The notes under the pieces were generated by a model. The model had not been told where the DNA came from, did no database searches, and worked only from the letters and a program-made list of their open reading frames with translations. A stretch of 43,004 bases of DNA from a virus: the IMG/VR virus record IMGVR_UViG_3300009168_000032, positions 1-43,004 of that record, one strand, 5' to 3'. Position 1 is the first letter of the stretch; every line of letters starts with the position of its first letter. Positions 1 through 43,004 of the stretch are shown in pieces. The position numbers and the translations under genes were made by a program.

Positions 1-123
1 ATGCTGCCTCGGGCGGAGGTTGATTGCCGCCGATCGTGGCGCGCGGGTTTACCGCTGGCGGCGCGGCCTCAATGGTGTAGGTCGGTCGCGGTGTGCGTCG
101 TCCGCCACCAGCGAACAGCGTGC
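1..123. repeat. Terminal redundancy, left copy
   Basis: Identical, base for base, to 42882-43004. It lies inside a coding gene that reads in frame through the join, so it most simply marks circular closure of the assembly (circular or circularly permuted genome) rather than a gene-free physical end. A true short direct terminal repeat cannot be excluded from sequence alone. Confidence 0.95.
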
Positions 124-502
124 CACCGCGCATGTCGGTCTGCGCCAGACTGCCGAGCGGCGAGCGCACCGGCAATTGTGAGCGCGCGTAGTCGGTCACG
201 TCTTTGCCAATTTGGTTCTGCAACGTCGCCTCGAGCTCGGTCATCGGGCCGCCATAGGCGCCGACGCGCGAGCGTGAGAAATTGGTCAGCTTCTCGATCG
301 GCTGCGCCAGCGCCTGCGCGATATTGAGCGCGCCGCGCGGTATACCTTCGGCTATTTTGTCGATACTTTCGTCACTAAACTCAGACGGACGGCGCACACC
401 GCGCGCCAGGCGCAGCGCCGCGGCCTCCTCCGCACTGAGCACAGGCGGGAACGTCGCGTTCGGATCGTAATCGTCAAGCCGGGCAAAATCACCAAGGGCC
501 AT
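1..502 (-). CDS. Virion-associated protein of unknown function, N-terminal part (gene wraps the join)
   Basis: This is the 5' part of a gene whose ATG is at 502-500. It reads open to base 1 and, on the circle, continues at 42881 in the same frame down to the stop at 41797, giving about 528 residues. The N-terminal part has an acidic, Ala-rich start and a central stretch predicted helical. A Pro/Ala-rich linker (PPPEAAF...PPVGPPAPAY) then crosses the join. It starts 1 nt after the stop of a 30-residue membrane peptide and follows the portal block, so it is probably a virion or ejected protein. The function is not recognised. Confidence 0.85.
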   Translation of the reverse strand, partial: MALGDFARLDDYDPNATFPPVLSAEEAAALRLARGVRRPSEFSDESIDKIAEGIPRGALNIAQALAQPIEKLTNFSRSRVGAYGGPMTELEATLQNQIGKDVTDYARSQLPVRSPLGSLAQTDMRGGTLFAGGGRRTPRPTYTIEAAPPAVNPRATIGGNQPPPEAA

Positions 503-503
503 G

Positions 504-596
504 TTAATGCGCCCCCTGCGGCTGCATCATCAGCGCGACGATCGCCGCGCCAACGGCGACGGCGAGCAAGACGTACACCGTGGTGCGGATGCTCAT
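504..596 (-). CDS. Small single-pass membrane peptide (30 aa)
   Basis: The ATG at 596-594 overlaps the stop of the 33-residue gene upstream (ATGA) and the TAA lies 1 nt before the next start at 502. It has one hydrophobic segment (about residues 7-23, YVLLAVAVGAAIVALMM) and a short polar tail. Its size and position beside another membrane peptide would suit a holin or holin-like accessory. That is inference from topology only. Confidence 0.6.
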   Translation of the reverse strand: MSIRTTVYVLLAVAVGAAIVALMMQPQGAH

Positions 597-694
597 CGGT
601 TCGCTCCAAAGGCAAACCACATGATCGCGAGGATCGCGATCGAGCCGATAATCACGATCGCGCCAGTCGCGTACTGCTTTTGCTCGGGGGTCAT
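593..694 (-). CDS. Small single-pass membrane peptide (33 aa)
   Basis: The ATG overlaps the stop of the 98-residue gene (ATGA) and its own stop overlaps the next ATG. The N-terminal MTPEQKQYATG is polar and is followed by about 18 hydrophobic residues (AIVIIGSIAILAIMWFAF). Tight coupling on both sides argues that it is translated. Function unknown; candidate holin or virion-membrane peptide. Confidence 0.6.
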   Translation of the reverse strand: MTPEQKQYATGAIVIIGSIAILAIMWFAFGANR

Positions 695-987
695 GGCGCG
701 CCACTCCCCTGCGTACCGGTATCAGCGAAGAGCTTCTTGAGCGCCTTGCCGATCGCATCGGAGCCGTCCGGGTCGAGCCGATCGGGCGGGTCGACCATGC
801 GCTGCGCCTGGCCGAGCAGGTCGGCGATCGCGGCCTGCTGTATCCGCTGCGGCGTGCCAATCATGGTCGGCGGCAGTGAGCGCGCCGGCGGCACTTGCGG
901 CAAGAACGGCTTAGGCACGACCGGGCGCTGTGGCTGCTGAAACTGCTGCCGTTGCGCCAGAAGCTCGGCAATGGCGTCGCGTATCAT
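691..987 (-). CDS. Hypothetical protein downstream of portal (98 aa)
   Basis: Starts inside the portal stop (ATGA at 987-984) and ends inside the next ATG. Helical N terminus (MIRDAIAELLAQRQQF), Pro-rich middle (residues about 17-42), then a second helical part with PPDRLDPDGSDAIGKALKKLF. No known domain recognised. The coupling to portal suggests a small virion or assembly factor. Confidence 0.65.
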   Translation of the reverse strand: MIRDAIAELLAQRQQFQQPQRPVVPKPFLPQVPPARSLPPTMIGTPQRIQQAAIADLLGQAQRMVDPPDRLDPDGSDAIGKALKKLFADTGTQGSGAP

Positions 988-3329
988 CGCGGCGGCCTCG
1001 CTGGTGGCTGCATCAATTTAAACTGCTGAGCCGAGCGCTGGTCCTGTGCGCGTTGCGCGTCGGCCTGCTGCTTGGCGCGCAGGGCGGCCTGCTGCATGTT
1101 GGCCTTCTCGGCGTCGCGCCGGCTATCCAAGGCAGCTTTTTGTGCATCGCGCTGCTGATCGGCCTGCAGCTTAGCCATGTCCATGTCGTGCTTTTCGCGG
1201 TCGTGCACCAACTTGAGCTGAGTTTGCTGCGCCTTGCCGCCATCATCGCCGCGGCGACTGTTGATCTCGGCCATCTTGATCTTCTCGCTACTCGCCACCT
1301 TCATCTTCTCGTGGCGATCGCGCATGCTCATTTCCTGCTGCTTGAGCTCGGCCTCGGTCTTGTCGCGCGCCTTAATGGCGTCGACCTTCATTTGCTCGAT
1401 CTGCAGCGCGGTCTCGTTCTGCAGCGTGATCGCGTCCTTGCCCTTGGGCTGGTCCGCCTTCACCTTCATTTGCTCGAGCAGATTGTCGACCGAGCCGTCG
1501 AGCTCGCGCCCGGCGCGGAACGGTGCGGTCGCAAACTTGATCAGCGCGCCACAAAACTCCGCCGACTGCGGCATGTTGCTCATCATGGTGTCGATCTGCT
1601 GCAGCATCGGGGTCAGCGCCCCGAGGAACTCGGCTCTCCTCTCTTTTTCGCCGTTCTCGTCGATCATCACCGTGCTATCGGTCTCGATGTCGAGCGTGAA
1701 CGCCTTCGACTTCTTGTCCTTGAGGAAGCGCATCACTTGCTCGAGCGTCGGCTTTTCATTGATGCGCTTGAGCGTCTGCTGCCCGGTCTCGATCGCCTGC
1801 TCGACCTGTTGCTGCGCCTGCTGCACCGCCTGCGGGTCGGTCTGCTGCTTCTGGGCAAAGCGCGGGTCAGCCTGCGCCTGCTCCCATTGCATTTGCTGTT
1901 GCTGGATCTGCTGATGCAGCTCTTGGATCTGTTGCTGCTGCATCGCCTGCGTCGGCAGCTGCGTCTGTGACATCTCAATGAGCGTGACCTGGCTAAACTC
2001 CTCGGTCATGATCTCGCCGCTGATCGTCACCAAGTCCTTGGCAATGCGCACCAGCTCCTGCTGCTTGTCGCGAATGCGCGTTGAGCCAAACTGCGTCTTG
2101 AGCTCCTGCGCGCCGAGCGTCTCGCGCGCGTCAGTCGAGCCGCGCATGATGTCGGCCAGGCCCGTCACCTGGTAGATGTCGTCAATCACTTGCTTGCGGA
2201 TCGTCACCAGCTGCGTGACAGTCGCGGCGATCATGTCGATCGGCATCCAGATGATGGTCTCCTTCGAGCCACCAAACGCCGCCCAGTTACTGATCGGCAC
2301 CATGATGGTGCCGGGCGTGTTCATCTTCAGCGCAGTCTCGATCGCCTCGGCCAGCTCGCCGCCACCCGCCGGATAGAACCCCTTCGCCTGCAGCGCCTGC
2401 GACAGTGCGTGAATGCGTGCGGTAAGGTCGTTCACCTCGTCGAGCTGGTCGCGATACTGCAGCACTTCGGGGACGGGAATAAGCGAGCCGGGCTGCACCG
2501 TGCTGTACGCGGGTTTGGGGCACGGGAAGAAATCTTGCAGCTTGAGATGCGGCTCGTCCTCATCGAGAATGTCTTCGCAACCCTTGGCGACCCACACAAC
2601 GCGGCGCATCTCTTTGTGCCAGATCTCCCAGAACTTGGCGCGCTCACGATTGTCAGTGCCGCCGATCTCCTCGGCGTCGCGGTCGACCTTGTACTCGGCG
2701 TCTTGGTAGGCGTAACCGGAATACTTCTTGAAGCGATCGCGCGCCTCCTCGCGCGTTAAGTAGCTCGCCGCCGCGACCCAGGGCACCTCACGCCAGTTGC
2801 GCGCCAAGCCGTGCAGGAAGTCGCGTCGATTTTTATGATCAATGCACACTTTCTCGTAGTCGTAGTCCTTGCCGGCGCTCTCATAGCGACACCAGGCAAC
2901 GCCGCGCGAATGCAAGATGACATCGTCGCGCACCAGCTTCATTAACTCGTCGATATGCGCCAGGTCGAACGACACCACACAGCAGCGCTCGAGCAATTCG
3001 GAGGCGGCCTGATAGACCGGTCTCCTATCCTTGAATTTTGGTACCACAACCGGGACTGGCGGCTTGGCGTAGATGCTTGGCTTTAAGACTTCCGTGTTGG
3101 CCCAGAACATCTGAAACTCGCGATCGCGGTTCATCTGCGCTAACCGCTCGAGATTAGCGTAGCGCTTATCGATGTTATCGCAGCGATCGTTCCAGTCCTC
3201 GAATGCCTTCTCACTCTCCTCGAGCAAGTTGATCCAAGCCTTCGCGCTCTTGGGCTCGAGCGAAGGGTTGTACTCGAGATCGTCGTGACGAATGTCATCG
3301 TCAACGCGGTCTGACGGTTCCTCGGCCAT
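984..3329 (-). CDS. Portal protein
   Basis: A 781-residue protein directly downstream of the terminase genes. It forms the dodecameric DNA channel at the capsid vertex and docks terminase and head-tail adaptor. Length and order (terminase, small gene, portal) fit the long portals of P22-like podoviruses (about 700-800 aa). The N-terminal part (YANLERLAQMNRDREFQMFW..TEVLKPSIYAKPPVP) and the core (VTGLADIMRGSTDARETLGAQELKTQFGS, about residues 380-410) are the blocks I recognise from this family. Residues about 460-530 are Gln-rich and helical. The last 170 residues are a long charged coiled coil, compatible with a C-terminal barrel. ATG abuts the stop of the 73-aa gene. Confidence 0.9.
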   Translation of the reverse strand: MAEEPSDRVDDDIRHDDLEYNPSLEPKSAKAWINLLEESEKAFEDWNDRCDNIDKRYANLERLAQMNRDREFQMFWANTEVLKPSIYAKPPVPVVVPKFKDRRPVYQAASELLERCCVVSFDLAHIDELMKLVRDDVILHSRGVAWCRYESAGKDYDYEKVCIDHKNRRDFLHGLARNWREVPWVAAASYLTREEARDRFKKYSGYAYQDAEYKVDRDAEEIGGTDNRERAKFWEIWHKEMRRVVWVAKGCEDILDEDEPHLKLQDFFPCPKPAYSTVQPGSLIPVPEVLQYRDQLDEVNDLTARIHALSQALQAKGFYPAGGGELAEAIETALKMNTPGTIMVPISNWAAFGGSKETIIWMPIDMIAATVTQLVTIRKQVIDDIYQVTGLADIMRGSTDARETLGAQELKTQFGSTRIRDKQQELVRIAKDLVTISGEIMTEEFSQVTLIEMSQTQLPTQAMQQQQIQELHQQIQQQQMQWEQAQADPRFAQKQQTDPQAVQQAQQQVEQAIETGQQTLKRINEKPTLEQVMRFLKDKKSKAFTLDIETDSTVMIDENGEKERRAEFLGALTPMLQQIDTMMSNMPQSAEFCGALIKFATAPFRAGRELDGSVDNLLEQMKVKADQPKGKDAITLQNETALQIEQMKVDAIKARDKTEAELKQQEMSMRDRHEKMKVASSEKIKMAEINSRRGDDGGKAQQTQLKLVHDREKHDMDMAKLQADQQRDAQKAALDSRRDAEKANMQQAALRAKQQADAQRAQDQRSAQQFKLMQPPARPPR

Positions 3330-3551
3330 TTACAGGCTCACCATCTCGACGTGCAGCATCGGGTTCTCGGTCAATCCTGGACTAGTTACCGGCGCCCTGG
3401 TCTTAAGATGAATAGGCGGCCCGACGCCCATGTCGGCCATCAGCTTGCCGGTCGACCAATAGAGGCGAACGATATGATCGGCGTTGACGTAGTCGTCATT
3501 CATGCCGGCCAGAAAACGCTTAGCGACGTAGGTGCCGCCCGAGCTGCTCAT
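3330..3551 (-). CDS. Hypothetical protein between terminase and portal (73 aa)
   Basis: Starts in the terminase stop (ATGA, 3551-3548) and ends immediately before the portal ATG. Contains KRFLAGMNDDYVNADHIVRLYW and a Pro-rich second half. The compact beta-like pattern is unassigned. Its position between terL and portal, and its coupling to both, imply a packaging or head role. Confidence 0.6.
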   Translation of the reverse strand: MSSSGGTYVAKRFLAGMNDDYVNADHIVRLYWSTGKLMADMGVGPPIHLKTRAPVTSPGLTENPMLHVEMVSL

Positions 3552-4909
3552 AGCCGCATCCCTTTCCGATCGTCACGCGGTGGCGGAATGACAAAGCCAG
3601 TGCGCTGCGGCGCCTTCACTTCGCGCGCCGGCGCCGCGCGCCAGGACAGCGACAAATAGCGAAACGCATCCGCAGGATGGCTCGTCCAATCGTGTACGGC
3701 ACTGGCGCGGAACGCCTTCTTGTCGTCGTCCCACTCGCGCCGGTACTGCTCTAAGGCACTAACGCCACCTTCTTCGCACCGCGGGTGGAACACACAAAGG
3801 GGCAGGGTTCGCCGCGCTGCGTTGATCCCATCATCAACTGAGTGACCCGGTACCAGCATAGGCCGGAGGCCGAGTGAGCGCATCGTCTCAACACGGGAAC
3901 GTCCGGTGCCCATTTCGCGCGCCTTGGCGTCGTGCGGCACCCAGTCGTCACCGGCTTTCCAGCCATGCTCTGCGTCCTCTTTCGCTAGTGCATCGCGCCA
4001 CCACTCAAGGCCAACGCCGCTGGTTGCCAGATGCGAGTAGATGAACACCTGACTTCCGACAATGCTCCATTTCCACACCGAGGTGTCATCACCGATACCC
4101 AAATCCCAAGCCCTGTTGACTGGCGTGCCGGGCGGGGGCGAGATCTCGGCAATACGCCCCTCAGCGCGCACTTGCGCCATCTCGTGGGCATAGAAGGCGC
4201 CGAGCACAGCCGCGTTGAAGTCGCAGTACAGTTCCTGACGGTAGAGCGCATTGCCCATGTCGACGCCGAACACCGCGGCGTATTCCTTCTTGGTTTCAGC
4301 AAGCTGCTCGACTGTGAGCGCGCCGGTGTCCTCGACGGTGAGCAGTTGATAGAACCAGTCAGGTGACTGCTCGGCGTAGAGCGCCATCGCGTGCGCGTGA
4401 TTGCGTCCCCTTGGCGTCGTAATAAAAACCGCGACGCCGTTATTCTCCTCGAGAATAGGCCGGTAATAGGCCCACGCACTAGGATTAGCGAGCGACCACT
4501 CCGAGAACACGATAATCATCGGCGATGCGCCAACCGTGCGCGAATGTTGGTCGCTGCCTACGACCTGAAATGTCGATCCGTTTTTAAAGCGGATAAACAT
4601 TTCGTTGTCGTTGGTATTTTCTCTTAAAATATCCGGAAAGGCTTCATCGATACGACGCATGCCGGTGTGCGGATTAACCGCGGTCCAAATCGCCTTACGG
4701 CCCTGATTGTATTCGGGCAAACAGTACCAGACGTTTCCGACCCGCTTGTGCATCTCCATCGCGCAGTAGTGCAACGCGATGTCGTCTTTGCCGGCACGCC
4801 GGTGCCACACCGCATACGCACGCTTGCCGCCGTCCGCTAAATAGTCCCAGAGCGGCTGCTGATACTCGCGCTCCTCCCAACCATTATGCGGCAGGTCGAC
4901 GTCGGGCAT
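3548..4909 (-). CDS. terL: Terminase large subunit
   Basis: The ATP-driven motor that packages DNA and cuts concatemers. Visible in 453 residues: Walker A-type WHRRAGKDD (35-43); a Walker B-like strand MIIVFSEW (131-138) with E137 as the likely catalytic Glu; the coupling motif TTPRGRN (164-170). A C-terminal RNase H-like nuclease has D269 (RAWDLGIGDD), D327 (PHDAKA) and D407/D414 (HDWTSHPADAFRY). Length fits the 400-550 aa usual for the family. Start by TAATG overlap with the small-subunit candidate. Packaging type (pac, cos or DTR) cannot be told reliably by eye. Confidence 0.95.
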   Translation of the reverse strand: MPDVDLPHNGWEEREYQQPLWDYLADGGKRAYAVWHRRAGKDDIALHYCAMEMHKRVGNVWYCLPEYNQGRKAIWTAVNPHTGMRRIDEAFPDILRENTNDNEMFIRFKNGSTFQVVGSDQHSRTVGASPMIIVFSEWSLANPSAWAYYRPILEENNGVAVFITTPRGRNHAHAMALYAEQSPDWFYQLLTVEDTGALTVEQLAETKKEYAAVFGVDMGNALYRQELYCDFNAAVLGAFYAHEMAQVRAEGRIAEISPPPGTPVNRAWDLGIGDDTSVWKWSIVGSQVFIYSHLATSGVGLEWWRDALAKEDAEHGWKAGDDWVPHDAKAREMGTGRSRVETMRSLGLRPMLVPGHSVDDGINAARRTLPLCVFHPRCEEGGVSALEQYRREWDDDKKAFRASAVHDWTSHPADAFRYLSLSWRAAPAREVKAPQRTGFVIPPPRDDRKGMRL

Positions 4910-5154
4910 TATTTCTTAGTCCTCACGCGATAAACGAGATTAACGTTAATCGGACCTTCTTCCTCATCGCCGCTATGTTTATGTTTTTGCGTCGGCACGC
5001 CCCAGCCACGATCAAGCAACGTCTTATTCGCCGCCAGCTTCACGCCTTCGTCCAGCGCATTCTCGGCGAGACCCTCAATGCGCCGTATCGCGCTCTCAGT
5101 ATGCACGCGTGCCAAAGACCGCACGTCTACTATTGTCCTAGCTTTTACAGGCAC
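4909..5154 (-). CDS. Probable terminase small subunit / terminase-associated DNA-binding protein
   Basis: 81 residues, GTG start (5154-5152), immediately upstream of terL with TAATG coupling. The segment LARVHTESAIRRIEGLAENALDEG followed by KLAANKTLLDRGWGVPTQ matches a short-protein pattern often found just upstream of terL in proteobacterial phages. I take it as the small subunit that recognises the packaging site. It is shorter than classical TerS (about 140-180 aa), so it could be only a partial functional equivalent. Confidence 0.65.
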   Translation of the reverse strand: MPVKARTIVDVRSLARVHTESAIRRIEGLAENALDEGVKLAANKTLLDRGWGVPTQKHKHSGDEEEGPINVNLVYRVRTKK

Positions 5155-5340
5155 TTAGCTCGGCGTAGCCCCTCCCTGTTGCAACCGCTCAATATCAGCG
5201 CGCAGCGCACGCAGGCGCTGATCGATGGCGTGCAGTTCGTCAGCGATTTTGATGGCCAGCAACGCCAGGTCGGACAAGAGGTTGGCGCGTGCGCGTGCCG
5301 TCTCATGGTCCGTGATCGGGACCACCCGCAAATGTGACAT
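5155..5340 (-). CDS. Small coiled-coil protein at head of late block (61 aa)
   Basis: Residues about 16-55 form one long amphipathic helix (ARANLLSDLALLAIKIADEL..IDQRLRALRADIERLQQ). No membrane segment. Ends directly before the GTG of the small-terminase candidate, so it is the first gene of the late block. Function unknown; possibly a partner of terminase. Confidence 0.55.
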   Translation of the reverse strand: MSHLRVVPITDHETARARANLLSDLALLAIKIADELHAIDQRLRALRADIERLQQGGATPS

Positions 5341-5396
5341 GAGCGTAAGCGTCCCGCGACCCGGCGCAGGACCATGCGTCAGTCAGTGCGAAATAG

Positions 5397-5672
5397 TCAA
5401 GCCGTAGGGGGAGTTAGGTGGTCGGCTACCACGGGTCGACGCTTCGCCTTACGCGTTCGCACCCCATGCGAGAGGCCGAGCTGTGCCATCAGCCGCAGCA
5501 ACATGACGGTCGCGGGTGGGACGTTAGCCTCGCCGCTGATGTAGCGCGCGCTGGTGCGCTGCGAGACGCCAAGAAAGCGTGCTGCGGAGGACTGGTTCAG
5601 GCCCAAGGCAGTGATCGTCCGATCATAATCGCGCGGCGACATTGTCCGGTTAGTGCGCCAACTCGTATCCAT
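5397..5672 (-). CDS. XRE-like helix-turn-helix transcriptional regulator
   Basis: 91 residues from the ATG at 5672, chosen because GAGG lies 6 nt upstream and because a promoter -10 (5706-5701) overlaps any longer start at 5702. The segment DYDRTITALGLNQSSAARFLGVSQRTSARYISG is a lambda-repressor/XRE-type HTH (about residues 15-47), followed by NVPPATVMLLRLMAQLGL, common in short phage and toxin-antitoxin regulators. It is transcribed divergently from the early operon and is well placed to bind the inverted repeat between the two promoters. No peptidase or dimerisation domain is visible, so it is Cro- rather than CI-like in size. Confidence 0.8.
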   Translation of the reverse strand: MDTSWRTNRTMSPRDYDRTITALGLNQSSAARFLGVSQRTSARYISGEANVPPATVMLLRLMAQLGLSHGVRTRKAKRRPVVADHLTPPTA

Positions 5673-5700
5673 AGTGAGCCTCATCCTATTGCTGCGGCTC

Positions 5701-5728
5701 AAGATAAACTTTTCTGAAAATATGTCAA
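5701..5728 (-). promoter_or_regulatory. Promoter of the XRE-like regulator
   Basis: On the minus strand TTGACA (5728-5723), 16-nt spacer, TATCTT (5706-5701). Predicted start of transcription lies near 5694, about 22 nt before the regulator ATG. Confidence 0.6.
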
Positions 5729-5736
5729 ATTGGCTA

Positions 5737-5764
5737 TTGACAGGTTGGCATAGTTTGATAGGAT
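5737..5764 (+). promoter_or_regulatory. Early promoter, divergent from the regulator promoter
   Basis: TTGACA (5737-5742), 16-nt spacer, TAGGAT (5759-5764), about 25 nt before the first early ATG at 5791. Its -35 is the inverted copy of the -35 of the opposing promoter. TGTCAA and TTGACA are separated by 8 nt, so one protein bound to this palindrome would block both promoters. Confidence 0.65.
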
Positions 5765-5790
5765 TACGTCATCAACAACGGAGCAAGCAG

Positions 5791-5949
5791 ATGGACGCGC
5801 GCATCACCAAAGGCCACTTCGAGACCTACAGCCTGATCAACACCGAGACCGGCAAGACCGAAGAGACCGGCCACCTCTACGTAGTCGCCAAGGATCGCCA
5901 GAACATCCTCTGGGCGCGCGGCATCAAAACCAAGCTGGTTGCCGAATAA
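5791..5949 (+). CDS. Small early protein (52 aa)
   Basis: Start ATG at 5791 preceded by GGAG at 5780-5783. Sequence begins MDARITKGHFETYSLINTET and contains GHLYVVAKDRQNILWARG: short, basic, predicted beta-rich. First gene after the early promoter. Not recognised; early genes in this position commonly modify host functions, which is only a positional inference. Confidence 0.65.
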   Translation: MDARITKGHFETYSLINTETGKTEETGHLYVVAKDRQNILWARGIKTKLVAE

Positions 5950-5974
5950 CCCTCACTCAACGGAGCACACGACC

Positions 5975-6151
5975 ATGACCGCAGTCCGCATCCAGCTTTT
6001 CAACGCCCACAAGGAACTCCTGGCCACGTACGACGCCCCCGTGAAGGACGAATTTGAGGTCGACCACGTCGGCACCACCGCCCTCATAAAGCTCCTGCGA
6101 AACAGCTGGAGCGTCACACCCGGCGACGTCATCCGCATCAACAAGATCTAA
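5975..6151 (+). CDS. Small early protein (58 aa)
   Basis: ATG at 5975 with GGAG about 9 nt upstream; an in-frame ATG at 5939 lacks such a site and overlaps the previous gene. Pattern MTAVRIQLFNAHKELLATYDAP followed by a helix and RINKI suggests a compact alpha/beta fold. Unassigned. Second gene of the early operon. Confidence 0.65.
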   Translation: MTAVRIQLFNAHKELLATYDAPVKDEFEVDHVGTTALIKLLRNSWSVTPGDVIRINKI

Positions 6152-6162
6152 GGAACGCCACA

Positions 6163-6372
6163 ATGACCCAACTCGAAAGCCTATTCCCGGGCAATCAGCT
6201 GATCGAGGGTCGCCAGGTCCGCGACCTCTACGAGCTGCGCGAGTTTGTCGACACGGCCATCGAGGCCACCGGCAACGTCGCCTTGGACGTGCCGATGGAC
6301 ATGCGCCTGATCAAAAAGGTTAACCCGCGTACCGGAAGGGATATTTACGACCTCGAAATTACCCGCTGGTAG
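6163..6372 (+). CDS. Small early protein (69 aa)
   Basis: AAGGA lies about 9 nt before the ATG. Contains QVRDLYELREFVDTAIEATG and a C-terminal RTGRDIYDLEITRW. No known domain. Its 3' end overlaps by 14 nt the end of the convergent minus-strand gene 6359-6718, so the two operons collide tail to tail with no terminator between them. Confidence 0.65.
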   Translation: MTQLESLFPGNQLIEGRQVRDLYELREFVDTAIEATGNVALDVPMDMRLIKKVNPRTGRDIYDLEITRW

Positions 6373-6718
6373 GCTTGGCCTTTGGTGTCGCGCCGGTATC
6401 CTCCTGGATGCCGGCGCGATGCTTTTGCATCACACTCAAGACCGCGTTGAATACCGCCTCAAACGCCGCCAGTTTGCTCACCGCCTCATCGCGGTCCTGC
6501 CGCCAGGTGGTGATGTCATTCTGCGCCCGCTCGTAGGCGAGCGAGAGGGCGTCGTGCTCGGCTTTCAGCCCGCGGTACTCAGTTTGCAGACTATCAAACT
6601 TTCCCTGGCAGGCGTCGCGTTCGGCCTCGACCTCCTGCACCGCCGCCAGACCCGCTGCCACGCGATGTTGACGGGTCTCAGTCATGCCCGACATTTCAAT
6701 TTTTCCGTTCCAGTCCAT
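6359..6718 (-). CDS. Coiled-coil protein (119 aa)
   Basis: Starts by TAATG overlap with the upstream gene, GGGGAGG about 6 nt before. Residues about 20-100 are one charged, heptad-like helix (AAVQEVEAERDACQGKFDSL and onward, with HDALSLAYERAQNDITTW). Function unknown; last gene of the minus operon that runs from the VRR-NUC/primase side. Confidence 0.65.
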   Translation of the reverse strand: MDWNGKIEMSGMTETRQHRVAAGLAAVQEVEAERDACQGKFDSLQTEYRGLKAEHDALSLAYERAQNDITTWRQDRDEAVSKLAAFEAVFNAVLSVMQKHRAGIQEDTGATPKAKPTSG

Positions 6719-7017
6719 TAGTGCCTCCCCTTTTTGCTAAACTTATCCCAGCCACCGCCCGCCTCAACCGCCTCGAGAAACGACGGGATGAGGCTCATCA
6801 CCATGTTTCCGTGCTGCGCGACAATCGCCATTGCCACGGCCTTGGGGTCGTGGTCGTCAAGATCCTCGTCCTGCATGATGCCGGCCACCAGCATGGCGGT
6901 TAATAACGCTAAGGCGCCGCCGACGTCCTCCATCGATTGACCGGCAAACACCTCATTGGCCTTTTGCGACAGCGCCTCCCAGCGCTGCATGGCCGCCCGG
7001 TAGATGTCCTCATTCAT
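6718..7017 (-). CDS. Hypothetical helical protein (99 aa)
   Basis: Start taken at 7017 (MNEDIYRAAMQRWEAL), where ATGA overlaps the upstream stop and GGAGG lies 7-8 nt before; a longer frame to 7074 would bury the neighbour's C terminus. Contains a hydrophobic Ala/Leu/Met helix (GGALALLTAMLVAGIMQDED) and IVAQHGNMVMSLIPSFLEAV. Unassigned; the helix is flanked by acidic residues and need not be membrane-spanning. Confidence 0.6.
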   Translation of the reverse strand: MNEDIYRAAMQRWEALSQKANEVFAGQSMEDVGGALALLTAMLVAGIMQDEDLDDHDPKAVAMAIVAQHGNMVMSLIPSFLEAVEAGGGWDKFSKKGRH

Positions 7018-7445
7018 TTGCGGCACCTCCACGAGGAGCCGTACCACACCGTCCGCATCTGGTTCTTGATGCACAGCACCTGGGCCGGGCGGTCGTCCTC
7101 ACCCAGCTTCTTGGCCTTCGGCAAAGCCACCTGGGTTCGGATCGGATCATGCCGCAGCCGATTGCCCGGCACAGGAACCACCCCCGTGGCCTCTGGGAGC
7201 CCCGTGGGCGCATTTTGCTCCTTCGGGGTGAACCGATCACTGGGCGGGGGCTGATTACTGATCCAGCGGTCGGATGCCGCCGGCCCGAACCAACGCTGAT
7301 CGAAGGACGGCGTGATCGGGATGGTGCGCACCACCCGCGGACCGTCGAGATCCGGGTCAGGGTAACGGTCGCCCTTTTGGGCGGCCGCAGGGGTCGCGAA
7401 CAGGGTGGCTGCGAGCGCAGCCACACATCGATTTAGCGTCGTCAT
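7014..7445 (-). CDS. Secreted protein with signal peptide (143 aa)
   Basis: An N-terminal Sec signal peptide is clear: MTTLNR, then a hydrophobic CVAALAATLFA, then a cleavable TPAAA before QKGD (about residue 22). The mature part is Pro-rich (residues about 25-95) and ends in a small two-cysteine module, C(IKNQMRTVWYGSSWR)C, that may form a disulfide in the periplasm. I know similar short phage/prophage proteins only as unknowns. Possible roles for a periplasmic phage protein are lysis or blocking of superinfection, with no direct support here. GGAG lies 7 nt before the ATG. Confidence 0.7.
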   Translation of the reverse strand: MTTLNRCVAALAATLFATPAAAQKGDRYPDPDLDGPRVVRTIPITPSFDQRWFGPAASDRWISNQPPPSDRFTPKEQNAPTGLPEATGVVPVPGNRLRHDPIRTQVALPKAKKLGEDDRPAQVLCIKNQMRTVWYGSSWRCRK

Positions 7446-7471
7446 TTTGGTGCTCCGTTGTTGTCGGCGTT

Positions 7472-7735
7472 GTAACCCTTTGTAACTCCTATTTATTCCT
7501 ATCAGTTACAAAATTCTCTTTTAGTTTCTAGGCTGTAACCGATGTAACCCTTGTAACCCTTATTTGAGTTAAGACTTGTGGTTTACTGACGTGCGTTCTC
7601 CCCTTGTTCCACAAAAATGAAAAGTGTTAGTTTCGCCGTAACCGGTTACAATCGGTTACAGCGGTTACACAAGGCATTCAAATACCACTTCCAACCTCGC
7701 TGCCGACCGGGCGCGCGTAACCCTTTACTGGGTTA
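7472..7735. repeat. Iteron-like array of GTAAC/GTTAC boxes (candidate replication origin)
   Basis: Twelve copies of the core GTAAC or its complement GTTAC, starting at 7472, 7482, 7505(inv), 7535, 7544, 7553, 7638, 7645(inv), 7655(inv), 7664(inv), 7716 and 7731(inv). Three left copies are spaced exactly 9 nt as TGTAACCGA/TGTAACCCT/TGTAACCCT. Two form the palindrome GTAACCGGTTAC (7638-7649), and two form GTAACCC/GGGTTAC inside the primase 3' end (7716-7735). Left copies point one way and the 7645-7664 group the other, around an AT-richer stretch of about 75 nt. It lies at the end of the Prim-Pol/helicase gene, which fits an initiator-binding origin or an operator. Confidence 0.75.
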
Positions 7736-9882
7736 CCATCAATTCGCACGAGTTTATTTTCCCATCCCAAAAGGCGCATAATCTCGGCCACGGCCATCGA
7801 ATGACCTCGATGCATTTGCCCTCCGGGGATGTTCAAAACCTTGGTAAAAATATCAACCGAAGACACCCTGTCCTCGAGCCCGACACGATGAATGACAAAC
7901 AGCCCCGTCCCGGCCGTGTAGCCAATCGTAGACGGGATCACGCACATGCTTGCCAACACTGCTTCCCAAGGGTGTGCCACCCGCCGCTCTTCTTGCTCGA
8001 TCGCCGCGGCGCCCCATAGATCCTCATCAAGCACCAAGCTCTCACCGGCGGTCTGCGCCGCGGCCGCCTCACCCCAGAGCTGCAGCCGCACCGCGCGTAG
8101 CGCCGCCAGGTCAATGCGCCGCTCCATGCGCAGCGGCCAAAAGCGACGATTGCCGGTCTGTGATTGCAGATACTTGTCGCTATTTGTCGTGCCGATCTCA
8201 ATCGAGTGGCGTGGCTGCTCAACCAAGAAATGCCCGTAGGCCGGCCGTGCCCGATCGACAGCGCGCGAGGCGTATGCTTTGACGGTCTCGACCTCGGCCT
8301 TCTTCATCCCCGCCAAGTCGGCATTCTCGTGGATCCAGATCCCGGCCAACTGCTCGACCACCTCGCGGCTGGCGTGCCCGATAATGCGCTCATCTGAAAA
8401 GTTACCCTCCCCGGCCAGGATCGCCCACGCACTCGACTTGTTCCACCCTTCTGGGCTCTCCAACACCAGGATGGTGTCAAACTTGCAGCCCGGGTTGCGC
8501 GCACGCGCAACGGCCGCAATCATCGTCTTACGTACGCATTGTGTATTCAGCCGCGTGTCAGGGCAGCCGAAATAGTCAACCGCCATACGATCAAGCCGTT
8601 TAACCCTGTCCCAGTTGGCTTCCGCGTCGGCCAGCATCTCGACGATTGGGTTAAACGGGTTCTCCACTGCCATTGTGGTGACAGCATCGCGCACATGCTT
8701 TTCAGTGAAGTCGCGCCCGTAGGTGTTTGAGACCCAGACCCGCAGCATCGCAATGCGGTGGTCGGTTACCTCGCCGCAGAACGGCGGCAGCACCCCGCCT
8801 GCCGGGCGTCCTAGGAACAGCTTGTTGTGGAAGACATCATGCACCGCCACAAAGCCACCGGCCTCGATGCCGAGCCGGGCGTTATGCAGTGAGGCGCGCG
8901 GACTGCCGTTAGGGTAGATCTCACGCCATTTCGGCGGCGCTGGTTTCATTTCGATCCCCGCCTCCGTCAGTCGTTCCCCTAATTTTTCAATGATGCCTGC
9001 CGGATCAGCATCTTTGGGGCAGTGCCATGATCCGCTTTCGTTATCGAACACCCCGACACAGCGCGCCAAGTAGCAATCGCCGACCCGACACCGAGTGCGA
9101 TTGGTGCCGCCGTCAATGAACGAGCCGGAGATCCGCAACTCACCTTGCGCCACATACAGACCTACCAGCTCGTCATAGTCGATCTGATCCGGGCCGCCGA
9201 ACACATCGAACCGGGTAGTATCGTCGATGTCGTAAATCACGCCCTTGTGCTCGCCGCTCTGCGGCGGCTGGGTTGGCATAAGGCCATACTCCAGCATGAT
9301 CGCCTCACAGGCATCGACCATGGCGCCGATGTCGGCGACCGGAAACGTAGGGAGATCGGCCGCGGGCACCTCAAGGATTGAGCGCCCTTGGTAGCCATAT
9401 TCGCGCCCTGGACTGTGCGCTCCATGCACGCCGACATAGCGTTTAGAATTAGTGGTGAAGATTTCGACCCGATGCCCCTTCAGGTCATCTGGCTCTTTTG
9501 GATTAAGGCAACGGCGCGTATTCAGGTAACGGTGCTCGGTCACCGCACGGCCGATCAGGGCCAATTTGGCCGTCCCGGAGTGACGCCGCAGGCAGGTGGC
9601 CATGAACACCGGCCAGTCCCGTTCCAGCATCGCCACGATGGCGTCGGCGATCGCCGCAATGCGCACGTCGATGTCGATTACGAGGAGGCCGCTGCCGTAC
9701 ATGCGCACCGCGGCGCTGCGCCCGGTCCAGCGCGCGATTGACGCTTCATCATTCGGGACTGTTGGCCAGTCCTTGAACGGCCTATTCTTGCCGAACACCA
9801 GGGGAATGACGTCGTAGCCGTTGGCTTTGATCTGCCGCCAGACGTCGCGATAAGCCTCGACGCGCTTGGGCTGTAGCATCAT
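7678..9882 (-). CDS. Prim-Pol / VapE-family replicative primase-helicase
   Basis: 734 residues. The N-terminal archaeo-eukaryotic primase (bifunctional primase-polymerase) domain shows the metal-binding LLVIDIDV (66-73), RRHSGTAKLAL (99-109) and HRVEIFTTN (137-145). A cysteine patch (C265, C270, C275, C288) follows. The C-terminal virulence-associated E (VapE/VirE) helicase-like ATPase has P-loop ESPEGWNKSS (475-484), the acidic WIHENADLAGMKKAEVETVK (516-535) and the sensor region TTNSDKYLQSQTGNRRFW. It should synthesise primers and unwind DNA at the fork. TAATG overlap with the zinc gene; GGGAGG lies only 2 nt before the first ATG and 5 nt before the second, so Met2 (9879) is the likelier start. 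Confidence 0.9.
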   Translation of the reverse strand: MMLQPKRVEAYRDVWRQIKANGYDVIPLVFGKNRPFKDWPTVPNDEASIARWTGRSAAVRMYGSGLLVIDIDVRIAAIADAIVAMLERDWPVFMATCLRRHSGTAKLALIGRAVTEHRYLNTRRCLNPKEPDDLKGHRVEIFTTNSKRYVGVHGAHSPGREYGYQGRSILEVPAADLPTFPVADIGAMVDACEAIMLEYGLMPTQPPQSGEHKGVIYDIDDTTRFDVFGGPDQIDYDELVGLYVAQGELRISGSFIDGGTNRTRCRVGDCYLARCVGVFDNESGSWHCPKDADPAGIIEKLGERLTEAGIEMKPAPPKWREIYPNGSPRASLHNARLGIEAGGFVAVHDVFHNKLFLGRPAGGVLPPFCGEVTDHRIAMLRVWVSNTYGRDFTEKHVRDAVTTMAVENPFNPIVEMLADAEANWDRVKRLDRMAVDYFGCPDTRLNTQCVRKTMIAAVARARNPGCKFDTILVLESPEGWNKSSAWAILAGEGNFSDERIIGHASREVVEQLAGIWIHENADLAGMKKAEVETVKAYASRAVDRARPAYGHFLVEQPRHSIEIGTTNSDKYLQSQTGNRRFWPLRMERRIDLAALRAVRLQLWGEAAAAQTAGESLVLDEDLWGAAAIEQEERRVAHPWEAVLASMCVIPSTIGYTAGTGLFVIHRVGLEDRVSSVDIFTKVLNIPGGQMHRGHSMAVAEIMRLLGWENKLVRIDGNPVKGYARPVGSEVGSGI

Positions 9883-10172
9883 TACCTCCCTGCGCGGCGA
9901 CGAAATGTTTCTTCTGCTCTGTGATCGTCTTGTCGCTGTGCTGGGGTGCGTAGGTCACCTGACCAGGATACGCATTCCCAGTCTTTACCGGCCACAAACC
10001 TCAACGTAGGCTTTGCGTCGCAGTTATAACAACGAAAGTGCACAGCAACGAAATTATCGTCGATCGTCGAGCCGGTCAGGAGTAGATAAAAGTCTGTACA
10101 CACCGGACACCGCAGCTTGTAGATAGCGGGGGATTGATTTTCGATGTAAAGATCGGCACATTCCGTGGCCAT
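9882..10172 (-). CDS. Zinc-ribbon protein (96 aa)
   Basis: Two CxxC pairs, CPVC (about residues 19-22) and CYNC (about 48-51), are 25 residues apart and make a zinc ribbon. An Arg-rich tail (RAEETFRRRAGR) follows. AAGGAG lies 9 nt before the ATG and the stop overlaps the primase start. It probably binds DNA or RNA as an accessory of the primase-helicase; that role is inferred from position. Confidence 0.7.
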   Translation of the reverse strand: MATECADLYIENQSPAIYKLRCPVCTDFYLLLTGSTIDDNFVAVHFRCYNCDAKPTLRFVAGKDWECVSWSGDLRTPAQRQDDHRAEETFRRRAGR

Positions 10173-10199
10173 AGGTCTGGCTCCTTCTGCAACAAGGGT

Positions 10200-10532
10200 T
10201 CAGATTGGGCCGTGAGCGGTGACACGCTCCGGCCCTTCTTTTTGACTCAGCAACGCGACAATATCCTCGCGACTTCGCACAACGCAAGCCTCTACGCCTA
10301 GTCGGACAAATATGTCTCGGTACTCCCCTTGGTGCGGCGACATTCGCCCGCCCTTTGGGCGCTTAATCTCGGCAAAAATAATCCGTCCGCCCGGTAAAAT
10401 AATAAGCCGGTCGAAAAATCCGCGCTTGCCGACACACATAACTTTCTCACACACCCCGCCACGTTCGTGCACGGCCGCGATCAACTGTTGCTCGATCGCA
10501 CTCTCCTTGACACTCGATGGCTTTTTTGCCAC
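10200..10532 (-). CDS. VRR-NUC domain nuclease
   Basis: A 110-residue virus-type replication-repair nuclease of the PD-(D/E)XK superfamily, acting on branched replication or packaging intermediates. Catalytic elements visible: the N-terminal helix Glu (KESAIEQQLIAAV), the Asp in GKRGFFDRLIILPGG, and E-x-K in IIFAEIKRPKGG, followed by SPHQGEYRDIF. Start taken at the GTG 10532-10530 (VAKKPSS) with AAGG upstream. A longer frame to 10592 would run into the start of the divergent plus-strand operon. Single-domain VRR-NUC proteins of about 100-150 aa are typical of phages. Confidence 0.85.
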   Translation of the reverse strand: MAKKPSSVKESAIEQQLIAAVHERGGVCEKVMCVGKRGFFDRLIILPGGRIIFAEIKRPKGGRMSPHQGEYRDIFVRLGVEACVVRSREDIVALLSQKEGPERVTAHGPI

Positions 10533-10572
10533 GCTGGGCGCCTTGTCTAGGTGAAAAAGTGTAGAGGTGAAG

Positions 10573-11847
10573 ATGGCGAAGCACTCAAGCATCGTCGGTG
10601 GCTCGAATGCCGGCCGACTCCTGAACTGCCCGGCAAGCTATCAGGCAATCCTCGCGCTGCCACCCTCCACAGACGTATCATCCGATTATGCCGAAGAAGG
10701 CACCGCCATGCATGCGGTGATGGACGCACTGATGCGTGTGCGCGATCAGGGCGCCAAGCCCGCCGAGCTGCCCGGCATTGCCCGCTCGTGGGTGACCAAC
10801 ACCTTCCACGACCGCAAACTCGACTACGATCACGTCGATGCCATGATCGTACCCGCGCTCGAGCACCTTGCCGCGTTGGAGGCGGCCTACGGTGGCGGCT
10901 TTCGCGTCGTGGGTGTCGAGGAAAGGGTCAAGTTCCCCCGTCTTGCTGGCGCCTTCGGTACCATCGACCTGGTGCTGTGCAGCGGCACCGCCGTGCTGTT
11001 CGTCGACTGGAAATTTGGTGCCGGCGTTGGCGTCCAGATGGTCTATCCCGCCGATGGCGGGACGATCGTCAACCCGCAAATGATGTTCTATATCGCCGCC
11101 GCCAAGGCAACGCATCCGAGCTGGTTTAGCGGGGGCGTCGGCGTTATCGGCGCGATCATCCAACCGCGCGGAGCCGAGCCGCTCACTCACACGACGATCG
11201 AACGCAAAGAGATCCGCCACTTTGTCGACGACGTCGAGAATGCCGTGTTGCTCGCAATCGGCCGTGATCCGCCGCGGGTGCGCGGTGAGCACTGTCGCTT
11301 TGCGCCCTGCAAGGTGGCCTGCCCGCTCTGGACCGGACCGCTACTCGACCTCTCCGCACTCGGCCCGACCCCGGCGCGCGAAATGAACGCGCGGCCGGGC
11401 ATTCCCTCTGCGTATGGCGCCTACCTTGCGCGCGCCAAGGTGCTAGTCGACAGCCTGGTGATGCTCAAGGCCGACATCGACAAACAGATGCACGCCTACC
11501 TCGAGGCCGGCGGCGTGATCCCGGGCTGGCGGCTGAAAGCCAAGGCCAAACAGCGCCAGTGGGTCGACGAGCAGACCGTCCATAAGGAGCTGCGCGCGCT
11601 CGGCTTCATCGATGCCGAGATCTGGCAGAACAAGCTGCAAACCTTCCAAGTCGTTGACGCGGTCGCCAAGCGGCGCGGGGTTGAGATCCCCGACCACCTG
11701 CGCGTCGCACCGGCGACCACCGAGACCACGATCGCCAGCACGGCTGACCCCGCTCCCGTGGTCGAGCCGCACGTCGCGATCGAACAGTTCCGCGCAGCGC
11801 TGGCCGCGTTGCCAGGAAACTCACCCGCCGTCCGGCTGGTGAAATAG
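10573..11847 (+). CDS. Cas4/RecB-like PD-(D/E)XK nuclease, DUF2800 family
   Basis: 424 residues from the ATG at 10573 with GAGG 5 nt upstream. Pattern HSSIVGGSNAGRLLNCPASY (one Cys) at the N terminus, the catalytic GAFGTIDLVLCS...LFVDWKFGAG (Asp plus D-x-K) in the centre, and three clustered cysteines HCRFAPCKVACPLW. This four-cysteine layout is that of Cas4/AddB-type Fe-S nucleases. The DUF2800 family typically sits with DUF2815, family A polymerase, VapE, VRR-NUC and SNF2 helicase genes, as here. Likely end-processing nuclease in recombination-dependent replication. The C-terminal 130 residues are helical and less conserved. Confidence 0.85.
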   Translation: MAKHSSIVGGSNAGRLLNCPASYQAILALPPSTDVSSDYAEEGTAMHAVMDALMRVRDQGAKPAELPGIARSWVTNTFHDRKLDYDHVDAMIVPALEHLAALEAAYGGGFRVVGVEERVKFPRLAGAFGTIDLVLCSGTAVLFVDWKFGAGVGVQMVYPADGGTIVNPQMMFYIAAAKATHPSWFSGGVGVIGAIIQPRGAEPLTHTTIERKEIRHFVDDVENAVLLAIGRDPPRVRGEHCRFAPCKVACPLWTGPLLDLSALGPTPAREMNARPGIPSAYGAYLARAKVLVDSLVMLKADIDKQMHAYLEAGGVIPGWRLKAKAKQRQWVDEQTVHKELRALGFIDAEIWQNKLQTFQVVDAVAKRRGVEIPDHLRVAPATTETTIASTADPAPVVEPHVAIEQFRAALAALPGNSPAVRLVK

Positions 11848-11874
11848 CCAACAGGTGAACAGGAGAAGATCCAA

Positions 11875-12636
11875 ATGGCGAATAACGGTAATGCGCTCGC
11901 ACTGCCCGACGACTACGCCGCCCAGCTGATGGCCGGCATCGCGCAGTCGCGGGCGGCAACTAAAATCTCAGGCTTTGGCGGCAAGGACCTACTGCGGCTC
12001 GACGCGGCCGGTGCCGGCTGGGTGTTCGGACAGAACGCCGAGGAGGTACAGAAGGGCTCGCGTTGGGCGATCAATATCCGCTCGATCATGCACGGCTGGA
12101 ACTGCTGGGTCGACCGCGGCAAGAAGAACGAGCTGGCGCTTGACGACATGGTGCCGGTGACCCAGGCCAAGTCACCCAAGCCCGAGCCGATCGAGGGTTT
12201 TGAGTGTAAGGATACTCGCTCGTTTGACCTCAAGTGCCTCGACGGCTCCGACAAAGACCTCGAGCTGCACTTTAAGAACGGCTCCGACGGCACCATTCGC
12301 GCCGTCGATGCCCTGCTGGCCAAGATCTACAATCAGGTCGCGGTGGACAAAGTCTTTGTCTGCCCGGTCGTGACGCTTGACCAGGAGGACTACCTGCACC
12401 CGAAGTACAATAAGCGCATCTACAAGCCGGTCTTTAACCTGGTGGGCTGGGCCGACATGCACGGCAACCTGGCCGGCGCGGCACAGCCGACCTTGCCCCC
12501 GGAAACGAAAGCCGAACCTGCCAAGCCCGCCAAACCGTCCCTGGAGGCCGTCCAGGGCGCCGCTCAGCCGCTGGCTGAGCCGGTCAGTACGGTACAGGCC
12601 CGCGTCGGCCAACGCCGCCGTCCACCGGTCCGCTAA
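11875..12636 (+). CDS. Putative single-stranded DNA-binding protein (replication operon)
   Basis: 253 residues between the DUF2800-type nuclease and DNA polymerase, the slot where related modules carry an ssDNA-binding (DUF2815) protein. Predicted mostly beta, with FVCPVVTLDQEDYLHPKYNKRIYKPVFNLVGW at about residues 160-192. The C-terminal 55 residues are Ala/Pro-rich and end in basic RRRPPVR rather than the acidic tip of host SSB. AGGAG lies about 8 nt before the ATG. Assignment rests on operon position and general look, not on a recognised motif. Confidence 0.55.
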   Translation: MANNGNALALPDDYAAQLMAGIAQSRAATKISGFGGKDLLRLDAAGAGWVFGQNAEEVQKGSRWAINIRSIMHGWNCWVDRGKKNELALDDMVPVTQAKSPKPEPIEGFECKDTRSFDLKCLDGSDKDLELHFKNGSDGTIRAVDALLAKIYNQVAVDKVFVCPVVTLDQEDYLHPKYNKRIYKPVFNLVGWADMHGNLAGAAQPTLPPETKAEPAKPAKPSLEAVQGAAQPLAEPVSTVQARVGQRRRPPVR

Positions 12637-12646
12637 GCCAAAAAGT

Positions 12647-12679
12647 CTAGACCCCCTCCGAAATCGAGAGGGGGTCTAG
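12647..12679 (+). terminator. Strong hairpin after the putative ssDNA-binding gene
   Basis: Perfect 12-bp inverted repeat, CTAGACCCCCTC (12647-12658) and GAGGGGGTCTAG (12668-12679), 9-nt loop, 10 nt after the stop. Only a weak T stretch follows (CTTT), so it may be a partial terminator that lowers polymerase expression or a stabilising 3' end. AAAA precedes the left arm, which would act as a U run on the minus strand. Confidence 0.65.
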
Positions 12680-12684
12680 GCTTT

Positions 12685-12719
12685 CCGAGAAGTACCGAGA
12701 AGTACCGAGAAGTACCGAG
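12685..12719. repeat. Tandem 10-bp repeat, 3.5 copies
   Basis: CCGAGAAGTA at 12685, 12695 and 12705, then partial CCGAG at 12715. The period of one helical turn, directly after the hairpin and about 35 nt before the DNA polymerase ATG, suggests a protein-binding operator or simple replication slippage. Confidence 0.85.
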
Positions 12720-12752
12720 CGAATTAACCCTCTAAGCAGGAGCAGCCAACGC

Positions 12753-14894
12753 ATGCTCGCCCCCGATCGTATGCCCGGCGCCACCTTCGCGCTGGACGAC
12801 ATTGGCTTTATCGACTTTGAAACGCGCTCCCTCGTCGACCTCAAGGCCGCCGGGGCCTACCGTTACGCCACGGAAGGCCACGCGGTTGTACTCGCCTACG
12901 CCATTGGCGATCGCCCTGTCGCAGTCGTGTCTGCCGCGGGCGACCCGCTGAGCTGGGAGGACATACCTGCCGAGGTGCGCGCGCACCACGCGCGGGTCGC
13001 GGCTGGCACGGCCACCTGGGCGGCCTGGAACGCCGCCTTCGACAAGGCAATCTGGAATTACGGAACCGACGATTTCCCGGTGATGGAGCCTTGGCACGTC
13101 ATCGACGTGATGGCGCAGGCGGCCGCGGCCGGCCTCCCCCCGGATTTGTCCGCGGCAGCACGTTTCGTGAACGGCGAGCGTAAAGGAGAAAAAGGTCGGG
13201 AATTGATCCGACTTTTCTCCATGAGTACCAGCACGGGTACACCACAAAGCCACCCGGCAGAGTGGCAAGAGTTTCTGCGCTATGCCGGTCAGGACATCGC
13301 CGCCATGCGCGCGGTGTTTCTCAACACCCGCCAGCTGCCGCGCGCGGAGTGGCGCGAGTACTGGGCGATGGAGGCGATCAACGAGCGCGGGGTGGCGATC
13401 GACGTGGCCATGGTTTCGCATGCTGCGAAACTGGCGGAAGAAGACAAGTCGCGGTCACGGTCAGAATTGGTCAAGTTGACCAACGGTGAGGTGACCACGG
13501 TCGACCAGGTCAAGCGCATGGTCGGCTGGCTGCAGGCGCGCCTCCCTGCCGAGGGGCGCGAGATGCTGGTCAAGCGCGCCGAAGAAGTCGACGAGGACGG
13601 CGTGGTCACCAAGGTGGCCAAGCACGAGCTGACCCGGCGCAAGGTGGAGCGGCTGATCGCGTTCTGTTCGCGGGCGCCAATACCCCCGGAATTGACGCCC
13701 GTCCTGCGCCTCTTGCAAATCCGCCTCTACGGCGGGTCGAAGACCCCGCAAAAGTTCGCCAAGATGCTCAGCAGCCACGTCGACGGCGTGCTGTTTGGCC
13801 AGTACGTGTTCAACGGCGCCGGCCAGACCGGCCGCGCCTCGAGCCGCGGCGTGCAGGTGCATAACCTGGCGCGCGACACGCTGGAGAACGAACACGGAAC
13901 GATCGAGGCGCTACTGTCCCTATGCTCCTATGCCGACCTGGCGGCGCTTTCGGACACGCCGGTCGCAAGAATTTTATCGCTGCTGATCCGCCCCGCCTTC
14001 GTCGCACCCGAGGGCCGCACCTTCGTGTGGTCGGACTGGAGCCAGATCGAGGCGCGCGTACTCCCCTGGCTGTGCGACCACTTCCCCGGCGCCCGGGTTC
14101 GGCTGCAGATCTTCCGCGACGTCGACGCCGACCCCAAGAATGTGCCGGACCTCTACACCCGCACGGCTGCCACCCTGTCGCGAGTGCCGATCGAGGCCGT
14201 GACCAAGCCAATGCGCCAGCGCGGCAAGGTCGCCGAGCTCGCGCTCGGGTTCTGTGGTGGTGTCGGCGCCCTGCAGAACATGGCCGCGGCTTACGGGCTG
14301 CATCTGTCCGACGAGGACGCGCGCCGCACCGTCGACGACTGGCGCGCCGCCAATCCGTGGTCAAAGGACTTCTCGCGCGAGCTGTGGGACGCCATGCTGC
14401 GCGCGCATGGCTTGCCCGGGCACCACTTCCTGGCCGGCCGCGTCGCCTTCACGTTCCTCCCCGACTACCTCGGCGGCTCGCTGATGGTCACCCTGCCTTC
14501 GCACCGTGTGCTGACGTATCGGCGACTGCGCTGGGAGGACCTCGACGTGCTCGACGACGACGGCAATCCGACCGGCGAGAAGAAGCGCGAGATGACCTTC
14601 GCGCGCGGTCACGGCCGGGTGAAGCTGTGGCCCGGCCTGTTCGTCGAGAACGTCACCCAGGCGGTGGCGGCGGACGTCCTGCGCGGCACGCTGGTACGGC
14701 TCGAGGAGAGCGGCGCCTTCGACGTGCGCCTGCACACCCACGACGAGATCTTGGTCGAGTGCCCGGAGGAGGCGGCGGACACGGTGTCCGCCCAACTGCG
14801 CGCGATCATGCAGCAGGGGTTTGACTGGTCGAATGGCCTGCCGATCATGTCGGAGGAGACTGTCAGTCCGTACTACACCAAGGCCAAGGAGTGA
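12753..14894 (+). CDS. polA: Family A DNA polymerase
   Basis: 713 residues; replicates the phage genome. The N-terminal 3'-5' exonuclease has DFETRS (21-26, D21/E23) and Y177...D181 (RYAGQD). Polymerase motif A is SDWSQIEARVLPWL (427-440), motif B RQRGKVAELALGFCGG (488-503) and motif C RLHTHDEILVE (659-669) with D664 catalytic. The thumb region is short, as in phage-type enzymes. AGGAG lies 10 nt before the ATG; a second ATG at 12771 is possible. The exonuclease residues appear intact, so proofreading is expected. Confidence 0.95.
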   Translation: MLAPDRMPGATFALDDIGFIDFETRSLVDLKAAGAYRYATEGHAVVLAYAIGDRPVAVVSAAGDPLSWEDIPAEVRAHHARVAAGTATWAAWNAAFDKAIWNYGTDDFPVMEPWHVIDVMAQAAAAGLPPDLSAAARFVNGERKGEKGRELIRLFSMSTSTGTPQSHPAEWQEFLRYAGQDIAAMRAVFLNTRQLPRAEWREYWAMEAINERGVAIDVAMVSHAAKLAEEDKSRSRSELVKLTNGEVTTVDQVKRMVGWLQARLPAEGREMLVKRAEEVDEDGVVTKVAKHELTRRKVERLIAFCSRAPIPPELTPVLRLLQIRLYGGSKTPQKFAKMLSSHVDGVLFGQYVFNGAGQTGRASSRGVQVHNLARDTLENEHGTIEALLSLCSYADLAALSDTPVARILSLLIRPAFVAPEGRTFVWSDWSQIEARVLPWLCDHFPGARVRLQIFRDVDADPKNVPDLYTRTAATLSRVPIEAVTKPMRQRGKVAELALGFCGGVGALQNMAAAYGLHLSDEDARRTVDDWRAANPWSKDFSRELWDAMLRAHGLPGHHFLAGRVAFTFLPDYLGGSLMVTLPSHRVLTYRRLRWEDLDVLDDDGNPTGEKKREMTFARGHGRVKLWPGLFVENVTQAVAADVLRGTLVRLEESGAFDVRLHTHDEILVECPEEAADTVSAQLRAIMQQGFDWSNGLPIMSEETVSPYYTKAKE

Positions 14895-14896
14895 TC

Positions 14897-15061
14897 ATGA
14901 CCCACGATCAAGTCGAAAAGCTGCTGGAACTGCTGGCCAGCATCGATACGTCACTGGCCGTGATGGCGGACTACACCGAAAAGATGGCGCTTTGTTTTGA
15001 GGAGACGACATACCTGGACGACGACGGCAAGCGCTACATCAGAGTGGCGAGCTACACATGA
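14897..15061 (+). CDS. Small acidic protein between polymerase and helicase (54 aa)
   Basis: ATG 2 nt after the polymerase stop; its TGA overlaps the helicase ATG (ATGA at 15058-15061). Helical HDQVEKLLELLASIDTSLAV then acidic YLDDDGKRYIRVASYT. Too short for domain assignment. Spacing leaves little doubt that it is translated; probably a replication accessory or simple coupling peptide. Confidence 0.65.
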   Translation: MTHDQVEKLLELLASIDTSLAVMADYTEKMALCFEETTYLDDDGKRYIRVASYT

Positions 15062-16458
15062 GGCCGCTTAAGGATCTGCGACCTTATCAACAGCGTATCG
15101 CCACCGCGCTTTATGAGAACGACGAACAGCTCTGTGTGCTGCGCCCGGGCGGCGGCAAGACCGTGGCAGCACTCACCGCGATCGTCGACTTGCTGCGCGA
15201 CAAGGTCATCCGCCACGCGATCGTGATCGCGCCCAAGCGGGTGGCCTGCGTGGTGTGGCCGGACGAGATCGAGGCGTGGGCACACACCAAAAAGCTGAAT
15301 TACTCGATCCTCAACGGCTCACCGCGCGATCGCGAGCTGCTGCTACGCTCCTGGGGCTTGCATGACATCATTCTGATTGGTCTCGACCTGGTGCCGTGGC
15401 TGTTTGAGCAGCTCGACAGCTACCCGGCCGATCACATGGCCTGGGATCTCCTCGTGCTCGACGAGGTGAGCCGGCTGCGCAAGCCGAGCGGCGTGCGCGC
15501 CAAGGCGCTGGCCAAGCATGCGCACCGCTTCAAGATGATCTGGGGACTATCCGGCACGCTGCGGCCGTCGGGCCCGCTCGACCTGTTTATGCCGGCCAGG
15601 ATCGTCACCCGCGGCAGACTGTGGGGTCGCTCTTATGCCAAGTGGCAGCGCGAGCACTTCTACCCGACCGACTACATGCAATACGACTGGAAGCCGCTGC
15701 CCGGCGCAGAGGACAAGCTCAACGCCGAGATCGCGCCGCTGACCGTGACGGTGGCGGAGGGCGAGATGCCGAAGGTCGAGCCGACGATCGTGTTCGACCG
15801 CGTGCAGCTGCCGGACCACGCGCGTCACAAATACGAGAGCATGCGCAGCAAACTAATGGCGCAGGTAAAGACGAAGTCCGTGATCGCGGTCAGTGCCGCG
15901 GTCGCCACCGGCAAACTGGCACAGATGGCGAATGGCTTTGTCTACGACGCCGCCAAGGCCACCAACGATCTGCACACCGCCAAGTATGATTGGCTGCTTG
16001 ACCTGATGGAGGAGGCGACGGGCCCGACCCTGATCGTCTACGAGTACCAGGCCGACCTCGAGGCGCTGCGTTCGGCCTACGACACACTATTCGTAGGTCC
16101 GCTGCCCTACCTCGGCTCGGGCGTGACCGACAAACAGGCGGCCGACAACATCGCGGCCTGGAACGCCGGCGAGCTGCCGATCATGGGGCTGCACCCCGCC
16201 TCGGGCGGCCACGGGCTCAATCTGCAGCACGGCGGCGCCGATATGGCCTGGATCTCGCCCTGCTGGTCACCGGAATACTGGGAACAGACCATCGCGCGCA
16301 TTGCCCGACCCGGCCAGACCCGGCCGGTGGTGGTGCGCGTGTGCATCGCCGATAACACCGTCGACGGTCTCAAGGTCAACCGCGTGCACCACAAGATGTC
16401 AGCACAGGATGCGTTCGAAAAGTGGTTGCGTGGCTGGCACGCCACGCAGGCGGCCTAG
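15058..16458 (+). CDS. SNF2/DEAD-like helicase
   Basis: 466 residues, superfamily 2. Motif I RPGGGKT (29-35), motif II DEVS (135-138, in place of DEAH), motif III SGT (165-167), motif V PASGGHGLNLQ (380-390), motif VI EQTIARIARPGQTR (409-422). The compact two-lobe SNF2 form is the one usual in phage DUF2800/polA modules. It likely remodels forks or loads recombination at the fork; strand-separating activity is not certain for SNF2 proteins. It ends with a 4-nt tail-to-tail overlap with the minus-strand gene 16455-16754. Confidence 0.9.
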   Translation: MRPLKDLRPYQQRIATALYENDEQLCVLRPGGGKTVAALTAIVDLLRDKVIRHAIVIAPKRVACVVWPDEIEAWAHTKKLNYSILNGSPRDRELLLRSWGLHDIILIGLDLVPWLFEQLDSYPADHMAWDLLVLDEVSRLRKPSGVRAKALAKHAHRFKMIWGLSGTLRPSGPLDLFMPARIVTRGRLWGRSYAKWQREHFYPTDYMQYDWKPLPGAEDKLNAEIAPLTVTVAEGEMPKVEPTIVFDRVQLPDHARHKYESMRSKLMAQVKTKSVIAVSAAVATGKLAQMANGFVYDAAKATNDLHTAKYDWLLDLMEEATGPTLIVYEYQADLEALRSAYDTLFVGPLPYLGSGVTDKQAADNIAAWNAGELPIMGLHPASGGHGLNLQHGGADMAWISPCWSPEYWEQTIARIARPGQTRPVVVRVCIADNTVDGLKVNRVHHKMSAQDAFEKWLRGWHATQAA

Positions 16459-16754
16459 TCTTTTCGGCCGGTTAACGCCCGCTCTACCAGTTCGGCATCG
16501 GCTTTCGCGGACGGCACCAGCGCCTGCTGCGGAGTGGGCATCCACTGCTGAGCAACAAGGAGCGCCTCGTGTAGTTGTTTGATCTCAAGCTTCGCTATCA
16601 GCAGGCTGGCTTCCGATTTATGCAGGGCAACCCGCAGGTGCTCGATTGCGTCGGCGGCCCCCGTCAAGATGCGGGACACGTCTTTCGCGACATCTTCGTG
16701 ACAGGCCAGATAGATTGCCGACGATGCTTTGCGGAGTTCTGCAATGTCAGCCAT
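16455..16754 (-). CDS. MTDI-type small helical protein, copy A (99 aa)
   Basis: Start taken at the ATG 16754 (MADIAELRK), which has AAGGA 5 nt upstream, rather than at 16766. The intervening bases are part of a repeated ribosome-binding block. Middle segment GAADAIEHLRVALHKSEAS and the C-terminal VERALTGRKD parallel copy B at 16763-17062, so the two are probably paralogues. Such proteins are common in alphaproteobacterial phages; no function is known to me. Confidence 0.65.
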   Translation of the reverse strand: MADIAELRKASSAIYLACHEDVAKDVSRILTGAADAIEHLRVALHKSEASLLIAKLEIKQLHEALLVAQQWMPTPQQALVPSAKADAELVERALTGRKD

Positions 16755-16773
16755 GTCATCCTTCATGTCGGGT
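16744..16773 (-). repeat. Duplicated translation-start block, copy 1
   Basis: 30 bases matching 17052-17081 with one difference. On the minus strand it carries ACATGAAGGATGACATG, that is an upstream ATG, an AAGGA ribosome-binding site and the true ATG. The block therefore duplicates a ready-made initiation region. Confidence 0.85.
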
Positions 16774-17062
16774 TGCTGTCGAGGCCGGTTAAGGCTCTGC
16801 GCGCCGCTATCGCGGTCAATTTTGGGTCTAAATAATCAAGCTGGAGAAGCGCGTTGCTCAATGTCTGCTGCAACTGTGCGCGCCATTCAGCTTCCTCGCG
16901 CAGCACCCTGTATATTTCCCTGCCGTCCGGTGCATAGACAAGTGAGCGAAGGCGCTCGATCTCGTCGGCGGCCTCCAGCATCATCTGCCACGCGCCATTC
17001 TCAATCCGGGTCCCGCCACGATCCCTGACGTATTTCCGTAGCCGCTCCTTGATGTCAGTCAT
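16763..17062 (-). CDS. MTDI-type small helical protein, copy B (99 aa)
   Basis: MTDIKERLRKYVRDRGG..., with EAADEIERLRSLV in the middle and ARRALTG near the end, the typical pattern of this short phage family. AAGGA lies 5 nt before the ATG at 17062. Shares the leader block and overall layout with copy A, and its N-terminal half resembles the 138-aa protein at 18118 (MTDLTDRLR). Confidence 0.7.
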   Translation of the reverse strand: MTDIKERLRKYVRDRGGTRIENGAWQMMLEAADEIERLRSLVYAPDGREIYRVLREEAEWRAQLQQTLSNALLQLDYLDPKLTAIAARRALTGLDSNPT

Positions 17063-17081
17063 GTCATCCTTCATGTCGGGT
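17052..17081 (-). repeat. Duplicated translation-start block, copy 2
   Basis: Second copy of the initiation block seen at 16744-16773. It abuts the stop of the GcrA-like gene and begins the 99-aa copy B gene. Confidence 0.85.
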
Positions 17082-17542
17082 CAACGCGTGCCGCGCGGGT
17101 AGACCACGTGCTCGTGATGCGGACACCAGGGCGAATGCCGCCGGGTGGTGTTGCCACAGTAGGCGTAAGGCGGACGTTCACCAAACGGGTAGTGACAGAC
17201 GCCGCGCTCGAGCTGGTAAATCGTGATCCGGCCGCTCGAAGCCGGCAGTACCGGCGGCTCGATGCGCCAGCCCGGCAGCACCGGCGCGACAACCTCCGCG
17301 GCAGGCACTAAGTGCGGGGTAGTTAGTGTCCGCTTTTTGCGCTTAGGGGGTGGTGGCATGACACGCGGGCGCGTCTCCAGGCCGAGCCGTCTTGCCTTAC
17401 CAATGCAGGCGTTTTTGGTCAGTTTGACGCCAAACTCGTGGCTAAGTGTCTTGGCAATCTCTGAAAATGGCCGCTTGCCGCCGTTGTGCAGCGCCTTGAA
17501 ACGCGCGATCAGATGGTCGTCCCAGTCAACTCCGGCGGGCAT
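17081..17542 (-). CDS. GcrA-like cell-cycle regulator
   Basis: 153 residues. The N terminus WDDHLIARFKALHNGG..FSEIAKTLSHEFG followed by KNACIGKARRLGLETRPR matches the helix-turn-helix of GcrA (family pattern: W..E....L..LW..G.S...IA..LG....RNA.IGK..RLGL). The C terminus has CHYPFGE...YAYCG....HSPWCPHH, the cysteine/histidine block of GcrA (C116, C129, C140, H143). In host cells GcrA binds sigma70-RNA polymerase and activates promoters carrying CcrM-methylated GANTC sites. A phage copy could redirect transcription to phage promoters or hold the host in a replicative state; this use is inference. Overlaps the upstream gene by 17 nt. Confidence 0.85.
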   Translation of the reverse strand: MPAGVDWDDHLIARFKALHNGGKRPFSEIAKTLSHEFGVKLTKNACIGKARRLGLETRPRVMPPPPKRKKRTLTTPHLVPAAEVVAPVLPGWRIEPPVLPASSGRITIYQLERGVCHYPFGERPPYAYCGNTTRRHSPWCPHHEHVVYPRGTR

Positions 17543-17738
17543 GCTTTTTCCTCTCCATGAAGGCGCGCACCCGCTCGATCGTAGCGCGGCGCGGCTCGCG
17601 CCCGGCCTGCAGGCGGGGGAGCAGGTGGCCGTCGTTCACTGCCTCGATGCCGAAGCGGGTGCTTTCCATGCCGATCCGGGCGCGGAAGGCGTTGATCTCG
17701 TTGAGCAGCTTGCGGATCTCGGGGTGCAGACCCTTCAT
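17526..17738 (-). CDS. Small HTH-like DNA-binding protein (70 aa)
   Basis: ATG 17738 overlaps the upstream stop (ATGA). LLNEINAFRARIGMESTRFGIEAVNDGHLLPRLQAGREPRRAT followed by RVRAFMERKK is the pattern of a short HTH protein common in alphaproteobacterial genomes and phages. Probably a transcription regulator feeding into the GcrA-like gene downstream. Basic C terminus (ERKKHARRS). Confidence 0.7.
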   Translation of the reverse strand: MKGLHPEIRKLLNEINAFRARIGMESTRFGIEAVNDGHLLPRLQAGREPRRATIERVRAFMERKKHARRS

Positions 17739-17941
17739 GCGACGTTCTCCGGCGGGGCGCCGATCGCGCGCAAGCGCTTGCGGTTGCGAAACCACCACTC
17801 GATGTAGCGCGGCGCCCAGTCGGTGTCCGGCATCGGGTCGGGCAGGGCGCTCAGCATCAGGCGCAGCCGCAGGTTTTCCTGCATGGCGCTTCGCTCGATA
17901 AGACTGGCGGCGCAACCAAGGTCGGTATCTTTTTCGGGCAT
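17735..17941 (-). CDS. Hypothetical protein, first gene of the regulatory minus operon (68 aa)
   Basis: ATG at 17941 with GGAG 8 nt upstream. Contains MQENLRLRLMLSALPDP and DWAPRYIEWWFRNRKRLRAIG. The latter basic/aromatic helix could contact nucleic acid. Not recognised. Confidence 0.65.
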   Translation of the reverse strand: MPEKDTDLGCAASLIERSAMQENLRLRLMLSALPDPMPDTDWAPRYIEWWFRNRKRLRAIGAPPENVA

Positions 17942-17969
17942 TGGCCAAGCTCCGTTAACGATTTATTAG

Positions 17970-17999
17970 TGGACAAGATGGCATAAAGGCCATTACAAC
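17970..17999 (+). promoter_or_regulatory. Candidate promoter for the 18023-19825 operon
   Basis: TGGACA (17970-17975), 18-nt spacer, TACAAC (17994-17999), about 24 nt before the ATG at 18023, within the only gap between divergent operons here (17942-18022). Both boxes are imperfect and the spacer is long, so the call is weak. Confidence 0.35.
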
Positions 18000-18022
18000 G
18001 TCAAGCAACGGGGAATTTAACA

Positions 18023-18121
18023 ATGGTACTCGCCGCACTCTCTTGGGCACTGGCCGTCGCGCTGCTGATCGCGATCATTAACCTGTGCATCATTTCAGTC
18101 CTGATGGGACCGCCACGGTGA
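18023..18121 (+). CDS. Small membrane peptide (32 aa)
   Basis: GGGGA lies about 8 nt before the ATG. Almost wholly hydrophobic: SWALAVALLIAIINLCIISVLM, one membrane span. The stop overlaps the GTG of the next gene (GTGA). Function unknown. Confidence 0.6.
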   Translation: MVLAALSWALAVALLIAIINLCIISVLMGPPR

Positions 18122-18534
18122 CTGACCTGACCGATCGGCTGCGCACCTGCGCCGCCTACATCCTCGCCCGCGCCAAGTCGGAGGATCCGTGGGCGCTCGA
18201 GTTCGTGTCCTACGACACCGCCGACCTGTTGATTGAGGCGAGCAACGTGTTGGAGAAGGCCCCCGAGCCGCTCGGCGAGCCGATGGCGATCATCCCGCCG
18301 GTGCAGGTAAAACCTGCGACGCCGCCGAATATGGCGCAGTCCTCGATCCCGCGTGCAGTCTGGACCACCAACGCCGGCGACCTGCCGCCGGTGCCGACCG
18401 GAACGCCGTCAAAGCGCCCGCCTAGGGTCTGTCCGCAGTGCGACAGCCGCGCCACCAAGAAGGTCTACCGCGAGGGCAGCCTGCTGATGCTGGCCTGCCC
18501 GGCGTGCGGTGCGGGATGGGAGTACACACGATGA
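18118..18534 (+). CDS. MTDL-type protein with C-terminal zinc ribbon (138 aa)
   Basis: GTG start at 18118 chosen because MTDLTDRLRTC begins there, as in the two minus-strand MTDI proteins, and because it overlaps the preceding stop. N-terminal helical half with LLIEASNVLEKAP, a Pro-rich linker, then a zinc ribbon CPQC...CPAC at about residues 110-132 (RVCPQCDSRATKKVYREG, LMLACPACGAGWEY). Possibly nucleic-acid binding. It looks like a fusion of the MTDI-type domain with a zinc ribbon. Confidence 0.75.
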   Translation: MTDLTDRLRTCAAYILARAKSEDPWALEFVSYDTADLLIEASNVLEKAPEPLGEPMAIIPPVQVKPATPPNMAQSSIPRAVWTTNAGDLPPVPTGTPSKRPPRVCPQCDSRATKKVYREGSLLMLACPACGAGWEYTR

Positions 18535-18623
18535 CGAGCCTGCTGATCGCCACCGCCGCCGAGGGGTTGGTTGCCCTCGGCGTCTTCCTAATGTTGTTTT
18601 TCTACATGGGGTTAATCGGATGA
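18531..18623 (+). CDS. Small membrane peptide (30 aa)
   Basis: ATGA overlaps on both sides (18531-18534 and 18620-18623). One hydrophobic span, EGLVALGVFLMLFFYMGLI. Likely translated by coupling; function unknown. Confidence 0.6.
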   Translation: MTSLLIATAAEGLVALGVFLMLFFYMGLIG

Positions 18624-18901
18624 GCATGCACAAAGCTCGAATGCTGATCGCTACCGTAATGGATGAGTGCGTGATCGACGCCCGCGCCCGGTCACTGCTG
18701 GAAGTGGCGTTAAACGAGACCTGGCGCGCGCCTTCGGTGCGCCAAGCGCCCAAACTGCCGATGCGGATCACAGATGAGGTCAAGACGCAGGTCCGCGCAC
18801 TCGCCTACTCCACCGACATGACCATGGGCCAGATCGCCGATCGGGTGGGACTGCGCAACCAGGGGCGCGTGTCTGAAATTTTGAACGGGAAACGAAAATA
18901 G
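18620..18901 (+). CDS. HTH DNA-binding protein (93 aa)
   Basis: Start at 18620 within the upstream stop. The C-terminal third, MTMGQIADRVGLRNQGRVSEI followed by LNGKRK, is a helix-turn-helix of the resolvase/sigma-like kind. The N-terminal part is helical (HKARMLIATVMDECVIDARA). Probably a regulator of this operon or of the next gene, which has its own ribosome-binding site 50 nt on. Confidence 0.7.
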   Translation: MSMHKARMLIATVMDECVIDARARSLLEVALNETWRAPSVRQAPKLPMRITDEVKTQVRALAYSTDMTMGQIADRVGLRNQGRVSEILNGKRK

Positions 18902-18950
18902 CTGCTAGCGTAGCCGTGCGTGTAAATTCATCCCACAGGAGCACCCTTCC

Positions 18951-19706
18951 ATGAAATCCCTTCTTGCCGCCACCGCGCTATTGCTCGCGCTGGCGGCTCC
19001 TGCCCGTGCCGACATTGTCCCTCTTGGTGGACAGAGCTGGGACACCTCCGGCGCCACCCTTCTGACGCTGGGTGGATCGCCGGGTGGTGGCCAGACCACC
19101 AACGTCCCCTGCATCATCTGCGGCGCCAACCAGCCTAACCAGACCAACGTCGCTGCCGGGTTCGGTTACACTGATTTCGGTAATACCGGTAACCAGACCG
19201 ACATTGCCTACTTCTCGTCCGGCGTCCTGCGCGACACTGTGCTGGGGCAAGATACGATCTCAGGGACCAACTATACCGGACAGCAGATTAGTAACCTGCT
19301 GAACTTCCTAGGCTCCCCCACGCCGAACTTCAGCGTCGGCATCGACGTGAACGACACCAACAAGCCGCAGACGCTAGAGAGCTTTTTCTTTCTTGATCTG
19401 ACCGCGCATTCGGTGATTGCGGCGTATTCGCCGGGACCGGGCGGCACCGACCTCTTGGCGCCCGACAACGGCACCGGCCACCCCGACTATACGCTCAACG
19501 GGTTGTCGCTCGCCGGGCTCAATCTTAGCCACGAGTACGCCTTCTTCGCCCGCATCAGTGGCGCGAACGACGGTCCCGACTCGTTCTTCATTGTTCCGGT
19601 GGCGGTGCCGTTCCCCGTCCTGGGTGCTGGCCTTCCGGGCGTGCTCGCCGGGGCGCTGGCGCTGTGGGGCTTCGCCCGTCGGCGACGGCGCCTCGCGGCC
19701 GCCTGA
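18951..19706 (+). CDS. Secreted protein with PEP-CTERM-like C-terminal sorting signal
   Basis: 251 residues. Signal peptide 1-20 (KSLLAATALLLALAAPARA, cut before DIV). The mature domain is Gly/Asn/Thr-rich and beta-like, with a CIIC pair near residue 55 and FFFLDLTAHSVIAAYSPGPGG. Residues 215-251 form a tripartite tail: VPVAVPFP, the hydrophobic GAGLPGVLAGALALWGFA, then five arginines. This is the layout of PEP-CTERM/VPLPA-CTERM signals processed by exosortase-type enzymes in Gram-negative bacteria, and close to variants I know from Bradyrhizobium-like genomes. CAGGAG precedes the ATG. Probably host-derived cargo displayed on the cell surface; the function of the mature domain is unknown. Confidence 0.75.
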   Translation: MKSLLAATALLLALAAPARADIVPLGGQSWDTSGATLLTLGGSPGGGQTTNVPCIICGANQPNQTNVAAGFGYTDFGNTGNQTDIAYFSSGVLRDTVLGQDTISGTNYTGQQISNLLNFLGSPTPNFSVGIDVNDTNKPQTLESFFFLDLTAHSVIAAYSPGPGGTDLLAPDNGTGHPDYTLNGLSLAGLNLSHEYAFFARISGANDGPDSFFIVPVAVPFPVLGAGLPGVLAGALALWGFARRRRRLAAA

Positions 19707-19825
19707 TGCGTCGGCTGCTCTGCTGGCTGCTACACCGCAAGGCGTGGCAGCCATGGGCGTTCCCGCCGGGTGTTTCGGTCTGCCGGCGCTGTCAGGCCGC
19801 TTGGCGTACCCACGCCACGTACTAA
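19706..19825 (+). CDS. Small cysteine protein (39 aa)
   Basis: ATG overlaps the stop of the secreted protein (TGATG). MRRLLCWLLHRKAWQPWAF then VCRRCQ: a short basic protein with a CxxC and a leading Cys, of the kind often seen as unannotated mini-proteins in phages. Last gene of the plus operon. Confidence 0.5.
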   Translation: MRRLLCWLLHRKAWQPWAFPPGVSVCRRCQAAWRTHATY

Positions 19826-19830
19826 ACGCG

Positions 19831-19868
19831 AAAACGCCCCGCCAGGCGTACTCCAACCCGGCGGGGCG
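19831..19868 (-). terminator. Terminator at the end of the late minus-strand block
   Basis: Inverted repeat CGCCCCGCC (19835-19843) and GGCGGGGCG (19860-19868), 16-nt loop. On the minus strand the stem is followed by TTTT (19834-19831), so it suits transcripts leaving the gene at 19933. In the plus direction only CTTCT follows, so it would act weakly for the convergent operon ending at 19825. Confidence 0.7.
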
Positions 19869-19932
19869 CTTCTCAGTGTCGACGGAGCAACGTCAAGGTA
19901 ACAGTAGTGCTCGGGAAAGCGCAAGCAGTCTA

Positions 19933-20136
19933 CTAAAGCCGCGCGGGTGAGACAACCCCGAACAGTCCCGCGATGATGTAGACCACCACGATCACCACAA
20001 TGACCACCAGCAGTACCTGAATGATCGTATGGAACGGGGCCGGCAGCGGGATCAACGGCAGCAGGCTCTGGATCGCCCAAATGATGACACCCGTCACGAT
20101 CAACAGCAGGATCACGCTTATCAGGGTGGAGATCAT
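19933..20136 (-). CDS. Two-span small membrane protein, candidate holin (67 aa)
   Basis: Start at 20136 (MISTLISVILLL), ATGA overlap with the lipoprotein gene. Two strong hydrophobic segments, about residues 2-20 and 36-58, are joined by LLPLIPLPAPFH. Similar short two-span proteins with a PLPAPF loop are frequent in proteobacterial phages and some are annotated as holins. Its place beside a lipoprotein at the end of the late block fits lysis timing. No endolysin lies beside it. Confidence 0.6.
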   Translation of the reverse strand: MISTLISVILLLIVTGVIIWAIQSLLPLIPLPAPFHTIIQVLLVVIVVIVVVYIIAGLFGVVSPARL

Positions 20137-20366
20137 CGGCGTACTCCGCAGCGTTGGGCCTGTAGTGAGTTGCGCGCCAGCGCGCGACAAGCAGCTTCAG
20201 CATTGATCGCGTCGATCTCGGGCCGCGTGTAGAGCTCGGGCGGACGCACCACGACGACGGCGTCCGGTACCCCGTATAGTGCAGGATCAGTGCCGCGGCT
20301 GTAACCGTAAGGGCCAATTGAGGCGCAGCCCGACAGTAGCAATACAAGGGCAAAGCCGCGGATCAT
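20133..20366 (-). CDS. Small lipoprotein (77 aa)
   Basis: Signal peptide II with lipobox LLLSGC|AS (Cys at residue 14), then a Pro/Val stretch (DAVVVVRPPELYTRPEIDAIN) and a C-terminal helix with two cysteines. ATGA overlap with the fibre gene upstream. Could be an outer-membrane spanin subunit or a superinfection-exclusion lipoprotein. Spanin is favoured only because of the neighbouring membrane protein. Confidence 0.6.
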   Translation of the reverse strand: MIRGFALVLLLSGCASIGPYGYSRGTDPALYGVPDAVVVVRPPELYTRPEIDAINAEAACRALARNSLQAQRCGVRR

Positions 20367-22021
20367 TGCTTCAATTTCGCCTCCAGCTCCACGATGCGTT
20401 CTTCTTGCTCCTGCACCTTGCGCAACATCAGTGAAACGATCGCGTTGTAGTCGAGCCCCATCACCTGCTTCTTGGCGTCTTTGCGCAGGCGGTGCCGGAT
20501 CGGTCCGCCATTCTTATCGGGCTCGTTCTCGTAGGCGTCGGGCGTGTAGTCGTACTGCACCAGCAACGGCTCGATCGCCTCGACCTCCTCGGCAATCAAC
20601 CCGAAATGAAGCTTGTTGGGGTCATCGATCGGACACTTGGAGCGGAACGTCACCGGGCGGAACGCCATCACCTTATCGGCAAGGCTTGCCGGCATCGCTT
20701 CGATGTCAGTCTTGTAGCGCGCCGAAGAGATGAACTGCAGAATGTAGTTATTGGTCCACGTCCCGTTCACTCCATTGGTCGTGATGGTGTGGTAGGGCAT
20801 GTAGAGGTCGATCGCCGACGGGTTTGGATCGTTGTAGGGCGTGAAGTGCGCGCCGCGCAGACCCGATGAGCTGTCGTCGATAGCGAGGACTTGTCCGCTG
20901 CCGAAGACGCTCCAGGTCCGCCCATCCGTGGCGGTGACTAGCGATCGCGAAGCGCTCGAGGTGCCGCCGTTCGCCGGCGCCGAGCCGGCACTGCTGGCAT
21001 AGCCCGCATTAGTGGCGGAGTTGGCATTGCCGTTGAGCGAACCATTGAACTGGCTCGCGGTGACTTGCCCGCCAACGCTCAGCGAACCGTTGGCCATCTG
21101 ATAGCCGGTACCATCAAAGAACAGATAGTGGTCGCCGTTCCCGAGATAGATTACGCCCGTCGCGCCGCCAGAGCGGACAGTGCGAATGTCGCTCGAGGCG
21201 TTGATGGCACCCGAGTTGATCGTGCCCGAGTTGATCGTGCCGGTCGAGAGCGTGTTGCCATTGGTGTTGAGCGTGCTGCAGCTGATCGCGTTGGCGGCGA
21301 TTGAGCCGGTAAGGGTGGATCCGCCGCTGATGTTGAGTGAGCTGCCAGTGATCGCGCCCGCATTGACGGTGCCGGCGGTGATTGTGTTATTCGCTGTATT
21401 GATTGTGGTGGAAGTAATCGCGCCAATCGAGAGCGTACGCGCGGCGGCGCTAATATTGCCGTTGAATGTAGTTGCGCCCAGTGTCGTGGTGCCAGCATTG
21501 AGCGTGCCGAGCGTAGTCGTGCCGGTGACGCCAAGCGTGCCGGTGATGCTCAGGTTGCCGCTGATGGTGCCGCCGGTGTTGGACAGCTTGTCGCCGCCAT
21601 CGAGCGACCAGGCGCTCCAGGTGCCGGTCTTCTTGCGGATGTACTTTAGTCCGGTGATGAGTTGGCGCGCCTCAACGAACATATTCGTAGCATCGCCATA
21701 GGCGATACCGAAGAAGGCATCGGTGGTCGTACCCCCACTCGGCGGTCCAGCGGTCGCGCCGGTGGCGGCGTAGAACGATCCCATCTCCCAAACGTGACTG
21801 TCGAAATTGGTCACCGTCTGCATCGAGCGCTCGGCCTGCAGATTGACGCGCGCGGCTGTGGCTGTGACCGCGCCGGTGCCGCCAGCGATGATCGGGCGCG
21901 CCGTGTTCAGATCAGTCTCGACATCCGCGACGATGCCGTTGTGCACGGCGCTGGCGATCGTCGTCCCGCTCGTCACGTCGGGAAACGGCTTGGTGTAAAT
22001 GCCTCCACCTGAGCGCGGCAT
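20363..22021 (-). CDS. Tail fibre protein with C-terminal S74 autochaperone
   Basis: 552 residues. A short N terminus is followed by a long low-complexity Thr/Gly/Ala/Asn/Ser repeat region (about residues 130-300; recurring T-I-N-x-G-T units) likely to form a trimeric beta-structured shaft. The C-terminal 121 residues are an intramolecular chaperone, peptidase S74: SSARYKTDIEAMPASL at 432 (cleavage Ser with Lys437), HFGLIAEEVEAIEP, and the terminal coiled coil LMLRKVQEQEERIVELEAKL. The domain guides trimer folding and then cuts itself off. Probably a receptor-binding fibre, late in the block and next to the lysis-like genes. Confidence 0.85.
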   Translation of the reverse strand: MPRSGGGIYTKPFPDVTSGTTIASAVHNGIVADVETDLNTARPIIAGGTGAVTATAARVNLQAERSMQTVTNFDSHVWEMGSFYAATGATAGPPSGGTTTDAFFGIAYGDATNMFVEARQLITGLKYIRKKTGTWSAWSLDGGDKLSNTGGTISGNLSITGTLGVTGTTTLGTLNAGTTTLGATTFNGNISAAARTLSIGAITSTTINTANNTITAGTVNAGAITGSSLNISGGSTLTGSIAANAISCSTLNTNGNTLSTGTINSGTINSGAINASSDIRTVRSGGATGVIYLGNGDHYLFFDGTGYQMANGSLSVGGQVTASQFNGSLNGNANSATNAGYASSAGSAPANGGTSSASRSLVTATDGRTWSVFGSGQVLAIDDSSSGLRGAHFTPYNDPNPSAIDLYMPYHTITTNGVNGTWTNNYILQFISSARYKTDIEAMPASLADKVMAFRPVTFRSKCPIDDPNKLHFGLIAEEVEAIEPLLVQYDYTPDAYENEPDKNGGPIRHRLRKDAKKQVMGLDYNAIVSLMLRKVQEQEERIVELEAKLKQ

Positions 22022-22030
22022 GGGGTACTC

Positions 22031-23653
22031 CTATCGACGCGGGTTGACGGTGATACGCAACGGCTCATCCTCGACGCTGTCGACCTGGCCGAAGCCTTGC
22101 GCGATCAGGCCAGCGGTCATGGCGTCGCGCAGCATCTGCGAGCCGTGCTTGCCCGGCTCGACCATCGGCGCGTTGGCGGCTCGCATCTCGTACAGCGGAT
22201 TGCGCGTGTGGATAAGATCGCTGGCGTGCTTGATGTTGCGCGCCGTGTTCCGGCTGGCGGCTCCGCGCATCCCCGCGCCTAGCAGGGGAAAGGCAAGACC
22301 CCCTAGCGTACCCCACTTCGGGTCACTGGACAGATAGCCCGCACCGCCACCAAGACCGCCCGCGACGATAGGCGCGGCGATGTTGCCCGCGACACTGCGT
22401 CCGCCGGTGAGCACAACGCCCTTGTCGCGCATGAACTGTGTCGCTCCGCCCGGAGAGACGACCTTATCCAGGGCGGCTATTTCCTCGGGTCTGTATCCGC
22501 GCTGGCGTTTCGCCAATGTGTCGGGGTTGGTTGGAAAGAACCAGTTGTCGATTTGGGACGCCGTCGCATCAGGAAGACTGCGTCCGCCAGTCCGCCCCAG
22601 ATTGACGTCGCGCAAGGCGGCATTTTGTATAGCCTCAATGGTTCCAGACCGCTTATATCCGCCAACCATTTTCTGCCCGAAGTCAGCAAGTTCTGATGCT
22701 TGCTGCGCGGCACGCTCCGAGCCAGGTCGAATTGAGCCGGGGGGCGGATTTATAAGGAAGTCGTCAAGTGCATTTCTAATTTTCCGCCCTGCAATGCGGT
22801 CGGCATTATTGAGTGCGTTGAATGGTATTTGATTAGTAGCTTCGCGAATATCCTGAAACTGATGCGGCTTGACGGACTGCGTTGTCGGCCAATCGTCAAA
22901 TCCGCGCATCCTGTTTAGCTCACTGAACGATGTCGGCGCGCGAGCGGCATCTGTTTTCAGCGTCGGTTCGATGCGATCAGCGAGTTGCCGCGCAGCAGGT
23001 GGATGGTACTCTGCTGGGTTTGCGCGGATTGCATCATACGCCAAATCCGCTGCCGTTTTCTGCTCTGCTGCGGGCGGAACTTTTGCGGTCGAGCGCGGGG
23101 CCAGGTTGCGCGGCCCGAGGATGCTGCCGAACGTGCCGCCGAGACCAAATCCGAGTGCGCCGCCGGTGATGGCGTTCTTGACATAATCCTCCGGCACGCC
23201 GCTGTAGGTGGTGCCCGCGGCTTGCCCGGCCCCAACCCCTGCCCCCTCAGCGCCATAGCCGACGCCCCGCGCGATCCATGGCGCGACGCCCGCCTTGATA
23301 CCGCGCGCCGCCAATCCGGCACCACCCATCCCGGGGAGTGCGGCGGCGCCGGCGACGTCACCGGCGACCGAGGCGATCGGACTGCGCTCGCGATGTTTCT
23401 CGAGCCGCTTCTGTTCTGCCTCGACGCCCGCGGAATAGCTGGGATAGTCACCTGCGAGCCAGCCGGCGACCGCATCGCGGCGCACGTCCATTCCGAAGGT
23501 GCCGCTACTGCCGGCGGCTACGGCGGCGTCGGCGACGGTTTGCCCGACGCCCTTAGCGGTATCCCACCAGGTGCGTGGCGCGACTGTGTACCCGGGCGGC
23601 AAATCATCGCTGGATTTGTCGACGGTGTAACCGGGGGGAAGATCGTCGGCCAT
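22031..23653 (-). CDS. Probable ejected internal virion protein (540 aa)
   Basis: Start at 23653, TAATG overlap with the upstream gene. The N terminus repeats DDLPPGYTV twice (about residues 3-23). It is followed by long Gly/Ala-rich, moderately hydrophobic stretches (GGAGLAARGIKAG, GAEGAGVGAGQAAG, NIAAPIVAGGLGGGAGY) and helical polar parts (ASELADFGQKMVGGYKRSG). This alternation is typical of large proteins ejected with DNA by podoviruses. No enzyme motif recognised. Confidence 0.6.
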   Translation of the reverse strand: MADDLPPGYTVDKSSDDLPPGYTVAPRTWWDTAKGVGQTVADAAVAAGSSGTFGMDVRRDAVAGWLAGDYPSYSAGVEAEQKRLEKHRERSPIASVAGDVAGAAALPGMGGAGLAARGIKAGVAPWIARGVGYGAEGAGVGAGQAAGTTYSGVPEDYVKNAITGGALGFGLGGTFGSILGPRNLAPRSTAKVPPAAEQKTAADLAYDAIRANPAEYHPPAARQLADRIEPTLKTDAARAPTSFSELNRMRGFDDWPTTQSVKPHQFQDIREATNQIPFNALNNADRIAGRKIRNALDDFLINPPPGSIRPGSERAAQQASELADFGQKMVGGYKRSGTIEAIQNAALRDVNLGRTGGRSLPDATASQIDNWFFPTNPDTLAKRQRGYRPEEIAALDKVVSPGGATQFMRDKGVVLTGGRSVAGNIAAPIVAGGLGGGAGYLSSDPKWGTLGGLAFPLLGAGMRGAASRNTARNIKHASDLIHTRNPLYEMRAANAPMVEPGKHGSQMLRDAMTAGLIAQGFGQVDSVEDEPLRITVNPRR

Positions 23654-25164
23654 TACATCGGCACCCATTTCCCGCCACGGCGCACCAGATCAGGCTGACC
23701 GGGTTTGCCGCGCGCAATGTCGCCTTCCTTGTAGCCGCCTGATGTTGCGGTTGTTTCTGATAGCGGCACGCCACTCAGAGGATCGCGCACACTGTAGAGC
23801 TTGCGCAGCGCCGGAAGCGCTTCTTCGCGCTGCCCCCTAATCATTGTCTCGACCGTGTCGCGATGGCTCTGCACGTCTTGGCGTGCCAACCTTTCGGCGA
23901 TCGTGAGCATGCGGTCTGCGCTCTCTTTGTCGAGGGAAAGATCCGCGCCGGATACCGAGCGGATGAAGTCCAGTTCCTTGGTCGAGATGTCCTTGCCGGC
24001 AAGGCTCTTGAGCATCGTCTGCATAATCGGAACAAGGTTGGCTTTGTAGGTCTCGCTCGCCTGCACAATCCGTTGTGACTCGCGGTTGCCAAGCGCTGCT
24101 TGTGCGCGATGCCACAGTAGCGTGGCGTCCGCGCCGAGCCCGGATACGGCATACTTTTGCGCCTCGCGCGCATTGTTCACAGCTTCAATGGCACTGGCCG
24201 ATAACGTGGCCTTTTCCTTACTCTCCTCGAGCGCCTTGGCCACTGGCGGAGGGAGATTGCCGTGGAAGATACGCGCTTGCTCGGCGTCTTGTGCGGCAGA
24301 GAGCCTAGCGGCGCCTTCCGCCAGCTCCTGTGCGGTCTTCGGAGCGTTGGTTTTGGCGGCTTGGATCGCTGCCTCGCGTGCCTCTTTTGCCCGAAGTTTG
24401 ACGTTATATTCTTCCTTTTGACGATCATACTCGGCGTCGCGCGCGGCCTTGCCGAGCTCGTGTGCACGCCTGTATTCCTCGATGGCGCGCGGGTCGCCGG
24501 GAAAACGGCGCAGCACATCAGCACGGTATTGTTCGTTTGGCGTCAGCCGTTCGCTGCGCATCGGCTGCACCGGATCAGGCAGGCTCTCCGGGATCACCGG
24601 CGCCAGCGTGCCGCCTGGTTGCGCGGTCGGTTGCACTGGCGCCGCCGGCAGCGCACCTGGGCGGGGCGTGGCTTGCGCCATCTGCATCGGCCGGATCTGG
24701 GCGGTGATGATTGGCGGGTTGGGTCCGCCCTCCTCGGCGAAGGTCGCGCCATCGAGCGTAGAGCCGGCCGCCCCGGTGTCTAAGGAGGCGTTCGATGTCA
24801 CCAGAGGACTGCTCTGTGGCCCCGTTAGCAGGCTAGCGGATGGTCCGGGCGTAACAGGCGGGGGCGGCGGGAGCGTGTCGCTGGCGGACGGTACGTTCGC
24901 GGCCTTGTCATAACGCGCGTTGTATCCCTTCTCAGCCTGGCCGGTGGTGTAATCGCCGATTGCCTCGGCGAGGCTCTCGCCAAAGTAGGTCATCCCCTCG
25001 CCGACTGTTTTGGGGAACGGCCGCGAGCGAGAGGCGAGCGCACCCGCGATGGCGCGCCGGCGTTTGATCTCCTCCAGTGTCAGGTTTGGACTGAACGCGA
25101 GAATAGGATCAAGTATTCCCGTCCCTGTGCCGTAGCGTGACGCAACGTCGTCTGGTTCGGCCAT
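23653..25164 (-). CDS. Probable internal virion protein (503 aa)
   Basis: N-terminal 90 residues globular, then a Pro/Ala/Thr-rich spacer (about 95-215). A long charged helical region (about 215-390; EYNVKLRAKEAREAAIQAAK and onward) precedes a C-terminal portion with GKDISTKELDFIRSVSGADLS. It lies in a set with 22031-23653 and 25166-26707, in the order commonly seen for three podovirus ejection proteins. Function unproven. Confidence 0.6.
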   Translation of the reverse strand: MAEPDDVASRYGTGTGILDPILAFSPNLTLEEIKRRRAIAGALASRSRPFPKTVGEGMTYFGESLAEAIGDYTTGQAEKGYNARYDKAANVPSASDTLPPPPPVTPGPSASLLTGPQSSPLVTSNASLDTGAAGSTLDGATFAEEGGPNPPIITAQIRPMQMAQATPRPGALPAAPVQPTAQPGGTLAPVIPESLPDPVQPMRSERLTPNEQYRADVLRRFPGDPRAIEEYRRAHELGKAARDAEYDRQKEEYNVKLRAKEAREAAIQAAKTNAPKTAQELAEGAARLSAAQDAEQARIFHGNLPPPVAKALEESKEKATLSASAIEAVNNAREAQKYAVSGLGADATLLWHRAQAALGNRESQRIVQASETYKANLVPIMQTMLKSLAGKDISTKELDFIRSVSGADLSLDKESADRMLTIAERLARQDVQSHRDTVETMIRGQREEALPALRKLYSVRDPLSGVPLSETTATSGGYKEGDIARGKPGQPDLVRRGGKWVPM

Positions 25165-25165
25165 G

Positions 25166-26707
25166 TCACGCCACCCTTAAGATGTCGCCCAGCACGCGCT
25201 TGGTCTTGATGTGCTTGATGCCGCTGATCGTCTTCACCGCGCCCGGATCGATCTTCTCCATGTCCTGCGCCATCGGGCCGATGTGCCGCGCCGCGCCGTT
25301 GTCCTCGTGCCTGTCTTTGTATTCGTAGGAATAGATCGGCAGCTTCTTGGGTTCGTCGTGCTTGCGCGCCGCGAATACGGTGCCGACCCGGTGGATGTTC
25401 TTTTTCACGCGCCGGTCTGATGCGGTATAGACCTGCGCGCCGGCCTTGGCGCCTGAGCCGGCGAGGCCGAACAGCCCGCCGATGATGTTGTTTACGTTCG
25501 AAGTCTGCTGCTTGTAGATGTCGAGATCTTGGCTAAAGCGGTTGTTGATGATCCCGGCGACGTCGGTATTGGCGATCTGATTACTGCCGGTATTGACGAA
25601 GTTCGGCTGTTGCACCTGACTGCCGGACTGCAGCGCGAGGATCTCGTTGATCGGCGCACTACGCAGCGCGGCCTGTTCGGTTAGGTAATTTCCGCGCGAG
25701 GTGTTCTGCGCGTTGAACTGCGTGTTCTGGCGCGCGAGCTCCTGCGCCTGCGCGGCGTTGTTGAACTGGGCGCGGCTCGCTTCCTGGGTGAAGGCATCTT
25801 TCTGTGCCTGATTAGCGAAGGTGCCAGAGCCGACATCCTTCTGAAATTGTTCGATCTGCGCCTGATTGGCAAACTGACCGCGCCCGAGCGCCTGGTCATA
25901 GGCTTGCTTTTGCGCCGCATTCTGGAAGCCGGCGCGCTGCGCCGCCATGTCCATCATGCGTTGCTGTTCTTGCCCGCCCTGGGCGGTCACAGCCAGGCGC
26001 GCGTCGGTGGTCTGCCGATCGGCGGCGGCAATGGCGCGGTCATAGGCCTCGGTGCCGTACTGGATGCCTTGGTCGGCGAGTTGCTGGCGCAGCCGATCGC
26101 GGTCCTGCTGCAGTTGCGGGTTGATGCGCTGGTAGAGGCTTTCCTCCACCCGCTGCCGATCGGACGAGAAGTCGTCCTCCGGGCCGTAAGAGCGGGTAAT
26201 GTCGCCGGCCTCGCCGAAGGTGGTCTGCTGCAGCCCGCGATCCGGCAGGCTCCTTTGCTGTTGGCCGACATCACCCCAGCCGTACTGCGTCCCTGGGATG
26301 TTTGCACCCGGCACGGTGCCCGCCATTGGCGCGAAATCGTAGGTCGACGCCAGGCTGCGACTGGGATCGCGCAGCATGTCGGAGAGGCTGGTAGCCTCGT
26401 ACTGCCCGAGATCGGCCAGGGTCTGGGTGGTGGCCTCGTTGGTGGTCTGCAGCCTTTGCCCGGCCGGGCTGAGCGTCTGCGTCGCGGTCCATTGCGGGAC
26501 TTGGTAAGTCTGTCCGGTGAGCGGGTCGGTGTACGGATAGGCCGGTCGGCTGGTCGTGTCGTAGGTCAGGCTGCCGGTCGGCGTGACCTGATTGTAGTTG
26601 TTCAGGTACGAGCCGGTGATGGCCGTGCCGATGTTCTGCGCCGTCTGCGCCCCGGCCGTGAGGATCGGGTTGGGCGCTTGCGGCGGATCAGGAAATATCA
26701 AACCCAT
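25166..26707 (-). CDS. Virion protein with C-terminal S74-like domain (513 aa)
   Basis: N-terminal FPDPPQAPNP motif, followed by an Asn/Gln/Tyr-rich region. The central heptad region is Gln/Arg-rich with recurring F-x-N-x-A-Q units (about residues 265-330; e.g. GFQNAAQKQAYDQALGRGQF, GTFANQAQKDAFTQ), about 17-19 residues apart. Residues 430-513 look like a reduced S74 chaperone: SDRRVKKNIHRVG, PIYSYEYKD, HIGPMAQDMEKIDPGAV. Family members are found as tail or internal proteins in podovirus-like phages. The domain lacks the long coiled-coil end, so autocleavage is uncertain. Confidence 0.7.
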   Translation of the reverse strand: MGLIFPDPPQAPNPILTAGAQTAQNIGTAITGSYLNNYNQVTPTGSLTYDTTSRPAYPYTDPLTGQTYQVPQWTATQTLSPAGQRLQTTNEATTQTLADLGQYEATSLSDMLRDPSRSLASTYDFAPMAGTVPGANIPGTQYGWGDVGQQQRSLPDRGLQQTTFGEAGDITRSYGPEDDFSSDRQRVEESLYQRINPQLQQDRDRLRQQLADQGIQYGTEAYDRAIAAADRQTTDARLAVTAQGGQEQQRMMDMAAQRAGFQNAAQKQAYDQALGRGQFANQAQIEQFQKDVGSGTFANQAQKDAFTQEASRAQFNNAAQAQELARQNTQFNAQNTSRGNYLTEQAALRSAPINEILALQSGSQVQQPNFVNTGSNQIANTDVAGIINNRFSQDLDIYKQQTSNVNNIIGGLFGLAGSGAKAGAQVYTASDRRVKKNIHRVGTVFAARKHDEPKKLPIYSYEYKDRHEDNGAARHIGPMAQDMEKIDPGAVKTISGIKHIKTKRVLGDILRVA

Positions 26708-26718
26708 GGCTCAGCTCC

Positions 26719-27093
26719 TCAGTATGGCGGCATTCCCGGACGCGGCATGCCCGCGAGCTGGGCTGGATTGGTCATCATTCCTGGCGTGGCCGCCGGCGGT
26801 AGGCCGCCTGGAGGCGGTACCGGCCCGCCTGGTGGCGGCATTCCACCCGGAGGCGGCATTCCTGCGCCCATCGGAGGCGGCGCGCCTGGGGCCGGCGCTG
26901 CGCCAGGAGGCGGCATTCCGCCAGGAGGCGGCGCGCCGCCGCCAGGAGGCGGCATCTGCGGCAACGGCGGTGGCCTGGGCGGCGGGTACTGCTGATCGAG
27001 CAGTGCCTGAGTGATCTGGTCGCGCGGGTCCGGCGGCGGGTATTTTCCCGGGGGCAGCATAGGTGCCCTCTGTTGAGAGGCTGGAAGGGCCAT
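26719..27093 (-). CDS. Pro/Gly-rich low-complexity protein (124 aa)
   Basis: About 60 percent Pro plus Gly, made of MPPPGG/APPPGG units from residue 35 on; short N terminus QRAPMLPPGKYPPPDPRDQI followed by TQALLDQQYP. Real gene by its coupling (ATG directly after the upstream TAA) and by lying in the dense late block, but intrinsically disordered. Probably a linker or virion-surface protein. Confidence 0.6.
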   Translation of the reverse strand: MALPASQQRAPMLPPGKYPPPDPRDQITQALLDQQYPPPRPPPLPQMPPPGGGAPPPGGMPPPGAAPAPGAPPPMGAGMPPPGGMPPPGGPVPPPGGLPPAATPGMMTNPAQLAGMPRPGMPPY

Positions 27094-27564
27094 TTAGGCC
27101 ACCTTTCTATGTTCAAGCTCGGGCCGGTTAAAGCGGCTTTGCGCCCACTGCTCGGCCGTGTAGGTGCAGAACACGCCGTCATCGTTGCGGCCATAGAGGC
27201 GCGCGATCGGCGTCGCCGAGAAGCCGAATAGCTTGAGTTGGTTCAGCACCAGCGTGTCATCCGCCCGCACGCGCATGATCACCATCTGGCAGCCGTGCGT
27301 CCCCAGTGTGTGACTGGCCATATGGCGCATCGTGGCGCGCGTCAGCCAACGCGTTCCAGGATGCGCCGCAATGGCGATCTCGATCGTCCCGGCCGGCGGA
27401 ATGTGGTTGAAGAAGACGATGCCCCCGACCGGCGTGCCCTGCGCGTTGGTGATGCCGATTGCGGTCGTGTTGGCAGGAAAGCCGCGCGGATCGACGTGCG
27501 GGATTAGCCGCGCCACGAACTGCGCCACGCTCCTATCCTGCCCGTAGACATACCGCAACGTCAT
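27094..27564 (-). CDS. GNAT-like N-acetyltransferase domain protein (156 aa)
   Basis: Alpha/beta pattern of the GNAT fold: strand pair TAIGITN...VGGIVFFNH, the central TIEIAIAAHPGTRWLTRATMRHM, a RVRADDTLVLNQLKLFGF segment (usual family form: R..adN..sl.l....GF) and a C-terminal strand DDGVFCTYT. Such proteins are frequent within phage morphogenesis blocks, where their substrate is unknown. The acetyl-CoA loop (normally R/Q-x-x-G-x-G/A) is not obvious here: HPGTRW sits in that position. Confidence 0.7.
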   Translation of the reverse strand: MTLRYVYGQDRSVAQFVARLIPHVDPRGFPANTTAIGITNAQGTPVGGIVFFNHIPPAGTIEIAIAAHPGTRWLTRATMRHMASHTLGTHGCQMVIMRVRADDTLVLNQLKLFGFSATPIARLYGRNDDGVFCTYTAEQWAQSRFNRPELEHRKVA

Positions 27565-28102
27565 TTGCCGCTGCCCCCACCCGCGCCGCCGCCGCTGCCG
27601 CTACCGGCGCTCTGGTCGCCAGCCATGCTGCCGCCGCTAAACCCAACTGTGGCGCCGGCGGCGCCTGCGCCATCAACGGGCTGCTCATAATTCGGTGTGG
27701 CGGGGGCATCACCACCCAAAAAGCCTGAGGAAGCAGGCATTGCCGCGGAGGCATCACCACCCAAAAAGCCTGAGGACGCAGGCATTGTCGCGGCCGGGAG
27801 TGGCGCGGTTACAGGTGCCGGAAGCGGCCCTACCGGCGTGACCGGCGCGTTCATCAGCTCCGTGGGAGAACGCGTCGCGGGGTCTGTTGGCGGCGTCCCT
27901 GCGGCCGCGGGCGTCGGCTGTCGCGGCAGTGTCATATCAGGCGCCGGATAATTGCCGGAAGGCGCCACCGCGCCCGCCATCGGGGTAAGGTTCGCCGGGT
28001 CTGGTCGTCCCGACATGGCGGCACCCGCCTGGTTCTGCAAAACCAATAGCTTGGAGACCATGTTGCGATAGTCGTTCGGACTGTAACCTGGGTTTGCTGG
28101 GA

Positions 28103-28106
<4 letters not shown>
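27561..28106 (-). CDS. Low-complexity virion protein with internal duplication (181 aa)
   Basis: N-terminal NPGYSPNDYRNMVSKLLVLQ, then Pro/Ala/Thr-rich sequence, two copies of a 15-residue unit (MPASSGFLGGDA-x-A-x, about 110-139) and a Gly/Ser tail. ATGA overlaps with both neighbours. Likely disordered virion component. Confidence 0.6.
27706..27793. repeat. Tandem 45-bp duplication
   Basis: A 43-base segment at 27706-27748 recurs at 27751-27793 with two differences. It encodes the 15-residue repeat of the 181-aa protein. Confidence 0.9.
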
Positions 28107-29065
<959 letters not shown>

Positions 29066-29075
29066 AGCTCACTCC

Positions 29076-30911
29076 TTAGACGTTGACGCCGCCGCGTTCC
29101 TGCGTTGTCGCGATGGCGATTAACTCGACGCGCGGGCGCGAGACTTGCGCCACGGTCACCTGCACGATCGGCGCATGGGCGTGACCGCTCGCACCGATCG
29201 AGACCCATAGCGTACTGCGCTGGATCGGGCCGCCCGCGCTCGCCGCGTCCCAGTGCGCGCTGTCCCAGGCGCCTTCGTCCCACCCCTCGCCTGTGCCGGG
29301 ATCGAGGCCCGCGGCCGGGGGTGGCGGAATGACGATGCCGTAGTCGGTGGTGGCGGCGAGCTGCGGCTCGAATGGCTCGTTCGGTCCAGCGGTGAAGATG
29401 GCGCGCGCCTGGTGCCACACCGTCTGTGCGCTATTGTTACCGAATATCTCCCAGCCGCCGACCAAAGTCGCGACGTAAGGCATCCCGTCGTCGTAGCCAG
29501 AGCGATCCGCCTGCATCACGATGCCGATCTGCGTCCCGAAAAACATATCCGTGCGCATGCGCAGAAAACAGGTCGCGTCCCAAGTAAAGCGTGCCCAGGC
29601 GCCGCTGGTGTTGTTGAGCAGAAGACAGTGCTTCATCGCGGGGGTGGTCCCGCCTGGCGTGGCGATAAACACCGCGCCGTATTCGTCCCACTTTTTAATT
29701 GTCCAGGGATTAGCGCGCTTGGCGGCAACCTCCTCGCGCCAGAGCGGCTTAATGGTCCGGCTAATCATCGCCTGTTCGAGCTGGCCACTCTCCTTGGCGA
29801 TCGCCTGGGACAGCGGCACCACACCGTCGACCGTCAGGATGAAAATGTCGCCGCCGATGAGGGCGTGCGCGTTCATGCCGAGCGGCGCACTGATGTGATA
29901 GCGACCCTCTTGGCGCCAGTTCGCGACGTCCCCGGGATTGGAGCCGGTGAACACCAGCACCTCGCCGGTGTCGGTGACGAAGACACATTTATCGTCCGTG
30001 CCGTCGCCGGCGTCGATCGACCAAGTTGCGCCGAACAGCAACTTGCCGCCGCGGGTCGAGGCGCCCGACAGATAGATGGGCTGTAAGACGCCGCCCACCG
30101 TATTGATGTCGAGGTACCAGGCGTTCATGCTCTCGCGCTGGATGAAGTAGAGCCGATTGCGATAGGTCCAGGCGTAGACGAGCCCGGTGCCCTGCGCGAC
30201 GCCGGCCGGCAGCTTGGTCGCGTCGTAGGTGATATTGGCAACGCCGTCGCCGGCCGCGCCAATGACGCCGCTCAGCACCGTCCAGGCAATGCCGTTACTG
30301 GTGCGCAGAACGAAGTCGCCAGCATCGTTTAGCGCAATCATCCAATTGCCGCCCTGATTGAACAGCTGCGCCGAGACGTAATTGCCGCTGGCCTGGCCGC
30401 TCTTGACCAGCACCGGCGTCGAGGAGGTGACGTCGTAGAGCTTGGTGGCGTTGGCGGCGTACATGCGCTGATTGTTAGCGGCGATGTAGTTAAAGCCCGA
30501 GATGATCGGCAGCCGCGGGAACGAGGCGTTGGCGTCGACCCACCGGCCGGGTGTCGCGGCGCGCGCGGCCGCAAACGTCCCGGTCGTCGGGCTGGTATGC
30601 GCCGCCGTGGCGTTCCAGAAGAAGCCGGTGAGCGGATCGTAGACCTTGGCGTTGAGGGCGTAGGCGACATTGTTGGCCCAGGCCGGCGCGTCGAGCGTGT
30701 GCACGTCGCACCAGCGGGTATAGCCGCCACGCAGCTTGACGCCGCGCATGGTCGGCGCCCAGTTGTCGTGCACGATCGCCCCGCCCGGCTGCATGAAGGC
30801 TTCGTTCTCAGACTGAATGAGGCCGCGCGTCGGCGCCGGAATAGTGATCGTCTGCAGCTGCTGCGCGCCCTGCGGCATCGGCTGACGGCGAAAAGCGGCG
30901 TGAATGCTCAT
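29076..30911 (-). CDS. Tail stabilisation / tail hub protein (611 aa)
   Basis: Start at 30911 (MSIHAAFRRQPMPQ), ATGA overlap with the adaptor gene. A beta-rich propeller-like protein: PAPTRGLIQSENEAFMQPGG, VHDNWAPTMRGVKLRGGYTR, YAANATKLYDVTS, AWTYRNRLYFIQRESMNAWY, FVTDTGEVLVFTGSNPGD. These blocks are those of the phage stabilisation (nozzle) proteins that cap the DNA exit below the adaptor in podoviruses (P22 gp10-like role). Follows the adaptor gene as expected. Confidence 0.8.
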   Translation of the reverse strand: MSIHAAFRRQPMPQGAQQLQTITIPAPTRGLIQSENEAFMQPGGAIVHDNWAPTMRGVKLRGGYTRWCDVHTLDAPAWANNVAYALNAKVYDPLTGFFWNATAAHTSPTTGTFAAARAATPGRWVDANASFPRLPIISGFNYIAANNQRMYAANATKLYDVTSSTPVLVKSGQASGNYVSAQLFNQGGNWMIALNDAGDFVLRTSNGIAWTVLSGVIGAAGDGVANITYDATKLPAGVAQGTGLVYAWTYRNRLYFIQRESMNAWYLDINTVGGVLQPIYLSGASTRGGKLLFGATWSIDAGDGTDDKCVFVTDTGEVLVFTGSNPGDVANWRQEGRYHISAPLGMNAHALIGGDIFILTVDGVVPLSQAIAKESGQLEQAMISRTIKPLWREEVAAKRANPWTIKKWDEYGAVFIATPGGTTPAMKHCLLLNNTSGAWARFTWDATCFLRMRTDMFFGTQIGIVMQADRSGYDDGMPYVATLVGGWEIFGNNSAQTVWHQARAIFTAGPNEPFEPQLAATTDYGIVIPPPPAAGLDPGTGEGWDEGAWDSAHWDAASAGGPIQRSTLWVSIGASGHAHAPIVQVTVAQVSRPRVELIAIATTQERGGVNV

Positions 30912-31615
30912 GGCGTGGGCACCGGCCACGGGTAGGCGATGCGGGCGTAGCTCGACAGGGTGCGACGCCCGACGATAATCGGCGCCGGCTTATCGTGCCC
31001 CATCGCCATGTTGATCGCGTCCTGGTAGGTGCCCATGTCCTCGGCGTAGGGCGACCCCTTTTTCATCTTCCAATCGAAGGTCATGCCGAGCTTGAGCAAT
31101 CGCTCATCGAGCCGGAAGGTGTCGGTGTCAGACTGGAAGCGATCGCCAAAGCCGCCGCTGGTCAGCACGATCGGGTTCTTGTCGAGGTAGGTGAACGAGG
31201 CTGTTACACCCGCCGTCATGGCCGGCCAGATATGGATCTGGCCGCCGTAGATAGTCCACTCGCCCCAGGCATCGTTCTCACCCGCGGCGCGGCGCTGCAT
31301 CCACTCATCGGTGTCGGAGAAGAACACCATCGGCTGCTGGGTCGAGGTCGAGCGCCAGACGTTGGTATTAAGCAGCATGCGCTTGTAGTTGGCGGGAAGA
31401 TTAAACGCCGTGGTGACGTCGTCGCCAACCAGGTTTGCTGTGGTGCGCAGCGTGGTCCAGTCGCGCGTGTCATAGGCGATGCGCTGCGCCATCTCGTTGG
31501 CGCAGCCAAGCATCTCGAACATGGTACGGTTGGAGCCGAGCGCCGCAAACACCGAAGCAGGTGCCGCAACGCCGACCACCGCGGACACGTCACGCACCAC
31601 CGTGAGCAGGCTCAT
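30908..31615 (-). CDS. Head-tail adaptor protein
   Basis: 235 residues: MLGCANEMAQRIAYDTRDWTTL, FNLPANYKRMLLNTNVW, WTIYGGQIHIWPAMTAGVT, FTYLDKNPIV, FRLDERLLKLGMTFDWKMKKG. This is the pattern of tail-completion/adaptor proteins that bind beneath the portal in podovirus-like phages (SU10-type adaptor). Coupled to the genes on both sides by TAATG and ATGA. Confidence 0.8.
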   Translation of the reverse strand: MSLLTVVRDVSAVVGVAAPASVFAALGSNRTMFEMLGCANEMAQRIAYDTRDWTTLRTTANLVGDDVTTAFNLPANYKRMLLNTNVWRSTSTQQPMVFFSDTDEWMQRRAAGENDAWGEWTIYGGQIHIWPAMTAGVTASFTYLDKNPIVLTSGGFGDRFQSDTDTFRLDERLLKLGMTFDWKMKKGSPYAEDMGTYQDAINMAMGHDKPAPIIVGRRTLSSYARIAYPWPVPTP

Positions 31616-32340
31616 TAGGCGGCCTTTGGTTTAGCGATCCCCTGCGCCAGATGCTTGAGCGACTTGTGACTGAGCGTGCCGGTCGGCGGAATGCCGGTGT
31701 GCGCCGTGATGTACTCGCGCAGCTGCTCGGCCGTCATGTCGTCGTAGTCGGTCTCGGCCGGCGGCTTAGGCTGCTCCGCGGCGCGTTCGGCTTTGATCTT
31801 GGCGTCGCCCTCGAGGATCGCATTGCGTGCACGCAGCGCCTCGAGCTCGGCCGCCATCTGCAGGTTTGGCGCGCCGGCCTTGGATGTGGCGAGGTACTCC
31901 TCGGCGTTGTTCTTGTATTCACGCCCACCCGGGCCGAGGTTCTTTAATTCCTGGCCGTCGATCACGGCGAGCTGCTCGACCGTGTAGACGTTCTGGGCAC
32001 GCAATTCAGCACGGCGCGCGGCGGTCAGGAACGGCGCAAAGTCGAGCGGCGTGCCGCTTTTGGTCTGCGCAGCGTGCGCCTTGAATTGCTGGTACTGGTG
32101 CGGAAAGCGCTCGGCATAAGTGATCTGTTTTTCCGTGCCCGAGTAAGGATCACGGATCCACTGGGTGGAAAGCGCCGTGGCCGGGAATACTTTCCAGTCG
32201 CGTGCGCCGGGAAAACGAATTTCGCAGACTTCGAGATCGTCATGGATCTCGCGCCCCTCGGCCAGGGACTTTACGTCGTTCTTGAAGGACTGGTGCCGAA
32301 ACAGCACCACGGCAACGTCGTCAGGTTCGCGTTGAGGCAT
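31615..32340 (-). CDS. Hypothetical virion-region protein with C-terminal HeH/LEM-like helix pair (241 aa)
   Basis: Downstream of the capsid gene. N-terminal 130 residues alpha/beta (WKVFPATALSTQWIRDPYSG, YAERFPHQYQQFKAH). A coiled coil (AAELEALRARNAILEGDAKI) precedes a C-terminal MTAEQLREYITAHTG...SHKSLKHLAQG resembling the short HeH/SAP-like motifs often seen near phage capsid genes. GGAG lies about 11 nt before the ATG. Role unknown. Confidence 0.65.
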   Translation of the reverse strand: MPQREPDDVAVVLFRHQSFKNDVKSLAEGREIHDDLEVCEIRFPGARDWKVFPATALSTQWIRDPYSGTEKQITYAERFPHQYQQFKAHAAQTKSGTPLDFAPFLTAARRAELRAQNVYTVEQLAVIDGQELKNLGPGGREYKNNAEEYLATSKAGAPNLQMAAELEALRARNAILEGDAKIKAERAAEQPKPPAETDYDDMTAEQLREYITAHTGIPPTGTLSHKSLKHLAQGIAKPKAA

Positions 32341-32369
32341 CGGCTCGTTTCTCCGTTTAATATTTTAGG

Positions 32370-32444
32370 CTGCGGCCGCCACCGGGCGGGGCGACGGCCG
32401 CAGTATTTCCCGGCGGAGGAAGGGGTCCGAAAACCCCCACCGGG
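32370..32444 (-). promoter_or_regulatory. Structured region after the capsid gene
   Basis: Two stem-loops in the 111-nt gap between the capsid stop and the next gene. CTGCGGCCG (32370-32378) pairs with CGGCCGCAG (32395-32403). CCCGG (32409-32413) pairs with CCGGG (32440-32444), enclosing GGGGT/ACCCC (32422-32426, 32433-32437). Neither is followed by a proper U run on the minus strand, so partial termination or mRNA stabilisation of the abundant capsid message is more likely than full termination. Confidence 0.5.
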
Positions 32445-32451
32445 GAAACGG

Positions 32452-33489
32452 TTACGCCGCTGGATTGCTGTCGTAGAGCCGCCAATTGAACAGCGGATTG
32501 ACCATCGTGAGCTCGCCCATCCAGCCGATGAATTGCGCGATCGCGTCCTTGTCGATCGGCATCTGGCCTTCACCGTCGAACACGCGATCGAAATTGCGGT
32601 TCGGGTGATAGCGCAGCCGCAGACTGTCGGTGTTGATGCCAAACGTGGTGTTTGCCGGCATGTTGCTGCCGATGCCGCCGTCGAGCACGATCTCGGCGCG
32701 CTTGCCGCCGCCGATGTATTCCAAGGCGCTAAAGCCGAGCTTGCCCATGCTCGTTTCATTGGTTTGCCTTTGGATTGCGATCGTCGCCGCGTCATAGGCC
32801 GCGTAGTGCTCGGGGCTCATGATCAACAGGTCGGCGTAGTCGCGGCCGCGGGAGCGGTCGGTCATGATCTTGTTGAGCATCGGGCGGATCGTGGTCGAAT
32901 TGATCTGCGTGCCGATCGCCGAGAGCGAGATCGAACCGGCGCCGCCCGAGGCGTCGTAGGTGGAGGTGCGCCAGATCGTGGCGGTGGCGCGATCAAGGCC
33001 GCCGTAGACGCCTGAGGTGGTGGTGATCGGAATTGCCGCGGCGAGTCCGGTGATCTGCTTGCCGCCATTGGCGGTGCCGTCGGAAAACAGGCCAGCGTCC
33101 ATGGTGTCCTCGAGCGCGCGCTCGGCGGCCTCCATGTAGTTGTCCATGACATCCATCAGCTGGCTGTCACCCTCGTTGTTCAGGATCTCCTGCATCGAGA
33201 GGATTATTGGTACCACGACCATTTTCGGGTCGTAGTAGGCGTCATTGAATAAATCGATCGCTGGGTTCAGAAGCTGATCGTAGCCGGAGTACCACTGCGC
33301 AACTTGCTTACCAACCTGTAGTGTTTCTCTGATACGAGGACCACTATAGGTTTTCCAGAGACCTTTGCGGCGCATGACGGCCAGCAACGCATTGTTGTTG
33401 GAGACGAGGTCTTGGTAGGAGGATGACCGTTCCTCGACGGCCATGGAGAAGATCTGCTGATAGGCGGCATTGGTGGTAATATTGGGCAT
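32452..33489 (-). CDS. Major capsid protein
   Basis: 345 residues, HK97-fold type by pattern and place (scaffold upstream, adaptor downstream). ERSSSYQDLVSNNNALLAVM and ETLQVGKQVAQWYSGYD lead into PKMVVVPIILSMQEILNNEG; DNYMEAAERALEDTMDAGLFSD is the long spine-helix region; DLLIMSPEHYAAYDAATI and LRLRYHPNRNFDRV lie in the P/A domains. GGGGGGAG just before the ATG is a very strong ribosome-binding site, as expected for the most abundant virion protein. Confidence 0.9.
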   Translation of the reverse strand: MPNITTNAAYQQIFSMAVEERSSSYQDLVSNNNALLAVMRRKGLWKTYSGPRIRETLQVGKQVAQWYSGYDQLLNPAIDLFNDAYYDPKMVVVPIILSMQEILNNEGDSQLMDVMDNYMEAAERALEDTMDAGLFSDGTANGGKQITGLAAAIPITTTSGVYGGLDRATATIWRTSTYDASGGAGSISLSAIGTQINSTTIRPMLNKIMTDRSRGRDYADLLIMSPEHYAAYDAATIAIQRQTNETSMGKLGFSALEYIGGGKRAEIVLDGGIGSNMPANTTFGINTDSLRLRYHPNRNFDRVFDGEGQMPIDKDAIAQFIGWMGELTMVNPLFNWRLYDSNPAA

Positions 33490-33521
33490 CGGCTCCCCCC
33501 GTGGGGTTTTGGGTTACAGAC

Positions 33522-34793
33522 CTACACACTGCGGTGATGCCGGAAGGCATGTTCGAGTGCGTCTTTGCGGGAGACCGGCTTGCCAGTGCGCGCACCATTG
33601 GCGCCGTTAAGGCCGCCACTGGGGGCACCGGAAATGCTCCGGTCGGGGGTCCGGGTCTGAGCCGGTGTCTGCGCGCGGGTCTGAGCCGCCGTCGGGGGGC
33701 CGGCCAATAGTTCGGCGCGGCGGTAGGCTTCGGCCAGCGAGAAACCCAATTGGATTTCGCGGTGGATCAGGGGTCCCAGTTCATCGAACCGGGGTCGCGT
33801 GCCAGCGTACTGGTCAACCGCGCCGCGGGTCGTCTGGAAGTGCTGCGCATATTGCGCCCGTCGCATTTCGTTGACAAGGGCCTGCTGCTCGCGCCGCATT
33901 TGCTCGAGCTGCAGGCGCGTCGCCTGCGCCTCGTTGCGCTGCTGGATCAGCTGTTGCTGCTCCGGGCTCTGGTTGAGGTGGTGCCAGGCCAGATCCTTGA
34001 AGGTCAGCTTTTGCCCGTCCGGGGTCTGCAGATTGAGATTGTGGACGATGACCTCGAGGCCGCCGATCGGGTCCGAGCGCAGCTTGTCTTCGATGCCGAC
34101 GTGGTTCTCGAGCACCCGCGCCAGCGTGGTGCCTTGCTCCCTGGCCATTTTCTCATAGGGCGCGATCGTCTGCATGACATCGTGGGCGCCCTTGTACTTG
34201 CGGAACGCCTGCTCGATCTCGCGGTACATGCGATGCGCGTCGGCGCGCACCTCCTCGGGCACCTTGTCCCAGGCCGCGGCCGCGCGGGGAGACATACGCG
34301 GCAGCGGGTGGTGGTGCGGGGGACTGCCCGCCGGCGGTACATAGGGTTGCGGAGCAGCCTGCGTGCCGGGTCGGGCCGCCGGCTGCCCCGCGACGACGCC
34401 TGGCGCTCCCGCATCAGGCGTCGTTTTCGGCGCAAAGCGACCCTTCTCGCGCGGCTGATCGATCTTCGCCGCCTGGTCGCCGGGTCGCTTCTTGAGGTCA
34501 AACTTGTCGTCGGGCGTGTCCTCGGGCGGGGCATTGTCGCCCTTCTTGGCCTCGCGCGGAGGCGCCACCGGGTGCTCGGTGCGGTGCTTGTTGATGGCGC
34601 GCTGGATGCCCTCGCGACGGGTCTCCGGCCGCGATTTCTCCTCCGCGGGCGGCGCCTGCGGCGGAACCGGGTTCGGCGTTCCGGTTGGGTTCTGGTTGAT
34701 TTGAACTTCGTTTTGCGGTGCGACAGGCGTTGGCGCAGCCGCAGGCGTCGACGCCGCAGGGGTAGCGGCGGGCGCAACGGTGACGTCAGACAT
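33522..34793 (-). CDS. Scaffolding protein
   Basis: 423 residues from the ATG at 34793 (GGGAG 9 nt upstream; a TTG at 34802 is less likely). Disordered Pro/Ala/Thr N terminus (1-170), then a helical, charged core: MSPRAAAAWDKVPEEVRADAHRMYREIEQAFRKY, APYEKMAREQGTTLARVLENHV, DLAWHHLNQSPEQQQLIQQR. The end is basic and helical (SRKDALEHAFRHH). Acidic/helical make-up, position directly before the capsid gene and the basic C-terminal helix fit internal scaffolds, whose C terminus binds coat. Confidence 0.8.
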   Translation of the reverse strand: MSDVTVAPAATPAASTPAAAPTPVAPQNEVQINQNPTGTPNPVPPQAPPAEEKSRPETRREGIQRAINKHRTEHPVAPPREAKKGDNAPPEDTPDDKFDLKKRPGDQAAKIDQPREKGRFAPKTTPDAGAPGVVAGQPAARPGTQAAPQPYVPPAGSPPHHHPLPRMSPRAAAAWDKVPEEVRADAHRMYREIEQAFRKYKGAHDVMQTIAPYEKMAREQGTTLARVLENHVGIEDKLRSDPIGGLEVIVHNLNLQTPDGQKLTFKDLAWHHLNQSPEQQQLIQQRNEAQATRLQLEQMRREQQALVNEMRRAQYAQHFQTTRGAVDQYAGTRPRFDELGPLIHREIQLGFSLAEAYRRAELLAGPPTAAQTRAQTPAQTRTPDRSISGAPSGGLNGANGARTGKPVSRKDALEHAFRHHRSV

Positions 34794-34840
34794 AAACAGC
34801 AACTCCCAAACAACGGACCCCTATTCCGCTGTGGGTACGG

Positions 34841-35152
34841 TCAGCCTGACCGTGCGCGATATCCTGCCCTAACCTTCTCCCGTGCGATCTTGAGCGCCTC
34901 GCGGCGCGCTTGCTTGGCGCCAAGACTGGCGCGCTGCTTCGGCTTGACCTTCTCGGTTCCCACCTCGGTGAGCCCGTGGGCGCGCCCGACCGCGCGAAAG
35001 GCCGCCTTGGAGGTGTAGAACCGGCCGTCGACCTGCTCTGTAGCTGGCATTTCGTCCGAAATCACGTACGGAAGCGACAGATCGCTGCGCGCGACACCAA
35101 TTCGTCGCTTTTCCACGACCCAGCGGTTCGGTGCAATCTCGATCAGTGTCAT
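34841..35152 (-). CDS. Conserved phage hypothetical protein (103 aa)
   Basis: ARSDLSLPYVISDEMPATEQ then VDGRFYTSKAAFRAVGRAHGL is a pattern I know from short hypothetical proteins near scaffold genes in podovirus-like phages. The C-terminal 35 residues are basic and helical. ATGA overlap with the tailspike gene. A perfect inverted repeat ACGGTCAG-C-CTGACCGT (34837-34853) covers its stop codon. Confidence 0.65.
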   Translation of the reverse strand: MTLIEIAPNRWVVEKRRIGVARSDLSLPYVISDEMPATEQVDGRFYTSKAAFRAVGRAHGLTEVGTEKVKPKQRASLGAKQARREALKIAREKVRAGYRARSG

Positions 35153-36183
35153 ATGTTCTGCGCCACCGTGCCGCTGTAGCCGGTTAAGAGGCTGGCGTTG
35201 GTGAGGGACTTACAACGGAGGTAGAGCGTGCCCCCGGTGCCAGTAATGACGTGGTTGCTCTCGACGCCCTCGATCGACACTTGACCGCCGGTAATGTTGG
35301 CCAAGACCCTGGGCGGGGTGGTGCTGCCGGTCTGAAGCAGTGAGCGCACCGTCACAATGCCGTTGGTACACTGCAGAAATGCGTAGCTGGGATCGTTATC
35401 CGGCTCCGTACGTCCACCGATCACCGCAACTGGACGACCACTGTCCACTTTGACGTCGAACACATTGCCGGCAAGGGACGGCTGAATGACGTGCAGCGAG
35501 CCACCGGCGCTCCAGTAGGCCGCCGTGGTGCATCCGGTAGCGCCGCCGCCGAGGGTCGTGTTGTTAATCGCCTGCGCCCCGTGCGCCTTGATGGCGTAGG
35601 TGTGCGGCGCGCCGTTGAGGAAACACATCTCGAAGAGATTGTTGTGTCCCTGATAGCCAGAGCCCGCGATAAGGATCCCCGCCGCGAAGTTCTCAAACAG
35701 GATGTTGCGGAAGGTGTTGTCGTGTAGCCCGTCGCCGCCCGCGACATTGTCCCAGTCCAGATCAATCATCGGGCTGTTGGAGCCACCACCGAGAAACCGC
35801 AGGTTCTCCACCGTGAGATACGACGCGCCGTTGATGTCCAGCGCCGTGTTGCCATCCATCTGCTTTATGATGGTCGCGGCGGGGCCTGCGCCGTAGATGC
35901 GCCCGCCCACCACGCGGGTGAGGTTGAGCGTGCCGTTGATCCGGTAGACCCCATTCGGGAAGAACACTTGTCGATTGGTCAGGGCTCCAGCCGACCCGTG
36001 CGGGCTGCTGGCTACTCCGAACGCGGCATTGAGGGCATCCTGTACCTTCGGCGTATCATCAAAACTGTCGTCGCCCTTCGCGCCGAAGTCTTTCACGTTG
36101 ATGATATCGGCGAGCCGATCGGGGAGCGTGCGCGCGGTGGACGCGCCAGTCGCGGGGAAGGCGTAGGCAGCAAACGCTGGCAT
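35149..36183 (-). CDS. Tailspike / beta-helix protein B (344 aa)
   Basis: NVKDFGAKGDDSFDDTPKVQ (about 28-48) is the entry motif of the pectate-lyase-like superfamily, followed by VFFPNGVYRINGTLNLTRVV and right-handed beta-helix rungs (LTVENLRFLGGGSNSPMIDL, HNTFRN-type turns). Tailspikes of this fold bind and often cut host polysaccharide; catalytic acids cannot be assigned by eye. Shares its N-terminal 60 residues by pattern with the 443-aa paralogue upstream, suggesting the same virion attachment point. Confidence 0.8.
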   Translation of the reverse strand: MPAFAAYAFPATGASTARTLPDRLADIINVKDFGAKGDDSFDDTPKVQDALNAAFGVASSPHGSAGALTNRQVFFPNGVYRINGTLNLTRVVGGRIYGAGPAATIIKQMDGNTALDINGASYLTVENLRFLGGGSNSPMIDLDWDNVAGGDGLHDNTFRNILFENFAAGILIAGSGYQGHNNLFEMCFLNGAPHTYAIKAHGAQAINNTTLGGGATGCTTAAYWSAGGSLHVIQPSLAGNVFDVKVDSGRPVAVIGGRTEPDNDPSYAFLQCTNGIVTVRSLLQTGSTTPPRVLANITGGQVSIEGVESNHVITGTGGTLYLRCKSLTNASLLTGYSGTVAQNI

Positions 36184-37514
36184 TAGATGAGCTCCCTGAC
36201 GTTTGATGACACGCTGTGTGTCCCGCTCCCGTCCGATGACGTGTTGATTGCCGCTCCATTGGGCGTGGCAGACACCGTAAAGCTGTTCGTGTTGAGGATG
36301 GACCTGATGTAATAGATCACACCGGGGAGCAGCCCAGTCGGAAGTGCGCCGGTGGTCTTAAACGCCACGCCAGTCTTGAACACTCTACCGTGGGACGGCC
36401 ACCCGATGACGGCAGGGCTGGCGTTGCTGATCGTAACGGCGGTGGTAAAGCCACAATCAATCGGCGCGGCATTCAAGAAGCTAGTCCCGCGCACGTAGGC
36501 GATGTGGTCAACCGGGCCGCCGATGAGCTTGCTATTTGCGCCGCAGAGGCAGCCATCGATGGCGATGATCGCGCGGTCTTGGTCGAGACCAACTAACCCA
36601 TTCCAGATGCCGCCGACAGAGCTGGGGTTGTGGTAGAACGACATGATCGCACCGGGGCCGATCAGGCAGACGTTCGGACTGGTGCTGTAGCCTCCGATGA
36701 TCGTCGGGCACTCGTTTTGCTTGACGTGAACATCGATCTGAGAGTTGTTCTCGAACCAGCACCCGAGCACGAGATTGATCGCGCCGGATGGCACGCCGAT
36801 GCCCTGGATGCCGTTTTTGAACGCGCAGCGCAGGAAAGTGTAGTTCAAGACGTTGTAGCCGCTAACGATAACGCCGCGGTCATTACCGTCGAACAGGCAC
36901 CCCTCAAACAGCTGCTCTGATCCCGTCGCGCCCGTGCCGTTGCCGGTGGCGAGGAACCCGTCGCCGGTGTTGGCGCCGGTGTGCGCGCCAATGAAGCCGC
37001 AGTCGCGCCAGGCAATGCCGGTTCCGTCATTGTTGATGCCGGGGGCGTTCATCAGCTGCACGCCGACGGCCGCGTTGCTGCCGGTGCAATCGAACGTGAT
37101 GCCGGCGACCTCCGAATAGGTCACGGTCCTGAGCGTCAACAGCGAGGTCAGCGGCCCCGCCTCGCCACCGCCGGGAAGGCCAGAGTTCGGACCGACATAA
37201 CGCAATCGCGTCTGCTTCTGCCCCATGCCGCGCAGGCGCGCACCGGCGACGTGGTTCAAGAACAGCTGTTGGTCGATCCGATACTCTCCGTTCGGAAGCA
37301 CCACCAATCGATTTAGCCCGACGTTGCTGTTCGGCGCGCTCGCCGGCCCGTAGGCCACATCGAGTGCGGTCTGAATAGCCGCGCCATCGTTGTCGATGCC
37401 GTTGCCCTTCGCGCCATAGTCCTTGACGTTGACGGCATCCGCCAAAACGTCAGTGACATCGCGCGCGGTCGGCGCGCCGGTCGCGGCAACCAGATGGTCG
37501 ACAAAATAGCCCAT
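36183..37514 (-). CDS. Tailspike / beta-helix protein A (443 aa)
   Basis: N terminus ATGAPTARDVTDVLADAVNVKDYGAKGNGID matches in pattern the paralogue (ATGASTARTLPDRLADIINVKDFGAKGDD). Then RLVVLPNGEYRIDQQLFLNH and beta-helix rungs such as EVAGITFDCTGSNAAVGVQL and LFEGCLFDGNDRGVIVSGYN. The last 90 residues (SPAVIGWPSHGRVFKTGVAF, YYIRSILNTNSFTVSATPNG) form a separate beta domain like those that sit at spike tips. Likely receptor-binding polysaccharide depolymerase or binder. TAATG coupling to the next spike. Confidence 0.8.
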   Translation of the reverse strand: MGYFVDHLVAATGAPTARDVTDVLADAVNVKDYGAKGNGIDNDGAAIQTALDVAYGPASAPNSNVGLNRLVVLPNGEYRIDQQLFLNHVAGARLRGMGQKQTRLRYVGPNSGLPGGGEAGPLTSLLTLRTVTYSEVAGITFDCTGSNAAVGVQLMNAPGINNDGTGIAWRDCGFIGAHTGANTGDGFLATGNGTGATGSEQLFEGCLFDGNDRGVIVSGYNVLNYTFLRCAFKNGIQGIGVPSGAINLVLGCWFENNSQIDVHVKQNECPTIIGGYSTSPNVCLIGPGAIMSFYHNPSSVGGIWNGLVGLDQDRAIIAIDGCLCGANSKLIGGPVDHIAYVRGTSFLNAAPIDCGFTTAVTISNASPAVIGWPSHGRVFKTGVAFKTTGALPTGLLPGVIYYIRSILNTNSFTVSATPNGAAINTSSDGSGTHSVSSNVRELI

Positions 37515-39359
37515 TTATCCACTCGCTAAGTAGTCGACCAGGTGAGCGTCCATGTTGGCATCTTGCGCCCCGCTGAACTTAATCAGCCAGTGTCCGCCTT
37601 CGACAAACACTGCATCGACATCATTGGCGGTGATGAGATAATTACCCGAGAGAGCCGAATTGTTCAGCGTACCGTTCGCAAGCGTGCCATTTATGCGGAG
37701 CGATGATCCGTTCGTATTCGTCCCGTCGTTGATGGCAATAAACCGCTCTATTGTGTTGATGGCATGCGGCGGACGCGGGAAAATATACGTACCTTGATCA
37801 GGGGGCATGAAGAAGACGCCACCACTCCCCGGTATCTGAACAAGATTGCCGAAATTGAACGTCAGTTCGTTCGCTGGGATCAAACACACATGGACAAACG
37901 TAAACGGAGGAGCAGATGTCGAGCCACCCGCCATTGTGAAAACGATGCCGTGGTTATTTGTGGCCTTAATACTGGGAAGCGTCCCGCCCGTACCGATACT
38001 ATTAACCTGCAATTCACCTTCATCAGCATTGTTGAAGTGACGCCCATTGCCGGTCTGGTCATATAACTTCTTAACGTAAGGCGTGCCGTGCGTTGTGCTC
38101 CATGTCGCCACTGCGGCCTCGTCCAACAGACCGTTGGCCAGCACATTGATGACTTGAGTACTGGCGCCAGTACCGTCAACGATGTCGATGGCCGGGCCAC
38201 CCGACGCCGCATAGGCCGCACTGTAGGCCCGTAACCCAACCCACCAGGCTGCGCCCGGGACAACATCGCCGGGACCGAGATAGGTCACGGCCGGCGGCGC
38301 GATCGGCGTTGCCGTGACATTCGAGTGCGCCGTTCCACTGCCGGCCGCGTTGGTCGCCGTCACGATGCAAAAGATGAAGTCGCCGACATCACCGGCGACG
38401 AGCGTGTAGGTGGCCGACGTTGCGCCGACGATCGGGTCGCCCAGCGGCTTGCCGCTGCCGTCGGTCAGGATACCGCCCGAGCCATCATCGAGTGCCTGGT
38501 ACCACTGCCGCGCATAGGTGATCGGCGCAGTGCCGGTCCAAGTGCCGGTGCTGCAGGAGAGAATTTGACCCTGGATCAGCGTGCCGGTGACTGCCGGCGC
38601 AAGAGTGTTGACCGGCGCGGTTAACACTTCCGAAGTATCGTTCAGCACGGTGACCGTAATGGTCTGCGGCGTGCTCATGTTGGCGGCAAGATCGGTAGCG
38701 GACACCTGCACCTGGTAGGTGTTGTTCGCGTCACTGTCGTCAGGAGCCTCGAAGTCTTTGGTGCCGTTGCCGGCCCAGCGCAATGTGCTGCCGGAGATCT
38801 CAAAGCGAGCCATGTCAACGCCGCCAACAATCACAAACGTCGCCGGCTCGTTGGCGGTGAGCACGTGCGTCAGCACCATGTTCTCGACGTTGCTCACGGT
38901 GTTGGACGAGGTGATGATCGGCGCAGTATCGTCGACGTTGATGACCAGAATGGTGAACGTCACCGGGCTCACCGCCGGCGTTAGGCCCGAGACACTGACC
39001 GTGACGTTGTGGAACGTCGCCGCCTCGTAGTTGAGCCCTACACTGGTGCGCAACGTATTACCGGAGATATTGAACTTGCCGCCGGCGCTGTCGGTCAGCG
39101 TATAGGTTGGCGTGCCGGTGGTGCCGGGCGTTACCGACAAAGTGCCCACCGTCGTGTTCGCCGCTAAGTTCTCTGCTACGCTGTTGCCGGTCAGCTGCAG
39201 GGTCGGACCGAAGGTAAGACCAGACACCGGCAGGCCATTGGTCACCTGCGTCACTGCCAGGCCGAAGCCGTTGGTGGCGATCTCCATCGGCACGCCATAG
39301 GCCGAAATCGTGACGGGGAGCCCGCCCGACGGCTTGATGACAACTGGTATCCCCGCCAT
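37515..39359 (-). CDS. Large adhesin with cadherin-like repeats and arabinofuranosidase-type C-terminal domain
   Basis: 614 residues from the ATG at 39359 (GGAG about 10 nt upstream). Order: N-terminal attachment region (IPVVIKPSGGLPVTISAYG); two cadherin-like repeats (about 60-240; SVAENLAANTTVGTLSVTPG, YEAATFHNVTVSVSGL, FEAPDDSDANNTYQVQVSAT); an Ig-like domain (about 250-350; LSCSTGTWTGTAPITYARQW); then GLRAYSAAYAASGGPAIDIV and LLDEAAVATWSTTHGTPYVK leading into KLYDQTGNGRHFNNA. This is the signature I associate with the alpha-L-arabinofuranosidase B catalytic-type (lectin-like) domain. It probably recognises or trims arabinose-containing surface glycans. Confidence 0.75.
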   Translation of the reverse strand: MAGIPVVIKPSGGLPVTISAYGVPMEIATNGFGLAVTQVTNGLPVSGLTFGPTLQLTGNSVAENLAANTTVGTLSVTPGTTGTPTYTLTDSAGGKFNISGNTLRTSVGLNYEAATFHNVTVSVSGLTPAVSPVTFTILVINVDDTAPIITSSNTVSNVENMVLTHVLTANEPATFVIVGGVDMARFEISGSTLRWAGNGTKDFEAPDDSDANNTYQVQVSATDLAANMSTPQTITVTVLNDTSEVLTAPVNTLAPAVTGTLIQGQILSCSTGTWTGTAPITYARQWYQALDDGSGGILTDGSGKPLGDPIVGATSATYTLVAGDVGDFIFCIVTATNAAGSGTAHSNVTATPIAPPAVTYLGPGDVVPGAAWWVGLRAYSAAYAASGGPAIDIVDGTGASTQVINVLANGLLDEAAVATWSTTHGTPYVKKLYDQTGNGRHFNNADEGELQVNSIGTGGTLPSIKATNNHGIVFTMAGGSTSAPPFTFVHVCLIPANELTFNFGNLVQIPGSGGVFFMPPDQGTYIFPRPPHAINTIERFIAINDGTNTNGSSLRINGTLANGTLNNSALSGNYLITANDVDAVFVEGGHWLIKFSGAQDANMDAHLVDYLASG

Positions 39360-39560
39360 AGCGCCGTTCTCCGTAAATGAGCGGGGAGCAGTGGGACTCG
39401 AACCCACCGGCTCCCCTAGCGAGGGTGACCGTCCAAGAGGGACAGCTTACGTTGTCGGACTGGCCGGCTTGCGGCCCAGCCTTGCGGCTGAAGTCACGCC
39501 GATGCCTGTAGCGCTGTCCTGCACTGAGGCACCGTTCGCCCTTGCGGGCCCTCGTTTCTC
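39359..39560 (-). ncRNA. Structured 5' leader with tRNA-like acceptor/T-arm minihelix (candidate ncRNA)
   Basis: About 200 nt with no gene between the Acb2-like stop and the adhesin ATG. Minus strand, 5' to 3': hairpin GCCC-GCAA-GGGC (39549-39538), hairpin CAGCC-GCAA-GGCTG (39490-39477), an overlapping GCAA hairpin (39479-39460), then GGGGAGC (39416-39410)-CG-GTGGG-TTCGAGT-CCCAC-T-GCTCCCC (39389-39383). The last part is a 7-bp stem stacked on a 5-bp stem with a canonical 7-nt T-loop (T54-T-C-R-A-N-Y60), the shape of the upper half of a tRNA. No D or anticodon arm and no CCA are found. The adhesin ribosome-binding site follows 12 nt later. Confidence 0.55.
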
Positions 39561-39785
39561 CTATTTTCCGGCCGTTGCCGCCTTCACGGCCCACATCGCG
39601 GCGTCTTCAGCGTGGGTTTGCGCCAGGGCAAGACAGCGATGCACCTCACCATCGCCGTTCTTGAGCGCCTCGCACTGGTCGATGAACTTGGCGGCGGTGC
39701 CCTTGAGCATGTCCACCGCCGAATTGTTGCTCGGATTAAAGGACGCGCGCACGCGGCGCGCGCCTAAGCTTAGTTCTTCGCTCAT
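39561..39785 (-). CDS. Acb2-like anti-CBASS protein (candidate cyclic-nucleotide sponge)
   Basis: 74 residues, all helical after a short N terminus. GARRVRASFNPSNNSAVDML with a Lys and FIDQCEAL in helix 1, then HRCLALAQTHAEDAAMWAVK. The C-terminal pattern R50-x-L-A-x3-T57-x6-M64-x3-K68-A agrees with the Acb2/Tad1 hairpin family as I know it (RWLAIGKT.....GFMAL.RA). Acb2 forms oligomers that soak up cyclic di- and trinucleotides made by CBASS enzymes, shielding the phage from abortive infection. The match is by eye only; the N-terminal FNPS motif is typical of a subgroup seen beside virion genes. Confidence 0.6.
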   Translation of the reverse strand: MSEELSLGARRVRASFNPSNNSAVDMLKGTAAKFIDQCEALKNGDGEVHRCLALAQTHAEDAAMWAVKAATAGK

Positions 39786-40825
39786 CGCTTCCCTTTGCCT
39801 TTCTTCGCACGCTTGCTCGGTGGCTCGCTTTTCTTCGGCTTGGGCTTTTGCTTCTCGCGCTTGGTCGACTGGGTCGCCCCTGAGCCTTCCTCGGCCGCGA
39901 CGATCTCGAAGGTGAGCACGTCGCTCAACTCCTCACCGCGTGCCACCTCGACGTCATAGGTGCCTTCCGCGGGTGCAATCGGCACATTGGCTTTGAGCTG
40001 GGTCGGAGACACGAACGTGGTCGGCACCTCCTCATCATCGAACAGCACGACGCACTCGTTGGAGAAGCCGGTGCCGGTGACGGTGATTGACTTTTCAGTG
40101 ATTTCTTCCGGCTGCACCGGAATGCGGTCGGGATCGATGTCGGTCAGTGTCAGTCTCTCATCCGTACCACCTCCGGGCTGGGTCGGGGGCTGCCACCCTT
40201 CCGGAGGCTGGTTCGGCCCGCCCTCGCCCGGCAGCACGTTTGAGCCTGGAGGCTCGTTAATGCTGGCCTGGCGCGGTAGCGGTGGGATCGGTGCGTTCGG
40301 GTCGACTTCGTGCTGTTGCTGCAGGTCATCGGCCTTTTGGTATTCGCCCGAGGCCGGCACCTTCTGCGCCTGCGGCCATTGCTCGGGCTGATCCTCACGC
40401 TCCGGCGGCTGCTCGCCCTGCTGGCTTTGGTCCATCTTCAGCGTATTGGGGTCGGCAATCTGGCCCTCGCGCGTCTTCGAGCTCGGGATGTCCGGGTTGA
40501 CGTTGTCGCGCGTCAGCTGACCGTAGTGGTCGCTCGGATCCTCCGGCAGCGTCCGCTCGATGAAGTCGGGGCGCTGCCGCTCCTGTGCCATGCGCTCGAC
40601 AAACCCGGGCTCGTCCTTCTCGTAGGCCATGCGCTGGCGCGGTGTTGCGTTGTCACGCAGCTTGGCATCGTCCGGGCGCCCAGCCAGGCGGTTGGGATCG
40701 TCATCGCGGTGCTGGCGCTGATCGCGCTGACGCGAGCGCTCGTGCTCTATCTCCAGCTCGCGCGCCTGTTGCTGCCGCTGCTTGTCGTTGCGGCCGTCGT
40801 CGTGCGTCCGCGGTTCCTTGCTCAT
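39782..40825 (-). CDS. Charged virion-region protein with IPT/TIG domain (347 aa)
   Basis: ATGA overlap with the Acb2-like gene. Residues 1-230 are highly charged, Gln/Arg/Asp/Pro-rich and probably disordered (QQQARELEIEHERSRQRDQR and onward). About 232-312 is an IPT/TIG immunoglobulin-like domain: SITVTGTGFSNECVVLFDDE then TTFVSPTQLKANVPIAP and YDVEVARG. The last 35 residues are Lys/Arg/Pro-rich (KREKQKPKPKKSEPPSKR), as in a nucleic-acid or membrane-contact tail. Possibly a capsid-decorating or internal DNA-contact protein. Confidence 0.65.
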   Translation of the reverse strand: MSKEPRTHDDGRNDKQRQQQARELEIEHERSRQRDQRQHRDDDPNRLAGRPDDAKLRDNATPRQRMAYEKDEPGFVERMAQERQRPDFIERTLPEDPSDHYGQLTRDNVNPDIPSSKTREGQIADPNTLKMDQSQQGEQPPEREDQPEQWPQAQKVPASGEYQKADDLQQQHEVDPNAPIPPLPRQASINEPPGSNVLPGEGGPNQPPEGWQPPTQPGGGTDERLTLTDIDPDRIPVQPEEITEKSITVTGTGFSNECVVLFDDEEVPTTFVSPTQLKANVPIAPAEGTYDVEVARGEELSDVLTFEIVAAEEGSGATQSTKREKQKPKPKKSEPPSKRAKKGKGKR

Positions 40826-40854
40826 GGTCGCCTCCTTAACGTTACAGCGTTTAT

Positions 40855-41586
40855 TTACGTGAACGCCCAGTTGAACGAATTGCTCGGCACGCCGCCGCCA
40901 TTGCTGACCGTCACGACACTGTTGCCGGCGGTGAGCTTTTTCGGGGCGCCAGCCACCGTGAGCGACGTCGCGGAGACATAGTTGGAGTTTTGCTTAACGC
41001 CGTCGACAAAGACCGTGCTGGCGCGGGTAAAGCCGGTACCGGTCACGGTCAGTGACGTGGTGCCGACGCCCGCGGTGCCGCCCGCCGACAGGCCGGTAAT
41101 CACCGGCGCGGTACCGGCGGAGAGGTAAGACGCATGGCTGGCGTTCGGCGTCGAGGTATAGGCGCCGAACACGCTTACCGTCTGCAGCTGACCATTCGGC
41201 GAGGGGTTCGCCACAGTGCCAGTGACCACCGTCTCGGTCCCAGCCGCCTCGTGCGCGACGCTGGTGCTCGCCGGCACCGCACCCATGAAGTGCGCGTTCG
41301 GTGGCGACACACCGCCAGCGCCCGGGTAGCTGCCTTCGGTGCCGCCGGCGGTGGCGCCGGAACCTGACGCCAGCGCCGCGGTGTTGGTGGCGAACGCCAC
41401 CAGTGACCCGGCCGCGCCGTCGTCGAAGTAAGGCGGCGGGTTGGTGTCGAAGTCAGTGTCCGGTGCCCAGTCAATGTAGGTGTTCTTGGTGTAGTTCGGC
41501 GGGTTGGGCGGCGTCGCTCCGGTGCAGCTCATGTTGGTGGGCGGCGTCGGGTTGGGCGGGGTCACGGTCAGCGCAGATTGGGCCAT
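40855..41586 (-). CDS. Virion-surface protein with IPT/TIG domain (243 aa)
   Basis: Pro/Thr/Asn-rich N terminus (LTVTPPNPTPPTNMSCTGAT), a central Gly/Ala/Ser region and a C-terminal IPT/TIG domain (about 155-240): PVITGLSAGGTAGVGTTSLT, VTGTGFTRASTVFVDGV, NYVSATSLTVAGAP. Such Ig-like proteins decorate capsids or tails and bind carbohydrates weakly. Its IPT domain parallels that of the next gene. GAGGAGG is seen just upstream of the ATG. Confidence 0.7.
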   Translation of the reverse strand: MAQSALTVTPPNPTPPTNMSCTGATPPNPPNYTKNTYIDWAPDTDFDTNPPPYFDDGAAGSLVAFATNTAALASGSGATAGGTEGSYPGAGGVSPPNAHFMGAVPASTSVAHEAAGTETVVTGTVANPSPNGQLQTVSVFGAYTSTPNASHASYLSAGTAPVITGLSAGGTAGVGTTSLTVTGTGFTRASTVFVDGVKQNSNYVSATSLTVAGAPKKLTAGNSVVTVSNGGGVPSNSFNWAFT

Positions 41587-41620
41587 TGTGGCCTCCTCTC
41601 TAGTGGGTTAATCTAGCGAC

Positions 41621-41806
41621 ATGGACAACCTGGAGCAGACCATTACCACGCTGCTCGAGCGCAAGGACGCGGTTCTGGAAGGATCCGCGCAATGGCGCAT
41701 GATCATGCGGCAATTGCGTGGTTTGAGCCGTACGCGTGAAGAGGCCGGCCCGATCATTGAAGAGTACGACGCGGTCGCCTGGTGTGAGATGCGTCATCAC
41801 TTGTAG
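41621..41806 (+). CDS. Small plus-strand protein inside the late minus block (61 aa)
   Basis: Only plus-strand gene candidate between 20 kb and the join. MDNLEQTITTLLERKDAVLE, QWRMIMRQLRGLSRTREEAG and IIEEYDAVAWCEMRHHL read like a real helical protein with normal codon use, and it fills the 210-nt gap between two minus genes. Against it: no convincing ribosome-binding site and no clear promoter upstream. A minus-strand frame (41600-41800) also exists but looks less protein-like. Its end overlaps the 41797 stop tail to tail. Confidence 0.45.
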   Translation: MDNLEQTITTLLERKDAVLEGSAQWRMIMRQLRGLSRTREEAGPIIEEYDAVAWCEMRHHL

Positions 41807-43004
41807 TCCGATTGATCGGCGATCGAGCCAAAAGACTTGGCGCCAACCCCCGTCCCTACCATGCCCATCAGCGCATAGAGCGGGATCTCGCCGCGGATCA
41901 CACCGCGCTTAAGCACCTCTTCCGGAGCCATGCCAGTGAGGCGCGAGGTGCGCTCGATGCTCTCATTCACGGTCTCGATAAACGGTTTGCCGCGGGTGTA
42001 CTTGGGATCCTTCTGGTTCTTAAAGCCTGACCAGGCGATCGCCTGATACTCCTGCGGCGTAACACCCAAGCGCGCCGCCTCGTCAGCCAGGACAGCTTGA
42101 TAGAGGCCATACTGTCCCTTTGGCGGCATGTTGATGCCCGGCGTCATCCCTGAGGTCATCTGCTCGTCCATGGTCGGGACGGCCTGGTTGCCGGTGAAGT
42201 TCTGGCTGAAATTATGCCGCTTCGGATTGCCGGCACCGAGACCAGCAAAGCCGCCCTGGTTAAACACCTTGTCAAACATCTCCATGTTGCCGGCCGCATA
42301 GCGCCCACCGATCGGTACCGGATACTGATGCGACGCCTCGGGCAGCGGCAGGTTATTGGCGCGCAGATAATTGCCGTAGGCCGCCATTAGCCAATTCGAC
42401 TTGGGATCCGCGCCGCCGGTGGTCGCTGCCATCGCGGTGCCGATGCGGTTCTGGAATGCCTTGCGCCCCTCTTCAGGTCCGAGCTCGTCGATGAACGCTT
42501 TCTCGAGCTGCCCCATCGCGTACCAACGGTCCGTGTTAGGCAGCTCGGTGCCGCGCTGGTAGGCGGCGCGCAGCCGCTCACGGCTCTCCTCACTGCCGAT
42601 GTTCTCCATGTGCTTATCGATCGTCTCTTGCTTGGCCGGGACGATGTCTTGCGTGTCGACGTTGGGCGGGTAGTTGCTCGGATCAACATGGAAACGCTGC
42701 GCCGGATCGAACATTGGCACATAGCCGTTCTTGGCCATGTCCGCCTCGATCTTCTTGCGCGCCTTGATAAACGCCTCGGCTTCAGGCGTCGGCATCTTTT
42801 CGAGGTAGTCCTTCTTTTTGATCTTATCGTAAGCCGGCGCCGGCGGACCGACTGGCGGGTACTGCTCGGCGTATTGTGGGAATGCTGCCTCGGGCGGAGG
42901 TTGATTGCCGCCGATCGTGGCGCGCGGGTTTACCGCTGGCGGCGCGGCCTCAATGGTGTAGGTCGGTCGCGGTGTGCGTCGTCCGCCACCAGCGAACAGC
43001 GTGC
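41797..43004 (-). CDS. Virion-associated protein of unknown function, C-terminal part (gene wraps the join)
   Basis: Continuation of the gene starting at 502. The Met at 42795 (MPTPEAEAF...) is in frame with the upstream part and is probably internal, not the start. Conserved-looking blocks include RWYAMGQLEKAFIDELG, AATTGGADPKSNWLM.AYGN, PVPIGGRYAAGN and PKRHNFSQNF. I associate these with a large virion protein common in podovirus-like phages of Proteobacteria, whose biochemical role is not known to me. A hydrophobic Gly/Ala stretch (ALMGMVGTGVGAKSF) sits near the C terminus. It is not an obvious lysozyme: I see no clear Glu-based muramidase motif. Confidence 0.85.
   Translation of the reverse strand, partial: TLFAGGGRRTPRPTYTIEAAPPAVNPRATIGGNQPPPEAAFPQYAEQYPPVGPPAPAYDKIKKKDYLEKMPTPEAEAFIKARKKIEADMAKNGYVPMFDPAQRFHVDPSNYPPNVDTQDIVPAKQETIDKHMENIGSEESRERLRAAYQRGTELPNTDRWYAMGQLEKAFIDELGPEEGRKAFQNRIGTAMAATTGGADPKSNWLMAAYGNYLRANNLPLPEASHQYPVPIGGRYAAGNMEMFDKVFNQGGFAGLGAGNPKRHNFSQNFTGNQAVPTMDEQMTSGMTPGINMPPKGQYGLYQAVLADEAARLGVTPQEYQAIAWSGFKNQKDPKYTRGKPFIETVNESIERTSRLTGMAPEEVLKRGVIRGEIPLYALMGMVGTGVGAKSFGSIADQSDYK
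42882..43004. repeat. Terminal redundancy, right copy
   Basis: Exact copy of bases 1-123. Removing one copy gives a 42,881-bp circle. The reading frame of the minus-strand gene ending at 41797 continues through this copy into bases 502-124 without a stop, supporting true continuity. Confidence 0.95.

Follow-up and report, generated by a model that had tools for sequence, protein, structure and literature searches.

A structured RNA element of about 175 bases, whose 3' part copies one half of a tRNA almost perfectly, sits between two closely packed genes of a soil phage. Because it recurs next to unrelated genes in a few relatives and is missing from most, it resembles an undescribed small RNA unit more than a switch controlling the adhesin-like gene that follows it. 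That it is a structured non-coding RNA unit is well supported and in our judgment very probable, and its placement in an undescribed family is well supported too. On our best reading, to which we assign a probability of roughly 0.45, it is a self-contained unit of this kind that resides in intergenic gaps of phage operons and is probably cut by RNase P or RNase Z at a tRNA-like minihelix near its 3' end.

Architecture of the RNA element

All positions refer to the window, the whole stretch of DNA that was analysed (43,004 nucleotides). As originally predicted, positions 39360-39560 are empty between the stop codon of a 74-aa gene and the ATG of the adhesin gene (39359), with no plausible genes. 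The features of this locus are as follows, from upstream to downstream.

39561..39785, minus strand: 74-aa gene for an Acb2/Tad1 hairpin-domain protein (PF24729, E 5e-12), upstream neighbour of the element
39556..39561, minus strand: GGAGAA, possibly one member of a pair of 6-bp direct repeats on either side of the element, the right-hand member lying at 39367-39372; suggestive only, with a chance of about 2-3% for one case
39380..39554, minus strand: whole RNA element, a P1-P4 four-way-junction domain plus the tRNA-like minihelix P5, from concordant MFE folds and a CM match
39550..39554, minus strand: P1 5' strand CGAGG, 6 nt past the stop codon of the upstream gene
39538..39549, minus strand: P2 hairpin GCCC-GCAA-GGGC, predicted fold
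39500..39534, minus strand: P3 with an inner stem, predicted fold
39425..39497, minus strand: P4 domain, branched in the window and a simple hairpin in the related loci L083 and L084
39420..39424, minus strand: P1 3' strand CCTCG, which pairs with 39554-39550
39382..39416, minus strand: P5 minihelix including a discriminator-like G, with a 7-bp acceptor-like stem, a bulged C and a 5/6-bp T-stem
39369..39372, minus strand: Shine-Dalgarno-like GGAG of the adhesin gene, found by sequence inspection and lying outside the RNA element
37515..39359, minus strand: adhesin-like gene with a cadherin-like domain, downstream neighbour of the element

The window, L083 and L084 were folded independently, and their MFE folds agree on the layout, in which P1, P2 with its GCAA loop, P3, P4 and the second strand of P1 are followed by a linker of 1-3 nt ending in A and then by P5. 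P1 encloses the hairpins, so that the element is larger than the stretch described in the original prediction, and its length ranges from 150 to 180 nt across the phage family. Even without P5 the junction is more stable than shuffled sequences in L084, L083 and the window (z of -4.1, -3.6 and -2.9, respectively); the junction of another carrier, L138, is no better than shuffles (z -0.9) and has no GNRA hairpin. The CM matched with E-values of 2.6e-8 in the window and 1.6e-12 in L083. Of the three GCAA-capped hairpins originally proposed, two are present (39549-39538 and 39490-39477), whereas around the third GCAA (39472-39469) the predicted fold has GGCCG-CAAGC-CGGCC (39476-39462) and no GNRA tetraloop.

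The 5' side of P5 on the minus strand reads GGGGAGC (39416-39410), an unpaired C and GTGGG (39407-39403), followed by the loop TTCGAGT (39402-39396) and a 3' side of CCCAC (39395-39391), T and GCTCCCC (39389-39383), then GCT. The original description of an acceptor/T-arm minihelix that lacks the D and anticodon arms was right, with a 7-bp stem stacked on a stem of 5/6 bp and capped by a canonical T-loop. This loop agrees at every position with the T-loop rule of tRNAs (U54 U55 C56 R57 A58 N59 Y60, with the G53-C61 closing pair), and the fold of P5 reaches -26 kcal/mol (z = -3.65 against shuffles). At the 3' end the sequence encodes GCU instead of CCA. When the window and 84 loci were scanned for minihelices that have 7/7 and 5/5 pairs, the P5 loop and no more than 2 nt separating the two stems, only homologues came up. 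ARAGORN found no full cloverleaf tRNA in the window or the carriers, in agreement with folds that place no D or anticodon arm around P5, and full tRNA or tmRNA candidates were likewise rejected there.

Covariation in the junction and fixity of the minihelix

An alignment of L084, L082 and L083 fitted to the structure was used to examine covariation. In this alignment 99.2% of cells are paired, and eight pairs in P1, P3 and P4 differ at both partners between L083 and L082/L084 yet remain paired; sliding the partners leaves only 0-2 such double-sided changes. The pair count is that of the clean alignment A8, and the count from alignment A4, which includes false matches, was set aside. We conclude from these eight compensatory double changes that the fold is real. 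P2 also varies while pairing, with GCCC/GGGC in the window, CACC/GGTG in L083 and CACCC/GGGTG in L084.

P5 showed no compensatory changes in the comparison of L083 with L082/L084, because its sequence hardly varies: a single A-to-G change was seen among five carriers. The absence of covariation in relatives, which had been named as grounds for rejecting the structure, therefore applies to the minihelix only, while the rest of the RNA covaries. The junction has therefore kept its fold as its sequence drifted, and the minihelix has kept its sequence base by base.

Carriers, empty sites and a relic

Exact searches of IMG/VR with a 26-base stretch from the minihelix matched three contigs, and a fourth, L002/L138, matched with one change. 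The five carriers (the window, L138, L083, L082 and L084) all belong to one phage family, represent three or four distinct phages and have one copy of the element per record. CCTCG lies at a fixed distance 5' of the minihelix in all of them, and CGAGG directly follows the stop codon of the preceding gene in every carrier whose 5' end is present, the element there beginning 2-6 nt past that codon; the L082 contig ends inside P2.

The element precedes the adhesin gene in the late operon of the window, L138 and L083, and an SSB-like gene in the early operon of L082 and L084, where the SSB-like gene is itself followed by a Prim-Pol/AAA gene. L082 (an 18.6 kb contig) and L084 are of the same family as the window, with a major capsid protein (MCP) at 82% in L082 and a terminase at 65-66%. 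About 55 nt and another conserved leader separate the element from the SSB-like gene in both. This second leader (L084:296-345) has a CCGG-type hairpin, is possibly an autoregulatory site and occurs without the element in L285, L263 and L292.

The element is absent from four relatives that have the adhesin family of the window (L005, L249, L036 and L250). The gap between stop and start codons in element-free relatives with the same adhesin pair is 0-9 nt, the empty sites reading TAG directly followed by ATG in L005, TAG-CTAGC-ATG in L249 and TAG-GAGCGCGYC-ATG in L036 and L250. A decayed relic was found in L004 (1478-1530), which is closely related to the window (92% for the MCP and 96-100% for several tail proteins); the relic keeps the acceptor hairpin and the Shine-Dalgarno region, has lost the T-arm and P1-P4, and precedes a different gene. 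Model searches over 29 additional family records gave no further copies, and CM matches in L012 and L014, together with other weak ones inspected in relatives, were dismissed as chance. As judged from the compared loci, the element is optional and changes place within the family, and the comparison shows that it was gained, moved or lost independently of its neighbouring genes.

Several other features of these phages were recorded. The 74-aa protein of the late operon is a possible anti-CBASS/Thoeris sponge, and its gene is present in L005 and L010 and absent from L138 and L004. The adhesin/pectate-lyase-like segment (window 35149-39560, minus strand) is a variable cassette, wholly absent in L009 and L010 and replaced in L004, L005 and L012. 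The window also encodes an MqsA/Xre-type antitoxin-like helix-turn-helix protein (5397-5702, minus strand; below Pfam cut-offs) that is kept in many relatives, and one carrier phage has a 2OG-Fe(II) oxygenase-like gene directly after its portal gene (L083:3852-4439, plus strand). The host of the window phage is probably an alphaproteobacterium, because the window encodes a GcrA-like cell-cycle regulator (17081-17542, minus strand; PF07750, E 4e-15) and a Rhizobium phage is the isolate whose capsid is nearest; that isolate lacks the element.

A proposed processed phage RNA and its alternatives

Among the three ideas put forward originally, the best remains that of a small phage RNA which RNase P or RNase Z would cut. 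The element would be transcribed along with the operon by read-through, and host tRNA-maturation enzymes would read P5 as the end of a tRNA. RNase P may then cut 5' of GGGGAGC, with a second cut behind the discriminator-like G made by RNase Z or exonucleases, to release a nuclease-resistant RNA that could act in trans or serve the upstream message as a protective 3' end. The search for promoter-like sites on the minus strand between 37000 and 43004 found none, which is in line with operon transcription, though weakly so, as alphaproteobacterial promoters differ. The RNase P route is plausible because this enzyme acts on C4 RNA, T4 gene 32 mRNA and polycistronic his mRNA (PMC11143913).

RNase P and other tRNA enzymes recognise shape, not 35 fixed bases. 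The fixity of P5 among the carriers thus appears to exceed what recognition by tRNA enzymes needs and counts against processing as its sole reason, so that a further, specific partner of P5 is likely. The GCU at the 3' end, the L138 junction and the small number of carriers also weigh against this reading of the element. No gene common to the carriers yet missing from non-carriers was found, and this partner is therefore probably a host factor, or another RNA.

A cis-acting role in mRNA processing or stability, in which cleavage splits the polycistronic message, P1-P4 protects the upstream 3' end and the downstream gene receives a clean 5' end, seems to us rather doubtful. RNase III sites in T7 messages have a comparable message-splitting role. 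The stable fold and its position 2-6 nt after the upstream stop codon would suit such an element, but insertion into a gap of 0-9 nt would give equally tight spacing, the genes on either side are not the same from one carrier to the next, and close relatives that share the gene pair have no such element. RNase P cutting of polycistronic messages is itself known (PMC11143913).

Presence or absence at the same gene junctions, two locations in one family and the relic in L004 would also be expected of a non-autonomous mobile element, in which a trans-supplied factor would recognise the conserved ends and move the RNA, or its DNA. In each carrier the element lies between direct repeats of 4-6 bp (GGAGAA, GAGAA, GAGA and AATAC), which hint at insertion but, taken one by one, do not exceed chance. 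We nevertheless hold this to be unlikely, since chance alone yields repeats of this length in 2-40% of cases, three of them may share one event, there are no clear terminal inverted repeats, only one copy occurs per record, and the interiors of the window and L138 elements are not alike, unlike those of recent copies. A more far-reaching proposal, and an equally improbable one, is a small self-moving phage RNA whose four-way junction and sequence-fixed tRNA minihelix would let it spread in the manner of a SINE or an intron through its fold and tRNA-like 3' end, or else a trans-acting RNA that would seize a host tRNA-handling protein.

The strict conservation of P5 and its full T-loop consensus could also mean that it imitates a host tRNA end as a decoy, occupying a host protein that targets or handles tRNAs. 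This appears quite unlikely, as the P5 26-mer was found in none of 398 Pseudomonadota genomes within two mismatches, leaving no matching tRNA 3' end among them, and a pattern covering 24 bases on the 5' side of P5 occurred at one unrelated place only in an 84,980-species genome collection.

The original suggestion of a leader that controls adhesin translation in cis is weakened by the comparison and now very unlikely. P5 ends about 10 nt before the Shine-Dalgarno-like GGAG in the window, and similarly in L138 and L083, but the same element stands before the unrelated SSB-like gene with that gene's own leader in between, L036, L249 and L250 have the adhesin without the element, and no predicted fold hides the Shine-Dalgarno sequence in a shared way. 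Stop-codon readthrough or frameshifting into the adhesin was rejected upon sequence inspection, as the frames differ between carriers, mostly close early and have no shared slippery site.

Least probable of all is a DNA site, either an attP-like relic of a captured tRNA 3' end, as once proposed, or a recombinase core that swaps adhesin cassettes: P5 is a 34-bp imperfect palindrome with 13-bp arms around TTCGAGT and the adhesin segment is variable, but a PF00589 search found no tyrosine integrase in the record (which may be incomplete), confirming the earlier impression, none of the 398 Pseudomonadota genomes has the 26-mer within two mismatches, 3' capture would bring no matching 5' acceptor strand, the junction shows compensatory RNA changes, most swapped cassettes are without the element, and it also occurs in an early operon.

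Significance and relation to known RNAs

Tailed phages are thought to hold almost no non-coding space. Here, a phage family has a folded RNA moved between operons, in which the tRNA half is kept near letter for letter and the rest has drifted, a combination that points to a host factor reading the tRNA-like end. The element provides a compact model for studying how tRNA enzymes are exploited by phages, whether to carve transcripts or to disarm the host, and it adds a new RNA family for modelling.

GenBank phages and plasmids contained no homologue and yielded tRNAs only, and of eight weak CM matches inspected in bacterial genomes, seven were tRNA genes. The junction pattern matched L083, L084 and one coding coincidence only, and a pattern with a fixed acceptor and a free T-stem found no other minihelix. 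Candidate P5 variants with other acceptor stems, sought with patterns of the P1 3' strand and the T-arm, proved to be real tRNAs or chance matches in coding sequence.

Against Rfam 15 families, the window had no match at the gathering score and nothing credible at E<=10. The mascRNA-menRNA family (RF01684), a tRNA-like 3' module on a longer transcript, gave a weak CM match of 15.1 bits on the T-arm, but its gathering score of 42.5 is far above this, and mascRNA is eukaryotic and has a D-side arm. YrlA Y RNA-like (RF02553), a bacterial RNA with a T-arm-like stem, scored 14 bits against a gathering score of 69, and its layout differs. The best cellular CM matches include the 3' half of class II tRNAs (Ser/Leu), such as tRNA-Ser(GCU) with the CCTCGAAAGGGG variable arm and T-arm; 19 of 398 genomes matched at E<=0.05, approximately the number expected by chance, and refolding of the element with a class II variable arm was rejected with a pair probability near 0.

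The C4 antisense RNA of phages P1 and P7 is an RNase P-processed phage RNA (PMC11143913) that resembles the element as an RNA in an operon leader with a tRNA-like feature as a possible RNase P entry, but the two are unrelated in sequence, the element has no Rfam match and no antisense target is known for it. With tRNA acceptor/T-arm minihelices and RNase P model substrates, P5 shares the 7-bp acceptor-like stem, the 5-bp T-stem, the canonical T-loop and single-stranded 5' and 3' flanks, while it differs in its GCU in place of CCA, its one bulged C and its position after a four-way junction in an operon. The predicted shape of P5 fits an RNase P substrate with putative cleavage 5' of the acceptor stem.
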